From positions 62,001 to 126,000 of the forward strand of contig JAQTTU010000009.1 of assembly GCA_028710605.1 (NCBI GenBank): a stretch of DNA of 64,000 nucleotides. Reading direction: 5' to 3'. The stretch's first letter is position 1, and each line of letters starts with the position of its first letter. A program made the translations under genes and the position numbers. Origin of the DNA: Sideroxydans sp. (lineage in GTDB: Bacteria > Pseudomonadota > Gammaproteobacteria > Burkholderiales > Gallionellaceae). The notes below the pieces were generated by a model that was given only the letters and a program-made list of their open reading frames with translations, made no database searches and had not been told where the DNA came from. Of this stretch, positions 1 through 64,000 are shown one piece after another.

Positions 1-1068
1 CTGAATTCGCCGGAAACGCCGTTGTTCGAAAAAGGCCACGAACTCTACGGTTTGTATCAGGCGCAAAAATCCATTCGCGCGCAGCAACGCGTGATCGTGG
101 TCGAAGGCTACATGGATGTGGTGGCGCTGGCGCAGCACGGCGTGGAATATGCCGTGGCGACTTTGGGCACAGCCACCACGCCCTATCACGTGCAAAAGTT
201 GCTGCGCCTGTGCGATCAAGTGGTGTTCTGCTTCGATGGTGACAAGCCCGGGCAAAAAGCCGCATGGCGCGCGTTGGAAAATGCATTGCCGCAACTGGTG
301 GATGGCAAGCGCTTGGGATTTTTGTTTCTGCCGGAAGAGCACGACCCCGACACCTACATCCGCGAATACGGCACGGAAGCCTTCGAGCATGAGGTGGAAA
401 ATTCGCTGCCGCTTTCCGGCTATCTGTTGCGCGAACTTACCGCGCAAGTCGATCTGCACACGCAGGAAGGCCGCAGCGCCTTGCTGAAGAATGCGCAGCC
501 GCTGCTCACCGCCATCACCGCGCCGACCACCGCGCTGCTGCTGCGCAAGGAAGTGGCGGCGCTGGCGGGCGTGACGCAGGCTGAACTGGAAGCGCTGTAT
601 GTCATCAAGCCCATCGCAGCGCCGCAACGTGCTGCGCCGCAAAAAGCCAAGCGTTCCACGCCGACCGGCTTGCGCACGCTGTTGCGCTGTCTGGTGATGC
701 GACCGGAACTTGCGCGCCAGTTGCCGCACGACTGGCACGGGGATAATGCGGAAGCGGCGGCTATTGCCGCTTTGGCCGACTGGTTGCGCGAATCGGCGGA
801 CGAAACCAGCACGGCGGCGATGATCCAGCATTTCCAGGGCACGGTACACGAAGCGGTATTTGCTTCGGTGCAGGGCGAGGTGATGCAGTGGGGCGAGGAG
901 TTCGATGTCGAGGCGGAATTCGCCGGATCAATGGAAAAACTGCGCGAGGAATCGCGCCGGGCGGAGCTGGAATCCTTGCACGCAAAAATGCAGGGCAAAG
1001 ATTCAAAAGTCCTGAATGAACAAGAACGGGCACGTTATTTGCAGTTGCTGCAAAGAGGTCAAGTGTAG
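1..1068 (+). CDS. dnaG: DNA primase DnaG, C-terminal part (cut by window start)
   Basis: Partial gene: the frame is open from base 1 and the ATG at 22 is internal. DnaG makes the RNA primers for replication at the fork together with the DnaB helicase. The visible part starts just before the TOPRIM core: VVEGYMDVVAL carries the conserved acidic residue and VVFCFDGDKPGQKAA the DxD-type metal site. The last ~150 residues are the variable helicase-binding domain. It stops with TAG 115 nt before rpoD, the classical dnaG-rpoD order. The N-terminal zinc finger and most of the catalytic half lie outside the window. Confidence 0.95.
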   Translation: MNSPETPLFEKGHELYGLYQAQKSIRAQQRVIVVEGYMDVVALAQHGVEYAVATLGTATTPYHVQKLLRLCDQVVFCFDGDKPGQKAAWRALENALPQLVDGKRLGFLFLPEEHDPDTYIREYGTEAFEHEVENSLPLSGYLLRELTAQVDLHTQEGRSALLKNAQPLLTAITAPTTALLLRKEVAALAGVTQAELEALYVIKPIAAPQRAAPQKAKRSTPTGLRTLLRCLVMRPELARQLPHDWHGDNAEAAAIAALADWLRESADETSTAAMIQHFQGTVHEAVFASVQGEVMQWGEEFDVEAEFAGSMEKLREESRRAELESLHAKMQGKDSKVLNEQERARYLQLLQRGQV

Positions 1069-1074
1069 CTAACC

Positions 1075-1104
1075 TTCGGAAAAGTTTTGGAAATCGGGTA
1101 TAAT
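1075..1104 (+). promoter_or_regulatory. candidate sigma-70 promoter of rpoD
   Basis: A perfect TATAAT hexamer at 1099-1104 lies about 80 nt upstream of the rpoD ATG. The best -35 candidate, TTCGGA at 1075-1080 with an 18-nt spacer, is weak. It would give rpoD its own transcript besides read-through from dnaG. The call rests on consensus matching by eye. Confidence 0.5.
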
Positions 1105-1182
1105 CCGCGACCTTTTCGAAAGCGCTTTTGATTTGAAGCGCCCGCAGTACTCGAGTAAAAATCAACTTTGGGAACCCTCAAA

Positions 1183-3150
<1,968 letters not shown>

Positions 3151-3156
3151 GTTAAC

Positions 3157-3233
3157 GGGCCCTTAGCTCAGTTGGTTAGAGCAGAGGACTCATAATCCTT
3201 TGGTCCCCGGTTCAAGTCCGGGAGGGCCCACCA
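3157..3233 (+). tRNA. tRNA-Ile2, anticodon CAT (AUA-reading after lysidine modification)
   Basis: 77 nt with encoded CCA. Acceptor stem GGGCCCT/AGGGCCC, D-loop AGCTCAGTTGGTTAGAGC, anticodon stem GAGGA/TCCTT around loop CTCATAA (anticodon CAT at 3191-3193), T-arm GGTTCAAGTCC. It closely resembles the bacterial minor isoleucine tRNA rather than initiator tRNA: it lacks the three G-C pairs of the initiator anticodon stem. Its C34 would be modified to lysidine by TilS so that it reads AUA. Elongator tRNA-Met is the alternative, and identity-element scoring would settle it. It begins 6 nt after the rpoD stop. Confidence 0.9.
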
Positions 3234-3241
3234 ACAAAGCG

Positions 3242-3274
3242 AAAGCCTCGTATCTCCGCGAGGCTTTTGTTTTC
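3242..3274 (+). terminator. Rho-independent terminator of the rpoD/tRNA unit
   Basis: Nine-base stem AAAGCCTCG/CGAGGCTTT with an 8-nt loop, followed by TTTTGTTTT, starting 8 nt after the tRNA CCA end. Confidence 0.85.
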
Positions 3275-3300
3275 CCACAATGAATTTTCAGATGTGCGCG

Positions 3301-3507
3301 CTAGTAATGCGGCGGTCTTTCGTTGGCGGCAGGTTTTTCGTTCCCTTCTTCGGCCAGTGATTGGATGTGTTTTGCGAGCGATGCGCAAATCGCTTCCAGT
3401 CGATCCAGTTTTTGTTGTAGCTGATAAACCGTTTTGTTCAGTTCTTCGATCAGGTCTTCCTGGTAGGTGATTTTTGTTTCGATGTTGACTAAACGTTCTT
3501 CAAGCAT
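3301..3507 (-). CDS. slyX: SlyX family small coiled-coil protein
   Basis: 68 aa. The first ~50 residues are a heptad-like coiled coil (IETKITYQEDLIEELNKTVY), and the protein ends in the PPHY tail typical of SlyX. The family is small, cytosolic and of unknown biochemical role, often found near peptidyl-prolyl isomerase genes. It is alone here, convergent with the rpoD/tRNA terminator. The start codon is the only ATG, preceded by a weak purine stretch. Confidence 0.85.
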   Translation of the reverse strand: MLEERLVNIETKITYQEDLIEELNKTVYQLQQKLDRLEAICASLAKHIQSLAEEGNEKPAANERPPHY

Positions 3508-3609
3508 GGGGTGGTCCTGAAAGTTCGGCGACTGGCCGGGAGCGGGCGCTCATTCTAAAATAATCGGACTGCGAATGCTGCGCTAACGGAATCTGTCAAA
3601 GGGGCTCTC

Positions 3610-3903
3610 ATGAAAAACCATCACATCGCTTCACCCGCCACCCCGTTCGATTTCGATGCCGCCCTCAAACGCGCCACCGCAGTTGCCGACGAGCAGCTCG
3701 GCGAAAATATGCTGCTCTCATGGTATGACCGCGAGCGCGACATCGAATCGCCCGCGCATGTCAGCGAGTGTCACGAGGGCTGTGCCATCAAGGGTTTCTG
3801 GGATTACGCGCTGAACCGGGGCGGGGCGCTGGCGGTGAATTTTGACGAAGGGCGTTTCGTGTTTTGCTTTATGCCGCTGGGGGATTTTGCGCGGCTAGTG
3901 TAG
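3610..3903 (+). CDS. small conserved-looking protein of unknown function
   Basis: 97 aa, soluble, no signal peptide or membrane segment. Visible traits are two Cys/His residues in SECHEGCAIKGFWDYA and a compact C-terminus FVFCFMPLGDF. I do not recognise the family with certainty. Codon use matches the neighbours and AGGGGC at 3599-3604, six bases before the ATG, is a possible ribosome site, so it looks real. The TAG stop belongs to the downstream palindromic repeat (GTAGGTGCGAATTC...), suggesting that the repeat inserted at the 3' end and now supplies the stop. Confidence 0.7.
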   Translation: MKNHHIASPATPFDFDAALKRATAVADEQLGENMLLSWYDRERDIESPAHVSECHEGCAIKGFWDYALNRGGALAVNFDEGRFVFCFMPLGDFARLV

Positions 3904-3926
3904 GTGCGAATTCATTCGCACTTACA
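3900..3926. repeat. GTAGGTGCGAA...TTCGCAC palindromic repeat, short copy
   Basis: Short inverted repeat (GTGCGAATTCATTCGCAC core). The same family occurs at 7602-7660, 35111-35168, 39333-39364 and 45969-46024. It contributes the stop codon of the preceding small gene. Confidence 0.75.
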
Positions 3927-3982
3927 AATACCCCGGCTACATTTTTCGCTTCATGCCAAGCCCGCAGCGCTGCGGGACCCGG

Positions 3983-5404
3983 TTATTTTTTCTTTTGCGC
4001 ATCGAAGATTTCGCGGTATTGCTTGAGTTCGGTCTCTATGGTGGAGAGCTGGTAGTAGTCGGTTCCCGCGCGTTTGGCGAGTTCGAGCTGTGCGATGGCT
4101 TCGCGCAGATTGCCGTGCAATATTTGGTAATAGGACAGCACGTGGTGATATTCCTGCAGGCGGTTTAGCGGCAGATAGGCGCGGGCTTGCAGTTCGTACA
4201 GTTTGGCATCGTTGCCGTCGCGCAGCACCTGCTCGTCCAGCAGCTTGAGCGCGTCGAGATATTGTTGGTCTTGCAGCAGCGCTTCGGCGTAGTCGTAAAT
4301 CAGCGCGTGGTGTCCGGGAAATTGTTTGAGCGCTTTGCTGTAGAAGGCCAGCACGTCTTTGTCTTTGTTGTTCAGGCGTTTGATTTGTCCGGCCAGCGTT
4401 TCGATGCTGGCGTTGCCCGGAGCTTGTTTGTAGAGCGTGGCGAATTCGGCGGTGGCGAGCGCGTCCTGTTTGTCGCGCAACAGCGCCAGCACCAGGCCGT
4501 AGCGCTGCGCGACGGGGTTGCCGAAGCGCTGTTCGCCCACCAATGCGGCTTTGAAAAACGCCACGCCTTCCGACGGCGGTTTTTGCAGGGCGTACAGCCG
4601 GGCGCGCATCAGTTGGAAATCGAGGCTGTCTGGCACCAGATGAAACGGGATTTGCTGCACGCGGTTATCCACATCGGCGATACGTTCGGCGGTGAGCGGG
4701 TGGGTGCGCAAATAGGAGGGCGTGTCGCCGTCCAGTATCTGCGTGGCTTTTTGCATGTGCTCGAAGAAGGTGGGCATGCCCCGCGTGTCGAAGCCGGATT
4801 TGTCGAGGATGCCCAGGCCGATGCGGTCGGCTTCTTTTTCGTATTCGCGGGTGAAATTCAATTGCCGTTGCGCCATGCCGCCCTGCGCGCCGACGATGGC
4901 GGCAGTGGCCGCATCCGGGTTGCTGCGCGCGGCGAGTATGGCTACCGCCATGGTGGCCATGGCGGCGAGCGAATCGTATTTTTGCCCGGATACCATGCGC
5001 GCCAGATGGTGTTGCGTGACGTGCGAGATTTCGTGGCTCAGCACCGAAGCCAACTCGGATTCGGTTTGCGTCAGCTGGATCAATCCGGTGTTCACGCCGA
5101 TGAAGCCGCCGGGCAGAGCGAAGGCGTTGATGGCGTTGTCGTTGATCAGGAAGAATTCAAACGGCTGGCTGGGTTCGCTGCTGTTGGACACCAGCAGCGA
5201 ACCCAGACGATTCAGGTAATCGACCACTTCCGGGTCGTCCATGTAATTGGCCTGCGCGCGGATCTGGAACATGCTTTGTTCGCCGATCTGGCGTTCCATT
5301 TGCGGCGAGACCATTTCCTGCGAGACATCGCCCAGGTCGGGCAGGCCGTCGGCGTGCGCCAGCAGCGGTAAGGCGCACAGCGCGGAGAGTAGAAGTTTTT
5401 TCAT
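3983..5404 (-). CDS. bepA: periplasmic M48 metalloprotease, BepA (YfgC)-like, with TPR tail
   Basis: 473 aa. BepA-type proteins assist or degrade stalled outer-membrane beta-barrels and LptD in the periplasm. Signal peptide MKKLLLSALCALPLLAHADG at the start; the ORF track's longer N-terminus is rejected because it precedes this signal. Zinc motif HEISH around residue 122, and third ligand in EYEKEADRIG around residue 188. The C-terminal half is helical and TPR-like (LIYDYAEALLQDQQYLDALK). Length fits the family (E. coli BepA about 490). Single gene, divergent from the kinase gene. Confidence 0.9.
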   Translation of the reverse strand: MKKLLLSALCALPLLAHADGLPDLGDVSQEMVSPQMERQIGEQSMFQIRAQANYMDDPEVVDYLNRLGSLLVSNSSEPSQPFEFFLINDNAINAFALPGGFIGVNTGLIQLTQTESELASVLSHEISHVTQHHLARMVSGQKYDSLAAMATMAVAILAARSNPDAATAAIVGAQGGMAQRQLNFTREYEKEADRIGLGILDKSGFDTRGMPTFFEHMQKATQILDGDTPSYLRTHPLTAERIADVDNRVQQIPFHLVPDSLDFQLMRARLYALQKPPSEGVAFFKAALVGEQRFGNPVAQRYGLVLALLRDKQDALATAEFATLYKQAPGNASIETLAGQIKRLNNKDKDVLAFYSKALKQFPGHHALIYDYAEALLQDQQYLDALKLLDEQVLRDGNDAKLYELQARAYLPLNRLQEYHHVLSYYQILHGNLREAIAQLELAKRAGTDYYQLSTIETELKQYREIFDAQKKK

Positions 5405-5586
5405 GGGCAATATGATAGCACTGCCCCCGCAGAGTTCCCCGTGTCGGACAGGTAATTCCGTATGCATGGAATGGTTTACTGTTATTTCAGAACTTGTATT
5501 TTGAATGCCTGTCACAAGGGCTGCGAACGCTGGACAGTCGGCTACCTAGCACTCAGAATGTCGCCCTTCAAGAATAAGGCAAGCAC

Positions 5587-6879
5587 ATGGATTACATCGG
5601 CAAGTATCAGATCGTCAAGGAAATCGGGCGCGGCGCGACCAGCACGGTATATCTCGCACTCGATCCGTTCAACAACCAGCAGGTGGCACTCAAACTTTTC
5701 GACCCGGAAGCGTTGAAGCACGTGACCAACGGCAAGGCGTTCCGCAAGCAACTGGCGATCGAGGCATCGCTCGCGGGCAAGCTGTCGCATCCGCACATCG
5801 CGAAGATTCACGACGCGGTGCTGGAAGGTGAAATGAGTTACATGGTGATGGAATTCGTCGAGGGCGAGACGCTGGAAAAATACGGCGAAGTGGATAACTT
5901 GCTCGACTTCGGGCGCATCGCCGAGATCATCTACAAATGCTGCAAAGCGCTGGAATACGCGCAGTATCAGGGGGTCATCCACCGCGACATCAAGCCCGCC
6001 AACATTCTCATCAGCGGCGAGAGCAACATCAAGATTTCCGATTTCGGCGCGGCCATGATAGAGAACCAGCAGACCACGCAAGTGAACGGTCTGGGTTCGC
6101 CGGCGTACATGTCGCCCGAACAAATCCGCGAACAGCCGCTGACGCACCAGACCGACATCTATTCGCTGGGTGTCACCATGTACCGCCTGCTGACCGGCAA
6201 AGTGCCGTTCCTGGCGGCCAACAGCTACAGCATGATCTACCAGATCATGAACATCGAACCCGCGCCGCCCAGCATCTACCGCCCCGATCTGCCGCCCGCG
6301 CTGGATGCCATCGTGATGCGCGCGATGCACAAGGACGTGGCGCAGCGCTATCAAACCTGGGAAGAGTTTTCCAACGAACTGGTGACGTTCATCAGCGACA
6401 GCCTGCCGCAACAGGAGGCGATATTCGATACCGAAAAATTCGACACCGTGCGCTCGCTGCCGTTCTTCAAGGACTTCAACGATGTCGAGTTGTGGGAAGT
6501 GTTGCGCATCAGCGAGTGGTACAAAGTGGCCAAGGATGAACAGATTCTGCGCGAAGGCGAGACCGGGCAGAAGATATACATCATCGCCGACGGCTCGGTG
6601 CGCGTGCTCAAGCAGGGGCGCTTGTTGAGCCTGCTGCATCAGGGCGATTGCTTCGGCGAAATGGCGCACTTGTTCGGCAAGGATTCGCTGCGCTCCACCG
6701 ACGTGCAGAGCAAAACCGACGTGAAGCTGATCGAAATCGACCCCGATGTGATGGCGCTGGCCTCGGCCAATTGCCGCTTTCATTTCGGCGAAGCCTTTTC
6801 GCGCATTCTGGCAAAACGGCTGGCGCTGTCCAACACGCGCATCTCGCGCTTGTTGAGCGACGGCACGGAAGAACAATGA
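5587..6879 (+). CDS. Ser/Thr protein kinase with C-terminal cyclic-nucleotide-binding domain
   Basis: 430 aa. An N-terminal Hanks-type kinase (about 1-270) has an intact glycine loop (GRGATSTVY), catalytic lysine in VALKLF, catalytic loop HRDIKPANIL, DFG (SDFGAA) and activation segment GSPAYMSPEQI. Residues ~290-420 form a cNMP-binding fold (ILREGETGQKIYIIADGSV, GDCFGEMAHL). No membrane segment, so it is a soluble kinase probably gated by a nucleotide. The phosphate-binding cassette reads FGEMAHLFGKDSLRSTDV: the usual arginine is present, but whether it binds cAMP, cGMP or something else cannot be read. It overlaps the TusA-like gene by ATGA, so the two are translationally coupled. Confidence 0.9.
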   Translation: MDYIGKYQIVKEIGRGATSTVYLALDPFNNQQVALKLFDPEALKHVTNGKAFRKQLAIEASLAGKLSHPHIAKIHDAVLEGEMSYMVMEFVEGETLEKYGEVDNLLDFGRIAEIIYKCCKALEYAQYQGVIHRDIKPANILISGESNIKISDFGAAMIENQQTTQVNGLGSPAYMSPEQIREQPLTHQTDIYSLGVTMYRLLTGKVPFLAANSYSMIYQIMNIEPAPPSIYRPDLPPALDAIVMRAMHKDVAQRYQTWEEFSNELVTFISDSLPQQEAIFDTEKFDTVRSLPFFKDFNDVELWEVLRISEWYKVAKDEQILREGETGQKIYIIADGSVRVLKQGRLLSLLHQGDCFGEMAHLFGKDSLRSTDVQSKTDVKLIEIDPDVMALASANCRFHFGEAFSRILAKRLALSNTRISRLLSDGTEEQ

Positions 6880-7115
6880 GCGCCGAAATCGCTTTCGACG
6901 CGGAGCTGGATGTGCGGCAACTGGCGTGCCCGCTGCCCATCCTGCGCGCCAAGAAATCGCTGTCCGCGATGAGTGCCGGACAAGTGTTGAAAATCGCGGC
7001 GACCGACAAAGGCTCGCCCAAAGACTTCGCCGATTTTTGCAGCAAGACCGGCAACGAGCTGTTGTCTTCAACCGAGGCGGATGGCGAATATATTTTTCTG
7101 ATTCGCCGCCGCTGA
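6876..7115 (+). CDS. TusA/SirA family sulfur-carrier protein
   Basis: 79 aa. TusA-like proteins carry persulfide sulfur on the cysteine of a CPxP motif, here LACPLPILRAKK near residue 17. The fold is complete (VLKIAATDKGSPKDF, ending FLIRRR). The ATG sits inside the kinase stop (ATGA), which fixes the start; the longer ORF in the track is rejected. Canonical tusA acts in tRNA 2-thiolation, but paralogues serve sulfur oxidation or regulation. The coupling to a kinase argues for a paralogue with a regulatory or sulfur-metabolism role (inference). Confidence 0.88.
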   Translation: MSAEIAFDAELDVRQLACPLPILRAKKSLSAMSAGQVLKIAATDKGSPKDFADFCSKTGNELLSSTEADGEYIFLIRRR

Positions 7116-7148
7116 AACACCGATTCAAAACACCAACTTAACGGGAAC

Positions 7149-7213
7149 GCCCGTCAATAGGCGATCTGCGTCTTGCACTTGATGGAGATGCCCGTGAATA
7201 GGGGCTTGCGGGC
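7149..7213 (+). repeat. 65-nt dispersed element, copy A
   Basis: GCCCGTCAATAGGCGATCTG...CTTGCGGGC. It lies between the convergent 3' ends of the tusA-like and DUF1622 genes. It matches copies at 10970, 28703, 37352 and 52113 (all 65 nt between the GCCCG and CGGGC ends) and a shorter one at 57742. Internally it is two direct half-units that each begin (GAT)GCCCGT. Confidence 0.85.
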
Positions 7214-7231
7214 AAGGCGGGTTTTCAAAAA

Positions 7232-7579
7232 CTACTCCGCCGCTTTCTTTTCGATTTCCTGCGCCAGAAAATACGCCATCACCGTGCGTATCACCACGAT
7301 GCCGCCCAGAACCAGCAGCGTGTCTTTGCTCGGAACGACAATCGTGCCGATGATGTCGCCCGCCAGAAAGAAGTCCAGACCCAGTGCCATCTTCTCGCCG
7401 ATGGCGATGCGCACGTCGCGCAACGTTTCTTCCATCGGCAGATGCTGCGCGTAGCGCCAGCCCCGGCGCACCAGCATCAGCAAGCCGTGCAAACTGCCCC
7501 AGGTAACCACCGCCGCACCCAGCATCTCGGTGAGCGGCACGATGTAAGCGATAACCTCGACCAGAAATTCGTGCAGCAT
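7232..7579 (-). CDS. DUF1622 family inner-membrane protein
   Basis: 115 aa with three hydrophobic stretches (about residues 7-40, 67-83, 86-105). The family signature of a charged helix then LGLDFFLAGDIIGTIVVPS and VIRTVMAYFLAQEIE is present. Function is unknown for the family. Good ribosome site (AGGAG, six bases upstream of ATG). Monocistronic, convergent with the kinase/TusA unit, with a GTAGGGGCGAATTC palindrome just upstream. Confidence 0.85.
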   Translation of the reverse strand: MLHEFLVEVIAYIVPLTEMLGAAVVTWGSLHGLLMLVRRGWRYAQHLPMEETLRDVRIAIGEKMALGLDFFLAGDIIGTIVVPSKDTLLVLGGIVVIRTVMAYFLAQEIEKKAAE

Positions 7580-7601
7580 GATGTCTCCTTGACGGGTGGG
7601 T

Positions 7602-7660
7602 GTAGGGGCGAATTCATTCGCCCAACCCAGCGTAAAACGGGCGAATGAATTCGCCCCTAC
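7602..7660. repeat. GTAGGGGCGAATTCATTCGCCC inverted repeat
   Basis: Two near-perfect arms, GTAGGGGCGAATTCATTCGC and its complement ending in GCCCCTAC, around a short centre, just upstream of the DUF1622 gene. Variant of the GTAGGTGCGAATT family. Confidence 0.85.
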
Positions 7661-7690
7661 AAAAGCGGCACAACGCCATTAGGCAAGCGC

Positions 7691-7775
7691 GTAGGATGGG
7701 TTGAGCGCAGCGATACCCATCGTTCAAACTTGTGAGGACATCTTGATGGGTATCGCTGCGCTCAACCCATCCTAC
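7691..7775. repeat. GTAGGATGGGTTGAGCGCAG inverted repeat abutting valS
   Basis: 31-nt arms (GTAGGATGGGTTGAGCGCAG...) in inverted orientation separated by about 23 nt. The right arm's TAC end provides the TAG stop codon of valS on the minus strand. Confidence 0.85.
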
Positions 7776-10747
7776 GAAAGCTTTTTGCGCTGCGCCTGCA
7801 ACTGCACCAGCGTTGAACCAAACTCTTCCAGACGTTTCTTTTCCTGCTCTACCACCGCCGCCGGAGCGCGTGCCACGAAACTATCGTTGCCCAGCTTGGC
7901 ATTCGCTTTGGTGATCTCGTTGCTGAGGCGCGCGATCTCTTTGTCCAGACGCTCGCGCTCTGCCGCCACGTCGATCTCCACTTTCAGCATCAGCTTGAAA
8001 TTGCCGACGATGGACACCGGCGCATCGCCTTCCGGCAAGTCGGCGACCACTTGCACTTCGCTCAGTTTGCCGAGGCTGCTGATGTACGGCGCGAGTGCGT
8101 TCAGCACCGTCGCATCGCCTGCCGCGATCAGCGGCACGCGTGCGGCAGGCGACAAGTTCATTTCGCTGCGCAAGCTGCGGGTGGCGGTGATGAGTTCCTG
8201 CAGCAGCGTGATCTGCGCGATGGATGCTTCGTCGATCTTGCTTGTATCGGCCTTGGGATAGGCTTGCAGCATGATGCTCGCGCCCGCTTTGTTCGCCATC
8301 GGCGCCACCGATTGCCACAACTCTTCGGTGATGAACGGAATGATCGGATGCGCTAGGCGCAGGATGGTTTCCAGCACGCGCACCAAGGTGCGGCGGGTGG
8401 CGCGTTGTGCCGCGTCGCTGCCGTTCGCCATCTGCACCTTGGCCAACTCCACATACCAGTCGCAGTAAGTGTTCCACACCAGTTCGTACACCGCGCGTGC
8501 CGCCATGTCGAAACGGTAGTCGGCGAAATGCGTCGCCATCTCGGCTTCGGTTTGCTGCAACAAGCTCATCATCCATTTGTCGGCAGCCGAATATTCGAGC
8601 GTATCGCCAGAGGGTTCCCTCACCCCACCCCTCCCCCGGTGGGAGAGGGAGCTATCGGCGTTTTCGCCTTCGGCGAAAGCGGAGTCAAAGGCATTCAAGC
8701 CGACATCCTTGCCTTCGCAATTCATCAGCACGAAGCGCGTGGCGTTCCACAGTTTGTTGCAGAAGTTGCGATAGCCTTCGCAGCGTTGCATGTCGAACTT
8801 GATGTCGCGTCCGGGCGAAGCGAGCGAGGCGAAGGTGAAGCGCAGCGCGTCGGTGCCGAAGGCGGTGATGCCCTCGGGGAATTCCTTGCGTGTGCGTTTT
8901 TCGATCTGTTCGGCTTGCTTGGGATTCATCAGGCCGGTGGTGCGTTTCTTCACCAGCTCGTCGAGCGCGATACCGTCGATCAAGTCGATCGGGTCGAGCA
9001 CGTTGCCCTTGGACTTGGACATCTTCTGTCCTTCCGCATCGCGGATCAGGCCATGCACGTACACATCCTTGAACGGAATCTTGCCGGTGATGTGCTTGGT
9101 CATCATCACCATGCGCGCCACCCAGAAGAAGATGATGTCGAAGCCGGTGACCAGCACCGACGACGGCAGGTATTGTTTGACGAACTGGTTCTGCTGCGCG
9201 AACGGTTTGCCTTCTTCCCAGTCCAGCGTGGAGAACGGCCACAGCGCGGAAGAGAACCAGGTGTCGAGCACGTCGTTGTCGCGGTCGAGTTGTCCGGCAT
9301 AGCCCGCCTTGTCCGCCAGATGGCGCGCCTCGGCTTCGTCGCGCGCGACGAATACTTCGCCGTTCACGCCGTACCATGCCGGAATCTGATGTCCCCACCA
9401 CAGTTGGCGCGAGATGCACCAGTCCTGAATGTTGTTCAGCCACTGGTTGTAAGTGTTGACCCAATTCTCCGGGTGAAATTTGATCTCGCCCGAAGCCACA
9501 CATTCCAGCGCCTGCTCGGTGATGCTCTTGCCTTCAGGGCCGGGCTTGCTCATCGCCACGAACCACTGGTCGGTCAGCATCGGCTCGATCACCACGCCAG
9601 TGCGGTCGCCGCGCGGCACTTTGAGTTTGTGCTTCTCAATTTTTTCAAGCGATCCTAAAGCTTCTAGATCGGCCACGATCTGTTTGCGTGCATCAAAGCG
9701 GTCGAGGCCGTGATATTTTTTCGGGATAGTCTCAGCTACGGCTTTACCCATGATTGGAGATGGCATAGAGATACGAAATCCATCTTCATTTCGTGCGCTC
9801 TGATAAGTACGGTCAACGTCATCAAAGACATTGCTTTTTATTTTTCCATCAAGCGTCAAAACGCTAATTGGTTTGAGATTGTGCCGTTGCCCCACCGCAT
9901 AGTCGTTGAAGTCATGCGCGGGCGTGACCTTGACCACGCCGGTGCCGAATTCCTTGTCCACATAATCATCGGCGATGATGGGGATGGTGCGGTCGCACAG
10001 CGGCAGTTGTACTTGCTTGCCGATCAGGTGTTTGTAACGCTCGTCCTCGGGATGTACCATCACCGCCACGTCGCCCAGCATGGTCTCGGGGCGGGTGGTC
10101 GCCACGGTCAGATGGCCGCTGCCGTCCGCCAGCGGATAGCGGATGTGGTACATGAAACCGTCTTCTTCTTCCTGCACCACTTCCAGATCGGAGACGGCGG
10201 TGTGCAGCTTCGGGTCCCAGTTCACCAGACGCTTGCCGCGATAGATCAGGCCTTCGTTGAACAGGCGCACGAAGGTTTCGGTAACCGAGCGCGACAGCCC
10301 TTCGTCCATGGTGAAGCGCTCGCGCGACCAGTCGGGCGACGTGCCGAGGCGGCGCATTTGTTTGGTGATGGTGTTGCCGGAATATTCCTTCCACTCCCAC
10401 ACTTTTTCGATGAACTTTTCGCGTCCCAAATCGTGGCGCGAAATCTTTTGCGCATCAAGCTGGCGCTCCACCACGATCTGCGTGGCGATGCCCGCATGGT
10501 CGGTGCCCGGTTGCCACAGCGTGTTGTCGCCCTTCATGCGGTGATAGCGCGTGAGCGCATCCATCAAGGTCTGGTTGAAGCCGTGCCCCATGTGCAGCGT
10601 GCCGGTGACGTTGGGCGGCGGCAACTGGATGCAGAACGATTCGGTCTTGTGCGGATCGAGTCCGGCCTTGAAATAGCCGGCGTTTTCCCAGGTGGGATAC
10701 CAGCGGGCTTCGATGTCTTTCGGGTCAAAACTTTTGGCGAGTTCCAT
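7772..10747 (-). CDS. valS: valyl-tRNA synthetase
   Basis: 991 aa, class I synthetase charging tRNA-Val. HIGH-type motif [11 protein letters not shown] near the start, editing (CP1) domain in the middle, KMSKS loop [11 protein letters not shown] near residue 570, and a C-terminal coiled-coil arm ([20 protein letters not shown]). It is ~40 residues longer than E. coli ValS; part of this is a linker around residues 699-712 ([14 protein letters not shown]) that is the translation of a TCTCCC...GGGAGA genomic repeat in frame. A stretch near 9640-9880 is visibly more AT-rich than the rest. The stop lies in a palindromic repeat. holC and pepA are upstream on the same strand, as in many proteobacteria. 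Confidence 0.97.
8613..8651. repeat. CCCTCACCCC...GGGAGAGGGAG repeat inside valS
   Basis: Member of the 'CCCTCTCCC' repeat family, lying in frame in valS between the anticodon-binding domain segments. Relatives at 10831-10943, 32646-32753 and 50555-50591. Confidence 0.8.
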
Positions 10748-10830
10748 TGCGGTGTGTGCGAAAAATGCGTGGATTTATGAAGGGCGCGATTATACAGGCG
10801 CGGAAGTCGTAGGGTGCGCCTGCTACATAT

Positions 10831-10943
10831 TCCCTCTCCCGCTGGCGGGAGAGGGTTAGGGTGAGGGTCGTTGAGCTGTTACCAAGTGGATTGCAACGCA
10901 CAGACCCTCATCCCCAACCCTTCTCCCGCCTGCGGGAGAAGGA
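10831..10943. repeat. CCCTCTCCCGCnGGCGGGAGAGGG inverted repeat pair
   Basis: Two hairpin-forming arms, CCCTCTCCCGCTGGCGGGAG at 10832 and TTCTCCCGCCTGCGGGAGAA at 10921. They lie in inverted orientation upstream of valS, with extra complementarity GGGTTAGGGTGAGGGTC / GACCCTCATCC. This and the next element fill the 271-nt gap between valS and the 134-aa gene. Confidence 0.85.
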
Positions 10944-10969
10944 AGCAAAAGTTCAAGCTCTCTGAAGAT

Positions 10970-11034
10970 GCCCGTCAATAGGCGGTCTGCATGATGCTCT
11001 TGATGGAGATGCCCGTATTTACTGGTCTGCGGGC
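10970..11034 (+). repeat. 65-nt dispersed element, copy B
   Basis: GAAGATGCCCGTCAATAGGC...TATTTACTGGTCTGCGGGC. It overlaps the 3' end of the minus-strand gene 11019-11423: its TTA at 11019 is read as that gene's TAA stop, and the last codons also lie in the element. Confidence 0.88.
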
Positions 11035-11423
11035 AGGGAGGGGGTGTCCAGTGCGTCGTGGATCAGTTGCGGCAGTTCGCTTTTCAGTTCGGCGATGGTT
11101 TGGGCGATGGCGATCTGCTGGGCTTCAGCCAGTTTTTCGGCGAGCTTTTGCGCGAAGGCGTTTTCCAGATGGCTTTCCAGATAGTGCAGCAGTTGCGGCG
11201 TAATGTCGGTTGGCGCGGGCGGTTCGGCGCTCATCATTTCGATGAAATCGGTTTGTGCGGAAAAATCTGCGGTTGTTTCTTCGGCAGCTTCTTCGATTGG
11301 CGCGGAGAAATTCCCGGTGGCTTCGCCCACCACTTCGGTGAGCATAGGAAATCCACCCGTGGCTTCGCCTACCACTTCGGTGAGCATCGGTAGATCGTCG
11401 GCGGGTATTTTTTTGCGGCTCAT
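11019..11423 (-). CDS. unknown acidic protein with degenerate 14-residue repeats
   Basis: 134 aa, no signal or membrane segment. The N-terminal half is built of ~14-residue units: PMLTEVVGEATGGF, then PMLTEVVGEATGNF, then weaker SAPIEEAAEETTADF and SAQTDFIEMM. The C-terminal half is an amphipathic helix rich in Ala/Glu/Gln (YLESHLENAFAQKLAEKLAE). It overlaps holC by 4 nt and is co-translated with it. In related bacteria a short unknown gene often follows holC, so a role at the replication clamp loader is possible but unproven. Its end is encoded by repeat element copy B. Confidence 0.75.
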   Translation of the reverse strand: MSRKKIPADDLPMLTEVVGEATGGFPMLTEVVGEATGNFSAPIEEAAEETTADFSAQTDFIEMMSAEPPAPTDITPQLLHYLESHLENAFAQKLAEKLAEAQQIAIAQTIAELKSELPQLIHDALDTPSLPADQ

Positions 11424-11845
11424 GTGCGTAGTTTGGCTAAGTCGGTGTGGCCGGGATCAAAACCCCGGTCGCGGTAAAACTTGAAGCGCGCGCGTCCCAG
11501 TTTGGCATCTTCGTCGCTGTTGCCGACGATTTCGATGACGCGCTCGAAGCGGCTGAAAAATGTGGTGCATTCGTCGTGCAGGCTGATGAGCAGTTCGGAA
11601 TGCGGAAAATTTTCGTCGCTGCCGATGACCACGGGCAGCGTGGCGGCATCCGCGTCGGTGCTGCGGCAATGCGGCATGAAAGCCGTGGCGGGAAAGTGCC
11701 ACAGCAATTGATCCAGCTTGTGCGCCGTCGCCTCGTCCGCCACATGCAGCAGCACGCGCAGGCCGTTCTGCATCGCCTTGTGGCTCAGCTGGCAAGCGGT
11801 GCGCAGCTTGTCTTCGCTGCCGGTGTAGAAATCGACTTTGGTCAT
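11420..11845 (-). CDS. holC: DNA polymerase III chi subunit HolC
   Basis: 141 aa. Chi links the clamp-loader psi subunit to single-strand-binding protein. The typical start TKVDFYTGSEDKLRTACQL, the LDQLLWHFP segment and the ending F.F.RDRGFDPGHTDL are recognisable. Lies between pepA and valS as in E. coli and relatives. Confidence 0.93.
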   Translation of the reverse strand: MTKVDFYTGSEDKLRTACQLSHKAMQNGLRVLLHVADEATAHKLDQLLWHFPATAFMPHCRSTDADAATLPVVIGSDENFPHSELLISLHDECTTFFSRFERVIEIVGNSDEDAKLGRARFKFYRDRGFDPGHTDLAKLRT

Positions 11846-11860
11846 ATATGTAAAACCAAT

Positions 11861-11936
11861 TTGCCACGGAGAACACAGAGATCACAGAGCGAGTGGCTGC
11901 GGGTTTTCTCTGTGTACTCTGTGGTCTCTGTGGCAA
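11861..11936. repeat. TTGCCACGGAGAACACAGAG / CTCTGTG...GTGGCAA inverted repeat
   Basis: Arms of ~29 nt separated by 18 nt, in the holC-pepA gap. Same family at 40098-40230 and 49835-50023. Confidence 0.8.
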
Positions 11937-11939
11937 AAA

Positions 11940-13427
11940 TCACTTGCCGTTTGTGCGGTTGATTAAATATTGCATCAGCATCGGCACTGGTCGTCCCGTC
12001 GCGCCTTTGTGTTTGCCGGATTTGTTGGCCGTGCCCGCGATGTCCAGATGCGCCCAGCGGTAGTCCTTGGTGAAGCGCGCGAGGAAGCAGGCGGCAGTAA
12101 TCGTGCCGCCCGCGCGTCCGCCGATGTTTTGCATGTCGGCGAAGTTGCTGTCCAGCAGGTGTTGGTAATCGTCCCACAGCGGCAGTTGCCAGGCGCGGTC
12201 GTGCGCTTGTTCGCCTGCGGCCAGCAGTTCCTGCGCGAGTTTGTCTTCATTGCTGAACAGGCCGTGCGCGACATGTCCCAAGGCGATGACGCAAGCGCCG
12301 GTGAGTGTGGCGATGTCGATCACGGTGTCCGGTTTGAACTTGGCGGAGTAGGTCAGCGCGTCGCACAAAATCAGACGGCCTTCGGCATCGGTATTCAAAA
12401 TTTCGATGGTCTGGCCGGACATGGAGGTGACGATGTCGCCGGGCTTGGTGGCGCGGCCTGACGGCAGATTTTCGCAAGTGGGAATCACGCCGACCACGTT
12501 GAGCTTCAGCCCCAGTTCGGCGATGGTTTGCATCACGCCGAGCACGCTGGCCGCGCCGCACATGTCGTATTTCATTTCGTCCATATCGGCACCCGGCTTG
12601 AGCGAAATGCCGCCGCTGTCGAAGGTGATGCCTTTGCCCACCAGCACGGTGGGCTTTTGCGTTTTGGCCGCGCCGGTGTATTCCATCGTGATGAGCTTGG
12701 CCGGTTGTTCGCTGCCGCGCGTGACGGAGAGGAAAGAACCCATGCCCAGTTTCTGCATGTCTTTTTCTTCGAGCACGGTGGTCTTGATGCTGGCGTGCGC
12801 TTTGCCCAGTGCCAGCGCCTGTGCGGCGAGGTAGGTCGGGGTGCAGATGTTGCCGGGCAGATTGGCCAGTGTCTTGGTCAGTTCCATGCCGCGTGTGGTG
12901 GCGGCGGTTTGTTCCAGCACGTTTTTCAGCGCGGCTGTCGGTTTGTTCAGCGAAGCGAAGATGATGTGTTTGAGTGTGGCGGGTTTGCCGGGCTTGCTCT
13001 TCAGGCCGTCGGCGCGGAACGCCTGCCCGGCGGCGGTGAACACCGCTTGCTTGATGACCCAGCTCGCATCGCTGCCCACGCCTTCGTCGCTGAGGTACAG
13101 CGCGGCATCCTTGGCGGGTGTGGTGTTCAGTGCGTGGAAAGTTGCCCCCAGAATTTCCAGGCTGACTTTGTTGTTCAGTTCTTCCGGCTTGCCCAGTCCG
13201 ACCAGCAACACGCGCTCGGCGGCAACGCCGGGCAGCTTGTGCAACAGCAGGGTGCTGGCGGCCTTGCCGCTCATGTCGCCGCGCTTAACGAGGTCGCTTA
13301 ATACTTGCTGTGATGCTTTGTCTATGGCTTGCGCCGCTGCGGACAATTTGCCGCCCTCGAACACGCCGACTACCACACAGCCACTCTTCAACGAGTCCGG
13401 GTTGCTTTGTTTTATGCTAAATTCCAC
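11940..13427 (-). CDS. pepA: leucyl aminopeptidase PepA (M17)
   Basis: 495 aa, matching the usual ~500. Cytosolic hexameric dizinc/manganese aminopeptidase releasing N-terminal leucine and other residues; in E. coli it also binds DNA for cer recombination. The N-terminal macro-like domain is followed by the catalytic domain with GKGITFDSGG metal region and the signature NTDAEGRL. Divergent from lptF with only 34 nt between starts. Confidence 0.97.
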   Translation of the reverse strand: MEFSIKQSNPDSLKSGCVVVGVFEGGKLSAAAQAIDKASQQVLSDLVKRGDMSGKAASTLLLHKLPGVAAERVLLVGLGKPEELNNKVSLEILGATFHALNTTPAKDAALYLSDEGVGSDASWVIKQAVFTAAGQAFRADGLKSKPGKPATLKHIIFASLNKPTAALKNVLEQTAATTRGMELTKTLANLPGNICTPTYLAAQALALGKAHASIKTTVLEEKDMQKLGMGSFLSVTRGSEQPAKLITMEYTGAAKTQKPTVLVGKGITFDSGGISLKPGADMDEMKYDMCGAASVLGVMQTIAELGLKLNVVGVIPTCENLPSGRATKPGDIVTSMSGQTIEILNTDAEGRLILCDALTYSAKFKPDTVIDIATLTGACVIALGHVAHGLFSNEDKLAQELLAAGEQAHDRAWQLPLWDDYQHLLDSNFADMQNIGGRAGGTITAACFLARFTKDYRWAHLDIAGTANKSGKHKGATGRPVPMLMQYLINRTNGK

Positions 13428-13461
13428 GCGTTGCTCCTAAATAAAAATTAATTGAATTTCA

Positions 13462-14604
13462 ATGCCCGATTATCCGCAATCAACAGAGCAAAAGTCAAAG
13501 AAGCCGCGCAAACGCAAAGCGCACGGCATCTTCTATTGGTCATTGGTGCGCGAATTTGCGGTCATGGGCTTGCTGGTTTTTTCCGTGTTGCTGGGCATTG
13601 TGGTGTTCACCCAGTTGATCCGTTTCCTCGGCGAATCGGTGAGCGGCCTGCTGGCGGTGGACGGTATTCTGGTGATGCTGGGGTTCAGCGCGCTCAACTA
13701 TTTGCCGGTGCTGCTTTCCATCAGTTTGTTCCTGTCCGTGCTGATTTCCCTGAGCCGATGTTACCGCGATAGCGAGATGGTGGTGTGGTTCTCTTCCGGT
13801 GTCGGGCTGACGCGCTGGATACGTCCGGTGCTGGGTTATGCGGTTCCGGTGGCGCTGCTGATCGCGTCGTTGAGCCTGATAATTTCCCCTTGGGCGTTGT
13901 CCAAGGCCGACGAATTCAAGCGCAGGCTGGACAGCCGCGACGATGTTTCCGCCGCCACGCCCGGTGCATTCCGCGAGTCCAAGCAGGCCGACCGCGTGTT
14001 CTTTCTGGAAGATGTGGATGCCGAGAAAAAACGCGTCGGCAATATTTTTGTGCAGTCGGTGCAGAACGGCAAAGAAGGCACGATGTTGGCCAAGGAGGGC
14101 TATCAGGAAACGGCGGTGAACGGCGACCGCTTTCTGGTGCTGATTAACGGCACACGCTATGAAGGCATTCCGGGGCAAGCCAATTTCAAGATCGCCGAGT
14201 TCGAGCGTTACGCCATGCGCATCGAGCCGGTGGAGCTGCGCCAGGAAGCGCCCAATCTGAAAGCCCGTTCAACCCTGTACCTGCTGCAAAATCCGACGGC
14301 ATGGAATATGTCCGAGCTGGAGTGGCGCGTCGGCTTGCCGCTCAGCGCCTTGATTCTGGCACTGCTGGCGATCCCGCTCAGCTTTGTCGATCCGCGCGCG
14401 GGACGGTCGCTCAATCTCATCACCGCCGTGATTGTTTATATGATTTACAACAACATGATCAGCGTCACCAATTCCTGGGTGGCGCATGAAAAGATCAGCG
14501 TGATGGCCGGGTTGTGGGGCATTCATTTGGTGATGTTCGCCATACTGTTGGCGATGTTCTACCACCGCATTTCGATGCGTCCGTGGCAATGGTGGAAACG
14601 ATGA
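13462..14604 (+). CDS. lptF: LPS export permease LptF
   Basis: 380 aa. Half of the LptF-LptG inner-membrane pair that, with LptB2, extracts lipopolysaccharide toward LptC-A-D. Lys/Arg-rich cytoplasmic start, three N-terminal membrane helices (VMGLLVFSVLLGIVVFTQLI), periplasmic beta-jellyroll (about 150-280) and three C-terminal helices (PLSALILALLAIPLSFVDPR). Overlaps lptG by ATGA. Confidence 0.95.
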   Translation: MPDYPQSTEQKSKKPRKRKAHGIFYWSLVREFAVMGLLVFSVLLGIVVFTQLIRFLGESVSGLLAVDGILVMLGFSALNYLPVLLSISLFLSVLISLSRCYRDSEMVVWFSSGVGLTRWIRPVLGYAVPVALLIASLSLIISPWALSKADEFKRRLDSRDDVSAATPGAFRESKQADRVFFLEDVDAEKKRVGNIFVQSVQNGKEGTMLAKEGYQETAVNGDRFLVLINGTRYEGIPGQANFKIAEFERYAMRIEPVELRQEAPNLKARSTLYLLQNPTAWNMSELEWRVGLPLSALILALLAIPLSFVDPRAGRSLNLITAVIVYMIYNNMISVTNSWVAHEKISVMAGLWGIHLVMFAILLAMFYHRISMRPWQWWKR

Positions 14605-15677
14605 AGATTCTTACCAAATATCTGGCGCGGGAAATCTATTTCAGCGTGGCGCTGGTGTTTGCCGCGTTGCTCATGCTGTTCGCGCTGCTCGATCTGATTA
14701 ACGAGCTGAGTGCGATGGGGCGCGGCGATTACAAGCTGGGCTACGTGCTGCTGTTCGTGGTGCTGACGTTGCCGGGGCACATCTACGAATTGTTTCCGGT
14801 GGCGGTGCTGATCGGCACCATATTCGCGCTGGTGCAGATGGCGGCCAACTCCGAACTTACCGTGTATCGCGCATCCGGCGTGTCGCTGCTGCAAATGATC
14901 GCGGCGCTGCTGAAAATCGGCGCGCCGCTGCTCGTGCTGTGTTTTGTGTTCAGCGAATTCATCGCGCCGCCCAGCGAACGTCTGGCGCAACAGACCAAAC
15001 TCAAGGCGCAGAACGCGCAGATCAGCCTGCGCGAATTTCGCTCCGGCGTGTGGGTGAAGGACGAAGGCAGTTTCGTCAACGTGAAAAGCGTGATGCCCGA
15101 CACTTCACTGCTGGATGTGAGCATTTTTCAGATGGATGCCAACAACCGTTTGCGCAGCATCACCGCCGCCGACCGCGCCTCGTTTGTGCACGACGAACTG
15201 TGGGCGCTGGAAGGGGTCAGGCAGACGCTGTTCGGCGCGCAGGGCGCGAGCGTCAACCAACAGGCGCGGATGGAATGGCATTCGTCGCTGAACCCGGACA
15301 TCCTCAGCGTGCTGATGGTGGTGCCGGAGCAGATGTCAGCCTGGAACCTCTACCAATACACGCAGCATCTGGCCGACAACCACCAGAAGACCGCGCGCTA
15401 CGAGATCGCCATGTGGAATAAACTGGCCTATCCGTTTGCGGTGCTGGTGATGATGCTGCTGGCGCTGCCGTTCTCTTCCTATCAGCGGCGCGAGGGTGGA
15501 GTCAGCGGCAAGATATTTGTCGGTGTCGTGCTCGGTTTGAGTTTTCACTTTGCGGGCAGATTGTTCGCCAATCTGGGCGCGCTCAACGAGTGGCCTGCGG
15601 TGTTGAGCGCGACGGCGATGAGCTGGATATTTCTCGGGTTGGCGCTGACTATGCTGTGGCGCACCGAGCGCAGGTGA
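14601..15677 (+). CDS. lptG: LPS export permease LptG
   Basis: 358 aa. Partner of LptF with the same layout: membrane helices at both ends and a periplasmic domain between (LREFRSGVWVKDEGSFVNVK). The ATG at 14601 overlaps the lptF stop and begins MKILTKYLAREIY, the normal LptG start; the longer track ORF is rejected. Divergent from pepA, a widely conserved arrangement. Confidence 0.95.
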   Translation: MKILTKYLAREIYFSVALVFAALLMLFALLDLINELSAMGRGDYKLGYVLLFVVLTLPGHIYELFPVAVLIGTIFALVQMAANSELTVYRASGVSLLQMIAALLKIGAPLLVLCFVFSEFIAPPSERLAQQTKLKAQNAQISLREFRSGVWVKDEGSFVNVKSVMPDTSLLDVSIFQMDANNRLRSITAADRASFVHDELWALEGVRQTLFGAQGASVNQQARMEWHSSLNPDILSVLMVVPEQMSAWNLYQYTQHLADNHQKTARYEIAMWNKLAYPFAVLVMMLLALPFSSYQRREGGVSGKIFVGVVLGLSFHFAGRLFANLGALNEWPAVLSATAMSWIFLGLALTMLWRTERR

Positions 15678-15678
15678 T

Positions 15679-16086
15679 TTAGCGGGGTTGGTTCTGTTCC
15701 GTTGCCGGAACACTGCTGGCGCTGGCGGAAACGGCTTGCTGCTCGCGCACCATCCGTTTTACTTCTTCGCGTTTTTCCTTGGGTACTTTGCTGAATGCCT
15801 TGTATTTTTCGCGGGCGCGTTCGCGTTGTTCCGGCGTGAGCTTGCTCCAGGTTTTCATGCGCGCGTGCAGGCGCTGGCGTTGCAGTTCATTGAGCTTGGG
15901 ATAGCGCTTGGTGATGGCCAGAAAATTCGTCTGCTGTTTTTCCGACAAGGAATTCCACGTTTCGGACAACGGGGACAGCGCATCCTTTTGTTGCGGGTTC
16001 AAATTTTCCCATGTCTGGGCGAGTGCCGATAGCGGCAGGCCAACCAAGGTTAACAGCAGAAAGCAATTTCTGATCAGGGCAGACAT
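15679..16086 (-). CDS. DUF3106 family secreted protein
   Basis: 135 aa with a signal peptide ending in LSALAQ. The body repeats W..L...Q...L..L...W..L motifs (TWENLNPQQKDALSPLSETW, LTPEQRERAREKYKAF), the hallmark of DUF3106. Found in betaproteobacteria beside a sigma factor and a DUF3619 gene, as here. Function unknown; the helical Q/R-rich build resembles periplasmic CpxP/Spy-like stress proteins in style only. Confidence 0.85.
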   Translation of the reverse strand: MSALIRNCFLLLTLVGLPLSALAQTWENLNPQQKDALSPLSETWNSLSEKQQTNFLAITKRYPKLNELQRQRLHARMKTWSKLTPEQRERAREKYKAFSKVPKEKREEVKRMVREQQAVSASASSVPATEQNQPR

Positions 16087-16104
16087 AGTGCGGTCCGGGT
16101 TGGT

Positions 16105-16455
16105 TTAATCGACGTACATATCGACCGGCAGATCGTCGGTCAGGATGGCAATATCAATCTCGGCGTGGTCGTGTTCGTTGAGGCTCTGCCAATACAGGGA
16201 GCCGCCGAACAGAACTGCAACGAGCAATACCGCCAAGCCCCAATTGCCCGCGCGGCTATATGGCAGATGCAGGTGGCTATGCGCCAGCACGTTGCCCCCC
16301 AGCCAGTTGGGGATGTAGAAATGCGACGCGGCGCGCTGGTGTTGCAGCGCGTTCTGGCGCGCTGCCTGCAATTTGTTCAGGATATTGTTGTCGAGTTGCG
16401 TGGCGGAGCGTTCGATCAGTTGCCCGACATCACGTGTGTTCAGTTTGATATTCAT
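16105..16455 (-). CDS. DUF3619 family single-pass membrane protein
   Basis: 116 aa. Cytoplasmic N-terminus ~75 residues (NILNKLQAARQNALQHQRAA), one membrane helix (WGLAVLLVAVLFGGSLYW) and a short acidic periplasmic tail ending LPVDMYVD. Overlaps the sigma-factor gene by 4 nt. The position suggests an anti-sigma or membrane sensor for that factor (inference; the family has no established function). Confidence 0.85.
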   Translation of the reverse strand: MNIKLNTRDVGQLIERSATQLDNNILNKLQAARQNALQHQRAASHFYIPNWLGGNVLAHSHLHLPYSRAGNWGLAVLLVAVLFGGSLYWQSLNEHDHAEIDIAILTDDLPVDMYVD

Positions 16456-17021
16456 GATAGGTCGATTCCCTTCTCTTTTAGCATCAACGCCAGCGCATGC
16501 GTTGCGCGTGAGCAGTGGGTTTTGACGCTGCCTTCGGAGCAGCCCATCGCGGCGGCGGTTTCCGCTGTATCCAATTGGTCCCAGTAACGCAGCAGGAAGG
16601 CTTCCCGTTGACGGGCGGGAAGATGTTGCAACGCTTCCTCTATTGCCGTCAATACCTGATCCTGTTGCAGAGCCGCATCCGGGAGTTGCGGTTGGCTGGC
16701 ATTTTCCTTGTCTTCCAGCACATCGAGCGGATCAAATTCTTCTTCCGCATTCTTCTGGGAAAACGACGAAAACAGGGTTAACCAGAACGAGCGTACTTTC
16801 TGGCGGCGAAAATTGTCAAGAATGGTGTTTTGCAGGATGCGGTGGAACAGCATCGGAAATTCTTCCGCAGGCTTGTCGCCGTAGCGTTCGGCCAGTTTAA
16901 GCATGGCATCCTGCACGATGTCCAGCGCCACATGTTCGTCGCGCACGGCAAACATCGCCTGCTTGAAAGCGCGGCGCTCAATTTGGGCGAGGAAATCGGA
17001 TAGTTGTTCTCTGGTGGACAA
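16452..17021 (-). CDS. ECF-like RNA polymerase sigma factor
   Basis: 189 aa from a TTG start at 17021; the track ORF starts at 17087. I prefer TTG because GAGAGG lies 6 nt upstream and the protein then begins STREQLSDFLAQIERRAFKQ, like its family. Region 2 (VRDEHVALDIVQDAMLKLAE), region 4 HTH (LPARQREAFLLRYWDQLDTAETAAAMGC, quoted in part: QLDTAETAAAMGC). Operon: sigma, DUF3619, DUF3106. The unit is divergent from ilvI. Confidence 0.88.
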   Translation of the reverse strand: MSTREQLSDFLAQIERRAFKQAMFAVRDEHVALDIVQDAMLKLAERYGDKPAEEFPMLFHRILQNTILDNFRRQKVRSFWLTLFSSFSQKNAEEEFDPLDVLEDKENASQPQLPDAALQQDQVLTAIEEALQHLPARQREAFLLRYWDQLDTAETAAAMGCSEGSVKTHCSRATHALALMLKEKGIDLS

Positions 17022-17102
17022 GGCTGGCCTCTCTGAAGGCGGCGCATGATAGCAAATTCCCGTGGTTGCAAGGGTTTTCGGGGGCATCCGGCTTGATTGG
17101 GG

Positions 17103-17131
17103 TTGACCAAAATGCCGCCAGCCTTTATCTT
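17103..17131 (+). promoter_or_regulatory. candidate sigma-70 promoter of ilvIHC
   Basis: TTGACC at 17103-17108, 17-nt spacer, TATCTT at 17126-17131, about 40 nt upstream of the ilvI ATG. No leader peptide or attenuator-like hairpin was seen between it and the start. Confidence 0.5.
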
Positions 17132-17169
17132 GCGCGGTCTTAAATTAAAGCTAATTGGGTAGTTTTGTC

Positions 17170-18876
17170 ATGGAACTGACGGGCGCAGAAATAACCATCC
17201 GCTGTTTGCAGGAAGAAGGGGTCGAATACATATTCGGCTATCCCGGCGGCGCGGTGTTGTTCATTTACGACGAGTTATTCAAACAGGATAAGGTCAAGCA
17301 CGTGCTGGTGCGCCACGAGCAGGCCGCCGTGCATGCCGCCGACGGCTATGCGCGTTCCACCGACAAGGTCGGTGTGGCACTGGTCACTTCCGGCCCCGGC
17401 GTAACCAATGCCGTCACCGGTATCGCCACTGCGTATCTGGATTCCATTCCGCTGGTGGTCATCAGCGGCCAGGTGCCGACCAGTTTCATCGGCGAAGATG
17501 CTTTTCAAGAGGTCGATGCGGTCGGCATCACGCGTCCCTGCGTCAAGCACAACTTTTTGGTGAAAGATGCCAAGGACATCGCTAGCACGCTGAAGAAGGC
17601 ATTTTATCTGGCCAAGAGCGGTCGCCCCGGCCCGGTATTGGTGGACATTCCCAAAGACGTGTCGAACCAGAAGACGGAGTTCTCCTATCCCGAGACGGTG
17701 CATATCCGCTCCTACAACCCGCAAGTCCAAGGCGACATCGGGCAGATCAAGCGCGCGGCGCAGATGTTGCTGGAAGCCAAGCGTCCCATGGTGTATGCGG
17801 GCGGCGGCGTGGTGCTGTCGGATGCCTCCAAACAATTGACCGAACTGGTGCGCCTGCTGGGTTCGCCCTGCACCAACACGCTGATGGGGCTGGGCGGCTA
17901 TCCGGCCAGCGACAAACAGTTCGTCGGCATGCTCGGCATGCACGGCACTTATGAAGCCAATATGGGCATGCAGAACTGCGACGTGCTGCTGGCCGTGGGC
18001 GCGCGCTTCGACGATCGCGTGATCGGCAACGTGGCGCATTTCAATTCCGTGCCGCGCAAGATCATCCATATCGACATCGACCCGGCTTCCATCTCCAAGC
18101 GGGTGAAGGTGGATGTGTCCATTGTGGGCGACGTGGCGAATGTGCTGACGGATCTGCTGGCGGTGCTGAACAGCAGCAAGCAGAAGCCGGATGCGGCCGC
18201 GCTGAAAAACTGGTGGAAGCAAATCGACGAATGGCGCGGCAGCAATTCGCTGTCGTACAAGAATTCGAGCGAACTCATCAAGCCGCAATACGTGATCGAG
18301 ACGCTGCACAAGATCACTCAGGGCGATGCTTACGTGGTGTCCGATGTGGGGCAGCACCAGATGTGGGCGGCGCAGTATTACAAGTTCGACCAGCCGCGTC
18401 GCTGGATCAATTCCGGCGGTCTGGGCACGATGGGTTTCGGCTTGCCTGCGGCGATGGGCGTGCAACTGGCGCATCCGGGCGCGACCGTGGCCTGCGTGAC
18501 GGGCGAGGGCAGCATCCAGATGAACATCCAGGAGCTTTCGACCTGCAAGCAATACAACGTGCCGATCAAGATCATCGCGCTGAACAACCGTTATCTGGGC
18601 ATGGTGCGCCAGTGGCAGGAATTCTTCCACGGCAACCGCTACTCGCATTCTTACATGGATGCGTTGCCGGACTTCGTCAAGCTGGCCGAAGCCTACGGGC
18701 ACGTGGGCATTCTGGTGGAGAAACCTTCCGATGTGGAAGGCGCGCTGAAAGAGGCCTTCGCGCGCAAGGATGAACTGGTGTTTCTCGACTTCCGCACCGA
18801 TTCCACCGAGAACGTGTACCCCATGGTTCCCGGCGGCAAGGGCTTGTCCGAAGTGATTCTGGCGGAGGATTTGTAA
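17170..18876 (+). CDS. ilvI: acetolactate synthase (AHAS) large subunit
   Basis: 568 aa. Makes 2-acetolactate or 2-aceto-2-hydroxybutyrate from pyruvate for branched-chain amino acids, using thiamine diphosphate and FAD. Catalytic Glu in VRHEQAAVHAADGYA, FAD region GMLGMHGTYEANMGMQNCD, and ThDP motif from GEGSIQMNIQELST to ALNNRYLGM. The track begins at an upstream TTG; the ATG at 17170 gives the usual MELTGAEI start. The small subunit starts 1 nt after the stop. Confidence 0.97.
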   Translation: MELTGAEITIRCLQEEGVEYIFGYPGGAVLFIYDELFKQDKVKHVLVRHEQAAVHAADGYARSTDKVGVALVTSGPGVTNAVTGIATAYLDSIPLVVISGQVPTSFIGEDAFQEVDAVGITRPCVKHNFLVKDAKDIASTLKKAFYLAKSGRPGPVLVDIPKDVSNQKTEFSYPETVHIRSYNPQVQGDIGQIKRAAQMLLEAKRPMVYAGGGVVLSDASKQLTELVRLLGSPCTNTLMGLGGYPASDKQFVGMLGMHGTYEANMGMQNCDVLLAVGARFDDRVIGNVAHFNSVPRKIIHIDIDPASISKRVKVDVSIVGDVANVLTDLLAVLNSSKQKPDAAALKNWWKQIDEWRGSNSLSYKNSSELIKPQYVIETLHKITQGDAYVVSDVGQHQMWAAQYYKFDQPRRWINSGGLGTMGFGLPAAMGVQLAHPGATVACVTGEGSIQMNIQELSTCKQYNVPIKIIALNNRYLGMVRQWQEFFHGNRYSHSYMDALPDFVKLAEAYGHVGILVEKPSDVEGALKEAFARKDELVFLDFRTDSTENVYPMVPGGKGLSEVILAEDL

Positions 18877-18877
18877 T

Positions 18878-19369
18878 ATGCGACATATCATTTCTTTGCT
18901 GATGGAAAACGAAGCGGGTGCGCTGTCGCGCGTGGCCGGGCTGTTCTCGGCGCGCGGTTACAACATCGAATCGCTGACTGTCGCGCCGACCGAAGACCCG
19001 ACCATGTCGCGCATGACCATCGTCACCAGCGGTTCGGACGAGGTGATCGAGCAGATCAACAAGCAGCTGAACAAGCTGGTGGATGTGGTTACCGTGATGG
19101 ATCTGACCGACGGCGACCATATCGAGCGCGAACTGATGCTGGTCAAAGTGCTGGCGCAGGGCGATGCGCGTGAGGAGCTGAAACGCATCGCGGACATATT
19201 CCGTGGGCGCATCATCGACGTGTCCGACAAGACTTACACCATCGAGCTGACCGGCGCGGGTTCCAAGCTGGACAGTTTTTTGCAGGCTATTGATCGCGGC
19301 CTGATTCTGGAAACCGTGCGCACCGGTGCATCCGGTATCGGGCGCGGCGACCGCATTTTGAAACTTTGA
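18878..19369 (+). CDS. ilvH: acetolactate synthase regulatory (small) subunit
   Basis: 163 aa. ACT-domain subunit that activates the large subunit and confers valine feedback inhibition. Typical start MRHIISLLMENEAGALSRVA and motif FSARGYNIESLTVAPTED (ACT domain 1-80), with a second ACT-like half to ~163. Directly after ilvI. Confidence 0.97.
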   Translation: MRHIISLLMENEAGALSRVAGLFSARGYNIESLTVAPTEDPTMSRMTIVTSGSDEVIEQINKQLNKLVDVVTVMDLTDGDHIERELMLVKVLAQGDAREELKRIADIFRGRIIDVSDKTYTIELTGAGSKLDSFLQAIDRGLILETVRTGASGIGRGDRILKL

Positions 19370-20416
<1,047 letters not shown>

Positions 20417-20421
20417 AAAAA

Positions 20422-20508
20422 CGGGAAGGGGGAAGAGTTAAGGGGGAAGGGTAAAACCTTTGCGCTCTGAACGCTTTCCCCTTCTCCCTTCCCTCTTTAC
20501 CCTTCTCA
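20422..20508. repeat. GGGAAGGGGGAAGAG / CTCCCTTCCC inverted repeat
   Basis: Purine-rich left arm and pyrimidine-rich right arm filling the ilvC-psd gap. The same family fills the glyA-nrdR gap at 54531-54620. Confidence 0.8.
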
Positions 20509-20512
20509 ATAA

Positions 20513-21151
20513 ATGAACAACTATCCCCACCCCATCATCGCCCGCGAGGGTTGGCCGTTTCTGGCGATCACTTTGGCGTTGGCCGTTGCTGCCAGCGTCT
20601 GGTGCGCCTCTTGGTCGATTCCGTTGTGGATCATTTTTGTGTTCGTGTTGCAGTTCTTCCGCGATCCGGCACGTGTGATACCGCAGCAAGCCGGTGCGGT
20701 GCTGTCGGCCTGCGACGGGCGCGTCATCAAGGTGGAACGCGCGCAAGACCCTTACGTGCAACGCGAAGCGATTCTGGTCAGCGTGTTCATGAACGTGTTC
20801 AACGTGCATTCCAACCGCAGCCCGGTGGACGGCATGGTGCAGCACATCTGGTACAAACCGGGCAAGTTCGTGAACGCCGATCTGGACAAGGCTTCCACCG
20901 AGAACGAACGCAACGCGGTGTGGCTGAAGACCGCCGACGGACAGGACGTGACCAGCGTGCAAGTGGCCGGACTCATCGCGCGCCGCATCCTGTGCTACGT
21001 CAACGCGGGCGACGTGCTGACGCGCGGCCAGCGTTACGGCTTCATCCGTTTCGGTTCGCGCGTGGATGTCTATCTGCCGTTGACCGCTAACGTCAAGGTC
21101 GCCATCGGTGATAAAGTACGCGCCACCGAAACCATCCTGGCGCAACTCTGA
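20513..21151 (+). CDS. psd: phosphatidylserine decarboxylase proenzyme (short type)
   Basis: 212 aa. Makes phosphatidylethanolamine. Two hydrophobic segments near the N-terminus (residues ~14-48). The self-cleavage site that creates the pyruvoyl group is Gly-Ser in [12 protein letters not shown] near residue 181. The length is that of the short PSD class rather than the E. coli ~320 aa enzyme. pssA follows 7 nt later, so the two consecutive steps of phosphatidylethanolamine synthesis are together. Confidence 0.95.
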
Positions 21152-21158
21152 ACACACC

Positions 21159-21914
21159 ATGACCGAACCGATACAGCGCAAGAACATGGATTTACGCAGG
21201 CGCAGCATCTATCTGTTGCCCAACCTGTTCACCACGGCAGCGCTGTTCGCCGGTTTTTACGCCATCGTGCAGGCGATGAACAGCAAGTTCGAATATGCCG
21301 CCGTGGCCATTTTTATCGCCATGGTGCTGGATGGACTGGATGGGCGCGTGGCGCGCATGACGCACACGCAGAGCGAATTCGGTGCCGAATACGACAGTCT
21401 GTCCGACATGGTGTCGTTCGGCGTTGCCCCTTCCATCCTGATGTACGAATGGGCGTTCCGCGACTTGGGCAAATGGGGCTGGTTCGCCGCCTTCATCTAC
21501 TGCGCGGGCGCGGCGCTGCGTCTGGCGCGTTTCAACACCAACATCGACGTGGTCGATAAACATTACTTTCAGGGCTTGCCCAGTCCGGCGGCGGCGGCGC
21601 TGGTGGCGGGATTTGTGTGGGTGATGCTGGACAACCGTTTCAGCGGTTTCGAGCTGCGCTGGTATGCTGTGGCGCTGACCGTGTTCGCGGGCTTGAGCAT
21701 GGTGAGCAACCTCAAGTACTACAGCTTCAAATCGATCAACATGCGCAAGAGCGTGCCGTTCATTGTCATCTTCCTGTTCGCATTGTTCTTCATGTTCGTG
21801 GCGCAAGACCCGCCGCTGCATTTATTCCTGCTGTTCCTCGCGTATTGCCTGTCCGGCTACGTGATGCTGCTGCTCAAATTGCGCAAGCCGAAAACGCCAC
21901 CGCCGTTGCCGTAA
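21159..21914 (+). CDS. pssA: CDP-diacylglycerol--serine O-phosphatidyltransferase
   Basis: 251 aa integral membrane enzyme. CDP-alcohol phosphotransferase signature DGLDGRVARMTHTQSEFGAE followed by YDSLSD is complete. About eight hydrophobic segments. The ATG at 21159 (MTEPIQRKNMDL) replaces the longer ORF in the track, whose start lies inside psd. It supplies phosphatidylserine to Psd. Convergent with the next gene, 4 nt apart. Confidence 0.95.
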   Translation: MTEPIQRKNMDLRRRSIYLLPNLFTTAALFAGFYAIVQAMNSKFEYAAVAIFIAMVLDGLDGRVARMTHTQSEFGAEYDSLSDMVSFGVAPSILMYEWAFRDLGKWGWFAAFIYCAGAALRLARFNTNIDVVDKHYFQGLPSPAAAALVAGFVWVMLDNRFSGFELRWYAVALTVFAGLSMVSNLKYYSFKSINMRKSVPFIVIFLFALFFMFVAQDPPLHLFLLFLAYCLSGYVMLLLKLRKPKTPPPLP

Positions 21915-21918
21915 TTTT

Positions 21919-22452
21919 TCATCGCTGCCACAGCGTCTCTGCCTGTCCCGCCGCCCGATTCAACACGCGGCATAGCACGAACAATAAATCCGAAAGCCGA
22001 TTGAGATATTTCAGCCCCTCCGCCGGGGCTGTTTCTTTTTGTATGAGCTGAAAATAATCGCGTTCCGCGCGCCGTGCCACACTGCGCGCCACGTGGCATA
22101 GCGCCGCTGCGCGCGTACCGCCGGGCAGGATGAATTCCTTGAGCGGCGGCAGAGCGGCGTTGTAATGTTCAATGGCGCTATCAAGGCGAACGAGTTTTCC
22201 TGCGTCGAACGGTGCGCCCGGCGTGGCGAGTGCGCCGCCCAGATCGAACAGATCGTGCTGGATACGCAACAACTCATCGCGAACATTTTGCGGCAACGTC
22301 TCGGCGAGCAATACGCCGAGCTGGCTGTTCAGTTCATCCACGCTGCCGATAGCGCTGATGCGCGCGCTGTCCTTGGCGACGCGCGAACCGTCCGCCAACC
22401 CGGTGCTGCCATCGTCGCCGGTGCGTGTGGTGATTTTGCCGAGCCGCATCAT
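21919..22452 (-). CDS. cob(I)alamin adenosyltransferase, PduO type
   Basis: 177 aa. Transfers adenosyl from ATP to cob(I)alamin. Signature TGDDGSTGLADGSRVAKDS near the N-terminus and SVARRAERDYF in the C-terminal half carry the ATP- and corrin-binding residues. The start at 22452 makes an ATGA overlap with the DUF1841 gene; the track ORF is five codons longer. PduO and CobA-type enzymes do the same reaction with different folds; this is clearly PduO fold. Confidence 0.93.
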   Translation of the reverse strand: MMRLGKITTRTGDDGSTGLADGSRVAKDSARISAIGSVDELNSQLGVLLAETLPQNVRDELLRIQHDLFDLGGALATPGAPFDAGKLVRLDSAIEHYNAALPPLKEFILPGGTRAAALCHVARSVARRAERDYFQLIQKETAPAEGLKYLNRLSDLLFVLCRVLNRAAGQAETLWQR

Positions 22453-22871
22453 TGTTTTCCCAGACAAGCCAGATAAACCGCCGCATCCGGCGCGGTCTTG
22501 TTGCGCTGCGCCTGCCAGATCATTTCACCCAGACAATCCATCATCGCGTGCTGCGCCTCGTGTTCAGATTGGTATTTGTGCGTGAGCCGCGCGAATTGTT
22601 CGCGTATGCCCTGCGGTTGGCCGATGGAAATCTGCTCCTCGATGGTGAGGTGCATCATCAGGTGCAGAAAGGGATTGAGCACATTGCCGTCCGCCGCGTA
22701 ATCCTTGTCCCGATTGCGTTCCGGGTCGTTGAACAGTGCGTGAAATTCGGGGTGCTTGTCTATGAGTTGAGCGGTCAGGTCTTCCAGCGGCGCGAGCAAT
22801 TCCTTCGCGCAACGTTTACGCCAGGATTCAAACAGAAACAGCCTTGCTTCGTCGCGGGTCGGATTGAACAT
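22449..22871 (-). CDS. DUF1841 family protein
   Basis: 140 aa, soluble. Start set at MFNPTRDEARLF, the invariant family beginning, rather than the ORF's distant ATG. Contains NPFLHLMMHLTIEEQISIGQ, a His-rich helix, and a Cys near the C-terminus. Function unknown. Upstream partner and translational coupling with the adenosyltransferase suggest a shared transcript. Confidence 0.88.
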   Translation of the reverse strand: MFNPTRDEARLFLFESWRKRCAKELLAPLEDLTAQLIDKHPEFHALFNDPERNRDKDYAADGNVLNPFLHLMMHLTIEEQISIGQPQGIREQFARLTHKYQSEHEAQHAMMDCLGEMIWQAQRNKTAPDAAVYLACLGKQ

Positions 22872-23092
22872 TTTGCATTCCTGAAAAGAGCGCTGGATTG
22901 TCCTTGCAACCGCCGCAGCCGTCAACGAACAGGGGGCGAGTTGGGATTGAAGCAAAGACCTCGCGGTTAATATGTCCTCTTCGGGGGAATTGCGGTAACA
23001 TGAATTCCGCATAAAAAATCGGCTTCAGACCGGTTCATTATCTAAAAAACAATAATGATTGTCGTCAAATATCGCCGTAGGAGGGTATCGCT

Positions 23093-25126
23093 GTGAAAAC
23101 AATGAATAGCCGAATCTTGCGCAAAATTTCCTGTATTTTTTTTGGCATATTCTGGGTTGGCGCGGTTGGTGCACAGTCCAGCGAAGAAGAAAATCTGGCG
23201 CTGGTGTACGGCGACCAATTCACCACCAGCCTTGCCACCGGCAGCCGCCAGTCCGTCTCCAAAGCCCCCGCAGCAGCCACCGTTATCACTGCCCAGGACA
23301 TTCAGGCCATGGGCGCAACCGATCTGGATCAGGTGATGGAAAGCGTGCCCGGTGTGCATGTTTCCATGCAGCACGTCGCCATGAACCCGATCTACAGCTT
23401 TCGGGGCATTCACACCAAGGAAAATCCGCAAGTCCTGATGCTGGTGAACGGACTCCCGATCACCAATGTATTTGTGGGCGACCGCAGCCAGCTCTGGGGC
23501 GGTATGCCGCTGGAAAACGTGGAGCGCATCGAAGTGATACGCGGGCCGGGATCGGCGCTGTACGGAGCAGATGCCTTCTCCGGGGTCGTCAATATCATTA
23601 CCAAGACTTCGGCAAACATTCAGGGAACCGAAGCCGGTTTGCGCAAAGGCAGTTTTAATGCAACCGATGCGTGGGCGCAATACGGCGGTACGCTGGGAGA
23701 ACTGGACAGCGCTTTCTATCTGCGTGCCGGAAATACCGACGGCTCTCAAGCCAATATTCACGATGTCCTTGGCGCATCCGGCCCGCTCAGCACGTCGCGC
23801 AAGGCAATAGATGCGCGCGCCGATTTGTCCAAAGAAGCGTGGCGTTTGCGCGCGGGCTACCAGCAGCGCGAATTGGGTGTGGGTGCGGGGCTGGCCGGTG
23901 CGCTGGATGCCAATTCTCGCGGAAATGTGAAAAAATTTAATCTGGATATGAGTTACGACCAAACAAACTGGGCTCCGAATTGGGATGTGTCCGGGGTGGC
24001 CGGTTATTACAATATCAGGGAGCATGGCGAGCCGTACTACACTCTTTTTCCAGGAATGCTCGGCAACCCGGCTCATTCCGAGCAACACACTCACGCCAGT
24101 GCTTCCGCTTTCTATACCGGCTTTGACAAGCATCGGATACGCATAGGCTCTGGAGTCCAGGTGGATGACTTGTATTCGGTTCGGGAAAGCAAGAACTATA
24201 AGTTTGTGCTTGTGGCAGGTGTACCGACTCTGCAACCTATTGCGTGGCAGGATGTGAGCGGCACTTCTCTAGCCTATCTGCTGCCGCACAAACGCAACGT
24301 GATTTATGCCTACGCTCAGGATGAATGGAGCATTGCCAACGACTGGGCGCTGACCGCCGGCGTGCGGCACGACCGCTATTCCGACTTCGGCAGCACCACC
24401 AATCCGCGTCTGGCGCTGGTATGGGATGCCGCCTACAACGTCGTGGTCAAGGCCATGCATGGCACGGCTTTTCGCGCTCCAGCCTTCACCGAAATGTACA
24501 ACACCACCAACCCGGTTGGAACGGGCAATTCCAGCATCAAGCCGGAGACCATTACCACGGACGAACTTGCTTTCTCATGGCAGCAAACAAGCAAATTACG
24601 CAGCAACCTGAATCTTTTCCGTTACCACATGAGCAACATCATCATCCCCGATCTCACCCCAACGCATGTGTATCAGAATGAGGGCGACCAGACCGGGCGC
24701 GGGCTGGAATTGGAAGCAACTTACGATGCGACCAGCAATCTGCGATATTCCGGCAATTATTCCTTGCAGCATTCCATTGATAGTAAAACAGGAAAAGATG
24801 CGGGGTTGGCTCCGCGCAGGCACTTGTTTGCTCGAGTTGACTGGCGTTTTGCGCCGCAATGGCAATTCGGTACCACGCTCAACCATGTGGCAGACCGCAT
24901 GCGCGAGCCTAACGATACGCTTCACCCCAACAAGATTCCCGATTACACCACCGTGGATATGAATCTGCGGTGCGAAAATTTTGTCGAGGGATGGGATGCG
25001 CGCGTCATGATAACGAACCTGTTCAACCGCAACGCGCTGGAGCCGACATTCTTATCGTCGGGTATTACCTCCGATTTGCCGCTGCCCGGACGCGCTTTGT
25101 ATGTGCAGCTGCAGTACTGGCTTTAA
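23093..25126 (+). CDS. TonB-dependent outer-membrane receptor
   Basis: 677 aa. GTG start fixed by TAGGAGGG eight bases upstream. Signal peptide cleaved about GAQS. Plug domain ~50-170 (APAAATVITAQDIQAMGATD, VERIEVIRGPGSALYGADAF) and a beta-barrel to the terminal aromatic residue region (LYVQLQYWL). Substrate unknown: siderophore, haem or cobalamin are all possible; the cobalamin adenosyltransferase is nearby but not in the same transcript. Upstream CAATAATGATTGTC at ~23051 weakly resembles a Fur box. No TonB/ExbBD or ABC genes adjacent. Confidence 0.92.
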   Translation: MKTMNSRILRKISCIFFGIFWVGAVGAQSSEEENLALVYGDQFTTSLATGSRQSVSKAPAAATVITAQDIQAMGATDLDQVMESVPGVHVSMQHVAMNPIYSFRGIHTKENPQVLMLVNGLPITNVFVGDRSQLWGGMPLENVERIEVIRGPGSALYGADAFSGVVNIITKTSANIQGTEAGLRKGSFNATDAWAQYGGTLGELDSAFYLRAGNTDGSQANIHDVLGASGPLSTSRKAIDARADLSKEAWRLRAGYQQRELGVGAGLAGALDANSRGNVKKFNLDMSYDQTNWAPNWDVSGVAGYYNIREHGEPYYTLFPGMLGNPAHSEQHTHASASAFYTGFDKHRIRIGSGVQVDDLYSVRESKNYKFVLVAGVPTLQPIAWQDVSGTSLAYLLPHKRNVIYAYAQDEWSIANDWALTAGVRHDRYSDFGSTTNPRLALVWDAAYNVVVKAMHGTAFRAPAFTEMYNTTNPVGTGNSSIKPETITTDELAFSWQQTSKLRSNLNLFRYHMSNIIIPDLTPTHVYQNEGDQTGRGLELEATYDATSNLRYSGNYSLQHSIDSKTGKDAGLAPRRHLFARVDWRFAPQWQFGTTLNHVADRMREPNDTLHPNKIPDYTTVDMNLRCENFVEGWDARVMITNLFNRNALEPTFLSSGITSDLPLPGRALYVQLQYWL

Positions 25127-25142
25127 GGCGTAAGGAACCGGT

Positions 25143-25949
25143 TCAACCCGCCGGATGCCAGCGCCGCTTGGCTGGCCCTTCGTACAGGATATGCGCGCAA
25201 GTCAACGGGAATAAACTTCCCTCCTCTCGTTGTTCCGCTTCGATATAGCAGGGCGGCATGCCAGCGAGGAATGCGGGAAACAGGTACAGGTAGTATTCCT
25301 GCGGCGTAAGCCCCAAATCTGCCGCCAGCGCGGCGGACAAACCGCCGTAATTCATGCGCTGCCGCCAGCGTCCACCGATCAATATCTCTTCGATTGAAAA
25401 CGCGAGCCGGACATACGCGCCGTCGGCCAAGCCGAGCTTCTCTGCCAACGCCATGGTCGGTTTGATGCGCTCGTCTGCGGCGGCGATGGGGCGACCGTAA
25501 CCGGCGATGCTGCGCTTCTGCTTGAGTTCTGTCGCCACCAGTTCGGCCAGATTGCCGCCGTCCTCCACCTGTTTTTTTGCGCGGATAAAAAATTCGATGG
25601 CGCGAATATCGATGCCGCGTCCGTAGATGGTTGCTTCGGACACCGCCAGCGCGGCGGCGATGCCCAGGTTGCCGGTGCTGCGCGCCGTGCCGGCCAGCGC
25701 CGCCACGCGGTTGTTCCAGATGCGCGCATCGGGGTAGCTGGTGTGCGCCCAGATAGCCTGCATCAGCCGCAATTGCTCAGGCGAAAAACGGCGACCGGTA
25801 ATGCCGAATACATACAACTCAACCCATTCCATATCCTTCAGATCGGCGTGCAAATCGTGTCCCCGGAACACCGCCCGACTGCCGACAAAGCACGCGCCCA
25901 TCTGCGTCTTCAAATGCCCCACGTGTTCCAGCAGTGTCTGCGGATTCAT
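25143..25949 (-). CDS. divergent citrate-synthase-superfamily protein (catalytic residues apparently lost)
   Basis: 268 aa. The ATG at 25949 overlaps the upstream gene's stop (ATGA); the track's longer ORF is rejected. The C-terminal half follows the citrate synthase/ATP-citrate lyase fold: IAGYGRPIAAADERIKP aligns with the family's GFGHP(L/I)Y segment and MNYGGLSAALAADLGL with the NVDxxS region. By eye, the usual active-site His, His and Asp are replaced (R, none, G), so it may be a non-catalytic partner. Last gene of a coupled three-gene operon; 16 nt from the convergent TonB receptor. A true function cannot be read from sequence. Confidence 0.7.
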   Translation of the reverse strand: MNPQTLLEHVGHLKTQMGACFVGSRAVFRGHDLHADLKDMEWVELYVFGITGRRFSPEQLRLMQAIWAHTSYPDARIWNNRVAALAGTARSTGNLGIAAALAVSEATIYGRGIDIRAIEFFIRAKKQVEDGGNLAELVATELKQKRSIAGYGRPIAAADERIKPTMALAEKLGLADGAYVRLAFSIEEILIGGRWRQRMNYGGLSAALAADLGLTPQEYYLYLFPAFLAGMPPCYIEAEQREEGSLFPLTCAHILYEGPAKRRWHPAG

Positions 25950-26737
25950 GCTTGGTCTCCTATCTTGTCGTGTTGCAGTTCGATGGTGAAGAACGGGAAT
26001 TTCTTGTGCCCGAGTTGGCGTTGTTCCAGCGCGTGCGCGGCGGCTCCCGGCAGGCGCAGCAAGAGGTGGAGCATTTCCCCTTGTTCCGGGGTGAAGCCCA
26101 AATCGGCAAGCGCGGCGGCGGCGACGGCGGACAGCGCCAGCGGCAGGCCGCTTATTGCCTCCAGTTCGGCGCGCTGCTGTTCCAGCCAGGCCAGACGTGC
26201 GCTCGAATTCAGGCTGACAAAACATGCGAGCGCCTGCTTGACCGGAGTTGCCGTGCTCACACCGTGCGGATCGAAGCCCGGCGGGTGTTGCGGCGCAGGC
26301 CAGATGGAAACTTCATCTGGCGCTGGCGCAGTCAGCCACTGCCGCCACGCGTCGAGGTTAGTGCCGCAAACCTCCCATGCCTGCATCACCAGAAATACTT
26401 CGCGTCCGCCTGCGTTCTGGCCTGCGCCCACCGCCAACGCCGCGATCAGGCTGGCGGCGGAAGTGGAGCCGCCCACGCCGCCGCACATCGCGGCATGCAC
26501 CGCCGCATCGCGCGGGCCGGGGTTGGCCAAGGCGACGGCCAGCGCTTCCAGCAAATCGGCTTCGGCCTTGCTCAGCGCCTCATCGCGGAACAGCAGGGCG
26601 AGCATTTCCACCCAGCGGATTTGTCCCAGCAATTCGCCATATACGTCGTAGCCCCGGCAGTAGGCGGCGCGCGCGGCGAAAGGATTGTCGGCTTCCGGCT
26701 CTTCCTGCCAGATGCGGGTATGGATGCCCATGGTCAT
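25946..26737 (-). CDS. citrate-synthase/citryl-CoA-lyase-like protein
   Basis: 263 aa. Resembles the citryl-CoA lyase part of ATP-citrate lyase: GPRDAAVHAAMCGGVGGST aligns with the first catalytic His segment, HPPGFDPHGV with the second, and LADLGFTPEQGEMLHLLLRL, then PGAAAHALEQ, with the C-terminal dimer/CoA region. The catalytic Asp position appears to be Ser/Ala. Both its start and stop are in ATGA overlaps, so it is co-translated with the ThDP enzyme before and the second citrate-synthase-like protein after. Probable roles are forming or cleaving a C-C bond to a CoA ester (inference). Confidence 0.72.
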   Translation of the reverse strand: MTMGIHTRIWQEEPEADNPFAARAAYCRGYDVYGELLGQIRWVEMLALLFRDEALSKAEADLLEALAVALANPGPRDAAVHAAMCGGVGGSTSAASLIAALAVGAGQNAGGREVFLVMQAWEVCGTNLDAWRQWLTAPAPDEVSIWPAPQHPPGFDPHGVSTATPVKQALACFVSLNSSARLAWLEQQRAELEAISGLPLALSAVAAAALADLGFTPEQGEMLHLLLRLPGAAAHALEQRQLGHKKFPFFTIELQHDKIGDQA

Positions 26738-28542
26738 CGCAGTGCTCCCAGAGATTTCATGCGCACGCCGATGGGCGGCACTTCTTCCGCGTCAACGCGG
26801 ATGTCGAGCAAGGTCGGCCCTTTGCGGCGCAGCATCGCATCGAAATCGAGCTTGTCCAACTCTTGCGGCGAACGGATCACGTGCGCGGGAATATTCATCG
26901 CTTCGGCAAGTTTGCCGTAATCGACGGGCGAAATTTCGCAGCCTATGGATTCGGCCTTGGCGATGCGCTGCCCGTGCCTGACCATGCCCAAGGCGCTGTC
27001 GTTGAGTACCACAAACACCACCGTAAGCTGCTCCATCACCGCCACGGTGATCTCCTGCCCGCTCATCAGGTAAGCGCCGTCGCCCGTGATGCACACCACC
27101 GGATCTTTCGGGTTACCGCGCGCCGTGCCGATTGCCGCGCCTATGGACCAACCCATAGGGCAAAAATCCATCAGCACGCGCAGCCAACTGGCCAGCCCCG
27201 AGCGCTGTTCCGGCTTTTGCACATCGGCATTCTGCTGTCCCCGATTGAGCCGCCGGTTGCGCGGCTGGAGATAATGCACCGTCCACACCATGCTGTTGCC
27301 GATGTCGGCGAGAAAGCGCGTGGTGGGCGGGCAGCGCTCGGACAGGGTTTTCATCAGGCGCTGCGGTTTGATCGGCGCGACTTCGGAATGGTAACTATCG
27401 GGCGAATCGAACATGACTCCGGCCTGATAGCTGTCCGCGCGTTGGATGTTGGGTCGGTAAGCATCGGCTTTCAACAGTTCGATCAGATGGTCGCAGGTCG
27501 AGCGGATATGGCCGCGCACATGCAGCTTGGCCATGGGCGAACGCATCAGGTTGTCCTCCGAATTGTCGATGTGCACCAAGCGGTTGTTGAGCAGGGAATC
27601 GCACCAGCCGCGACTGATGAGTTCGCTGAATCCTGTGCCGAATGCCAGTACGATGTCCGGCGCGCTGGCTAAAAGTTCGGTGGCACTGAGATGCCCGCCG
27701 AAACCGAAAACGCCGCAATACGCCGGATGCAGCGGATTGATAAAGCCTTTTGCATCGGGCGTGGTGACGAACAATGCGCGGGTCAGCTCGGCCAGTTCCA
27801 TGATCGCCTCGATGGCATCGCCGCACGCCGCGCCGATCAGGAACACCACGCGCGGGCTATGCTCTAGCTCGTCCTTGAGACGGAGTACCGCATGCTCGTC
27901 AATCAGCACGGGCTCGTGTTTGAACAAGGCGGCCAGATCGTAGGCGGGAGTCACGCTTGGCACAGCGCCGCGCAAAATATCCAGCGGAATCGCCAGATGC
28001 ACCGCGCCGCCGGGAGCCTGGTGCGCCGTCATCAGCGCGTTGGCCAGCTTGCGCTCGAACTGGCTGGGATGGGACACCATGGCGTTGTAGCGGGTGCAGT
28101 GTTGAAACATGGCAAAGGCGTTGACCCCGGTGCTGGAGGATTCCTGCAATGCGCCCTTGCCGAAGGAAGACAGCACCGGCAAACCGCTGATCGCCAGCAG
28201 CGGAATGTTGTTGTCGTGGGCGCAGGCCACGCCGGTGAGCATATTGGTCGAGCCGGGGCCGGAAGTGGCGCAGCACACGCCCAAGCGCCCGGTCTCGCGC
28301 GCATAACCGTCGGCCATGAAGGCCGCCCCCGCTTCATGCCGCGCCACGATTGGCCGCAAACCGCCGCGCCGCTGGCTGCGCGCCATCGCGTTGTACAACG
28401 GTTCGATCGCGCCGCCCGGCACGCCGAACACATACTCAACACCGATTTGTTCCAGATAAGCCACCAGCAAATCCGCTACTTCCAGCGTGTGCGGCGGCAC
28501 GGTTTTGTGATGTTTATGGGCAAGCGAAATTTCAGCATCCAT
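26734..28542 (-). CDS. thiamine-diphosphate enzyme, acetolactate-synthase-like (not the ilv enzyme)
   Basis: 602 aa. Three-domain ThDP enzyme: catalytic Glu in RHEAGAAFMADGYA, central nucleotide-like domain, C-terminal ThDP motif GDGAYLMSGQEITVAVMEQL through FVVLNDSALGM. Differs from ilvI in the middle domain and at substrate loops, and there is no small subunit gene. Strong AGGAGG ribosome site. First gene of the operon with two citrate-synthase-like proteins, so it may generate or consume an acyl unit that the partners attach to or remove from CoA. Candidates for the chemistry: decarboxylase, carboligase or 2-hydroxyacyl-CoA lyase-like. Confidence 0.8.
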   Translation of the reverse strand: MDAEISLAHKHHKTVPPHTLEVADLLVAYLEQIGVEYVFGVPGGAIEPLYNAMARSQRRGGLRPIVARHEAGAAFMADGYARETGRLGVCCATSGPGSTNMLTGVACAHDNNIPLLAISGLPVLSSFGKGALQESSSTGVNAFAMFQHCTRYNAMVSHPSQFERKLANALMTAHQAPGGAVHLAIPLDILRGAVPSVTPAYDLAALFKHEPVLIDEHAVLRLKDELEHSPRVVFLIGAACGDAIEAIMELAELTRALFVTTPDAKGFINPLHPAYCGVFGFGGHLSATELLASAPDIVLAFGTGFSELISRGWCDSLLNNRLVHIDNSEDNLMRSPMAKLHVRGHIRSTCDHLIELLKADAYRPNIQRADSYQAGVMFDSPDSYHSEVAPIKPQRLMKTLSERCPPTTRFLADIGNSMVWTVHYLQPRNRRLNRGQQNADVQKPEQRSGLASWLRVLMDFCPMGWSIGAAIGTARGNPKDPVVCITGDGAYLMSGQEITVAVMEQLTVVFVVLNDSALGMVRHGQRIAKAESIGCEISPVDYGKLAEAMNIPAHVIRSPQELDKLDFDAMLRRKGPTLLDIRVDAEEVPPIGVRMKSLGALR

Positions 28543-28702
28543 GTCAGAACTCCTCCTGAAGAAGTTTAAGAACTCATTGTTGTTAGCCTGTGATGAAAAC
28601 CGGCTGGACGGTCTGGAGCCGCTTAATCTTGCTGTGAATCATGCTACCGCAATTTTGCAATAAACCTCAAATGAAAAGTGGGTACTATGATGCCGTGAAG
28701 AT

Positions 28703-28767
28703 GCCCGTCAATAGGCGATCCGCATGATGCGCATGCTGGAGAGTGGCGTATTTATTGGTCTGCGGGC
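28703..28767 (+). repeat. 65-nt dispersed element, copy C
   Basis: Preceded by GTGAAGAT; GCCCGTCAATAGGCGATCCG...TTATTGGTCTGCGGGC. Lies in the 247-nt space between the ThDP enzyme start and the 3' end of nth; apart from it and upstream AT-rich sequence no other feature is evident there. Confidence 0.85.
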
Positions 28768-28789
28768 GAGGCAGGGGTGTCTGACGGCA

Positions 28790-29425
28790 TCAGGCGAGGT
28801 TCTTTTCCTTGAATTCGCACAAATCCTGAATCACGCACTCGCGGCATTTTGGCTTCCTCGCCGTGCACACATAGCGACCGTGCAGGATCAGCCAGTGGTG
28901 CGCATCGAGTTTGAATTCGTCGGGCACGACTTTCATTAGTTTCTTTTCGACTTCAAATACATCTTTGCCGGGTGCCAAGCCGATGCGGTTGCTGATGCGG
29001 AAAATGTGGGTATCGACGGCGATGGCGGGCTGGCCGAAGGCGGTGTTGAGCATCACGTTGGCGGTCTTGCGGCCCACGCCGGGCAAGGCTTCCAGCGCCT
29101 CGCGCGTATGCGGCACCTGGCCGTGGTGCAGTTCGACCAGCATGCGGCACATCTGCATGATGTGTTTGCTTTTGGTTTGATACAAGCCGATGCGCTGCAC
29201 GTATTCGCGCAGCGCGTCTTCACCCAGATCGAGGATGGTTTGTGGCGTGTTGGCGACGGGAAACAGTTCGCGCGTGGCGAGGTTGACGCTCTTGTCGGTG
29301 GCCTGCGCCGACAGGATTACCGCCACCAATAACTCGAACGGCGAAGTGTGTTTCAGTTCGGTAGTCGGGTGCGGATTGGCTGCTTGCAGCCGTAAAAAAA
29401 TCTCGCGGCGTTTAGCGGGGTTCAC
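28790..29425 (-). CDS. nth: endonuclease III
   Basis: 211 aa. Base-excision repair glycosylase/lyase for oxidised pyrimidines. Helix-hairpin-helix with catalytic Lys in LPGVGRKTANVMLN, catalytic Asp in AVDTHIFRISNR, and the [4Fe-4S] cluster CTARKPKCRECVIQDLC. The GTG start at 29425 overlaps the upstream HepT-like gene stop (GTGA); the track's longer ORF is rejected. nth normally follows rnfE in proteobacteria; here a toxin-antitoxin pair intervenes. Confidence 0.95.
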   Translation of the reverse strand: MNPAKRREIFLRLQAANPHPTTELKHTSPFELLVAVILSAQATDKSVNLATRELFPVANTPQTILDLGEDALREYVQRIGLYQTKSKHIMQMCRMLVELHHGQVPHTREALEALPGVGRKTANVMLNTAFGQPAIAVDTHIFRISNRIGLAPGKDVFEVEKKLMKVVPDEFKLDAHHWLILHGRYVCTARKPKCRECVIQDLCEFKEKNLA

Positions 29426-29898
29426 GAAGCGTGTTTGTCCAATTTGAATTTGGACTGGCAGTAGCTGCCAGCATCTGCTTGCCATTGCAGCAAAGCGGGG
29501 ATGCTGCCCACCATTTTCTTGATAATCTCGGCCAGCGCTTCGGGATCGTCTTCGTACTCGTGGTTGATCTGGTTGCGTACCTCGCGGATTTCTTTCCAAG
29601 CGGATTCGCTGCCGATAATCCCGGCCTTTTCGGCGAAAGCCAGCACATCGGAGAATCCGCTGTACGCGACTTCCTCCTCGCGGGCAATGGAGGCCAGCAG
29701 CTTGCCGAGATGTTCCTGAAACTCCGACACGCGCATGCGGAATGCGGCGAGATGATTGGAATCATCCAGCGAATATTGCGCGGGATTTTTTTTCAGTATC
29801 CCGCATTCTTCGATCTTGCCGGTGGCGTGAATCAAATAAGCGCGCAACTTGTCCAGTTGCGCGAGGCGCGATGCGATCAATTGCAGATGGGTTTTCAT
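29422..29898 (-). CDS. hepT: HEPN-domain RNase toxin, HepT-like
   Basis: 158 aa, all-helical. Carries the RX4HXY active motif as RNQINHEY near residue 120, the hallmark of HepT toxins of the type VII MntA/HepT systems. In those systems the Tyr is AMPylated by the antitoxin. The preceding gene overlaps by ATGA and encodes the matching nucleotidyltransferase. Toxin activity is inferred, not shown. It also overlaps nth, which is unusual for a toxin gene. Confidence 0.85.
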   Translation of the reverse strand: MKTHLQLIASRLAQLDKLRAYLIHATGKIEECGILKKNPAQYSLDDSNHLAAFRMRVSEFQEHLGKLLASIAREEEVAYSGFSDVLAFAEKAGIIGSESAWKEIREVRNQINHEYEDDPEALAEIIKKMVGSIPALLQWQADAGSYCQSKFKLDKHAS

Positions 29899-30188
29899 GC
29901 CAGCCGAATCCCTTCTTCACGTGCGATTTGATAGATGGGGCGGGACTTGCGGTGATTGTTGACGACCAGATCCACCGAGCGCCCGAACAAATCGTTCAGC
30001 GCGATTTTCGCGTGAACTGTTTCGTCCAGCAACACGCCGGGCAAGGAGGTCTCCGCGTACAAATCCACATCGCCGCCGCGCTTGGCATCGTCTGTGCGCG
30101 AACCGAACAGCCACACAGCCGCTTCCGCGCCAAGCGTGCTGCGGATAATGGCGACTGCTTGTTCGGCTTGAGTGCTGGAGATGCGCAT
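29895..30188 (-). CDS. mntA: MntA-like minimal nucleotidyltransferase antitoxin
   Basis: 97 aa. Minimal nucleotidyltransferase with GSRTDDAKRGGDVDLY (GSx9-DxD motif) near residue 29 and a downstream third acidic residue in RSVDLVV. Members neutralise HEPN toxins by AMPylating the Tyr of RX4HXY. First gene of the pair; 54 nt separate it from rsxE. The starting ATG has AGGAG upstream. Confidence 0.86.
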   Translation of the reverse strand: MRISSTQAEQAVAIIRSTLGAEAAVWLFGSRTDDAKRGGDVDLYAETSLPGVLLDETVHAKIALNDLFGRSVDLVVNNHRKSRPIYQIAREEGIRLA

Positions 30189-30242
30189 GTATTGCTCCTG
30201 TGAAACTGGCAGGCATTTTACTGCACGATACCAGCCCTGCGG

Positions 30243-30947
30243 TTAATGCGTCGCGGGTGAGCAGCCGCCGTCAATCGGTGCGGGAGCGATCACGTCTTTG
30301 CGCTTTTTCGCGGCGCGCAAGCTGAGCCAGTTCTTCCACGCGATGATGCAGCCCAGCCCGATGAACGCGCCGGGCGGCAGGATGGCGATGAGGAAGCCGT
30401 GGTAGTTGGGGATGACGTGCAAAACCAGGTCTTTGGCCGAGTCGCCCAGCGCGAGGTCGATACCGGAGAACAGCGTGCCTTTGCCGATCAGTTCGCGCAT
30501 CGCGCCCAGCACGCCGAGCACGGCGGTCAGCCCCAGCCCCATGGCGAAGCCGTCCAGCGCGGAAGACAGCGCATCGTTCTTGGAGGCGAACGCTTCCACG
30601 CGCGCCAGCACGATGCAGTTGGTGACGATCAGCGGGATGAAAATGCCCAGCACCACGAACAGGCCGTACATATAGGCATTCATCAGGTATTGCACCACGG
30701 TGACCAGCACCGCGATGATGAGGATGAATACCGGAATGCGGATTTCGTTCGGCACATAGCTGCGGATGGGGGCGATGGAACCGCTGCTGAGCGTCATCAC
30801 CAGCGTGGTCGCCAGACCGAGGCTCACACCGTTCACCACCGTGCTGCTCACTGCCAGCAACGGGCACAGGCCGAGCAGTTGCACGATACCGGCATTCTGT
30901 TTCCACAGGCCGTTCAAGAAAATGTCTTTGTATTGTTGAAGGTTCAT
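30243..30947 (-). CDS. rsxE: Rnf/Rsx electron-transport subunit E
   Basis: 234 aa, six hydrophobic helices. Subunit E of the membrane Na+/H+-pumping ferredoxin:NAD oxidoreductase (Rnf), which in E. coli also keeps SoxR reduced. Recognisable by LLGLCPLLAVSSTVVNGVSL, LMNAYMYGLFVVLGIFIPLI and NCIVLARVEAFASKN. It starts inside the rsxG stop. Confidence 0.95.
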   Translation of the reverse strand: MNLQQYKDIFLNGLWKQNAGIVQLLGLCPLLAVSSTVVNGVSLGLATTLVMTLSSGSIAPIRSYVPNEIRIPVFILIIAVLVTVVQYLMNAYMYGLFVVLGIFIPLIVTNCIVLARVEAFASKNDALSSALDGFAMGLGLTAVLGVLGAMRELIGKGTLFSGIDLALGDSAKDLVLHVIPNYHGFLIAILPPGAFIGLGCIIAWKNWLSLRAAKKRKDVIAPAPIDGGCSPATH

Positions 30948-31591
30948 TTCGTTTCCTCCGTCTTCGCCGCATTTTCAGCAAACAGTTTGTCGCGGTTCGC
31001 GTCGAAATACATCAATGCCTTGTGCGCCGCTTTGACCACGGCGCGCGGCGTGATGGTGGCACCGGCCATGTAGTCGAACTTGCCGCCGTCCTTCTTCACT
31101 TTCCAGTCGTCGTCTTTGTAAAGCGCGCGCGATTTGCCGTCGAAATTTTTGATCCACGGACTTTTCTGGATGTCGATGTAATCGCCCAGCCCCGGCGTTT
31201 CCTTGTGCGTCACCACGCGCACCCCGGCCAGTTCGCCGTTGGCGTGCACCGCCAGAATCAAAAATATCTTGCCGCTGTAACCGTCCGGCGCGATGGCTTC
31301 CAGCACCACCGCCGACGGCTCACCTTTGAGGCGCGCGCGGTAGGCGAGCGTGGTGTCGTCATTGTTCAGCAGCGGGTCGGCGGGAATGCTTATCGTGTCG
31401 TGAATGATGTCGTTGTCGAACATCGTCGGCGGCACGATCTGGGTGATGAGCTTCATCTTTTCCGCCTGCTCGCTTTTCACGATCGCGTCGTGCGTCATGA
31501 AATAAGTCGAAGCCAGAATGGCCGTGCCGATCACGGCGAAGAACACCAGATTGACGGCGGTCTGCAAAGTGGAACGGGCGATGCGCTTCAT
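30944..31591 (-). CDS. rsxG: Rnf/Rsx electron-transport subunit G
   Basis: 215 aa. One N-terminal membrane helix and a periplasmic FMN-binding domain; the flavin is normally linked to Thr in a SGAT-type motif, seen here as YMAGATITPRAVV near residue 180. VVTHKETPGLGDYIDIQK is also typical. Both ends overlap neighbours by 4 nt. Confidence 0.94.
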   Translation of the reverse strand: MKRIARSTLQTAVNLVFFAVIGTAILASTYFMTHDAIVKSEQAEKMKLITQIVPPTMFDNDIIHDTISIPADPLLNNDDTTLAYRARLKGEPSAVVLEAIAPDGYSGKIFLILAVHANGELAGVRVVTHKETPGLGDYIDIQKSPWIKNFDGKSRALYKDDDWKVKKDGGKFDYMAGATITPRAVVKAAHKALMYFDANRDKLFAENAAKTEETK

Positions 31592-32616
31592 TTGCCGTCT
31601 CCTTTTTTGCCGAACACTTTGGGTTGCGAGTAAGCGTCGATCAGCGGCACGCAGATGTTCATCAGCACGGCGGCGAACGCCACGCCGTCGGGGAAGCCGC
31701 CGAAGGTGCGGATCAGATAGGTGAGCAGCGCTGCACCGGCGGCGTAGATCACTTGGCCTCTATGCGTGGTGGGGCTGCCGATGGGGTCGGTGTAGATAAA
31801 GAACGCGCCTAGCATCGCAGCGCCGGAGAACCAGTGGAACAGCGGCGCGACATAGTGCGCGGGATCGGCCAGATGGAAGATGGCGGCGATGGCGAACAGC
31901 GTGCCGAGGTAAGTGGCCGGGATCACCCAACTGATGACGCGCGTCAGCAGCAGATACGCACCGCCGACCGCGAAACCGATGGCGACCATCTCGCCGCCCT
32001 TGCCGCCGAGATAACCGAAGATAGGCATGTCGCGGATGACATCGACCGACAGCCCGAGATGCAGCTGCGTCTTCAGCGTGTCCAGCGGCGTGGCCATGGT
32101 CACCGCGTCCAGCTTCAACCCGCCGGGCAGCACACCGTTGAACGTGTAATTCAATTGCTCGACAAACGATAAACCGATACCGCCCAGCGTGTTCGGCGAA
32201 ATCCAGTGGGTCATGTGCGCCGGGAAGGAAATGATGAGCACCGCATAACCGATCATCGCCGGATTGAACACGTTGTTGCCCAGCCCTCCATACAGATGCT
32301 TGGCGATCACGATGCCGAACGCGGTGCCGACCACGATCAGCCACCACGGCGCGAGCGCGGGAATGGACAGCGCCAGCAGCCAGCCGGTGATCAGCGCGCT
32401 GTTGTCGGACAGGAACGGCTTGAGCGGACGGTTGCGCAGCTTGAGCATGATCGCTTCGGTCGCCAGCGCGGTGATCGAAGCCAGTGTGAGAGACACCAGA
32501 ATCGCCGGCCCGAAATACCACACGTACAGCGCGATGCCGGGAATCAGCGCCAGCAGTACGCGCAGCATGATCTGGCTGACGCTGGTGGGGGTAGTGATGA
32601 AGGGCGATGACCACAT
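31588..32616 (-). CDS. rsxD: Rnf/Rsx electron-transport subunit D
   Basis: 342 aa, about nine membrane helices. FMN attachment region LDAVTMATPLDTLK. The start is placed at 32616 (MWSSPFITTPTSV); the extra N-terminus in the ORF track is a translation of the upstream CCCTCTCCC repeat. Works with RsxA, E, C, G and B to move electrons and ions. Confidence 0.94.
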   Translation of the reverse strand: MWSSPFITTPTSVSQIMLRVLLALIPGIALYVWYFGPAILVSLTLASITALATEAIMLKLRNRPLKPFLSDNSALITGWLLALSIPALAPWWLIVVGTAFGIVIAKHLYGGLGNNVFNPAMIGYAVLIISFPAHMTHWISPNTLGGIGLSFVEQLNYTFNGVLPGGLKLDAVTMATPLDTLKTQLHLGLSVDVIRDMPIFGYLGGKGGEMVAIGFAVGGAYLLLTRVISWVIPATYLGTLFAIAAIFHLADPAHYVAPLFHWFSGAAMLGAFFIYTDPIGSPTTHRGQVIYAAGAALLTYLIRTFGGFPDGVAFAAVLMNICVPLIDAYSQPKVFGKKGDGK

Positions 32617-32645
32617 GGCTATTTTGTCCGTTGGATTGGTGCAGA

Positions 32646-32753
32646 TTCCCTCTCCCGCAGGCGGGAGAGGGTTAGGGGTGCCGGGTAACAATCACTTTTA
32701 CTGTAACTCATAGACCCTCATCCCCAACCCTTCTCCCGCCTGCGGGAGAAGGG
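32646..32753. repeat. CCCTCTCCCGC... inverted repeat between rsxC and rsxD
   Basis: Same family as 10831-10943: CCCTCTCCCGCAGGCGGGAG on the left and TTCTCCCGCCTGCGGGAGAA on the right. It lies inside the rnf operon, in its 193-nt largest gap. Confidence 0.85.
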
Positions 32754-32809
32754 AGTAGTGCGTGCAGTTCAGTGACAATGATTTCATCCGTGGCTCACTT
32801 GGCATTTAA

Positions 32810-34534
32810 CTATTGTTTCGGCGACTCGTCGTCCGCGCCGGGATGTGAGGCGATCTCGTGGAACTTGGCGCGGCGCGCTTCAATTTCGGCGATTTCCGCC
32901 TGCTGTTGCGGTGTCAGCGCATCGGTGTTTTTCGGTTGCTCGGTGGCGACTTGTTCTTTGGCGCGCGCCGCTGCGGCATCAATGCGCATTTGCATGTTGG
33001 AGTGGGCGACGGCGGAATCAATGCGCATTTGCAGGGTGTTTTCCGGGTCGGCATTCGGATCGGCGGCAACAGGCAACGGCGTTGGTGCGGCGGGTTTCGC
33101 GGCCAGCGCGGCTTTTTCTTTTTGCGCCAGACGTTCGGCCTTTTCCTGTTTCTCGCGCTCGATGCGCAGCATGTGAAACTCGTGGCGTTCGCGCGCGACT
33201 TCGGCGGCTTGCTGCTCCTGCTCGCGCTGCCAGATTTCGCTCTTGGCAAAACGGTAATACTGCACCAGCGGAATGTGGCTGGGGCACACGTAGGCGCACG
33301 CGCCGCACTCGATGCAATCGAACAGATGGAATTCCTGCGTCTTGCCGAAATCCTTGCCCTTGGCGAACCAGTACATATCCTGCGGCTGCAATTCCGCCGG
33401 GCACACGGCGGCGCAACGCGCGCAGCGGATGCAGGGCATGGCCGCTTGCGGCGGCGGGAACATGGCTTGCGAAGCTTCGATGATGCAGTTGGTGGCCTTG
33501 GTCACGCCCACCGCACCGGACGGCAAATCCACACCCATCATCGGCCCGCCCATGATGTGTTTGTAGGTGTCCGCTTTGCTGCCTGCCTGCGCCACCAGTT
33601 CATCGACTGGTGTGCCGAGCAATACCTCGAAATTTTGTGCGCGTTCGACGTTGCCGGTGACGGTGACGATGCGCGACAGCAGCGGTTCGCCGAAAGTGAT
33701 CGCGCGCCAGGCACAATAGGCGGTGGCCACGTTGAAACATTGCACGCCTTTTTCGGTGGAGCGCACGCCCGCCGCGACTTCGATGCCGGTGAGCACGCGG
33801 ATCAACTGCTTCGCGCCGCCGCCCGGATACAGCGTGGGCACGGCGATCACTTCCATGCGCGCGTGGCCGTCGTCCGCCACCGCTTGTCGCATGGCGGCGA
33901 TGGCTTCCGGCTTGTTGTCCTCGATGCCGATCAGCACTTCTTCCGCGTACAGCAATTCGCGCAACACTTCCGCGCCGCGCAGGATTTCGTTGGCGCGTTC
34001 GCGCATCAGCAAATCGTCGCAGGTGATGTACGGCTCGCACTCCGCGCCGTTGAGCACCAGTGTCTTGATTTTGTGTTTGTGCGAATACGATTTCATGTCG
34101 CTGGGGAACACCGCGCCGCCCAGACCGACGATGCCCGCCTCGCGCAAACGCTGGCGCAATTCGCTGTGCGGCGTTTGCTTGTAATCCATGCCGCTGTGCG
34201 CGATCCATTCGTCCTTGCCGTCGGGGATGATGGTCACGCACAAATCGGGCAAGCCAGAAAAATGCGCCACGACTTGCATATCCACTGCGCTTACCGTGCC
34301 CGAAGTGGAAGCATGCACCGCGCTGGACAGGCGGCCTTCCGGGCGGCCTATGATTTGCCCTTTGAGCACGCGCTCGCCGACTTGCACCGTTGGCACGGCG
34401 CGGTTGCCCACGTGCTGATGCAGCGGAATCACCAGTTTGCTTGGCATCGCGGCTTGCACGATCGGCGTGCGCGACGATTCGGTTTTATGCGTGGGCGGAT
34501 GTACGCCGCCGTGGAATTTGAAAAGTTTTCTCAT
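32810..34534 (-). CDS. rsxC: Rnf/Rsx electron-transport subunit C
   Basis: 574 aa. Cytoplasmic NADH/FMN subunit with two [4Fe-4S] sites, [15 protein letters not shown] and [29 protein letters not shown] and [14 protein letters not shown] are typical of the NuoF-like core. After residue ~445 a charged coiled coil and Ala/Pro-rich tail replaces the long repeat tail of E. coli RsxC (~740 aa). Start at 34534 in the rsxB stop (ATGA). Some 5' of the ORF in the track is out-of-frame read-through. Confidence 0.95.
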
Positions 34535-35085
34535 CGTGCGGCCACCTGAACGATGGAATGGGTGGGGTACTGCCATTTCCAGTTGCCGATGTGTTGGGGA
34601 ATCGTTTGCATGCTGATGCAATCCACCGGACAGGGCGCGAGGCACAACTCGCAGCCCGTGCATTCGGAAGCAATGATGGTGTGCATTTGTTTCGCCGCGC
34701 CGACGATGGCATCCACCGGGCAGGCTTGCAAACACAGGGTGCAACCGATGCAGGTGTTCTCGTCGATGAACGCCACGGCCTTGGCGCGCGGTCCCGCCCC
34801 TTCGCCGAAAGGCTTGAAATCCACGCCCAGCAATTCGGCCAGTTTGCGGATGCCTTCCTCGCCGCCGGGCGGACACAGGTTGATGTCGGCTTCGCCTTTG
34901 GCGATGGCTTCGGCGTAGGGCATGCAGCCGGGGTAGCCGCACTGGCCGCATTGCGTCTGCGGCAATACCGCGTCGATTTTTTCCACCAGCGGATTGCCTT
35001 CGACCTTGAACTTGATCGCGGAATAACCCAGCACTGCGCCCAGCAACAAAGAGATGCCGATCATCACCAACAGCGCAGAAATCAT
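34531..35085 (-). CDS. rsxB: Rnf/Rsx electron-transport subunit B
   Basis: 184 aa. N-terminal membrane anchor ([20 protein letters not shown]), Fe-S binding domain [16 protein letters not shown] and two ferredoxin-type clusters [16 protein letters not shown] and [16 protein letters not shown]. Passes electrons from ferredoxin to the membrane core. Starts 142 nt after rsxA across a palindromic repeat. Confidence 0.95.
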
Positions 35086-35110
35086 TTAGAAAATCTCGAT
35101 TGGGGTGTTT

Positions 35111-35168
35111 GTAGGTGCGAATTTATTCGCACATCGCACGTTATTTGTGCGAATAAATTCGCACCTAC
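35111..35168. repeat. GTAGGTGCGAATTTATTCGCAC palindromic repeat between rsxA and rsxB
   Basis: Two arms GTAGGTGCGAATTTATTCGC and complement around ATCGCACGTTATTT. Could fold in the rnf mRNA between the first two genes. Confidence 0.85.
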
Positions 35169-35227
35169 AAAAAAAGCACAATGCCGTGAAATATTGGAGT
35201 CGCCAGCGCCGAATAAATTTTTTGAAA

Positions 35228-35803
35228 TCATTTCACCAGCCCCGAGAATCCCATGAACGACAAACTCATCAAACCGGCGGTAACCATGGCGATGGCCGAA
35301 CCTTTGAAGATACCCGGCACGTCCGCGCCTTCCAACCGTTCGCGGATACCGGCGAACAACACCATCACCAATGTAAAGCCCAGCGCACCGCCGAAGCCGA
35401 ACAGCAGCGACTCGATGAAATCATGCTTGGCCTGCACGTTGAGCAGCGGGATGCCCAGCACCGCGCAGTTGGTGGTAATCAGCGGCAGATAAATGCCGAG
35501 AATCTGATACAGATCGGGACTGGTTTTTTTGATCGCCATCTCGGTGAACTGCACGATCCCGGCGATGATCACGATGAACGACAGCGTGGTGAGATAAGCC
35601 AGTTCCGGGCCCAGCACATAATGCTGGATCAGATAACTCGCCCCCGAACCCAGCGTCAACACGAACGTCGTCGCCAAGCCCATGCCCACGGCGGCTTCCA
35701 GCTTTTTGGACACGCCCATGAACGGGCACAACCCGAGAATCTTCACCATCACGATGTTGTTCACAAACACCGTGCTGACGAGGATGAGTAAGTATTCAGT
35801 CAT
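35228..35803 (-). CDS. rsxA: Rnf/Rsx electron-transport subunit A
   Basis: 191 aa, six membrane helices. [20 protein letters not shown] and [20 protein letters not shown] are diagnostic. First gene of the operon rsxABCDGE; its promoter should lie in the intergenic stretch just downstream on the plus strand (35804-35900), where no clear consensus was found. Confidence 0.95.
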
Positions 35804-36045
35804 TTGAAATGGCCACTTCCAGAGAGGCGCGGATTATCCGCCGAAACAGAGGCAGCTTCAACCGCAGACGGGCTATAAGCATATAACCTGTGTTGCGGCG
35901 GGGATGTGGATTTAATAACTTTTCTTGCACTAGTTGCTTGTCAATTGGCAAATTGCAGTGTGCCTGAATATCGGTGACTTCATTTGATTGTAGGCTTCAG
36001 ATAAGTCGTATTAAAAAATATTCAATATGCATAATCAATGATTTA

Positions 36046-36093
36046 TTTGCGCAGGTGTGGCATTTGTATAGAATGCCATTTGCGCAGGTGTGG
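36046..36093 (+). promoter_or_regulatory. paired 15-nt direct repeats upstream of the 350-aa secreted protein
   Basis: TTTGCGCAGGTGTGG occurs twice exactly, at 36046-36060 and 36079-36093 (33 nt start to start, about three helical turns), with TATAGAAT between. This fits a cooperative activator or repressor operator. The rest of the 377-nt gap (35804-36180) is AT-rich and otherwise featureless. Confidence 0.5.
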
Positions 36094-36180
36094 TCTTTTG
36101 GGCCGATTTTTCGCAGAAACAGTGCTTCGCAAGTCTCATGGTCATCATTTCAAATGGAAAAAAATAGGGAGATTTTAGAA

Positions 36181-37233
36181 ATGAAAAAAACGAATCGAAT
36201 AATTATGGTTAGCGCGATTTTGTTGGGATGCGTTGCTCAGGTGCAAGCCGCCATCACGAATGTGACAGTCTCTGCAAATGTGTTGACCGGGATTCCGGCT
36301 GCGCCTGCGGCTCCGGCAATAATTTCTGCCCCGTCGGATGTGCTGGATGGATGCGCAACAGCAGGAGGGCAGGTTGGATTTGATGAAGCGCAGGGGGTGT
36401 TGTTGAGTGCACCGCTCTATGCAGATGATGGCGTGGTTATTCCGGCAGGCACCGTGGTAGATAGCCATATGATCTTTCTTAACCTACCTGTTTCGATCAG
36501 CTCAGCTCAACAAGAAGCTATCTGGATATTCAAGAAACCGATTGTCGCAGTGATGTCCGATTCGGGCGGAATATATGAAGCGGCTTCTTCCTCATTATTG
36601 GGTGCGCCTTCGACTAACTACCTCGTCAGCCCTTCGCCCTCCACCCCCGGTTGTATGAATGCAGCGCCATTCAATGCTCGCGGTTTGGAAACATCAACCC
36701 AGTATTTGCATAGAAAATGCGTTTCAGCTAATCCTGACGATTGTTATACGGTTTCCGGCAATTCAATTGACTTGCTTATGGCAGCTTCCCAGCCTGGGGA
36801 TTGGATACGTGTCATCACCCAAGGCGCACTTAAAGTGGCTATCGACATCAAGAACGAAGGTGAACACAAACGCAAATGCATTGAAAACCATAAGCACGAG
36901 CAGTTGCACGTGACAATATTGGGCAACGCTAATGTGGATGTGAAACAAATCAACACTGCCAGTCTTAGTCTTGCGGATATGACCGTTCAGGTGCATGGGG
37001 ACGAAGGTAAACAAGGAAAAGACCGGCGTGAAGAAGGGCGCGGCAGAGATAAGGGCGAAAGCAACAAATCCTGCAAGGTGCATGACACGAACCATGACGG
37101 GTTCTATGACTTAGTGTGCGAGTTCCGAGGGGATGCAACCGGGATCAGTGAGGGCAGCACATTGCTGGAACTGAGCGGACAATTGAAGAATGGGGTTCCG
37201 ATCGAAGGTTCCGATACAGTCTGCGTTCGTTAA
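36181..37233 (+). CDS. secreted protein of unknown function, EF-hand-like loop near C-terminus
   Basis: 350 aa. Start chosen at MKKTNRIIM with GGGAG 9 nt upstream; it gives a signal peptide ending QVQA. The N-terminal region AITNVTVSANVLTGIPAAPA is followed by ~8 cysteines in pairs. A Lys/Glu/Arg-rich hydrophilic section (HGDEGKQGKDRREEGRGRDK) leads to HDTNHDGFYDL, an EF-hand/dockerin-like calcium loop. More AT-rich than surrounding genes, hence perhaps acquired. Not recognised; no operon partners. A hairpin follows. Confidence 0.7.
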   Translation: MKKTNRIIMVSAILLGCVAQVQAAITNVTVSANVLTGIPAAPAAPAIISAPSDVLDGCATAGGQVGFDEAQGVLLSAPLYADDGVVIPAGTVVDSHMIFLNLPVSISSAQQEAIWIFKKPIVAVMSDSGGIYEAASSSLLGAPSTNYLVSPSPSTPGCMNAAPFNARGLETSTQYLHRKCVSANPDDCYTVSGNSIDLLMAASQPGDWIRVITQGALKVAIDIKNEGEHKRKCIENHKHEQLHVTILGNANVDVKQINTASLSLADMTVQVHGDEGKQGKDRREEGRGRDKGESNKSCKVHDTNHDGFYDLVCEFRGDATGISEGSTLLELSGQLKNGVPIEGSDTVCVR

Positions 37234-37259
37234 TTTACTGTTGAATTTCAAGGTCGCGT

Positions 37260-37288
37260 GTATCTACGGCATTTAGCGCCGTAGATAC
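37260..37288. terminator. hairpin after the secreted-protein gene
   Basis: Perfect 11-bp stem GTATCTACGGC/GCCGTAGATAC with a 7-nt loop, 26 nt after the stop. No U-run follows, so its role as terminator is uncertain. Confidence 0.4.
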
Positions 37289-37351
37289 AGTGCGGTTTCG
37301 CAATATGCCTTTGCGCATACGTCGATTTTACTAGCCCGACTTTATGTATAT

Positions 37352-37416
37352 GCCCGTCAATAGGGGATCTACATCAATCGCTAAATGGAGATGACCGTGT
37401 TTATTGGCTTGCGGGC
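37352..37416 (+). repeat. 65-nt dispersed element, copy D
   Basis: GCCCGTCAATAGGGGATCTA...GTTTATTGGCTTGCGGGC between the convergent ends of the secreted-protein gene and kup. It differs most from the others in the centre. Confidence 0.83.
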
Positions 37417-37441
37417 AAGTTGATTTTATTTTTCGGCTCAA

Positions 37442-39310
37442 CTACAGCATCACCTTCGTCCCCAACTCCACCACCTGATTCGCAGGCAAATTGAAGAAGC
37501 TGGCCGCGCCTTCCGATTGGCGGGTCATCCAGCCGAACAGGGCGCTGCGCCAGGCGGGCATGCCGCCGGGGCCGTCGGCCACGTTGGAGCGGGCGATGAA
37601 GTAGGTGGTGTTCATCGCTTCGAGTTTTACGCCGCGCGTGGCCAGGCCTTTCAGCGCGTGCGGGATGTCCACTTCCTGGCGGAAGCCGTAATGCAGCGCG
37701 ACGTTGTACATGCCCGGTGCGATCCGTTGCACTTCCATGCGATCTGCGGCGGCAATGTGGGGCACGTCGGCGGTGATCACGTGCAGGAACAGCGTTTGTT
37801 CGTGCAGCACTTTGAAGTGTTTGAGGTTGTGGAACAGGGCGCTGGGGACGAAGTTGGGATCGGCGGTCAGATAGATGGCCGTGCCTTCGACGCGCGGAAT
37901 TTCGGAATGCGTGCTGGAGGTGAATATCGCCATCGGAATGTCCAGTTTGCGCCGCTGCTTGGCGATCAGCGAGCTGCCTTTTTTCCAGGTGGAAAGCAGC
38001 AGGAACAGGAACAGTCCGAACAGCAGCGGCATCCAGCCGCCGTGGAACAGCTTGGACAGGTTGGAGCCGAAGAACATCAGTTCCAGCAGCGCGAATACCA
38101 GCAACGCGGGCAACAGGAAAGTGCGTATCCGGCCCGGCAGCGTCAGCGCCACGAAGAAGGTGAGCAGGGTGGTGATAATCATGGTGCCGGACACGGCGAT
38201 GCCGTAAGCGGCGGCCAGCGCGCCCGATGAACGGAATTCAAATACCAGAATAATCACGCCGGCCAGCATCATCCAGTTCACCGCCGGAATATAGATTTGT
38301 CCGCGTTCCGAATCGGAGGTGTGCTGGATGAACAGGCGCGGCAGGTAGCCCATGCGCATGGCTTGCAGCGTCATCGAATACGCGCCGGAGATGGTGGCCT
38401 GCGAGGCGATCACCGTGGCGGCGGTGGCCAGCGCCACCAGCGGTAACGTGAACCATTCGGGCGACATCAGGTAGAACGGATTCTGGATCGCGTCCGCAGA
38501 ACGCAGCACCAGCGCGCCCTGGCCGAAATAGTTGATGAGCAGCGCCGGACACACCAGGCCGAACCACGCCAGCCGCACCGGCTTCGCGCCGAAGTGTCCC
38601 ATGTCCGCATACAGCGCTTCGCCGCCGGTGAGCGCGAGGAATACGGCGGACAACAGCAGGAACATGCCCGCCGGATGTTCGACCGCGAAATTGATGGCGT
38701 ACAGCGGATTGATGGCGTTCAACACCACGGGATTTTGCGCGATGCTGATCGCGCCCAGCACGGCCAGCGCGGCGAACCACAGCAGGGTAACGGGGCCGAA
38801 CAATTTACCCATGCTGCCCGTGCCGTGGCGCTGGATAAAGAACAGTCCGACCAGCACGCCGACGGTGACCGGGATAATGAGCTGTTCCAGCGCGGGCGCG
38901 GCCACACTCAATCCTTCTACCGCCGACAGCACCGAGATCGCCGGAGTAATCAGCGCGTCGCCGTAAAACAAGGCCGCCGCAAAAATGCCCGCCGTGGCGA
39001 TCAGTTTTTTCCATCTGGACGCGTCTTCGACCGAGCGGTTCGCCAAGGCGGCCAACGCCAGCACGCCGCCCTCGCCTTCGTTGTCGAAACGCAGCATCAC
39101 CCACACGTATTTGACCGAGATGATGAGCATCATCGCCCACAACATCGCCGACAACGTCGCCAGCACATTCGGTTCGGTCGGCGCTAATCCGTGCGCTCCG
39201 GCGAAGGCTTCCTTGAAGGCGTACAGCGGGCTGGTGCCGATGTCGCCATAGACTACGCCGAGCGCGGCGAGGGCCAAAACGCCGGTTGAGGCTTTGCTTG
39301 GTTGAGACAT
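37442..39310 (-). CDS. kup: low-affinity potassium transporter Kup
   Basis: 622 aa. Proton-coupled K+ uptake through the inner membrane. About 12 N-terminal helices (ALAALGVVYGDIGTSPLYAF, GALAAAYGIAVSGTMIITTL) and a ~170-residue cytosolic tail. The family motif GDIGTSPLYA is intact. Upstream, a KdpE/KdpD-like regulator pair is on the same strand, 82 nt away, so kup may be their target. Confidence 0.96.
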   Translation of the reverse strand: MSQPSKASTGVLALAALGVVYGDIGTSPLYAFKEAFAGAHGLAPTEPNVLATLSAMLWAMMLIISVKYVWVMLRFDNEGEGGVLALAALANRSVEDASRWKKLIATAGIFAAALFYGDALITPAISVLSAVEGLSVAAPALEQLIIPVTVGVLVGLFFIQRHGTGSMGKLFGPVTLLWFAALAVLGAISIAQNPVVLNAINPLYAINFAVEHPAGMFLLLSAVFLALTGGEALYADMGHFGAKPVRLAWFGLVCPALLINYFGQGALVLRSADAIQNPFYLMSPEWFTLPLVALATAATVIASQATISGAYSMTLQAMRMGYLPRLFIQHTSDSERGQIYIPAVNWMMLAGVIILVFEFRSSGALAAAYGIAVSGTMIITTLLTFFVALTLPGRIRTFLLPALLVFALLELMFFGSNLSKLFHGGWMPLLFGLFLFLLLSTWKKGSSLIAKQRRKLDIPMAIFTSSTHSEIPRVEGTAIYLTADPNFVPSALFHNLKHFKVLHEQTLFLHVITADVPHIAAADRMEVQRIAPGMYNVALHYGFRQEVDIPHALKGLATRGVKLEAMNTTYFIARSNVADGPGGMPAWRSALFGWMTRQSEGAASFFNLPANQVVELGTKVML

Positions 39311-39332
39311 GTTGAAACTCCTTGTTAAGGTG

Positions 39333-39364
39333 TTTGTCGGTGCGAATAAATTCGCACCGACAAA
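39333..39364. repeat. TTTGTCGGTGCGAATAAATTCGCACCGACAAA palindrome
   Basis: Perfect 14-bp stem with a 4-nt loop TAAA in the 82-nt gap between kdpE and kup. Related to the GTAGGTGCGAATT family. It could work as an attenuator or terminator between regulator and transporter. Confidence 0.8.
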
Positions 39365-39392
39365 ACTGAGCCAATCGGCAAATAATTCCGTT

Positions 39393-40082
39393 TCAAATTT
39401 GGAACCGGTAACCCACTCCGGTCTCCGTCAAAAAATGTTTCGGTTGCGCCGCGTCGTCTTCCAGCTTTTGCCGCAGGTGGCTGACGTAGATGCGCAGGTA
39501 ATGGTTGCTCTCGCTGTGCGCGTTGCCCCACACCGCGCGCAGCAGGTGGCGGTAGGTCAGCACTTTGCCCGCGTCGGATAACATGGCGCACAGCAGCCGG
39601 TATTCGATGGGCGTGAGATGCACGAGGTTGCCCCGGCGCGCGACCTGGCGGCGCACCAGATCGACTTGGACTTCGCCGAAACTGAATGCCGATTCGGGCG
39701 CGCTATTTTCTGCTTTGTTGCGCCGCAACAAAGCGCGCACGCGCGCCAGCAGTTCGCCGATGGAAAACGGTTTGGTCAGATAGTCGTCCGCACCCGCGTC
39801 CAGCGCGCGGATTTTTTCGCCCTCCGCCGAGCGCGCGGAAAGCACCAGCACCGGCAGCGCCGACTGCGTGCGCAGCTCGCGGATAAAACTGATGCCGTCG
39901 CCGTCCGGCAGGCCGAGGTCGAGAACGGCGAGTTGCGGTTTCGACTCATGCACGTGCGCCATGCTGTGCGCCAGCGTGGCGCATTCCAGCACCTGATGGC
40001 CTTCATCTTCGAGCGCCTTGCGCACGAAGCGGCGGATTTGCGCTTCGTCTTCGATTAACAAGATGACGGCTGAATCAGACAT
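39393..40082 (-). CDS. kdpE: KdpE-like response regulator
   Basis: 229 aa. Receiver domain with phospho-Asp in LAVLDLGLPDGDG and Lys in YLTKPFSIGEL; C-terminal winged helix (YRLLCAMLSDAGKVLTYRHL, SHLRQKLEDD). OmpR/PhoB family, closest in style to KdpE. Start at MSDSAVILL (40082); the longer ORF start in the track lies in an adjacent repeat. Pairs with the sensor gene upstream (162 nt away, separated by a repeat). Confidence 0.9.
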   Translation of the reverse strand: MSDSAVILLIEDEAQIRRFVRKALEDEGHQVLECATLAHSMAHVHESKPQLAVLDLGLPDGDGISFIRELRTQSALPVLVLSARSAEGEKIRALDAGADDYLTKPFSIGELLARVRALLRRNKAENSAPESAFSFGEVQVDLVRRQVARRGNLVHLTPIEYRLLCAMLSDAGKVLTYRHLLRAVWGNAHSESNHYLRIYVSHLRQKLEDDAAQPKHFLTETGVGYRFQI

Positions 40083-40097
40083 AGTGCAAAAAACTAT

Positions 40098-40230
40098 TTG
40101 CCACAGAGAACACAGAGGCCACAGAGAAAACCATTGCATTTGATTCGTGTGTGCGAATGACTCTTCTGGTAAACCCGCAACAGGTAGTCGAGCCACTTCT
40201 TTCTCTGTGATCTCTGTGTTCTCTGTGGCT
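40098..40230. repeat. TTGCCACAGAGAACACAGAG / CTCTGTG...TGTGGC inverted repeat
   Basis: Left arm 40098-40128, right arm 40200-40230, ~70-nt centre. It fills the gap between the sensor kinase and the regulator, so it splits the two-component operon. Confidence 0.8.
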
Positions 40231-40243
40231 AGTTTTTTTGTTT

Positions 40244-41791
40244 TTAGTCATCGCTCTCTTCTGTTTCGATAACGGGCGGCTCGCCCAGCGGCAGGGTGAA
40301 GGTCACGCATGCGCCGCCGCAATTTTCGGCGCGGATTTCGCCGCCGTGCGCGGCTACGATGCTGCGGCAGATCGCCAGCCCAAGCCCCACGCCGGGCACG
40401 AGGGATTCCGTTTCGCCGCGCTCGAACAGGTCGAACACTTTGCCCAGTTTGTGCGGCGGAAAACCGGGGCCAGTGTCGCGCACGCTGATGTGCGCGAAGC
40501 CGTCGGCGACTCGCGCGCCGATGCCGATGGACGAAGCGGGCGGCGCATATTTGGCGGCGTTCTCCAGCAGGTTGCACAGCACGCGCTCCAGCAGCACGGC
40601 ATCGAATTTCAGCAGCGGCATATCTGCGGGCAGGCTGACTTTTACCGGATGTTGCGCCAGCGCATCGCCCAGCAGTTTGATGCTGGCTCCTATCACTTCT
40701 TCCAGCGGCTGCCATTCCATGTTCGGGCGAATATTTCCGGCGCGCAACTTGGCCATGTCCAGCAGATTGGATACCATGCTGTTCAGGCGCAATGCCTGCT
40801 CGCGCATCGCCGCCACGGTTTCTCTCGCGGCGGCGGGCAATTGCGCCAGCGCCAGCGCGTCAGCCATGCCGTAGAGCACGGTGAGCGGGGTGCGGATGTC
40901 GTGCGACAGCGCGGCGAGGATGGCGCTGCGCAGGCGTTCGTCGGTCATCTGCAACTGTGTGCGCTGCGCCACCTCGACGAAATGCAGGCGTTCGGCGGCG
41001 ATGGCGACCAGCGCAGCGATGGCTTCGTACAGCGCCTGCTGCGCGCAGACAGTGGCGGGAACCGCATCGCCGAAATCAATGGCGAGCACGCCCCGGACGT
41101 AGGTCGAGCCGTGCAGCGGCAGGAACAGCCAGTAATCATTTCCCTCCTGCGCATGCCGCGTTTGTTGCAGGCGCAACGCGGCGATTGCGGCGGCGGATTG
41201 CAGTTCGCTTTGCAGATGATGCGACGGTTCGAGCGGAAGCAGCTTGTCGTCGCCGCGCATCAGCAGCACGCTGCGACCGTTGTGAGACTGATGCAGAAAA
41301 TCGCGCGTGGCATTGTTCACCTGTTCCAGCGTCGTCGCTCCGGCAAGCTGGCTGGCGAACTGGTACAAGGCGTGAGCCTGGCGCTCGCGCTCGACGGCGG
41401 CGACGGTCTGGCGTTGCAGCACGATGGTGAGATTGCCGACGATGAGCGCCACCACCAGCATCACCGCCAGCGTGACGACATGTTGCACATCGCCCACGGT
41501 GAACGTAAACCGGGGAAACATGAAAAAGAAATCGAGCAGCGCGGTGCTGAGGAATGCCGCCATGATTGCCGCAATTTTTCCGGCGCGCAGCGCGACCAGC
41601 GCCACGGCAAGCACATACAGCATGGCGACGTTGGCGGGATCAATCACTTTATGCAGCGGCCAGGCCAGCAGCGTGACCAGGCCGCATATCGCCACCATCC
41701 AGGCCATGCGCGCGATGGCGTTGCGCGGATGCCCGAGCGAATTAAGGATCTCGGCAAAATGCGGGGGCGGCGTGGGCGAAGCGGGATTCAT
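40244..41791 (-). CDS. short KdpD-like sensor histidine kinase lacking the N-terminal sensor domain
   Basis: 515 aa, versus ~890 for KdpD. Starts directly with the DUF4118 four-helix membrane region (IDPANVAMLYVLAVALVALR), then GAF-like ~160-280, HisKA with H box LSHDIRTPLTVLY and ATPase N box LCNLLENAAKYAPP, G box VRDTGPGFPP and LGLAICRSIV. The KdpD/USP cytoplasmic module is absent, and no kdpFABC genes are near. It likely senses through the membrane segments. The gene is complete, not a fragment: normal codon use and start. Confidence 0.88.
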   Translation of the reverse strand: MNPASPTPPPHFAEILNSLGHPRNAIARMAWMVAICGLVTLLAWPLHKVIDPANVAMLYVLAVALVALRAGKIAAIMAAFLSTALLDFFFMFPRFTFTVGDVQHVVTLAVMLVVALIVGNLTIVLQRQTVAAVERERQAHALYQFASQLAGATTLEQVNNATRDFLHQSHNGRSVLLMRGDDKLLPLEPSHHLQSELQSAAAIAALRLQQTRHAQEGNDYWLFLPLHGSTYVRGVLAIDFGDAVPATVCAQQALYEAIAALVAIAAERLHFVEVAQRTQLQMTDERLRSAILAALSHDIRTPLTVLYGMADALALAQLPAAARETVAAMREQALRLNSMVSNLLDMAKLRAGNIRPNMEWQPLEEVIGASIKLLGDALAQHPVKVSLPADMPLLKFDAVLLERVLCNLLENAAKYAPPASSIGIGARVADGFAHISVRDTGPGFPPHKLGKVFDLFERGETESLVPGVGLGLAICRSIVAAHGGEIRAENCGGACVTFTLPLGEPPVIETEESDD

Positions 41792-41853
41792 GCGGCGGCA
41801 TTATTCCAGCCCGAACATAAAAATGCTGTAAAAACTCGCGCACGGTGTGCGGC

Positions 41854-41913
41854 ATGCCCGCGAGCCAGCACCCACAGGGTGCAAGAACCTCTTCGAGGTA
41901 AATACGGGCATCT
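41854..41913 (-). repeat. rearranged relative of the 65-nt element
   Basis: On the minus strand GATGCCCGTATTTACC is identical in 15 of 16 positions to the second half-unit of copy B, and the far end is CGCGGGCATG. Between them lie two small hairpins (ACCTCTTCGAGGT and GCACCCTGTGGGTGC) not found in the other copies. It occupies the 251-nt gap between the sensor kinase and the radical SAM gene, which otherwise shows nothing; the track ORF there (41742-42065) looks like a shadow. Confidence 0.5.
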
Positions 41914-42042
41914 ACAGCGTATTCAATCTGCGGTAAACTAAAATCACAGCATGCGATTCGCTCCGGCAGGCCGCGCCTTGAGGTATCCTGCGGCTTCCGC
42001 GCAAGCGAATACCCTGTTTCAAGAAATGAACTTTTACTTCCC

Positions 42043-42996
42043 ATGATTCTTTCCAGCAGAGTCAATACTTTCGGTCAGGATCTGCTGCGCCGCCACGGCG
42101 AGCGGGTGCACAAGATCGCGCTCGATGCCGGTTTCACCTGCCCCAACCGCGACGGCAGCAAAGGGCGCGGCGGCTGCTCTTTCTGCAACAACGTTTCGTT
42201 CAGCCCGGATGCCGATGCGCGTCTCGACCTCGCCGCGCAGATCGCCAAGGCGCGGCGCGCCATTGCCAGGCGCACCCGCGCCCAAAAATTCATCGCCTAT
42301 TTTCAGGCCTACACCAACACCTACGCCAAGATCGAAGCCTTGGAAGCGCTGTACCGCGCAGCGCTGCAAGAGCCGGACATGGTGGGCATCGCCGTGGGCA
42401 CTCGCCCCGATTGCGTGTCGGCCGAGGTGCTGGATTTGCTCGACCGCTTCCGCGATCAAGGGTTGGAAGTGTGGCTGGAATTGGGGTTGCAGTCCGCCTT
42501 CGACAACACGCTGGCGCGGGTCAATCGCGGCCATACCTTCGCCGAATATGAAGCCACCGCGTTGGCGGCGCGGCGGCGCGGCATTCCCTTGTGCACCCAC
42601 CTGATCGTCGGCCTGCCCGGAGAAACCGAAGCGCACTGTCATGCCACGCTGGACAGCGTGCTGCAAATCGGGGTGGACGGACTCAAGCTGCATCCTTTGC
42701 ATGTGGTGAAGCACACGCTGTTGGCGCATCAATGGCGGCAGGGCGAATACCTTCCGCTGTCGCGCGCGGACTACATCGGCATGGCGGCCAACCTGATCGA
42801 GCGCACCCCGGAACATATCGTTTACCACCGCGTGACCGCTACCGCGTCGCGCGACGTGTTGCTGGCTCCCGCTTGGTGCGCGGAAAAATGGAATGTGCTG
42901 AACGGTATCGAATTCGAACTGCGCCAGCGCGGCACGCAACAGGGTTGCCGCGCCGGGATTCCGTTCGAGATGGACGGGCTGAAACGAGCCGCCTGA
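42043..42996 (+). CDS. radical SAM protein, TIGR01212/YhcC family
   Basis: 317 aa. Fe-S site C...CSFC with the family spacing in CPNRDGSKGRGGCSFC, then substrate- and SAM-binding segments IVGLPGETEAH and LELGLQSAFDNTLARVNRGH. It belongs to the TIGR01212 group of uncharacterised radical SAM proteins related to anaerobic and heme-biosynthesis-like enzymes. Function unknown. Monocistronic by spacing, followed by corA 28 nt later. Confidence 0.9.
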   Translation: MILSSRVNTFGQDLLRRHGERVHKIALDAGFTCPNRDGSKGRGGCSFCNNVSFSPDADARLDLAAQIAKARRAIARRTRAQKFIAYFQAYTNTYAKIEALEALYRAALQEPDMVGIAVGTRPDCVSAEVLDLLDRFRDQGLEVWLELGLQSAFDNTLARVNRGHTFAEYEATALAARRRGIPLCTHLIVGLPGETEAHCHATLDSVLQIGVDGLKLHPLHVVKHTLLAHQWRQGEYLPLSRADYIGMAANLIERTPEHIVYHRVTATASRDVLLAPAWCAEKWNVLNGIEFELRQRGTQQGCRAGIPFEMDGLKRAA

Positions 42997-43023
42997 TTTG
43001 ACTAACAACCGGATTAAACCGCC

Positions 43024-43989
43024 ATGCTAATCAACTGCGTTGCCTACCAGAACGGCGTGAAACTCGCCGACATCACCGTCGAAGAAATCAGCGATTACCT
43101 CGAACGCAAAGAGTGTTTCGTGTGGGTGGCGTTGCGCGACACCACCGATGTCGAACTGGAAAAAATGCAGGAAGAATTCGCGCTGCACGATCTGGCGATC
43201 GAGGATGCGAGCCACGGCCACCAGCGCCCCAAGATAGAGGAATACGGCGACACGCTGTTCGTGGTGATGCATCTGGTGGAAATCGGCCATCCCGATCTGA
43301 CGCTGGGCGAAATCAGCATCTTCGTCGGACGCAATTTCATTCTTTCCATCCGCAACCGCAGCGCGCGCGATTTGCACGGCGTGCGCGAGCGTTGCGAACG
43401 CGAACCGGAGCTGCTGCAACTGGGATCGGGCTTCGTGTTGTACGCGCTGATGGACGCGGTGGTGGACAGTTATTTTCCGGTGATAGACGAGTTCGAGTCG
43501 CAACTGGAATCCATCGAAGAACATCTGTTCGACAAGGATGCCGCGCTCACCAATATCGAACAACTGTACCAACTCAAACGCAAAGTGGTGGTGCTCAAAC
43601 ATGCGGTGATGCCGCTGATGGAAGCGTCCGGCAGATTGCACGGCGGGCGCGTGCCGCCGGTGTGCGCCACCACGCAGGAATATTTCCGCGACGTGTTCGA
43701 CCACCTGACGCGCATCAACGCCACCATAGACGCGATACGCGACACCATTACCACCGCCATCCTGGTGTGCCAGTCCACCGTCTCCATCGAACAGAACGAA
43801 GTGAACAAACGCCTCGCCGCCTGGGCCGGCATCTTCGCCGTCGCCACCGCCTTCGCCGGCATCTGGGGCATGAACTTCCAGCACATGCCGGAATTGTCGC
43901 TGGTCTATGGCTACCCGATGGCGCTGTTTTTGATTCTGGCGATTTGCGGAGTTTTGTACTACCGGTTCAAGAAGTCGGGGTGGTTGTAA
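43024..43989 (+). CDS. corA: CorA-type Mg2+/Co2+ transporter
   Basis: 321 aa. Large acidic cytosolic funnel (VELEKMQEEFALHDLAIEDA) and two C-terminal membrane helices with the pore signature GMN in GIWGMNFQHMPE. Ends KKSGWL. Pentameric divalent-cation channel in the inner membrane. The family's conserved N-terminal region is complete. Confidence 0.95.
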   Translation: MLINCVAYQNGVKLADITVEEISDYLERKECFVWVALRDTTDVELEKMQEEFALHDLAIEDASHGHQRPKIEEYGDTLFVVMHLVEIGHPDLTLGEISIFVGRNFILSIRNRSARDLHGVRERCEREPELLQLGSGFVLYALMDAVVDSYFPVIDEFESQLESIEEHLFDKDAALTNIEQLYQLKRKVVVLKHAVMPLMEASGRLHGGRVPPVCATTQEYFRDVFDHLTRINATIDAIRDTITTAILVCQSTVSIEQNEVNKRLAAWAGIFAVATAFAGIWGMNFQHMPELSLVYGYPMALFLILAICGVLYYRFKKSGWL

Positions 43990-44008
43990 ATTTTCTTTGG
44001 AGTTGAAT

Positions 44009-44036
44009 CGTCATTCCCGCTTTCGCGGGAATGACG
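44009..44036. terminator. CGTCATTCCCGC...GCGGGAATGACG hairpin between corA and pyrD
   Basis: 12-bp perfect stem with TTTC loop, 20 nt after corA, between convergent genes. It is also a common repeat type (CATTCCCGC palindrome). No U-run follows, so it may be a REP-like repeat or a bidirectional terminator. Confidence 0.55.
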
Positions 44037-44056
44037 GGTAAATGGAAATTTTTGGA

Positions 44057-45073
44057 TTATTTGGCTTTAACCGCCGACGCACACTCCGCGATCAAATCCC
44101 ACCCCCGATACACCATGCCGCTGTACATCTGCACCAGAGCCGCACCGGCCTGCATTTTCTCCAGCGCATGTTCGCCTTTGAGGATGCCGCCCACGCCGAT
44201 GATGGGCAGCGCGCCGTGCAGTTCGGCGGCGAGTTGGCGGATGACGGCAGTGGATTTTTCGCGCACGGGTGCGCCGCTTAAGCCGCCTGCCTCGTTGCCG
44301 TGCGGCAGACCTTGCACGCCTTCGCGCGACAGCGTGGTGTTGGTGGCGATCACGCCGTCGATGCGGTGTTTGATGAGCAGGGCGGCGATTTGTTTGATCT
44401 GGTCGCTGTCGAGGTCGGGCGCGATCTTCACTGCCAGCGGCACGTACTTGCCGTGTTGCTGCGCGAGTTTTTCCTGCTCCGCTTTCAGTTGTCCCAGCAG
44501 CGCATCCAGTTCGTCGCCGCCCTGCAACTGGCGCAGGTTCTTGGTGTTGGGCGAGGAGATGTTGATGGCGACGTAGCTGGCGTGCGCATAAACCTTGCGC
44601 AGACCGATCAGGTAATCGTCCGCCGCTTTCTCGATGGGGGTGTCGGCGTTCTTGCCGATGTTGATGCCGAGGATGCCTTTGAAGTTGGCGCGCTTCACGT
44701 TTTCGACCAGCGCGTCCACGCCGTCGTTGTTGAAGCCCATGCGGTTGATGATGGCCTGCGCTTGCGGCAGGCGGAACATGCGCGGCTTGGGATTGCCCGG
44801 TTGCGGGCGCGGGGTGACCGTGCCGATTTCGATGAAGCCGAAACCGAGCGCGGCCAGTGCGTTGATGTAGCCGCCGTTCTTGTCCAGGCCTGCGGCCAGT
44901 CCTACCGGGTTGGGGAAGGTCAGTCCCATCACCGTGCGCGGATCATTTTGCGGACGTTTCACCACCAGAGGCAGCGTGCCCAGGCAATGCGCGGCTTTCA
45001 GCGCATCGAGAGTGGCGTGGTGGGCGGTCTCGGGGTTGAGGGCGAACAGGGCGGGGCGGAGTAATTGGAACAT
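44057..45073 (-). CDS. pyrD: dihydroorotate dehydrogenase (quinone, class 2)
   Basis: 338 aa. Membrane-associated FMN enzyme oxidising dihydroorotate with quinone in pyrimidine synthesis. N-terminal hydrophobic helix, [16 protein letters not shown], catalytic Ser in [17 protein letters not shown] phosphate site [19 protein letters not shown]. Its ATG begins directly after the stop of the 289-aa membrane protein gene, so the two are one operon. Confidence 0.96.
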
Positions 45074-45943
45074 CTATAAATCTCTCTTGGTGACGACGGG
45101 AATGGGAAACGGTTTTTTCTTGAACACTTGGCCGCGCGGCTTGCCGCGCCAATGTTCGGCGACGACATCGCCGAGTTGCAAACAGAGCAGGCCGAATACG
45201 GCGAGATAGGCGGATAGTTGCCACACCGTCGCGGAAAATAACAGCGCGCCTCCGCTCGCATCATAAACCGCCAGCGCGAGGCCGCCGACCACGATGCCGG
45301 AGAGTGCACCCAGCAAAATGCGACTCCAGTCGCCTTGCGGCAAGCCAGTAAATACGGTGCTCTCCAGCCATAGCAGTTGCAGCGCGACGAGCAGCAGCAA
45401 CGGCGCTAGCCAGAATAGCCAGCCCAAATATTCCGGCCAAACCGTGCCGCAAAACAACCCGCCCAGTGCCGCCAGCAGCAGCATGTAGGCGGCGGTTTCG
45501 GCGGGCAAGGCGGGGAGCGCGAATCTGCGCGTGTTCAAGTGCAACAGACCGGCCAGCCACAAACGGGTGAGCAACACGGTGGGCAACAGCGCCGCGCCGC
45601 ACAGCGCGGCCAGCAGCAACGAGGCGACCGGACTGACGGGAATGAACCACGCGCTTGCGAACAGATTCAGATAAGCGAGCAGCAAGCAAATGATTGCCCC
45701 GGCCACGCCGCTCCACAGCAGAAAACCGCGTTGCTCGCGCAACAGGCTGTGGCCGCTGCGGCGCAAGTTGAGCGTGTCGAGCAGCAGACCGAAAGCGAGC
45801 AGAGCGAGGGTGCCGAACAAGGCGGGCAACCAGGCTGCGCCCGCGATGGGCGCGGGTGCAACCCAATCAAGACCGGCGAGCGAGAGCGCCAGCGGCGGCA
45901 ACAGCAGCAGCGCGGCGACGTAGGCGGTGAGGCGAATAATCAT
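45074..45943 (-). CDS. integral membrane protein of unknown function
   Basis: 289 aa with about eight hydrophobic helices (LTAYVAALLLLPPLALSLAG, AAYMLLLAALGGLFCGTVWP). Start MIIRLTAYV at 45943; the longer ORF in the track is translated from the adjacent GTGCGAATT repeat (CGCEFIRTN...). No motif recognised. The short, basic C-terminus ends VVTKRDL. It precedes pyrD with no gap. Confidence 0.7.
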   Translation of the reverse strand: MIIRLTAYVAALLLLPPLALSLAGLDWVAPAPIAGAAWLPALFGTLALLAFGLLLDTLNLRRSGHSLLREQRGFLLWSGVAGAIICLLLAYLNLFASAWFIPVSPVASLLLAALCGAALLPTVLLTRLWLAGLLHLNTRRFALPALPAETAAYMLLLAALGGLFCGTVWPEYLGWLFWLAPLLLLVALQLLWLESTVFTGLPQGDWSRILLGALSGIVVGGLALAVYDASGGALLFSATVWQLSAYLAVFGLLCLQLGDVVAEHWRGKPRGQVFKKKPFPIPVVTKRDL

Positions 45944-45968
45944 TTTAACTCCCGAGGTTAGGGTGTTT

Positions 45969-46024
45969 GTAGGTGCGAATTCATTCGCACGCAACACAAT
46001 ATTCGTGCGAATGAATTCGCACCC
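45969..46024. repeat. GTAGGTGCGAATTCATTCGCAC palindromic repeat upstream of the membrane-protein gene
   Basis: Arms GTAGGTGCGAATTCATTCGC and GTGCGAATGAATTCGCACCC around CGCAACACAATATTC, between the 289-aa membrane-protein gene and bpt. Confidence 0.85.
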
Positions 46025-46052
46025 ACACACCAGCAGAATCCGCCGTAGATAT

Positions 46053-46790
46053 TCATGCGCAGTTTTTACTCAAGATGGTTTGCCACACATCATCCCGCAA
46101 ACCTTGCAGCGGCTGGAAGTGAGCCTTGTACGCCATCTTGCGGCTGCCCTCTATCCAGTAACCGAGATACAGATAAGGCAGTTGCAACTTGCGGCACAGT
46201 TCGATCTGCCACAGCACGTTGTAAGTGCCGTAGCTGCTGTGCGGCACTACGGGGTCGTAGAAAGTATAGACCGCCGACAAGCCGTCCTGCAGCACATCGA
46301 TCACGCTCACCATGCGCAGGATGTCGCCCTCGCGGAATTCCACCAGCAGCGTATCGACCTGGCTTTGTAGCAGGAAGCTGCGGTATTGCTCCGGGTCATC
46401 ATCGTCCATGCCGCCGTCGCGGTGGCGCGCTTGCTGGTAGCGGCAATACAACTCGAAATACTCCGGCTTGTCTTGCAGGGTATGCAGCGTGGCCTTTAGC
46501 TCGTAATGCTGCTTGCAGCTGCGGCGCTGCGAGCGCGTGCTCTGAAAATCCTTGACCACCACGCGCGCCGGAACGCACTGCTGGCAGTTGTCGCAATGCG
46601 GGCGATACGTGAACGTGCCGCTGCGGCGAAAGCCGTGGCGCACCAGTTCGGAATAGACCGGCGTGGTGATGAACTGGCTGGGCGTGGCGACTTGCGAGCG
46701 CGCTTCCCTGCCTTCCAGATAACTGCACGGGTAGGGCGCAGTCAGATAGAAGTGCAATGTGACGGGTGGGATGTCGTTGAGCAGGCTCAT
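46053..46790 (-). CDS. bpt: aspartate/glutamate leucyltransferase Bpt
   Basis: 245 aa. Transfers leucine from Leu-tRNA to N-terminal Asp/Glu of proteins, feeding them to ClpS/ClpAP (N-end rule). Recognised by [33 protein letters not shown] and [14 protein letters not shown]. Overlaps aat by ATGA. Confidence 0.94.
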
Positions 46791-47482
46791 TTGAAAAGGT
46801 CGCGGTCGAATCGCCAGTCAGCGATTGGCACGTAGTTTATCAAGTCTTCCAGTCGCGCGATGAATTCGCTGCGCGGAATTTCGCGCGCGCCCAGTGAGGC
46901 CAAGTGCGGTGTGTGCATCTGGCAGTCGATCATGCCGAAATCCCATCGTTTGAGTTGCGCGGCGAGATGCGCCAACGCGATCTTGGAGGCATCGGTGCGG
47001 CGGCTGAACATGGATTCGCCGTAAAACATTCTGCCTAGCGCCATGCCGTACAGTCCGCCCACCAGTTCGCCGTCCAGCCAGGTTTCCACCGAATGCGCAA
47101 AGCCCATACGGTGCAGTTCGCAATAGGCGGCGACCATATCATCCAAAATCCATGTGCCGCTCGCCCCTTCGCGAGGGGCGGCACAGGCGCGCATCACCCG
47201 CTCAAAGGCGGTATCAAAGCGCACTTCGTGGCGACCGTTGCGCAGCGTTTTGCGCAACGAGTGCGAGATTTTGAATTCGTGCGGGAACAGCACCATGCGC
47301 GGATCGGGGCTCCACCACAGGATGGGATCGCCTTCGCTGAACCAGGGGAAGATGCCGTGGCGATAGGCATCCAGCAAACGCGCCGGAGAAAGATCGCCGC
47401 CCGCCGCCAGTAATCCGTTGGGATATTCAAGCGCGTGGTGTACGGGCGGGAAGGGGACGGAGTTTTGCAGCAGCGGGATCAT
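46787..47482 (-). CDS. aat: leucyl/phenylalanyl-tRNA--protein transferase Aat
   Basis: 231 aa. Adds Leu or Phe to N-terminal Arg/Lys of proteins. Typical [46 protein letters not shown]-like [18 protein letters not shown]. Start at MIPLLQNSV (47482); the track's longer version is rejected. aat-bpt is the N-end-rule pair. Confidence 0.95.
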
Positions 47483-47588
47483 CGTTGGAGGCGAAAAATT
47501 ATATATAGGTCGTCGTAATTGTAGGCATGCACGGCGAATTATGTTTATATTACGCCTGTTAACGGGCATGACGCTCTTGGAGGTTTTC

Positions 47589-49121
47589 GTGGTACTGGGT
47601 TTGTTTGGGAAAAAATCGGATCATCCGCTGGCTGACATGAAGTCGGCGCAGCTGATATTGGATGATGTTCCCAGGAACGATCCGTTCAAGGCGTTGCAGG
47701 AACTGGGCGATTGGGTAGAGGCGATCCGCGAGGAAGCGAAGAATTTCCGGCTGGATCACCAGTGGGCTGTTTTGCGCCTGTTCGATCAGGCCGCGCAACC
47801 CTATCTGCGCAAGTTGTTGTGCGATTATTTTTCCGTGCAGTCCCTGTCCCAGTTTCAGGAAAACCGGCTGTGGACCTTGCTGGAAAGGTATTTGACCCAG
47901 AGCGAGTTGTGCCACTTCGATGTGTTGACCCGTTATCGCAAGGGCGAAAAAGGGGCTTCTTCGGTCAAGCCGGATTTGACGCTGTTGTGCGCGCGCGGCA
48001 TCTCGGCAAACACCGGCAGGCTCAAGCTGGCGGCGGCGCGCTATACCCTGGTCGAACCGTGGCTCTGGGAACATCTGGCCGGGTATTACGGCCTTGCTGA
48101 AGCGCAAAATTTTCAGGATGAACTGGTGTCCCTGTATCCCGGGGTGAACTCTACGGTGGCGCAGGAATTTGCGGTGCTGATGGTCTGGTACGGCAGCAGT
48201 GCCGGGACGCTGAGCCCGTTGCAGGAACACATCACCGAACGTCTTTTTGCGCATCTGGGCAAAGGGCTGCAAATCAGCAAGGCGTACAACGCTTCCGGCC
48301 TGTTCATCTTCGATCTGGCGCAACCCACACCGCCCATGCGCGCTTCGCTGGAGATCACGCTGCATCCCTCGTTGCGCTATTTCGATGCCGAAGCGATGAA
48401 GCCGCAATTGGACAGCCTGATTAAAACCCTGGACAAGGGCATCCTGCCGGAAAACTTCAATCTGTACGGCGCAAAATACGAATCGGAAATGCTGCGCGAT
48501 TTCGCCCAGCGTTTGTTGCAAAGTCTGGTTCTGCCCGCCCCGATGCGCCGCAGTCCGCGCCGCAAGATCAATGTCAATCTGAAAGTGGCCAGCGGCTTTT
48601 TCAGAATGCTGGAGAAAACCGATGTCGGTCCCAACTTCGACGAGCACAACGGCGAGATTTGGGACGTGGAAGACATCAGCGCGTCCGGCTTCCGCAGCGT
48701 GATCCCGATGTCGCGCGCAGATGGAATCAAGATCGGTACGCTACTGGGCAGCAGGCCGGAGAGCGTTTCGCATTGGGGTGCGGGCGTGGTGCGCCGCTTG
48801 AGCCGCGACAAGGAAGGCAACCTGCACGTCGGGGTCGAGATATTGAGCCACCGCTTTGTCGGCGTACCGCTGAAGGATCAAGCCCAACCGGGTGCGGAAA
48901 GCGATATGGCGGGCATTTATTTGAACCGCCCCTCCGATACCAGCGGCGAAGCGTGGCTACTCATGAAGCCGGAAATATTTTCCGCCAGCCGCAGTATGAC
49001 CATGCAGATGGACGGCAAGGAATACTTGTTGTTGCCGTTGGCGCTGGTCGAACACGGGCACGATTACGACCTCGCGCGCTACCGCATGATGGAGCAGGAC
49101 GGCATACACGAGGAAGAGTAG
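47589..49121 (+). CDS. PilZ-like domain protein, candidate c-di-GMP effector
   Basis: 510 aa from GTG at 47589, chosen because GGAGG ends five bases upstream; ATGs at 47541 and 47568 are alternatives. The protein is soluble. N-terminal ~370 residues are helical and unassigned ([20 protein letters not shown]). The C-terminal ~140 carry PilZ marks: [25 protein letters not shown] (D-x-S-x-x-G) and [20 protein letters not shown]. The family is widespread in betaproteobacteria as an uncharacterised protein. No operon partners. c-di-GMP binding is inferred. Confidence 0.75.
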
Positions 49122-49125
49122 TTTT

Positions 49126-49785
49126 CTACATCCGCTGTTTCAGCCACTGCGCGATCGCATCGACTTCTTCCATACACACTGTGTGCTGCATTGCGTATTC
49201 GTGCCACTCCAGCGCATAGCCGCGTTTTAGCAATTCTTCCGCCGAAGCTCTCCCCAGCATATAAGGAACCACCGGGTCATTGCGCCCGTGTGCCATGAAG
49301 ATGGCCGTGGATAGGGCATCTTCAGAGGTTGCTTGGGGCAGGCTGTGCGCCAGCGGCAGGTAAGCGGACAGCGCGAGAATGCCGCCCAGCTTGTGTTTGC
49401 TACGCAAACCGCTATGCAAAGCGATTGCGCCGCCCTGCGAAAATCCCGCCAGAAAAATATGATTCGCAGCGATGCCGCGCGCGATTTCCTGTGCGATCAA
49501 CTTCTCCACTTCCTGCTGCGAAGCGTTGATGCCCGCTTCATCCTGTTCTCCGCCTATATCGGCGCTACGGATGTCGTACCAGGCGGGCATGATGAAACCG
49601 CCGTTGATGGTGACCGGGCGCTTGGGCGCATGCGGAAAAATGTAGCGCACGGCTTGCGGCAGATGGATCTCGTCAACGATAGGCACAAAGTCGTCGCCGG
49701 AAGCGCCCAGGCCGTGCAGCCAGATGACGCTGTATTGCGGATTGCGTCCGCTGAGCAGCATGATGTGGGGGAGTAGATCGCTCAT
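49126..49785 (-). CDS. carboxylesterase/phospholipase, alpha/beta hydrolase
   Basis: 219 aa. Catalytic Ser in LAGFSQGGAIALHSG, Asp in MAHGRNDPVVP, His in YAMQHTVCMEE. The GLGASGDDFVP oxyanion loop fits the YpfH/EstB-type small carboxylesterases. Cytosolic, without signal peptide. Substrate not predictable. Convergent with the PilZ-like gene, 4 nt apart. Confidence 0.88.
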   Translation of the reverse strand: MSDLLPHIMLLSGRNPQYSVIWLHGLGASGDDFVPIVDEIHLPQAVRYIFPHAPKRPVTINGGFIMPAWYDIRSADIGGEQDEAGINASQQEVEKLIAQEIARGIAANHIFLAGFSQGGAIALHSGLRSKHKLGGILALSAYLPLAHSLPQATSEDALSTAIFMAHGRNDPVVPYMLGRASAEELLKRGYALEWHEYAMQHTVCMEEVDAIAQWLKQRM

Positions 49786-49834
49786 TCAAAAACCTTTGTT
49801 AGTCACGGACTGAAACGGAAAAGCCAAAAACTAT

Positions 49835-50023
49835 TTGCCACAGAGGACAGTGCGTGTGTTGTTGGGGCTTTAGCCCCTTACAACCACGGCCTACCCCTTG
49901 CGGGTACAGAGATCACAGAGAAAGTTCATCACAGGCAATAAGCGTGCGAATTACCTTTCAGTTGGAACAGCGAACGATTGATAACCGCTGTTTTCTCTGT
50001 GCCCTCTGTGTCCTCTGTGGCTG
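49835..50023. repeat. CCACAGAGGACA...CTCTGTGG inverted repeat with inner palindrome
   Basis: Outer arms of the CACAGAG family. A second palindromic insert (GTTGTTGGGGCTTTAGCCCC...) is nested in the left arm. Fills most of the 254-nt gap between the esterase gene and darP. Confidence 0.75.
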
Positions 50024-50039
50024 AATTGAGGTTTTCTGG

Positions 50040-50678
50040 TTACGGCTCAGGAATCACATCGCGCAGCACTTGAAACAACTCGCGATAGCTCTTCGGCGGT
50101 TTCGCCAATTCTTTTTCCTTGAGCGCGTTGCGGATCAGTGTGCGCAGATGTTGCGCGTCGGCTTCGGGATGCTCGGCCAGCAATTCGGTGAGCGCATCCG
50201 GCTGTTCCAGCAAACGGTCGCGCAAGCTTTCCACTTGGTGCAGCCACGCCGTGTGCTGGCGCGACGTGCCGTTCCAGGCATCCAGCTTGGCCTGGATGGG
50301 CGCGGGATCGACCTCGCGCATCAGTCTGCCGATGTATTGCAGTTGGCGGTTGAGCGCGCCGAACTTGGTCATGCGCTTGTATTCCAGAATCGCTTCCAGC
50401 AAATTTTCATCCAGATTCAAATCGCGCAGTTTTTCTTTGGACAGCTCGGTCAGCGTTTTGCCGAGGTCTTGCAGCTCAAGCATTTGCTTTTTGATTTTGG
50501 TCTTGCTGGGCGGAAGTTCTTCGGGGTCAGAAGGGTCGCGCAGCGATTCGTTTGTCCCCTCTCCCTTCGGGAGAGGGTTAGGGTGAGGGAAACGGGCATG
50601 GCGTTTTTTCCCCGTAGGGGCGGTATCGGCTTCATGCCCGTTCAGCTCGTCGTCGTGATGTCTTTGGCGCGTGTTCAT
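50040..50678 (-). CDS. darP: ribosome-associated protein DarP (YjgA)
   Basis: 212 aa. Binds the maturing 50S subunit, assisting domain assembly. Family core KTKIKKQMLELQDLGKTLTE and LREVDPAPIQAKLDAWNGTS. Start uncertain: the ATG at 50678 is used (50696 also possible). Residues ~29-42 (FPHPNPLPKGEGT) are encoded by a CCCTCTCCC repeat in frame, so the N-terminus has a repeat-derived insert before the conserved core. Confidence 0.9.
   Translation of the reverse strand: MNTRQRHHDDELNGHEADTAPTGKKRHARFPHPNPLPKGEGTNESLRDPSDPEELPPSKTKIKKQMLELQDLGKTLTELSKEKLRDLNLDENLLEAILEYKRMTKFGALNRQLQYIGRLMREVDPAPIQAKLDAWNGTSRQHTAWLHQVESLRDRLLEQPDALTELLAEHPEADAQHLRTLIRNALKEKELAKPPKSYRELFQVLRDVIPEP
50555..50591. 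repeat. CCCCTCTCCC...GGGAGAGGG repeat inside darP
   Basis: Hairpin-forming copy of the CCCTCTCCC family, in frame near the 5' end of darP. Confidence 0.8.
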
Positions 50679-50745
50679 GGGTTCGGTAAGGTTCAACAGA
50701 TGTTGCTATGATAGCGCCTCCCGACGAACCAGCCTCCCGAATTTT

Positions 50746-52092
50746 ATGAACGCCAACGTTTCAAAAGCCGCGCACAGCGCCGATTCCCTGCAACAACTCG
50801 CCGCCGATATCGTGCGCTACGCCCGCCAACAGGGCGCTTCCGCCAGTGCGGCGGAAGTCTCGGAAGGCTTCGGCCAGACCGTCAGCGTGCGTCAGGGCGT
50901 GGTCGAAACCATCGAATACAACCGCGACAAAGGCTTGAGCGTCAGCGTTTACATGGGCCAGCGGCGCGGCAACGCCAGCACCTCTGATTTTTCGCAGCAA
51001 GCCGTGCGCGACACCGTGGATGCCGCGCTCAACATCGCGCGCTACACCGCCGAAGATGATTGCGCCGGGCTGCCCGATGCCGACCAGCTCGCCACCGAAT
51101 TCCCCGACCTCGACCTGTATCACCCGTGGAAATTGAATGTGGAGCAGGCCATCGCATTGGCCAGCGAATGCGAAGAAGCCGCGTTCAGCGCCGACAAACG
51201 CATCAACAATTCCGAAGGCTGCACCATCAACGTCAACGAAGGCCGCTTCGTGCAAGCCAACAGTTTGGGCTTTGTCGGCGGCTATCCCAGCTCGCGCCAC
51301 AGCATCAGCTGCTCGGTGATCGCCGGTAAAGGCGACGGCATGCAGCGCGACTACTGGTACAGCGTGGCGCGCAACGCCAGCGAGATTCTGAAAGTGGAAG
51401 AGATCGGACGCATCGCCGCCGAACGCACCGTGCGCCGCCTCAAAGCGCGCAAAATGCCGACCACGCAATGTCCGGTGCTGTTTGAAGCGCCGGTCGCGGG
51501 CGGCCTGTTCGGCCACTTCGTCGGCGCGGTGAGCGGCGGCAGCCTGTATCGCAAATCCTCCTTCCTGCTTGACCAACTCGACCAAAAAGTATTCTCCGAC
51601 ATCGTGCGCCTTGACGACGTGCCCAACATCCCGCGCGGTCTGGGCAGCAGCGCGTTCGACGACGAAGGCGTGCGCACCCGGCAACGCGCCATCGTCGAAG
51701 CGGGCGTGCTGCGCGGCTACTTCCTCGGCAGCTACAGCGCGCGCAAACTCGGCATGCAAACCACCGGCAATGCGGGCGGCACGCACAACCTCATCGTGCA
51801 ACATGGCGACCTGGATTTCGCCGGACTGCTGCGCAAAATGGGGCGCGGCTTGGTTGTCACCGAACTGCTGGGTCACGGTGTCAATCCCGTCACCGGCGAC
51901 TACTCGCGCGGCGCGGCGGGCTTCTGGGTCGAACACGGCGAGATCCAATATCCCGTGGAAGAAATCACCATCGCCGGTAACCTCAAAGACATGTACAAAA
52001 ACATCATCGCCATCGGCAACGACGTACTGGCGCAAGGCGCGCGCCAGTGCGGCTCGGTGCTGGTGGAGCGGATGGCGGTGGCGGGGAGTTGA
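50746..52092 (+). CDS. pmbA: metalloprotease-like PmbA/TldE
   Basis: 448 aa. Non-catalytic partner of TldD in a zinc protease complex that processes peptides such as microcin B17 and antitoxins. Family elements VSVRQGVVETIEYNRDKGLS, ERTVRRLKARKMPTTQCPVL, SKSSFLLDQ-like YRKSSFLLDQL and AAGFWVEHGEIQYPVEEIT. The HExxxH motif of TldD is absent, as expected for PmbA. Start at MNANVSKAA; divergent from darP. TldD is not in the window. Confidence 0.94.
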   Translation: MNANVSKAAHSADSLQQLAADIVRYARQQGASASAAEVSEGFGQTVSVRQGVVETIEYNRDKGLSVSVYMGQRRGNASTSDFSQQAVRDTVDAALNIARYTAEDDCAGLPDADQLATEFPDLDLYHPWKLNVEQAIALASECEEAAFSADKRINNSEGCTINVNEGRFVQANSLGFVGGYPSSRHSISCSVIAGKGDGMQRDYWYSVARNASEILKVEEIGRIAAERTVRRLKARKMPTTQCPVLFEAPVAGGLFGHFVGAVSGGSLYRKSSFLLDQLDQKVFSDIVRLDDVPNIPRGLGSSAFDDEGVRTRQRAIVEAGVLRGYFLGSYSARKLGMQTTGNAGGTHNLIVQHGDLDFAGLLRKMGRGLVVTELLGHGVNPVTGDYSRGAAGFWVEHGEIQYPVEEITIAGNLKDMYKNIIAIGNDVLAQGARQCGSVLVERMAVAGS

Positions 52093-52112
52093 ACATCCGA
52101 CATTGCGAAGAT

Positions 52113-52177
52113 GCCCGTCAATAGGCGATCTGCAATATGTGGTGCATGGAGAATGGCGTATTTATTGGTTCACGGGC
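52113..52177 (+). repeat. 65-nt dispersed element, copy E
   Basis: GCGAAGATGCCCGTCAATAG...GGCGTATTTATTGGTTCACGGGC, 20 nt after pmbA and 95 nt before the AbrB-like antitoxin gene. Near-identical to copies B and C in both arms. Confidence 0.87.
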
Positions 52178-52271
52178 GTGTTGTGTTTAGTGATTTCGGG
52201 TTCATGGGCAACCATGACACCCCGCAAGCCATCAGGTAAGATGCCTCACCTTACCAACGCAGGAGATCGCC

Positions 52272-52541
52272 GTGGAAACCATCACTCTTTCTACCAAGGG
52301 GCAGCTCGTCATCCCCAAGGAAATCCGCAAAGCCCACCATCTGGCCGTCGGCACCAAATTTTCCGTTTCCTTCGTGGGCGATGAAATACGCCTGACTCCG
52401 TTGCCGATGTTTCCGCGCACCACCGTCGCCGATGCCGCAGGCATGTTGGCAAAGCGCGGACAGAAAACCACGAGCGAAGCCAAAACCCGCGCCAGCATCA
52501 GCAAAACTTTGAAGGCGCGCGACCTCGCCACCCGCTCATGA
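52272..52541 (+). CDS. vapB: AbrB/MazE-like antitoxin
   Basis: 89 aa. N-terminal swapped-hairpin DNA-binding domain of AbrB type: ITLSTKGQLVIPKEIRKA (1-45). Basic helical C-terminus for toxin binding. Ribosome site AGGAG. The stop overlaps the vapC start by ATGA. Serves as autorepressor and antitoxin for the PIN toxin that follows (inferred from family and layout). Confidence 0.85.
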   Translation: METITLSTKGQLVIPKEIRKAHHLAVGTKFSVSFVGDEIRLTPLPMFPRTTVADAAGMLAKRGQKTTSEAKTRASISKTLKARDLATRS

Positions 52542-52990
52542 TTTCGCTCGACACCAACATTCTTGCGCGCTTCCTGCTGAACGACGATCCCGTCCAGTTC
52601 AAGCAAGCTCGCGACCTGCTGGCGCGACCCGACGAATATACCGCGCCACCCACCGTATTGCTCGAACTGGTGTGGGTGCTGGAATCCTACGACTGCACCC
52701 GCGCCGAAGTCATCCAGGCTTTGCGCGTGTTGCTGGGGCTGTCCAACTTCAAACCCAAATCGTTCGAGGCAGTTTGCTACGCGGTGAATTGGTATGAAAC
52801 AGGCATGGACTTCGGCGACGCGCTGCACCTCGCACTGAGCGCCGGAGATGATGCCTTTGCCACTTTCGACAAGGCGTTGGGAAAGTGGCGACACAGAATG
52901 GGATTGCGCCGTTGGTTAAAGTGTTGGGACGCTAATACGCATGACTGCAACATTATCCCGGATTGTCTATTAGCCGTTTGTTCACTGTAG
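52538..52990 (+). pseudogene. vapC: VapC-like PIN-domain toxin, frameshifted near the C-terminus
   Basis: 150 aa as read. PIN start ISLDTNILARFLLNDDP with first Asp; Glu in LLELVWVLES; DFGDALHLALS and FATFDKAL with further acidic residues. After FDKALGK the frame reads a Trp/Arg/Cys tail to a stop in a palindromic repeat. In the +1 frame the same DNA encodes VATQNGIAPLVKVLGR then TAA at 52933, the normal end of a PIN domain. So one base is missing at GTTGGGAAAG (about 52877-52886). The active-site acids all precede the break, so partial function is possible. A base-calling error in the GGG run is an alternative. Confidence 0.8.
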
Positions 52991-53037
52991 GAGCGAGCTT
53001 GCTCGCGAAAGCACTTCGCGAGCAAGCTCGCTCCTAC
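52987..53037. repeat. GTAGGAGCGAGCTTGCTCGCG 51-nt palindrome
   Basis: Near-perfect palindrome GTAGGAGCGAGCTTGCTCGC..., identical over 51 nt to the copy inside ribD (55903-55953). Its GTAG end supplies the stop of the frameshifted vapC. The rest of the gap to glyA (53038-53277) holds a small CCCGGGTT...AACCCGG hairpin (53061-53083) and no gene. Confidence 0.9.
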
Positions 53038-53277
53038 AAGTGCTTTCGGCCTAATGAACTACCCGGGTTTATGTTTGAACCCGGAATATCTTTACACCCA
53101 AACCCCTCCCAGCCTCCCCTTATCAAGGGAAGAATGAGGCAGTTCATGTTCGAGGTGCGAGCGTGCCTAATATATTATCTTGGATAATTCACAGCGCGGA
53201 ATCCCCAACCAATTTCCCCGCGCCTCCGTGATAAAATGCGCGCCTTTCCGTTTCCGCATCTATTTTGAAAGGCTGCC

Positions 53278-54525
53278 ATGTTCTCCAGAAAAAACACCAT
53301 CGCCGTTACCGACCCCGAACTCTGGAGCGCTATCCAGAATGAAACCCGCCGTCAGGAAGATCACATCGAGTTGATCGCTTCGGAGAATTACACCAGCCCG
53401 GCGGTGATGGAAGCGCAGGGCAGCCAGCTCACCAACAAGTATGCGGAAGGCTATCCGGGCAAGCGTTATTACGGCGGTTGCGAGTATGTGGACGTGGCGG
53501 AGCAACTGGCGATCGATCGCGCGAAAGCCCTGTTCGGCGCGGAATACGCCAACGTGCAGCCGCACTCCGGTTCGCAGGCCAACCAGGCGGTGTATGTGTC
53601 GGTGCTGAAACCCGGCGACACCATCCTTGGCATGTCGCTGGCGCATGGCGGTCACCTGACCCACGGCGCAACGGTGAACATCAGCGGCAAGCTGTACAAC
53701 GCCATCCAGTACGGGCTGAACGACAAGGAAGAAATCGACTACGACCAGGTGCAAGCGCTGGCAACTCAGCACAAGCCGAAGATGATCGTGGCCGGTGCTT
53801 CAGCGTATTCGCTGGTGATCGACTGGAAGCGTTTCCGCGCGATTGCCGACAGCGTCGGCGCATACCTGTTCGTGGATATGGCGCACTACGCCGGTCTGGT
53901 CGCGGCGGGTTATTACCCCAGCCCGGTCGGCATCGCCGACTTCGTCACCACGACAACGCACAAGACCTTGCGCGGCCCGCGCGGCGGTTTGATTTTGGCC
54001 AAGGCCGAACACGAGAAGGCGCTCAACTCTGCCATCTTCCCGCAACTGCAAGGCGGCCCGCTGATGCACGTGATCGCGGCCAAGGCCGTGGCGTTCAAGG
54101 AAGCATCGAGCAAAGAGTTCAAGGAATACCAAAAGCAAGTGATCGACAACGCGCGCGTGATGGCCAAAGTGTTGACCGAGCGCGGCGTGCGCATCGTCTC
54201 TGGCCGCACCGACAGCCACGTGTTTCTCGTCGATCTGCAAGCCAAGAACCTCACCGGTAAAGATGCCGAGGCTGCACTGGGCAAGGCGCACATCACGGTG
54301 AACAAGAACGCCATCCCCAACGACCCGCAAAAACCATTCGTCACCAGCGGCATCCGCGTCGGCTCCCCCGCCATGACCACGCGCGGCTTCAAGGAACTGG
54401 AGGCCGAGCAACTGGCACACCTGATCGCCGACGTGCTGGATGCGCCGAACGACGAGGCGGTGATCGCACGCGTGGTGGGCGAAGTGAAGAAGCTGACCGC
54501 GAAGTTTCCGGTGTACGGCGCTTAA
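53278..54525 (+). CDS. glyA: serine hydroxymethyltransferase
   Basis: 415 aa. PLP enzyme interconverting serine and glycine with tetrahydrofolate. PLP lysine in [14 protein letters not shown], substrate region [34 protein letters not shown]. Full length. GAAAGG precedes the ATG. No glycine riboswitch seen upstream. Confidence 0.98.
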
Positions 54526-54530
54526 AACAT

Positions 54531-54620
54531 GAGAAGGGGGAAGAGAGAAGGGAGAAGGGAAACAGCGGTGTATTACCCTTCCCCCTTCTCCCTTTACCCT
54601 TCCCCAATTCCCCCCTTCCC
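54531..54620. repeat. GAGAAGGGGGAAGAG / CTTCTCCCTTTACCC inverted repeat
   Basis: Polypurine/polypyrimidine inverted repeat filling the glyA-nrdR gap; same family as 20422-20508. Confidence 0.8.
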
Positions 54621-54622
54621 AA

Positions 54623-55099
54623 ATGAAATGCCCCTTCTGTAAACACCCCGACACCCAAGTCGTCGATACCCGCGAGAGCGAGGAGGGCGACAGCGTGCGC
54701 CGTCGGCGGCGTTGCCTGTCATGCGAAAAACGGTTCACCACTTACGAAACGGTGGAGATGCGCATGCCGCAAGTGGTCAAGCAGAACGGCATGCGCAGCG
54801 AGTTCGATGCGGAAAAATTGCGCACCAGTTTTTCCCGCGCGCTGCACAAGCGTCCGGTTTCCACCGAACTGGTGGATGCGGCCATCGACCATGTCACGCA
54901 AAAAGTATTTGCCTTCGGCGAACGCGAAATCGGTTCGCGCCAGATCGGCGAGTTGGTGATGAAAGAGCTGCTCAAGCTGGACAAAGTGGCCTACATCCGT
55001 TTCGCCTCCGTGTATAAAAGTTTTCAGGATGTCGGCGATTTCTCCGATGCCATCGACGCGGTGAGCAGGCCGCGTGCGCGCCGCAGCAAGACGGATTAA
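54623..55099 (+). CDS. nrdR: transcriptional repressor NrdR
   Basis: 158 aa. Zinc-ribbon CPFCKHPD...CLSCEKRF at the N-terminus and an ATP-cone domain ([20 protein letters not shown]) following. Represses ribonucleotide reductase genes when dATP binds. Standard order nrdR-ribD; the ATG begins 2 nt beyond the repeat. Confidence 0.96.
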
Positions 55100-55101
55100 C
55101 C

Positions 55102-56244
55102 ATGCTCGATTCGACCGACAGCCAATGGATGGCGCGCGCGCTGCAACTGGCGGAGCGCGGGCTATACACCACCTCGCCCAACCCTCGCGTCGGCTGCGTG
55201 CTGGTGAAAGACGGCGCGGTGGTCGGCGAAGGCTGGCATGTGCGCGCGGGCGAGCCGCATGCCGAAGTGCACGCTTTGCGCGCGGCAGGCGATGCGGCGC
55301 GCGGTGCGACGGCGTATGTCACGCTGGAACCGTGCAGCCATTACGGGCGCACGCCGCCCTGCGCCGATGCGCTGATCGCGGCGGGTGTGGCGCGGGTAGT
55401 GATCGCCGCGCAAGACACCAATCCTCTGGTTGGCGGGCAAGGCATCGCCAAATTGCGCGCCGCAGGAATCGAAGTGGAATGCGGCTTGATGGAAGCCGCA
55501 GCGCGCGAACTCAATGTAGGATTTTTTTCGCGCATGACGCGCGGCACGCCCTGGGTGCGCAGCAAAATCGCGGCCAGTCTGGATGGTCGTACTGCGCTGG
55601 AAAACGGCACGAGCAAATGGATTACCGGCGAAGCGGCGCGACGCGACGTGCAACATTGGCGCGCGCGCTCCTGCGCGGTGTTGACCGGCATCGGCACGGT
55701 ACTGGCGGATGATCCGCAACTCAATGTGCGCGGGAAAGAAACAGAACGCCAACCATTGCGCGTGGTGCTGGATAGAAAACTGCGTATGTCGCCAGAGGCC
55801 AAAATTTTGCAAGGCGGCAACACGCTGATCTACACCGCATCGAGCGATGCGAAAAAACACGCCGCATTGCAAGCGCGCGGTGCGGAGGTGGTGGCACTTC
55901 CTGTAGGAGCGAGCTTGCTCGCGAAAGCACTTCGCGAGCAAGCTCGCTCCTACAACAGCGAAGCATCGCTCGATCTGGCCGCAGTCATGCGCGACCTGGC
56001 GCAACGCGGCATCAACGAGGTGCTGGTGGAAGCCGGGCGCACGCTGAACGGCGCGCTGTTCAGGGCGGGTTTGGTGGATGAACTGGTGCTGTATCTGGCA
56101 CCGCAACTGTTGGGCGATGCCGCGCGCGGCATGGCGGATTTGGGTGCGCTGACGCAACTGGAGCAGCGCGTGGAACTGGCGTGGCAGGATGTGCGCCAGG
56201 TGGGAAACGATTTACGGATAACAGCGAGGATCAAAAATGTTTAG
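55102..56244 (+). CDS. ribD: riboflavin biosynthesis protein RibD (deaminase/reductase)
   Basis: 380 aa. N-terminal zinc deaminase (PHAEVHALRAAG and TLEPCSHYGRTPPC) and C-terminal NADPH reductase from ~145 (SKIAASLDGRTALENGTSKW). Between residues ~268 and 284 (VGASLLAKALREQARSY) the sequence is a 51-nt palindromic repeat in frame, replacing or extending a surface loop; the reductase continues after it (DLAAVMRDLAQRGINEVLVE). Two nucleotides after nrdR, overlapping ribE by 8 nt. Confidence 0.95.
   Translation: MLDSTDSQWMARALQLAERGLYTTSPNPRVGCVLVKDGAVVGEGWHVRAGEPHAEVHALRAAGDAARGATAYVTLEPCSHYGRTPPCADALIAAGVARVVIAAQDTNPLVGGQGIAKLRAAGIEVECGLMEAAARELNVGFFSRMTRGTPWVRSKIAASLDGRTALENGTSKWITGEAARRDVQHWRARSCAVLTGIGTVLADDPQLNVRGKETERQPLRVVLDRKLRMSPEAKILQGGNTLIYTASSDAKKHAALQARGAEVVALPVGASLLAKALREQARSYNSEASLDLAAVMRDLAQRGINEVLVEAGRTLNGALFRAGLVDELVLYLAPQLLGDAARGMADLGALTQLEQRVELAWQDVRQVGNDLRITARIKNV
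55903..55953. repeat. GTAGGAGCGAGCTTGCTCGCG palindrome inside ribD
   Basis: 51 nt, identical to 52987-53037; 51 is a multiple of three and has no stop in this frame, so it is read as 17 residues. Confidence 0.92.
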
Positions 56245-56833
56245 CGGAATTATTGCCGATGTGGGATTGATTAAAACTGCGCAAGATCGCGATGGCGGTT
56301 TGCGCCTGACCGTGGCCACCAGCAAGCTCGGCATGGACGATGTGCAACTCGGAGACAGCATCGCGGTGAACGGGGTATGCCTCACCGTGATCGAAAAGCA
56401 GGGCAACGATTTTACGGTGGAAGTCTCGCGCGAAACCCTGAACTGCACCGCCGGGCTGGACAAGCAAGGCAATCACGTCAATCTGGAAAAAGCCTTGCGT
56501 TTGTCCGACCGTTTGGGCGGGCATCTGGTCAGCGGTCACGTCGATGGCGTGGGCGAAGTGGCGAGCTTCACCAACCTGGGTGAAAGCTGGCGCTTGGTTG
56601 TGCGCGCCCCGCAAACACTGGCGAAATACATCGCGTTCAAAGGTTCCATCACCATCAACGGCGTGAGCCTCACCGTGAACCGGGTGGCGGGCAGCGAGTT
56701 TGAGGTCAACCTGATCCCGCATACCTTGCAGGAAACCACGCTGAAGGAATTGCAGGCCGGCACGCGCGTCAATCTGGAAATCGACCTGATCGCGCGTTAC
56801 GTCGAGCGCATGCAAACAGCGGATAATGTGTAA
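56237..56833 (+). CDS. ribE: riboflavin synthase, alpha subunit
   Basis: 198 aa. Two lumazine-binding repeats; MFSGIIADVGLIKT and NGVCLTVIEKQGNDFTVEVS, repeated as ITINGVSLTVNRV. Dismutates lumazine to riboflavin. The ATG at 56237 lies in ribD. Followed by an intergenic truncated copy of the 65-nt element and the zeta-like module. Confidence 0.95.
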   Translation: MFSGIIADVGLIKTAQDRDGGLRLTVATSKLGMDDVQLGDSIAVNGVCLTVIEKQGNDFTVEVSRETLNCTAGLDKQGNHVNLEKALRLSDRLGGHLVSGHVDGVGEVASFTNLGESWRLVVRAPQTLAKYIAFKGSITINGVSLTVNRVAGSEFEVNLIPHTLQETTLKELQAGTRVNLEIDLIARYVERMQTADNV

Positions 56834-56839
56834 ACGCAC

Positions 56840-56856
56840 CGCGTGAAGATGCCCGC
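56840..56856 (+). repeat. truncated 65-nt element fragment (left flank of zeta module)
   Basis: CGCGTGAAGATGCCCGC, matching the first 15 nt of copy F's arm exactly (CGTGAAGATGCCCGC) and, with 2 mismatches over 17 nt, the left arm of copy F at 57731-57747. The zeta-like module lies between these two. Confidence 0.6.
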
Positions 56857-56898
56857 TTTTGTCCGACAAGACAGCTGCAATATTTTCAAGGAGAAAAC

Positions 56899-57090
56899 AT
56901 GCAAGTCGAACGTTTTGATCTAAACGATATTCAGCATGAACCTAGCGACAAGCAACTTGAATCATTGATGGATTCGGTGGCGGATGCGGCGCGAATCCGG
57001 GCGGCGCAAGCAAAGGAAAAAATGCTGCTGCGCCTGCGCGCCGAAATCGTGTCGGCCAAATCGCTTACGAGACAAAATGAACGGGCTTGA
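56899..57090 (+). CDS. small protein, candidate antitoxin of the zeta-like toxin
   Basis: 63 aa, acidic front, helical and basic tail (MQVERFDLNDIQHEPSDKQL, AARIRAAQAKEKMLLRLRAE). Strong AAGGAG ribosome site. It overlaps the next gene by 14 nt. No recognised family; its position, small size and coupling to a zeta-type kinase suggest an antitoxin. Known epsilon antitoxins differ in sequence, so it would be a new type or merely a helper. Confidence 0.65.
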   Translation: MQVERFDLNDIQHEPSDKQLESLMDSVADAARIRAAQAKEKMLLRLRAEIVSAKSLTRQNERA

Positions 57091-57694
57091 AAAGCCGCGT
57101 CTTATTGTGGTCGCCGGCCCGAACGGTGCTGGCAAAACTTCTATCACCGAGCAACTGCTCCGCCATGAATGGATGGAAGGGTGCGCTTATGTCAATCCCG
57201 ATTTTGTCGCGCGCGACGAATTTGGGGATTGGAATGCGCCCGATGCGGTTATCAAAGCAGCCGTGCGATCCGCAGAAATCCGTGAGGCATGTTTGAAAGA
57301 GTCGCGCAGCCTGGCTTTTGAAACCGTGCTCTCCATGCCGGACAAGTTGGAATTTATTCGCAGGGCCAAAGAAGCCGGTTTTTTTGTCCGCCTGTTTTTT
57401 GTGGGTACGGATGACCCTTCCATCAATGCCAAGCGCGTTGCACTGCGGGTGATGGAAGGTGGACATGACGTGCCTATAGCCAAGATCATCGCCCGATATA
57501 CGCGCTCCATCGCCAATTGCACCGTCGCGGCGCGCATTGCCGACCGCTCATATATTTACGATAACTCGGTCGATGATGTGTCTGCCCGTCTCTTGTTCCG
57601 TGCGAGCGAGGGGCGATTGGTCAAGTGCTACGGCAATACAAATAGCTGGGCGCAAAATATTTTGGAGAATCTGAGTGGCAGTTCTCATTCTTGA
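57077..57694 (+). CDS. zeta-toxin family P-loop kinase
   Basis: 205 aa. Walker A GPNGAGKTS at residues ~14-22, DFVARDEFGDWN following, ESRSLAFETVLSMPDKLEFI and a Walker-B-like FFVRLFFVGTDDP. Zeta toxins phosphorylate UDP-GlcNAc (or related) and stop wall synthesis. Many chromosomal homologues are annotated as predicted ABC-type ATPases without tested function. Start ATG at 57077; the track's longer ORF is a frame extension. Codon use resembles the neighbours. Confidence 0.8.
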   Translation: MNGLEKPRLIVVAGPNGAGKTSITEQLLRHEWMEGCAYVNPDFVARDEFGDWNAPDAVIKAAVRSAEIREACLKESRSLAFETVLSMPDKLEFIRRAKEAGFFVRLFFVGTDDPSINAKRVALRVMEGGHDVPIAKIIARYTRSIANCTVAARIADRSYIYDNSVDDVSARLLFRASEGRLVKCYGNTNSWAQNILENLSGSSHS

Positions 57695-57732
57695 ATTTGG
57701 GGTGTATTACATTTCAATTTGATACCCCATCG

Positions 57733-57806
57733 CGTGAAGACTCCCGCCAATAGGCGACCTACATGATGTCCATGCGGCAAATCGCCTATTGGCGGGCATC
57801 TTCACG
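57733..57806 (+). repeat. 65-nt element copy F, perfect-palindrome form (74 nt)
   Basis: CGTGAAGACTCCCGCCAATA...TATTGGCGGGCATCTTCACG. Stem of about 24 bp with one 2-nt mismatch around a 26-nt centre. It differs from the others in carrying a full complementary right arm. Lies in the 147-nt gap between the zeta-like gene and the convergent outer-membrane gene; could also act as a two-way terminator. Confidence 0.9.
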
Positions 57807-57841
57807 TTGTGTCGTGATTGAAAAACTCCCGGAATGAATCC

Positions 57842-58381
57842 TTAAAACGCCATCCCCGCCTGAATCTGAATGCTAAAGTTGCCGCTGGATTCTTCCGAGC
57901 TGATGGCGGTTTGGGTGGTCAGGTTGGCGTTGGGGGCGATGAACATGCCCAGATTGTAGTAAATGTTTTTGCCTAACAACCCGGTGAAGCCGCCGCCGAA
58001 ATACAGATCGGCCCGGGATTGGGTGTCCGACGCGGCGGCCACCAACAGCGGCGTTTCGGTGCGCGTCCATTTCAGCAGCGAAGCGCCCGCGTAAAACGAA
58101 CTATCCGCTGCGGGGTGAAACAGGTAAACCAGTTGCGGGCCGGCCAGCGTGTTGGTGGTTGAAGAGTGCGCGTTGCCGCTAAAGGGGTCGTGGAATACGT
58201 CGGTCCAGCGTATGTATTGGAAGCCGAACTGGTAATGGCTTTGCGGCGCGCGGTAGTTGATCTGGAAGTCCGCACCGTCCTGTGCCAGCGCAAACACGCC
58301 GACCCCGACTTGCAATCCTTCGGCTTGCGCCAATGAGTTATGCAATAGCAGCATTGTCGCAATCAACCAAAACTTTCGCAT
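57842..58381 (-). CDS. outer-membrane beta-barrel protein of unknown function
   Basis: 179 aa with signal peptide ending LAQAEG. Alternating hydrophobic strands (FALAQDGADFQINYRAPQSH, YYNLGMFIAPNANLTTQTAI) and a terminal aromatic (AGMAF) typical of small outer-membrane barrels; the size and pattern recall OmpW/PagL-type barrels but no signature is decisive. Ribosome site GAGGGAG. Sits with the zeta module between ribE and ribBA. Confidence 0.75.
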   Translation of the reverse strand: MRKFWLIATMLLLHNSLAQAEGLQVGVGVFALAQDGADFQINYRAPQSHYQFGFQYIRWTDVFHDPFSGNAHSSTTNTLAGPQLVYLFHPAADSSFYAGASLLKWTRTETPLLVAAASDTQSRADLYFGGGFTGLLGKNIYYNLGMFIAPNANLTTQTAISSEESSGNFSIQIQAGMAF

Positions 58382-58517
58382 TTAAAACTCCCTCGCGTTG
58401 TTCTATGTGCCAAGCATAGTCCCTCGCTGCTGGCATTTCAAAAGGAACGCGCGGTGTCGGGATGGTAGAATTGCCAACCTCACGGCGGATGCGCCGCAAT
58501 ATTTGAAAGTGTTACAA

Positions 58518-59624
58518 ATGACTGACATCGCACCAATCACCGAAATCATCGAAGAAATACGTGCCGGACGCATGGTCGTGCTGGTGGACGAAGAAGACCG
58601 CGAGAACGAAGGCGATCTGGTATTTGCCGCCGAATTCACCACGCCGGAAAAGATCAACTTCATGGCCAAACACGGGCGCGGACTGATTTGCCTGACGCTG
58701 ACGCAAGAACATTGCCAGCAACTCAACCTGCCGCTGATGGTGCGCGATAACGGGCTGTCTCTGGCGACCAATTTCACCGTTTCCATCGAAGCCGCTACCG
58801 GCGTGACCACCGGCATTTCCGCCGCTGACCGTTCGCGTACTATCAAGGTCGCAGCGGACAAGAATGCCAAACCCGCCGACATCGTCCAGCCCGGCCACAT
58901 CTTCCCGTTGCGCGCGCAACCCGGCGGCGTGCTGGTGCGCGCCGGACACACCGAAGCGGGCTGCGATCTGGCGCAACTGGCGGGCGTGATGCCAGCCTCG
59001 GTGATCTGCGAAATTTTGAAAGAGGACGGCGAAATGGCGCGCCTGCCCGACCTGATCCCGTTCGCCAAGGAACACGGTTTGAAGATAGGCACCATCGCCG
59101 ATCTGATCGAGTATCGCAGCCACAACGAAACGCTGATCCAGCGCGTGGCGCGGCGCACGGTGCAGACCGCCTACGGCGAGCTCGATCTGGTGACCTACAC
59201 CGACAAGACTTCGCAGCGCACGCATCTGGCGCTGGTCAAGGGCGACATCCAGCCGGAAACGGAAACGCTGGTGCGCGTGCACGAGCCGCTGTCGGCGCTG
59301 GATTTTCTGGAACAAGTCAGCCTGCCCAACACCACCAGCGTGCATGACGCGCTGAAGCGCATCAGCCAGTCCGATGCGGGCGTGCTGGTGCTGATGCATC
59401 ACACCGAAACCTCGGCGGACATTCTGGCGCGCGCCGCCGCCATGCCCGAGCCGCAACACGCGAAATGGGATCCGCGCAACTACGGCATAGGCGCGCAGAT
59501 ATTGCGCGACCTCAACGTCGGCAAGATGTGCCTGATCGCCACCCCGCGCAAACTGCCGAGCATGACTGGCTTCGGTTTGGAAATTGTGGGGTATTGCTGT
59601 GCTAATAAGGACAAGAAAGCGTAA
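58518..59624 (+). CDS. ribB: 3,4-dihydroxy-2-butanone 4-phosphate synthase with degenerate GTP cyclohydrolase II domain (RibBA-like)
   Basis: 368 aa. N-terminal DHBP synthase, VDEEDRENEGDLVFAAE, RAGHTEAGCDLAQLAG, intact. The C-terminal ~160 residues keep the GTP-cyclohydrolase II outline (PRNYGIGAQILRDLNVG). The zinc-binding Cys motif is gone (VRVHEPLSALDFLEQ in its place), so GTP cyclohydrolase activity is unlikely; a separate ribA must exist. ATG at 58518; the longer ORF in the track is rejected. No FMN riboswitch was seen upstream. Confidence 0.93.
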   Translation: MTDIAPITEIIEEIRAGRMVVLVDEEDRENEGDLVFAAEFTTPEKINFMAKHGRGLICLTLTQEHCQQLNLPLMVRDNGLSLATNFTVSIEAATGVTTGISAADRSRTIKVAADKNAKPADIVQPGHIFPLRAQPGGVLVRAGHTEAGCDLAQLAGVMPASVICEILKEDGEMARLPDLIPFAKEHGLKIGTIADLIEYRSHNETLIQRVARRTVQTAYGELDLVTYTDKTSQRTHLALVKGDIQPETETLVRVHEPLSALDFLEQVSLPNTTSVHDALKRISQSDAGVLVLMHHTETSADILARAAAMPEPQHAKWDPRNYGIGAQILRDLNVGKMCLIATPRKLPSMTGFGLEIVGYCCANKDKKA

Positions 59625-59631
59625 CGCTTTT

Positions 59632-59697
59632 GTAGGTCGGGATTTATCCCGACGTTTTTTTAACCCGTTAACACCGTCGGGATAAATCCCGACCTAC
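59632..59697. repeat. GTAGGTCGGGATTTATCCCGAC inverted repeat
   Basis: Arms GTAGGTCGGGATTTATCCCG and its complement around a T-rich centre, in the ribBA-ribH gap. A further palindrome family. Confidence 0.85.
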
Positions 59698-59770
59698 GAA
59701 AATCAGCACGGTTCACGGAATTTAATTCGGGCGAACGTTGATCGCCTAGGCCAACAACTAAGGAAATGAA

Positions 59771-60223
59771 ATGAAAGAGATCGAACAAAACCTGAACGGA
59801 AAAGGCTTGCGTATCGGCATCGTGCAAAGCCGTTTCAACACGCCGGTATGCGAAGGTTTGCTGGGCGCGTGCCGCGCGCAACTGGTGCAAAGCGGCGTGG
59901 GCGAGAACGACATCACGCTGGCCACCGTGCCCGGCGCGCTGGAAATCCCGCTGGTGTTGCAGGCGATGGCGCAGAGCAAAAAATTCGACGCGCTGATCGC
60001 GCTGGGCGCGGTGATTCGCGGCGACACGTATCACTTTGAAGTGGTGTCCAACGAATCCGCGCGCTGCGTGGGCGATGTGCAACTGCAATGCGGCGTGCCG
60101 ATTGCCAACGCGATCCTCACCACCGATACCGACGAGCAAGCCGAAGTGCGCATGAACGTGAAGGGCGCGGAAGCCGCGCTGGTCGCCATCGAAATGGTGC
60201 ATCTGCTGAAGGCGCTCGCATGA
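59771..60223 (+). CDS. ribH: 6,7-dimethyl-8-ribityllumazine synthase
   Basis: 150 aa. Condenses the ribB product and diaminouracil. [60 protein letters not shown] with the catalytic His (YHFEVV). Overlaps nusB by ATGA. Confidence 0.96.
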
Positions 60224-60672
60224 GCGAGAACAAGGCGGCGACACCTGCCAAAAGTGCGCGCCACCGTGCGCGCGAACTGGCGATGCAGGGCATTTACGAA
60301 TGGCGGGTTTCCGGCACGACGGCCAGACTGATCGAAAAAGCCACGCGCGATGAAAAAAGTCTGGGGCGCTACGACCACGAATTTTTCAGCCAGTTGCTGA
60401 ACGGCGCAATCGCACAAAGCGAGGGGCTGTCAGAACAACTCGCCCCGCTGCTGGACCGCCCGCTGAGCGAACTGAGTCCGGTCGAATTTTCCGTGCTGCT
60501 GCTGGGCGCGTATGAATTGATCCAGCATCCCGAAGTGCCGTACCGTGTGGTCATCAACGAAGCGGTGGAACTCGCCAAAACCTTCGGCGGCAGCGACGGT
60601 CACAAATTCGTCAACGGCGTGCTGGACAAGCTGGCGGCCAAGGTAAGAGCGGTAGAAGTTTCCGCTAAATAG
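60220..60672 (+). CDS. nusB: transcription antitermination factor NusB
   Basis: 150 aa helical RNA-binding protein that, with NusE, binds boxA for rRNA antitermination. [55 protein letters not shown]. The start at 60220 is fixed by the ribH stop; the track's ORF is longer. ribH-nusB is a conserved pair. Confidence 0.96.
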
Positions 60673-60679
60673 AAAACGT

Positions 60680-60780
60680 CTTTTCCCGCAGATTACGCAG
60701 ATTAAACAGATTAATTCAACAGCAAACCCATTTGATTGAATGCTTTTAAATCTGAGTAATCTGCGTAATCTGCGGGAAAA
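60680..60780. repeat. TTTTCCCGCAGATTACGCAG / CTGCGTAATCTGCGGGAAAA inverted repeat
   Basis: Complementary arms (TCCCGCAGATTACGCAGATT... and ATCTGCGTAATCTGCGGGA) about 50 nt apart between nusB and thiL. Confidence 0.85.
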
Positions 60781-60806
60781 AGTTTTTCAGGATTCTTTCA
60801 ATCAAC

Positions 60807-61769
60807 ATGTCTTCTGAATTCGATCTCATTCAACGCTATTTCACCCGCCCCGCGCCGAGCGCGGTGTTGGGCGTGGGCGACGATGCGGCGTTGTTGCGCG
60901 TGGGCGAGGGCATGGAGCTGGCGGTTTCCACCGACATGCTGGTGAGCGGTACGCATTTTTTCCCCGATGCCGATCCTTTTCTGCTGGGCTACAAAACGCT
61001 GGCGGTGAATCTTTCCGACATGGCCGCGATGGGCGCTGCGCCGCGCTGGGCCACGCTGTCGCTGGCGTTGCCGGAAGCGAATGAAACTTGGCTGAAAAAA
61101 TTCAGCGCGGGATTTTTTGCGCTGGCCGACGAGCACAAAATCGAACTTGTCGGCGGCGACACCACGCGCGGCCCGCTCAACCTGTGCGTCACCATCATGG
61201 GCGAAGTGCCTAGCGGCAAAGCGCTGCGCCGCAGCGGCGCGCAAATCGGCGACGACATCTGGGTGTCCGGCGAATTGGGCGAAGCCGCGCTGGGGCTGGC
61301 GCATCTGCAAAAAGAAATCGAACTGCCCGAAGATGCCCGTGTTTCCTGCCTTACCGCGCTGCATCAACCGCAGCCGCGCGTGGCATTGGGACTGAAATTG
61401 CGCGACATCGCCAACAGCGCGGTCGATATATCGGACGGGCTGCTGGCCGATCTCGGGCACATTCTCGACTGTTCCAATGTGGCTGCCGAAGTGCGCTACG
61501 ACAAGATGCCGCTGTCGCCGCTGTTCGCTTCCGGCCATCTCGTGGCGCAGGAAATGATGCGGCGCTGCGTGCTGTCCGGCGGCGACGACTACGAATTGTG
61601 TTTCACCGCCCCGGTGGCGCGACGCGACGAGATCGAAGCGCTGGAGCACCTGTTTCATTTGCCGCTGACCCGTATCGGTAAAATCGTTTCCGGGCAAGGA
61701 TGCAAGGTGCGCGCGCATGACGGCAATGCGCTGCATATCGAGAAAGGCGGCTATGACCACTTCGCGTGA
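60807..61769 (+). CDS. thiL: thiamine-monophosphate kinase
   Basis: 320 aa. Makes thiamine diphosphate, the cofactor of AHAS and the ThDP enzyme in this window. Motifs VGDDAALLRVGEGMELAVST, NLSDMAAMGAAPRW, ELVGGDTTRGPLN, and DISDGLLADLGH carry the Mg/ATP-binding acidic residues. Overlaps pgpA by 17 nt. Confidence 0.96.
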   Translation: MSSEFDLIQRYFTRPAPSAVLGVGDDAALLRVGEGMELAVSTDMLVSGTHFFPDADPFLLGYKTLAVNLSDMAAMGAAPRWATLSLALPEANETWLKKFSAGFFALADEHKIELVGGDTTRGPLNLCVTIMGEVPSGKALRRSGAQIGDDIWVSGELGEAALGLAHLQKEIELPEDARVSCLTALHQPQPRVALGLKLRDIANSAVDISDGLLADLGHILDCSNVAAEVRYDKMPLSPLFASGHLVAQEMMRRCVLSGGDDYELCFTAPVARRDEIEALEHLFHLPLTRIGKIVSGQGCKVRAHDGNALHIEKGGYDHFA

Positions 61770-62262
61770 CGACCAATTGCGCTTTAAGCCGGGCTGGCGT
61801 TTTCTGTTCAGCCATCCGGCGCATTTTCTTTCGTTCGGTTTCGGCGCGGGACTGGTGCCGAAATCGCCGGGCACGGCGGGCACGCTGGTCGCCTTTCCCT
61901 TGTACTGGTATCTCGCGCCGCGCCTGACCGATGCCATGTTTTTGCTGGTGCTCATCTGGGCGTTCGCTTTCGGCGTATGGGTGTGCGACATCACCGGCAA
62001 AGCGCTGGGCGTGGCCGATTACGGCGGCATCGTGTGGGACGAGATCGTGGCGTTTCTGCTGGTGCTGTTCTTCACGCCGGAAGGGCTGGTGTGGCAGTTG
62101 CTGGCGTTCTCGCTGTTCCGTTTTTTCGACATCGTCAAACCGCAGCCCATACGCCATTTCGACCAGACATGGCACGGCGGTCTGGGCGTGATGTTCGACG
62201 ATATTCTCGCGGCGGGCTACACCTTGTTTTGTCTGGCCGTCATCAAAAGCGTTTTGGTATGA
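61753..62262 (+). CDS. pgpA: phosphatidylglycerophosphatase A
   Basis: 169 aa inner-membrane enzyme making phosphatidylglycerol. GAGLVPKSPGTAGTLVAFPL, and YGGIVWDEIVAFLLVLFF contain the conserved acidic residues. Four hydrophobic segments. Start ATG at 61753 within thiL; the track ORF starts earlier. Overlaps the nuclease gene by 4 nt. Confidence 0.95.
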   Translation: MTTSRDDQLRFKPGWRFLFSHPAHFLSFGFGAGLVPKSPGTAGTLVAFPLYWYLAPRLTDAMFLLVLIWAFAFGVWVCDITGKALGVADYGGIVWDEIVAFLLVLFFTPEGLVWQLLAFSLFRFFDIVKPQPIRHFDQTWHGGLGVMFDDILAAGYTLFCLAVIKSVLV

Positions 62263-62981
62263 ACCTGCCATGCCCGTTGGAAGATTCTCCCGGTGTAGGA
62301 GCTAGCTTGCTAGCGAAAATGCCGGTGAAATTCGCGAGCAAGCTCGCTCCTACAATATTGTTGTGCTGCCTTGCGTTGAGCGCCCAGGCCGAAACCTTCA
62401 GCGCCAAAGTCATCATGGTGATGGACGGCGACACCATGCTGGTGTTGCGCGGAAACCAAAAAATCAAAGTGCGCATGGCGAACATCGACGCGCCGGAAAA
62501 AGACCAGGCCTTCGGCCAGCAGTCGCGCGACTCGTTGCAGGAAATGATAGGCAAGAAACAGGTGCAGATCGACAGCCGGGCCGCAGATCAATACGGGCGC
62601 ATCGTCGGCACGATTTCGCTGGACGGGCGCAACATCAACCGCGAACAAGTGCGGCGCGGCATGGCGTGGGAGTACTCGAATTTTCACAGCGACAAAGCCT
62701 ATGTCGGCCTGCAAAAAGAAGCCCGGCAATTGCAGCGCGGACTGTGGTCGCAAGCCGGGCCGCAAGCGCCGTGGGTGTGGCGCAAGGAACATCCGTCAAC
62801 GCAAAGCAGTGCCGCGCCGAAAACGCTTTCCGATGCGGCCTGCGAAAAAAAACACCACTGTGCGCAAATGGCTTCATGCGAAGAAGCGCAGTTCTACCTC
62901 GCCCATTGCGGTGTGAAGTCGCTGGATGGCAACAGGGACGGCATACCGTGCGAGAGTTTGTGCGCGGGCAACAACAAGTAA
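62259..62981 (+). CDS. secreted thermonuclease-like (SNase) protein with Excalibur domain
   Basis: 240 aa. SNase domain (~50-160): KVIMVMDGDTMLVL, IDAPEKDQAFGQQS, GRNINREQVRRGMAWEY. C-terminal Excalibur calcium-binding domain with DGNRDGIPCE and six Cys. Start ATG at 62259 overlaps pgpA (ATGA), but the true start may be M21 at 62319: residues 1-35 (PGVGASLLAKMPVKFASKLAP) are encoded by a palindromic repeat. A usable signal peptide (KLAPTILLCCLALSAQA) partly lies in the repeat. Catalytic Asp, Arg and Glu of SNase appear present. Confidence 0.88.
   Translation: MNLPCPLEDSPGVGASLLAKMPVKFASKLAPTILLCCLALSAQAETFSAKVIMVMDGDTMLVLRGNQKIKVRMANIDAPEKDQAFGQQSRDSLQEMIGKKQVQIDSRAADQYGRIVGTISLDGRNINREQVRRGMAWEYSNFHSDKAYVGLQKEARQLQRGLWSQAGPQAPWVWRKEHPSTQSSAAPKTLSDAACEKKHHCAQMASCEEAQFYLAHCGVKSLDGNRDGIPCESLCAGNNK
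62295..62353. repeat. GTAGGAGCTAGCTTGCTAGCG... palindromic repeat in the nuclease 5' end
   Basis: 59-nt diverged relative of the 51-nt palindrome (GTAGGAGC...GCTCGCTCCTAC), in frame in the nuclease gene. Confidence 0.82.
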
Positions 62982-63006
62982 ATTTTTCGTGAACAAAGGA
63001 AACAAC

Positions 63007-63246
63007 ATGAACAGGGAACAAGTCACCCGCATCATCGAATCCGCGCTCAAGAGCGGCGACAAAACGCCGGGTCTTTTTGATTTGCCAAAGATCATGGGCA
63101 TCCGTTCCGAGCTGCAATCGTGCAGTTCGATCGACGATGTGCTGGGCATCATAGACAACCACAAAGACCTCATCTGCAAGGCGTTTGGCCTGAGCGAAGA
63201 CGTGATCGCGGAAGCGGTGGAGAAGATCAAGGCGCTGGAAAGTTAA
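63007..63246 (+). CDS. small helical protein of unknown function
   Basis: 79 aa, soluble, helical with an amphipathic pattern (QVTRIIESALKSGDKTPGLF, ELQSCSSIDDVLGIIDNHKD). AAGGAA ribosome site. One cysteine pair, no known domain. Possible chaperone-like or regulatory role cannot be stated. 25 nt after the nuclease gene, so possibly the same transcript. Confidence 0.65.
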   Translation: MNREQVTRIIESALKSGDKTPGLFDLPKIMGIRSELQSCSSIDDVLGIIDNHKDLICKAFGLSEDVIAEAVEKIKALES

Positions 63247-63421
63247 TTTTCAGAACCGCATTGACACAACGCAATTCATCACCAGATAATCCGGCCATGA
63301 ACATTTCTCTGACCATTCGCCGCAACCACGTCATGCCTCGCGCCAATCTGCGCAAGGTATGGCATCGCGCGTCAGGTGGTCTGGAGAGTTAGCGTTTAGA
63401 TTTTTGCAGCAGCAACTTTCG

Positions 63422-63458
63422 ACAGGCCACAGAATTTTCTGTGGCCTGTTTGTTTTTG
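63422..63458 (+). terminator. strong Rho-independent terminator
   Basis: 12-bp perfect stem ACAGGCCACAGA/TCTGTGGCCTGT with an ATTT loop, followed by TTGTTTTTGG. It lies 175 nt after the last CDS stop. The 175 nt hold no convincing gene (a 31-codon frame at 63298 has no ribosome site) and could be a long 3' UTR or a small RNA. Confidence 0.85.
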
Positions 63459-63462
63459 GGCT

Positions 63463-63491
63463 GTTCACCCTTCGACAAGCTCAGGGCGAAC
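63463..63491. repeat. GTTCACCCTTCGACAAGCTC...GGGCGAAC repeat
   Basis: Imperfect palindrome CCCTTCGACAAGCTCAGGGCGAAC, a repeat type seen in many genomes, upstream of the transporter gene. Confidence 0.6.
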
Positions 63492-63523
63492 GGAGCGGTA
63501 AATGTTGAGCTTAGGAGAAAATC

Positions 63524-64000
63524 ATGTCGCTTCCGGCAGCATTCGTTTCGGTCATTCTGATCTGGTCAACCACGCCTTTGGCGATCAAGTGGAGCTCGCT
63601 GGGCATCGGCTTCAGCTTCGCGGTGCTGGCGCGTATGACCATCGGTGTGCTGCTGAGCGCGGTGCTGCTGGCGGCGTTCCGCATCCGCTTTCCGCTGCAC
63701 CGCAAAGCCTTGCAGGCCTATCTGGCGGGCGGCTTGAGCATGTTCGCGGCGATGGCGCTCACCTATTGGTCGTCGCAATTCGTCAGCTCCGGCACCATCG
63801 CCGTGCTGTTCGGTTTGTCGCCGCTCATCACCAGTCTGGGGGCGATGCTGTGGCTGAAAGAAGAAGCGCTCACGCCGGGCAAACTGGCGGGCATGCTGCT
63901 GGGCGTGCTCGGTTTGTTGCTGGTATTCCACGGCGGCTTGGGTGCGGGTTCGGCGGGCGGTTTGCTCGCCTTGTTCATGGCCGTGGTCGCGCAATCGCTG
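63524..64000 (+). CDS. EamA/DMT-superfamily transporter, N-terminal part (cut by window end)
   Basis: 159 codons visible. Hydrophobic helices of the EamA repeat (PAAFVSVILIWSTTPLAIKW, ALTYWSSQFVSSGTIAVLFG). Inner-membrane exporter of metabolites; substrate unknown. TAGGAGA ribosome site before ATG. Its 3' half lies outside the window. Confidence 0.88.
   Translation, partial: MSLPAAFVSVILIWSTTPLAIKWSSLGIGFSFAVLARMTIGVLLSAVLLAAFRIRFPLHRKALQAYLAGGLSMFAAMALTYWSSQFVSSGTIAVLFGLSPLITSLGAMLWLKEEALTPGKLAGMLLGVLGLLLVFHGGLGAGSAGGLLALFMAVVAQSL

Follow-up and report, generated by a model that had tools for sequence, protein, structure and literature searches.

How did a two-gene toxin module come to stand between the riboflavin genes ribE and ribBA, with copies of one repeated element on either side? 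The locus lies in the window, the 64,000-nt stretch analysed here, which is part of a 3.36-Mb assembly (Sideroxydans sp., labelled G000; the window contig is contig 13, positions 62001-126000). The original prediction read the arrangement as a cassette that had arrived next to repeat copies, or by recombination between them. The slot contains the following features.

56237-56833, plus strand: ribE, for the riboflavin synthase alpha chain; host gene on the left side of the slot (Lum_binding, 164 bits; syntenic in relatives)
56836-56856, plus strand: E1, the 5' remnant of a resident REPIN copy of which about 20 nt are left; junction with the module at 56856/56857 (covariance model R1, 20.9 bits; end of the homology between G000 and its sister genome G017)
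56857-56898, plus strand: 42-nt module leader with the RBS AAGGAG
56899-57090, plus strand: 63-aa ORF of the antitoxin-like partner (upstream small ORF conserved; no Pfam family)
57077-57694, plus strand: putative toxin kinase of the zeta/PezT family, 205 aa (Pfam Zeta_toxin PF06414, E=1.4e-9)
57712-57826, no strand assigned: complete REPIN-like element F, core 57727-57808 (R1, 72.1 bits on the plus and 67.9 bits on the minus strand)
57842-58381, minus strand: 179-aa convergent gene, predicted exported, outer-membrane-like, no Pfam family
58518-59624, plus strand: ribBA, host gene right of the slot (NF010626, 594 bits)

Two 17-nt direct repeats, CGCGTGAAGATGCCCGC at 56840-56856 and CGCGTGAAGACTCCCGC at 57731-57747, both on the plus strand, flank the ORFs at 56899-57090 (63 aa) and 57077-57694 (205 aa) and, as claimed, differ at two of 17 positions. 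The partner ORF and the toxin gene overlap by 14 nt, and F lies between convergent genes, its core beginning 33 nt past the zeta stop.

The module and the repeat

The 205-aa protein exceeds the Pfam Zeta_toxin cut-off (38.1 versus 22.3 bits) and has an intact Walker A motif (GPNGAGKT, residues 14-21), which, together with the conserved aspartate D42, is found in 38 of 38 aligned proteins. According to its structural model (pLDDT 89), the protein has the zeta fold; the top PDB matches are PezT 2p5t and zeta 1gvn/3q8x (E 1.6e-8 to 3e-7, TM about 0.6), followed by AvrRxo1. The 63-aa protein encoded upstream combines the motif FDLNDIxHEPSDxQLxxLM with one long helix (predicted helix 17-62) and matched no Pfam, NCBIfam or PADLOC family. 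All 80 public loci read have a small ORF of about 60 aa upstream of the toxin gene (two of these calls are doubtful), and 70 of them show an EP[ST]D..L..LM-type motif. We regard the 63-aa protein as a putative antitoxin-like partner. The substrate of known zeta toxins is UDP-GlcNAc; judging from its family, the protein described here would phosphorylate a nucleotide-sugar unless held by the small helical partner. A promoter search at the 42-nt leader found no dedicated sigma-70-like promoter, so the module, which would be read through from ribE, is likely co-transcribed with it.

Protein relatives with 60-80% identity over the full length were found in 8 of 299 relatives of this genome, none of them in the genus, and the public genome collection holds 325 encoding stretches, from Proteobacteria, Bacteroidota, Chlorobi and others. 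In two genomes of other genera (L113, L117) the module stands directly upstream of a nadD-like gene, as if riding housekeeping operons. A plasmid origin was considered and set aside: PLSDB yielded no DNA match, and the protein relatives in it are less than 60% identical.

The repeat belongs to a large family. With one mismatch at most, the pattern CGTGAAGANNCCCGC has 68 matches in the genome and the reversed control pattern 10. Aligned copies share the left arm CGTGAAGATGCCCG[CT]CAATAGGCGATCT[AG]C, and the right arm is either its inverted match (GTAGATCGCCTATTGACGGGC) or a diverged form (GGAGATGGCCGTGTTTATTGGCTTGCGGGC); many copies are extended by outer arms (TTTCAAAAC.../...GTTTTGAAA). The inner tags of 27 left arms include GTAG (7), GCAG (11) and GCGG (5), and those of right arms are mostly GGAG or GTAG. 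In the 64-kb window, the covariance model R1 recovered six full copies, the left fragment (E=0.0026 in 64 kb) and a second fragment at 61320. Across G000 it matched at least 132 copies among 150 scored candidates, and random loci suggest about 360 in all. At least 150 matches were obtained in each of the sister species G017 and G025, and 0 or 1 in each of 15 other genomes of the genus and family.

Copy F had been described as a 65-nt perfect palindrome. It is longer, with an 82-nt core and outer arms (TTTCAAAACnCCACC... / ...GGTTTTGAAA) and a span of about 57712-57826, and the palindrome is imperfect: of the 25 positions in its arms (57733-57757 and 57782-57806), 23 match, the exceptions being the same two-base difference that was counted between the 17-nt repeats. 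As a single strand, F folds with its two inverted REPs paired together (-30.2 kcal/mol, z -9.2; the G017 copy has z -3.8), and the hairpin of a single arm is weak (-3.1 kcal/mol, z -1.05). At the convergent 3' ends, F would act as a hairpin. Such short imperfect palindromes, found here in many copies in intergenic gaps, are described in the REP literature as tail-to-tail (TT) dimers of GTAG REPs, or REPINs (PMC3733652, PMC3116915). We read the element as REPIN-like, two GTAG-like REPs joined tail to tail, and its hundreds of copies are restricted to this clade of three species.

REP-associated Y1 transposases are also encoded in G000, scoring 133 and 89 bits against NF047646. An element copy lies within about 200-300 nt at four of roughly nine RAYT loci, where 0.17-0.24 would be expected, and two RAYT genes have copies within about 110-170 nt. 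We infer that the elements are moved by these RAYT (Y1/HUH) transposases.

Other palindromic families occur in the window. A second REP-dimer family (GTAGGAGCGAGCTTGCTCGCGAA, tags outward) has a copy at 55901-55955, in frame inside the ribD coding sequence, and another, identical to it over 55 nt, at 52985-53039. A further REP-like family (GTAGGTGCGAATTCATTCGCAC...) is found at 3887-3926, 7594-7661, 35080-35169, 39328-39362 and 45938-46027.

History of the ribE–ribBA slot

The truncated left copy is real: its 13 fixed bases would be expected by chance about 2e-6 times in the gap, and the fragment aligns with a complete element at the matching place in G017. In that genome (RibE 92%), the element directly follows the ribE stop (L091:1723-1804, 68.7 bits), and a 550-aa NHL-repeat gene, a degenerate element piece, the convergent gene and ribBA come after it. 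In G025, the element after ribE is shortened and degenerate. DNA homology between G000 and G017 covers 56702-56856, breaks off precisely where the left copy is cut, and picks up again with the convergent gene. The left fragment is thus the stump of an older resident element, inside which the new DNA starts. This comparison shows that the position directly behind the ribE stop was occupied by a REPIN copy before the zeta module came, and that the left junction of the module lies inside that copy, leaving about its first 20 nt. The proposal that the module arrived next to a repeat copy is thus supported. Element F may be older than the module too, because a degenerate copy in G017 that matches its place (L091:3766-3806, 17.5 bits only) lies about 30 nt from the convergent gene.

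The other proposed route, recombination between copies, finds no support at this locus. Crossing over between two copies should produce a chimera of full length, whereas the left copy breaks off at about 20 nt and non-element DNA comes next. As it is truncated and no chimera, we rejected direct recombination between E1 and F as the simple explanation. A target-site duplication of the transposon kind was discarded as well: the 17 nt shared by the two flanks are element sequence and not target.

Nor did the module part ribE from ribBA, as had been supposed. The convergent gene also lies in the gap and occupies the same locus in G017 (85% identity) and G001 (58%), and in G017 it stands there together with the NHL-repeat gene. 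The two rib genes are about 15 nt apart in nine genus members and 0.2-3.4 kb apart in most closer relatives. In G025 they are on separate contigs (C12/C14): ribE is followed by a P-type ATPase gene, and ribBA is preceded by a threonine-synthase-like gene. We considered the NHL-repeat gene of G017 as ancestral cargo of the slot and dismissed it, as it has only paralogues elsewhere in the genus.

The occurrence of the module elsewhere without these flanks would, by the terms of the original prediction, count against it, and this is what was observed. No significant repeat copy was found at the 8 close module loci in the order or at the 80 public ones, and we accordingly dropped the idea of a REPIN flank that travels with the module.

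We consider it probable that a mobile two-gene toxin–antitoxin module of the zeta/PezT kind was captured in a gap between genes where REPIN-like elements were already present, such gaps being tolerant and breakable. Hairpins and nicking by RAYTs could make REPIN-bearing gaps breakable, and small incoming modules would be joined there without extensive homology.

Repeat copies beside toxin–antitoxin genes

The wider idea of a link between repeat copies and such modules is borne out in G000 for several toxin families. Of 29 PIN toxin genes, with one tandem duplicate counted once, 13 have an element copy no more than 150 nt away on their 3' side, versus 13 of the 104 ORFs at random loci, which contain 14 copies (odds ratio 5.7, p=3e-4). 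At the scale of the 3.3-kb locus, 21 of 29 PIN genes have a copy, whereas random loci have one in 13 of 39 cases (p=0.003) and response-regulator loci in 8 of 30 (p=0.0007). Three PIN loci overlap each other, which makes all these p-values somewhat optimistic. In G000, the frequency of copies just 3' of toxin–antitoxin (TA) genes is about four times that at other genes. Because copies favour gene 3' ends generally and TA genes live in variable DNA, part of this association may reflect shared tolerance rather than cause.

Bracketing, by comparison, was rejected as evidence in itself, since the spacing of copies is near random (9 pairs closer than 1 kb versus 5.5 expected, with a 95% limit of 9). 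One could argue that the bracket around the zeta module is a coincidence, the repeat being so common in gaps that small modules are often flanked by it. Its abundance, its near-random spacing and the occurrence of the zeta module elsewhere without such a repeat all fit this explanation. However, it does not account for the excess of copies 3' of PIN genes, for a left module junction inside an element, or for the content of short intervals. Indeed, six of the 11 G000 intervals between copies less than 1.1 kb apart hold TA genes (VapC with an AbrB-type gene, Phd with VapC, a HigBA-like pair, PIN with RHH, an XRE antitoxin and a duplicated PIN gene), as do three of eight short intervals in G017 (MqsRA, BrnTA and a frameshifted ParDE-like pair). 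Two short intervals were read in G025, neither with TA genes. Overall, we judge coincidence unlikely.

Sister genomes again help to order events. We searched the flanks of eight G000 TA loci in G017 and G025. At a Phd/VapC locus on contig C3 and at VapBC loci on C9 and C15, a sister genome already carries the element, and its edge is where synteny breaks off. Including the zeta site, alignments therefore place the repeat before the module in a sister genome at four TA sites, with the module edge at or inside the repeat. At another locus (L300) the break is not at an element.

Two regions bear on the possibility of a cassette exchange, in which a circle or fragment carrying element and module recombined homologously with a resident element, leaving direct repeats on both sides. 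At the C3 locus, homology with G017 starts exactly at the outer end of the right element. At L273 (G000:C17:111000-114300), a PIN-toxin gene and an element are tandemly duplicated as a unit, with 99.3% identity over 876 nt and a period of 942 nt. Direct repeats flanking the zeta and other TA modules would also be expected from such an exchange. At the zeta site, however, the cut left copy is joined to unique DNA, unlike a crossover product, F gives no sign of being a chimera with E1, and in other genomes no repeat copy accompanies the module. We regard this route as distinctly improbable for the zeta module.

A different configuration was observed at L299 (G000:C10, about 115.1-116.1 kb), where a 1.05-kb insert with a VapBC-type module and an element lies between 9-bp direct repeats, GTGACTTGC. 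Both sisters lack module and element, and G017 has the exact empty site; with the element missing from these empty sites, the repeat at L299 may have come with or after the module. A single insert of this kind, in a genome whose RAYT genes have flanking copies, is what one would predict if RAYTs moved modules as passengers of REP-ended, REPtron-like units. Yet the two ends of the L299 insert are not a matching pair of REPs, and the left end at the zeta locus has no REP hairpin. RAYTs are not known to move genes other than the RAYT itself, and we consider such carriage of the zeta module very improbable. At other loci, both recombination between copies and RAYT carriage are possible.

A repeat-associated partial duplication is seen at L271 (G000:C22:317000-320600). 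There, a 5' gene fragment and a GNAT gene, bracketed by three element copies in direct orientation, precede a longer copy of the fragmented gene.

Beyond capture in a tolerant slot, a broader and more tentative suggestion is that REPIN-like elements in this clade are entry points, resident copies, perhaps nicked by RAYTs, repeatedly taking up small TA modules of many families, at their edges or within them. We find this conceivable, though doubtful. If it were true, a selfish palindrome population would shape where TA genes settle.

Relation to known systems

A clade with hundreds of REPINs beside many TA families, and with sister sites that preserve the state before the module, makes it possible to test how TA modules find their place in chromosomes and how REPINs help or harm their hosts. 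The kind of TA module and the kind of repeat are already known; what was not expected is that the repeats favour TA genes and that breaks fall at the edges of elements. A literature search, with subscription journals mostly outside its reach, found no paper joining REPs and TA modules in such a way. In addition, the zeta pair contributes a widespread predicted kinase toxin whose antitoxin-like partner falls outside current Pfam families.

The repeat resembles GTAG REPs and REPINs (PMC3733652, PMC3116915) in its inverted pairing and its hundreds of copies, which lie mostly just 3' of genes, have RAYT genes nearby and are confined to one clade, and it may share their short imperfect hairpin beside a GTAG-like tag. 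It differs in that the tag is often GCAG, GCGG or GGAG, in its inward-facing tags and extended outer arms, and in its strong placement by TA genes; we found no description of this sequence family for the group.

Compared with epsilon/zeta and PezAT (PMC3062530; PDB 1gvn, 2p5t, 3q8x), the module has the same two-gene order, partner first, and a predicted toxin of the zeta/PezT fold with an intact Walker A motif. Its partner, however, is a 63-aa protein with an N-terminal FDLNDI, a single long predicted helix and no Pfam family, whereas epsilon and PezA are larger helical bundles, and its toxin, at 205 aa, is shorter and shares only 11-19% identity in the structural alignment. In AvrRxo1:Arc1 (PMC4938570; PDB 4z8q), too, the partner of the zeta-fold kinase is small and unrelated (E about 1e-6 for the fold match), but that toxin is longer and its gene is followed by the partner gene, whereas here the partner gene lies upstream and overlaps the toxin gene.
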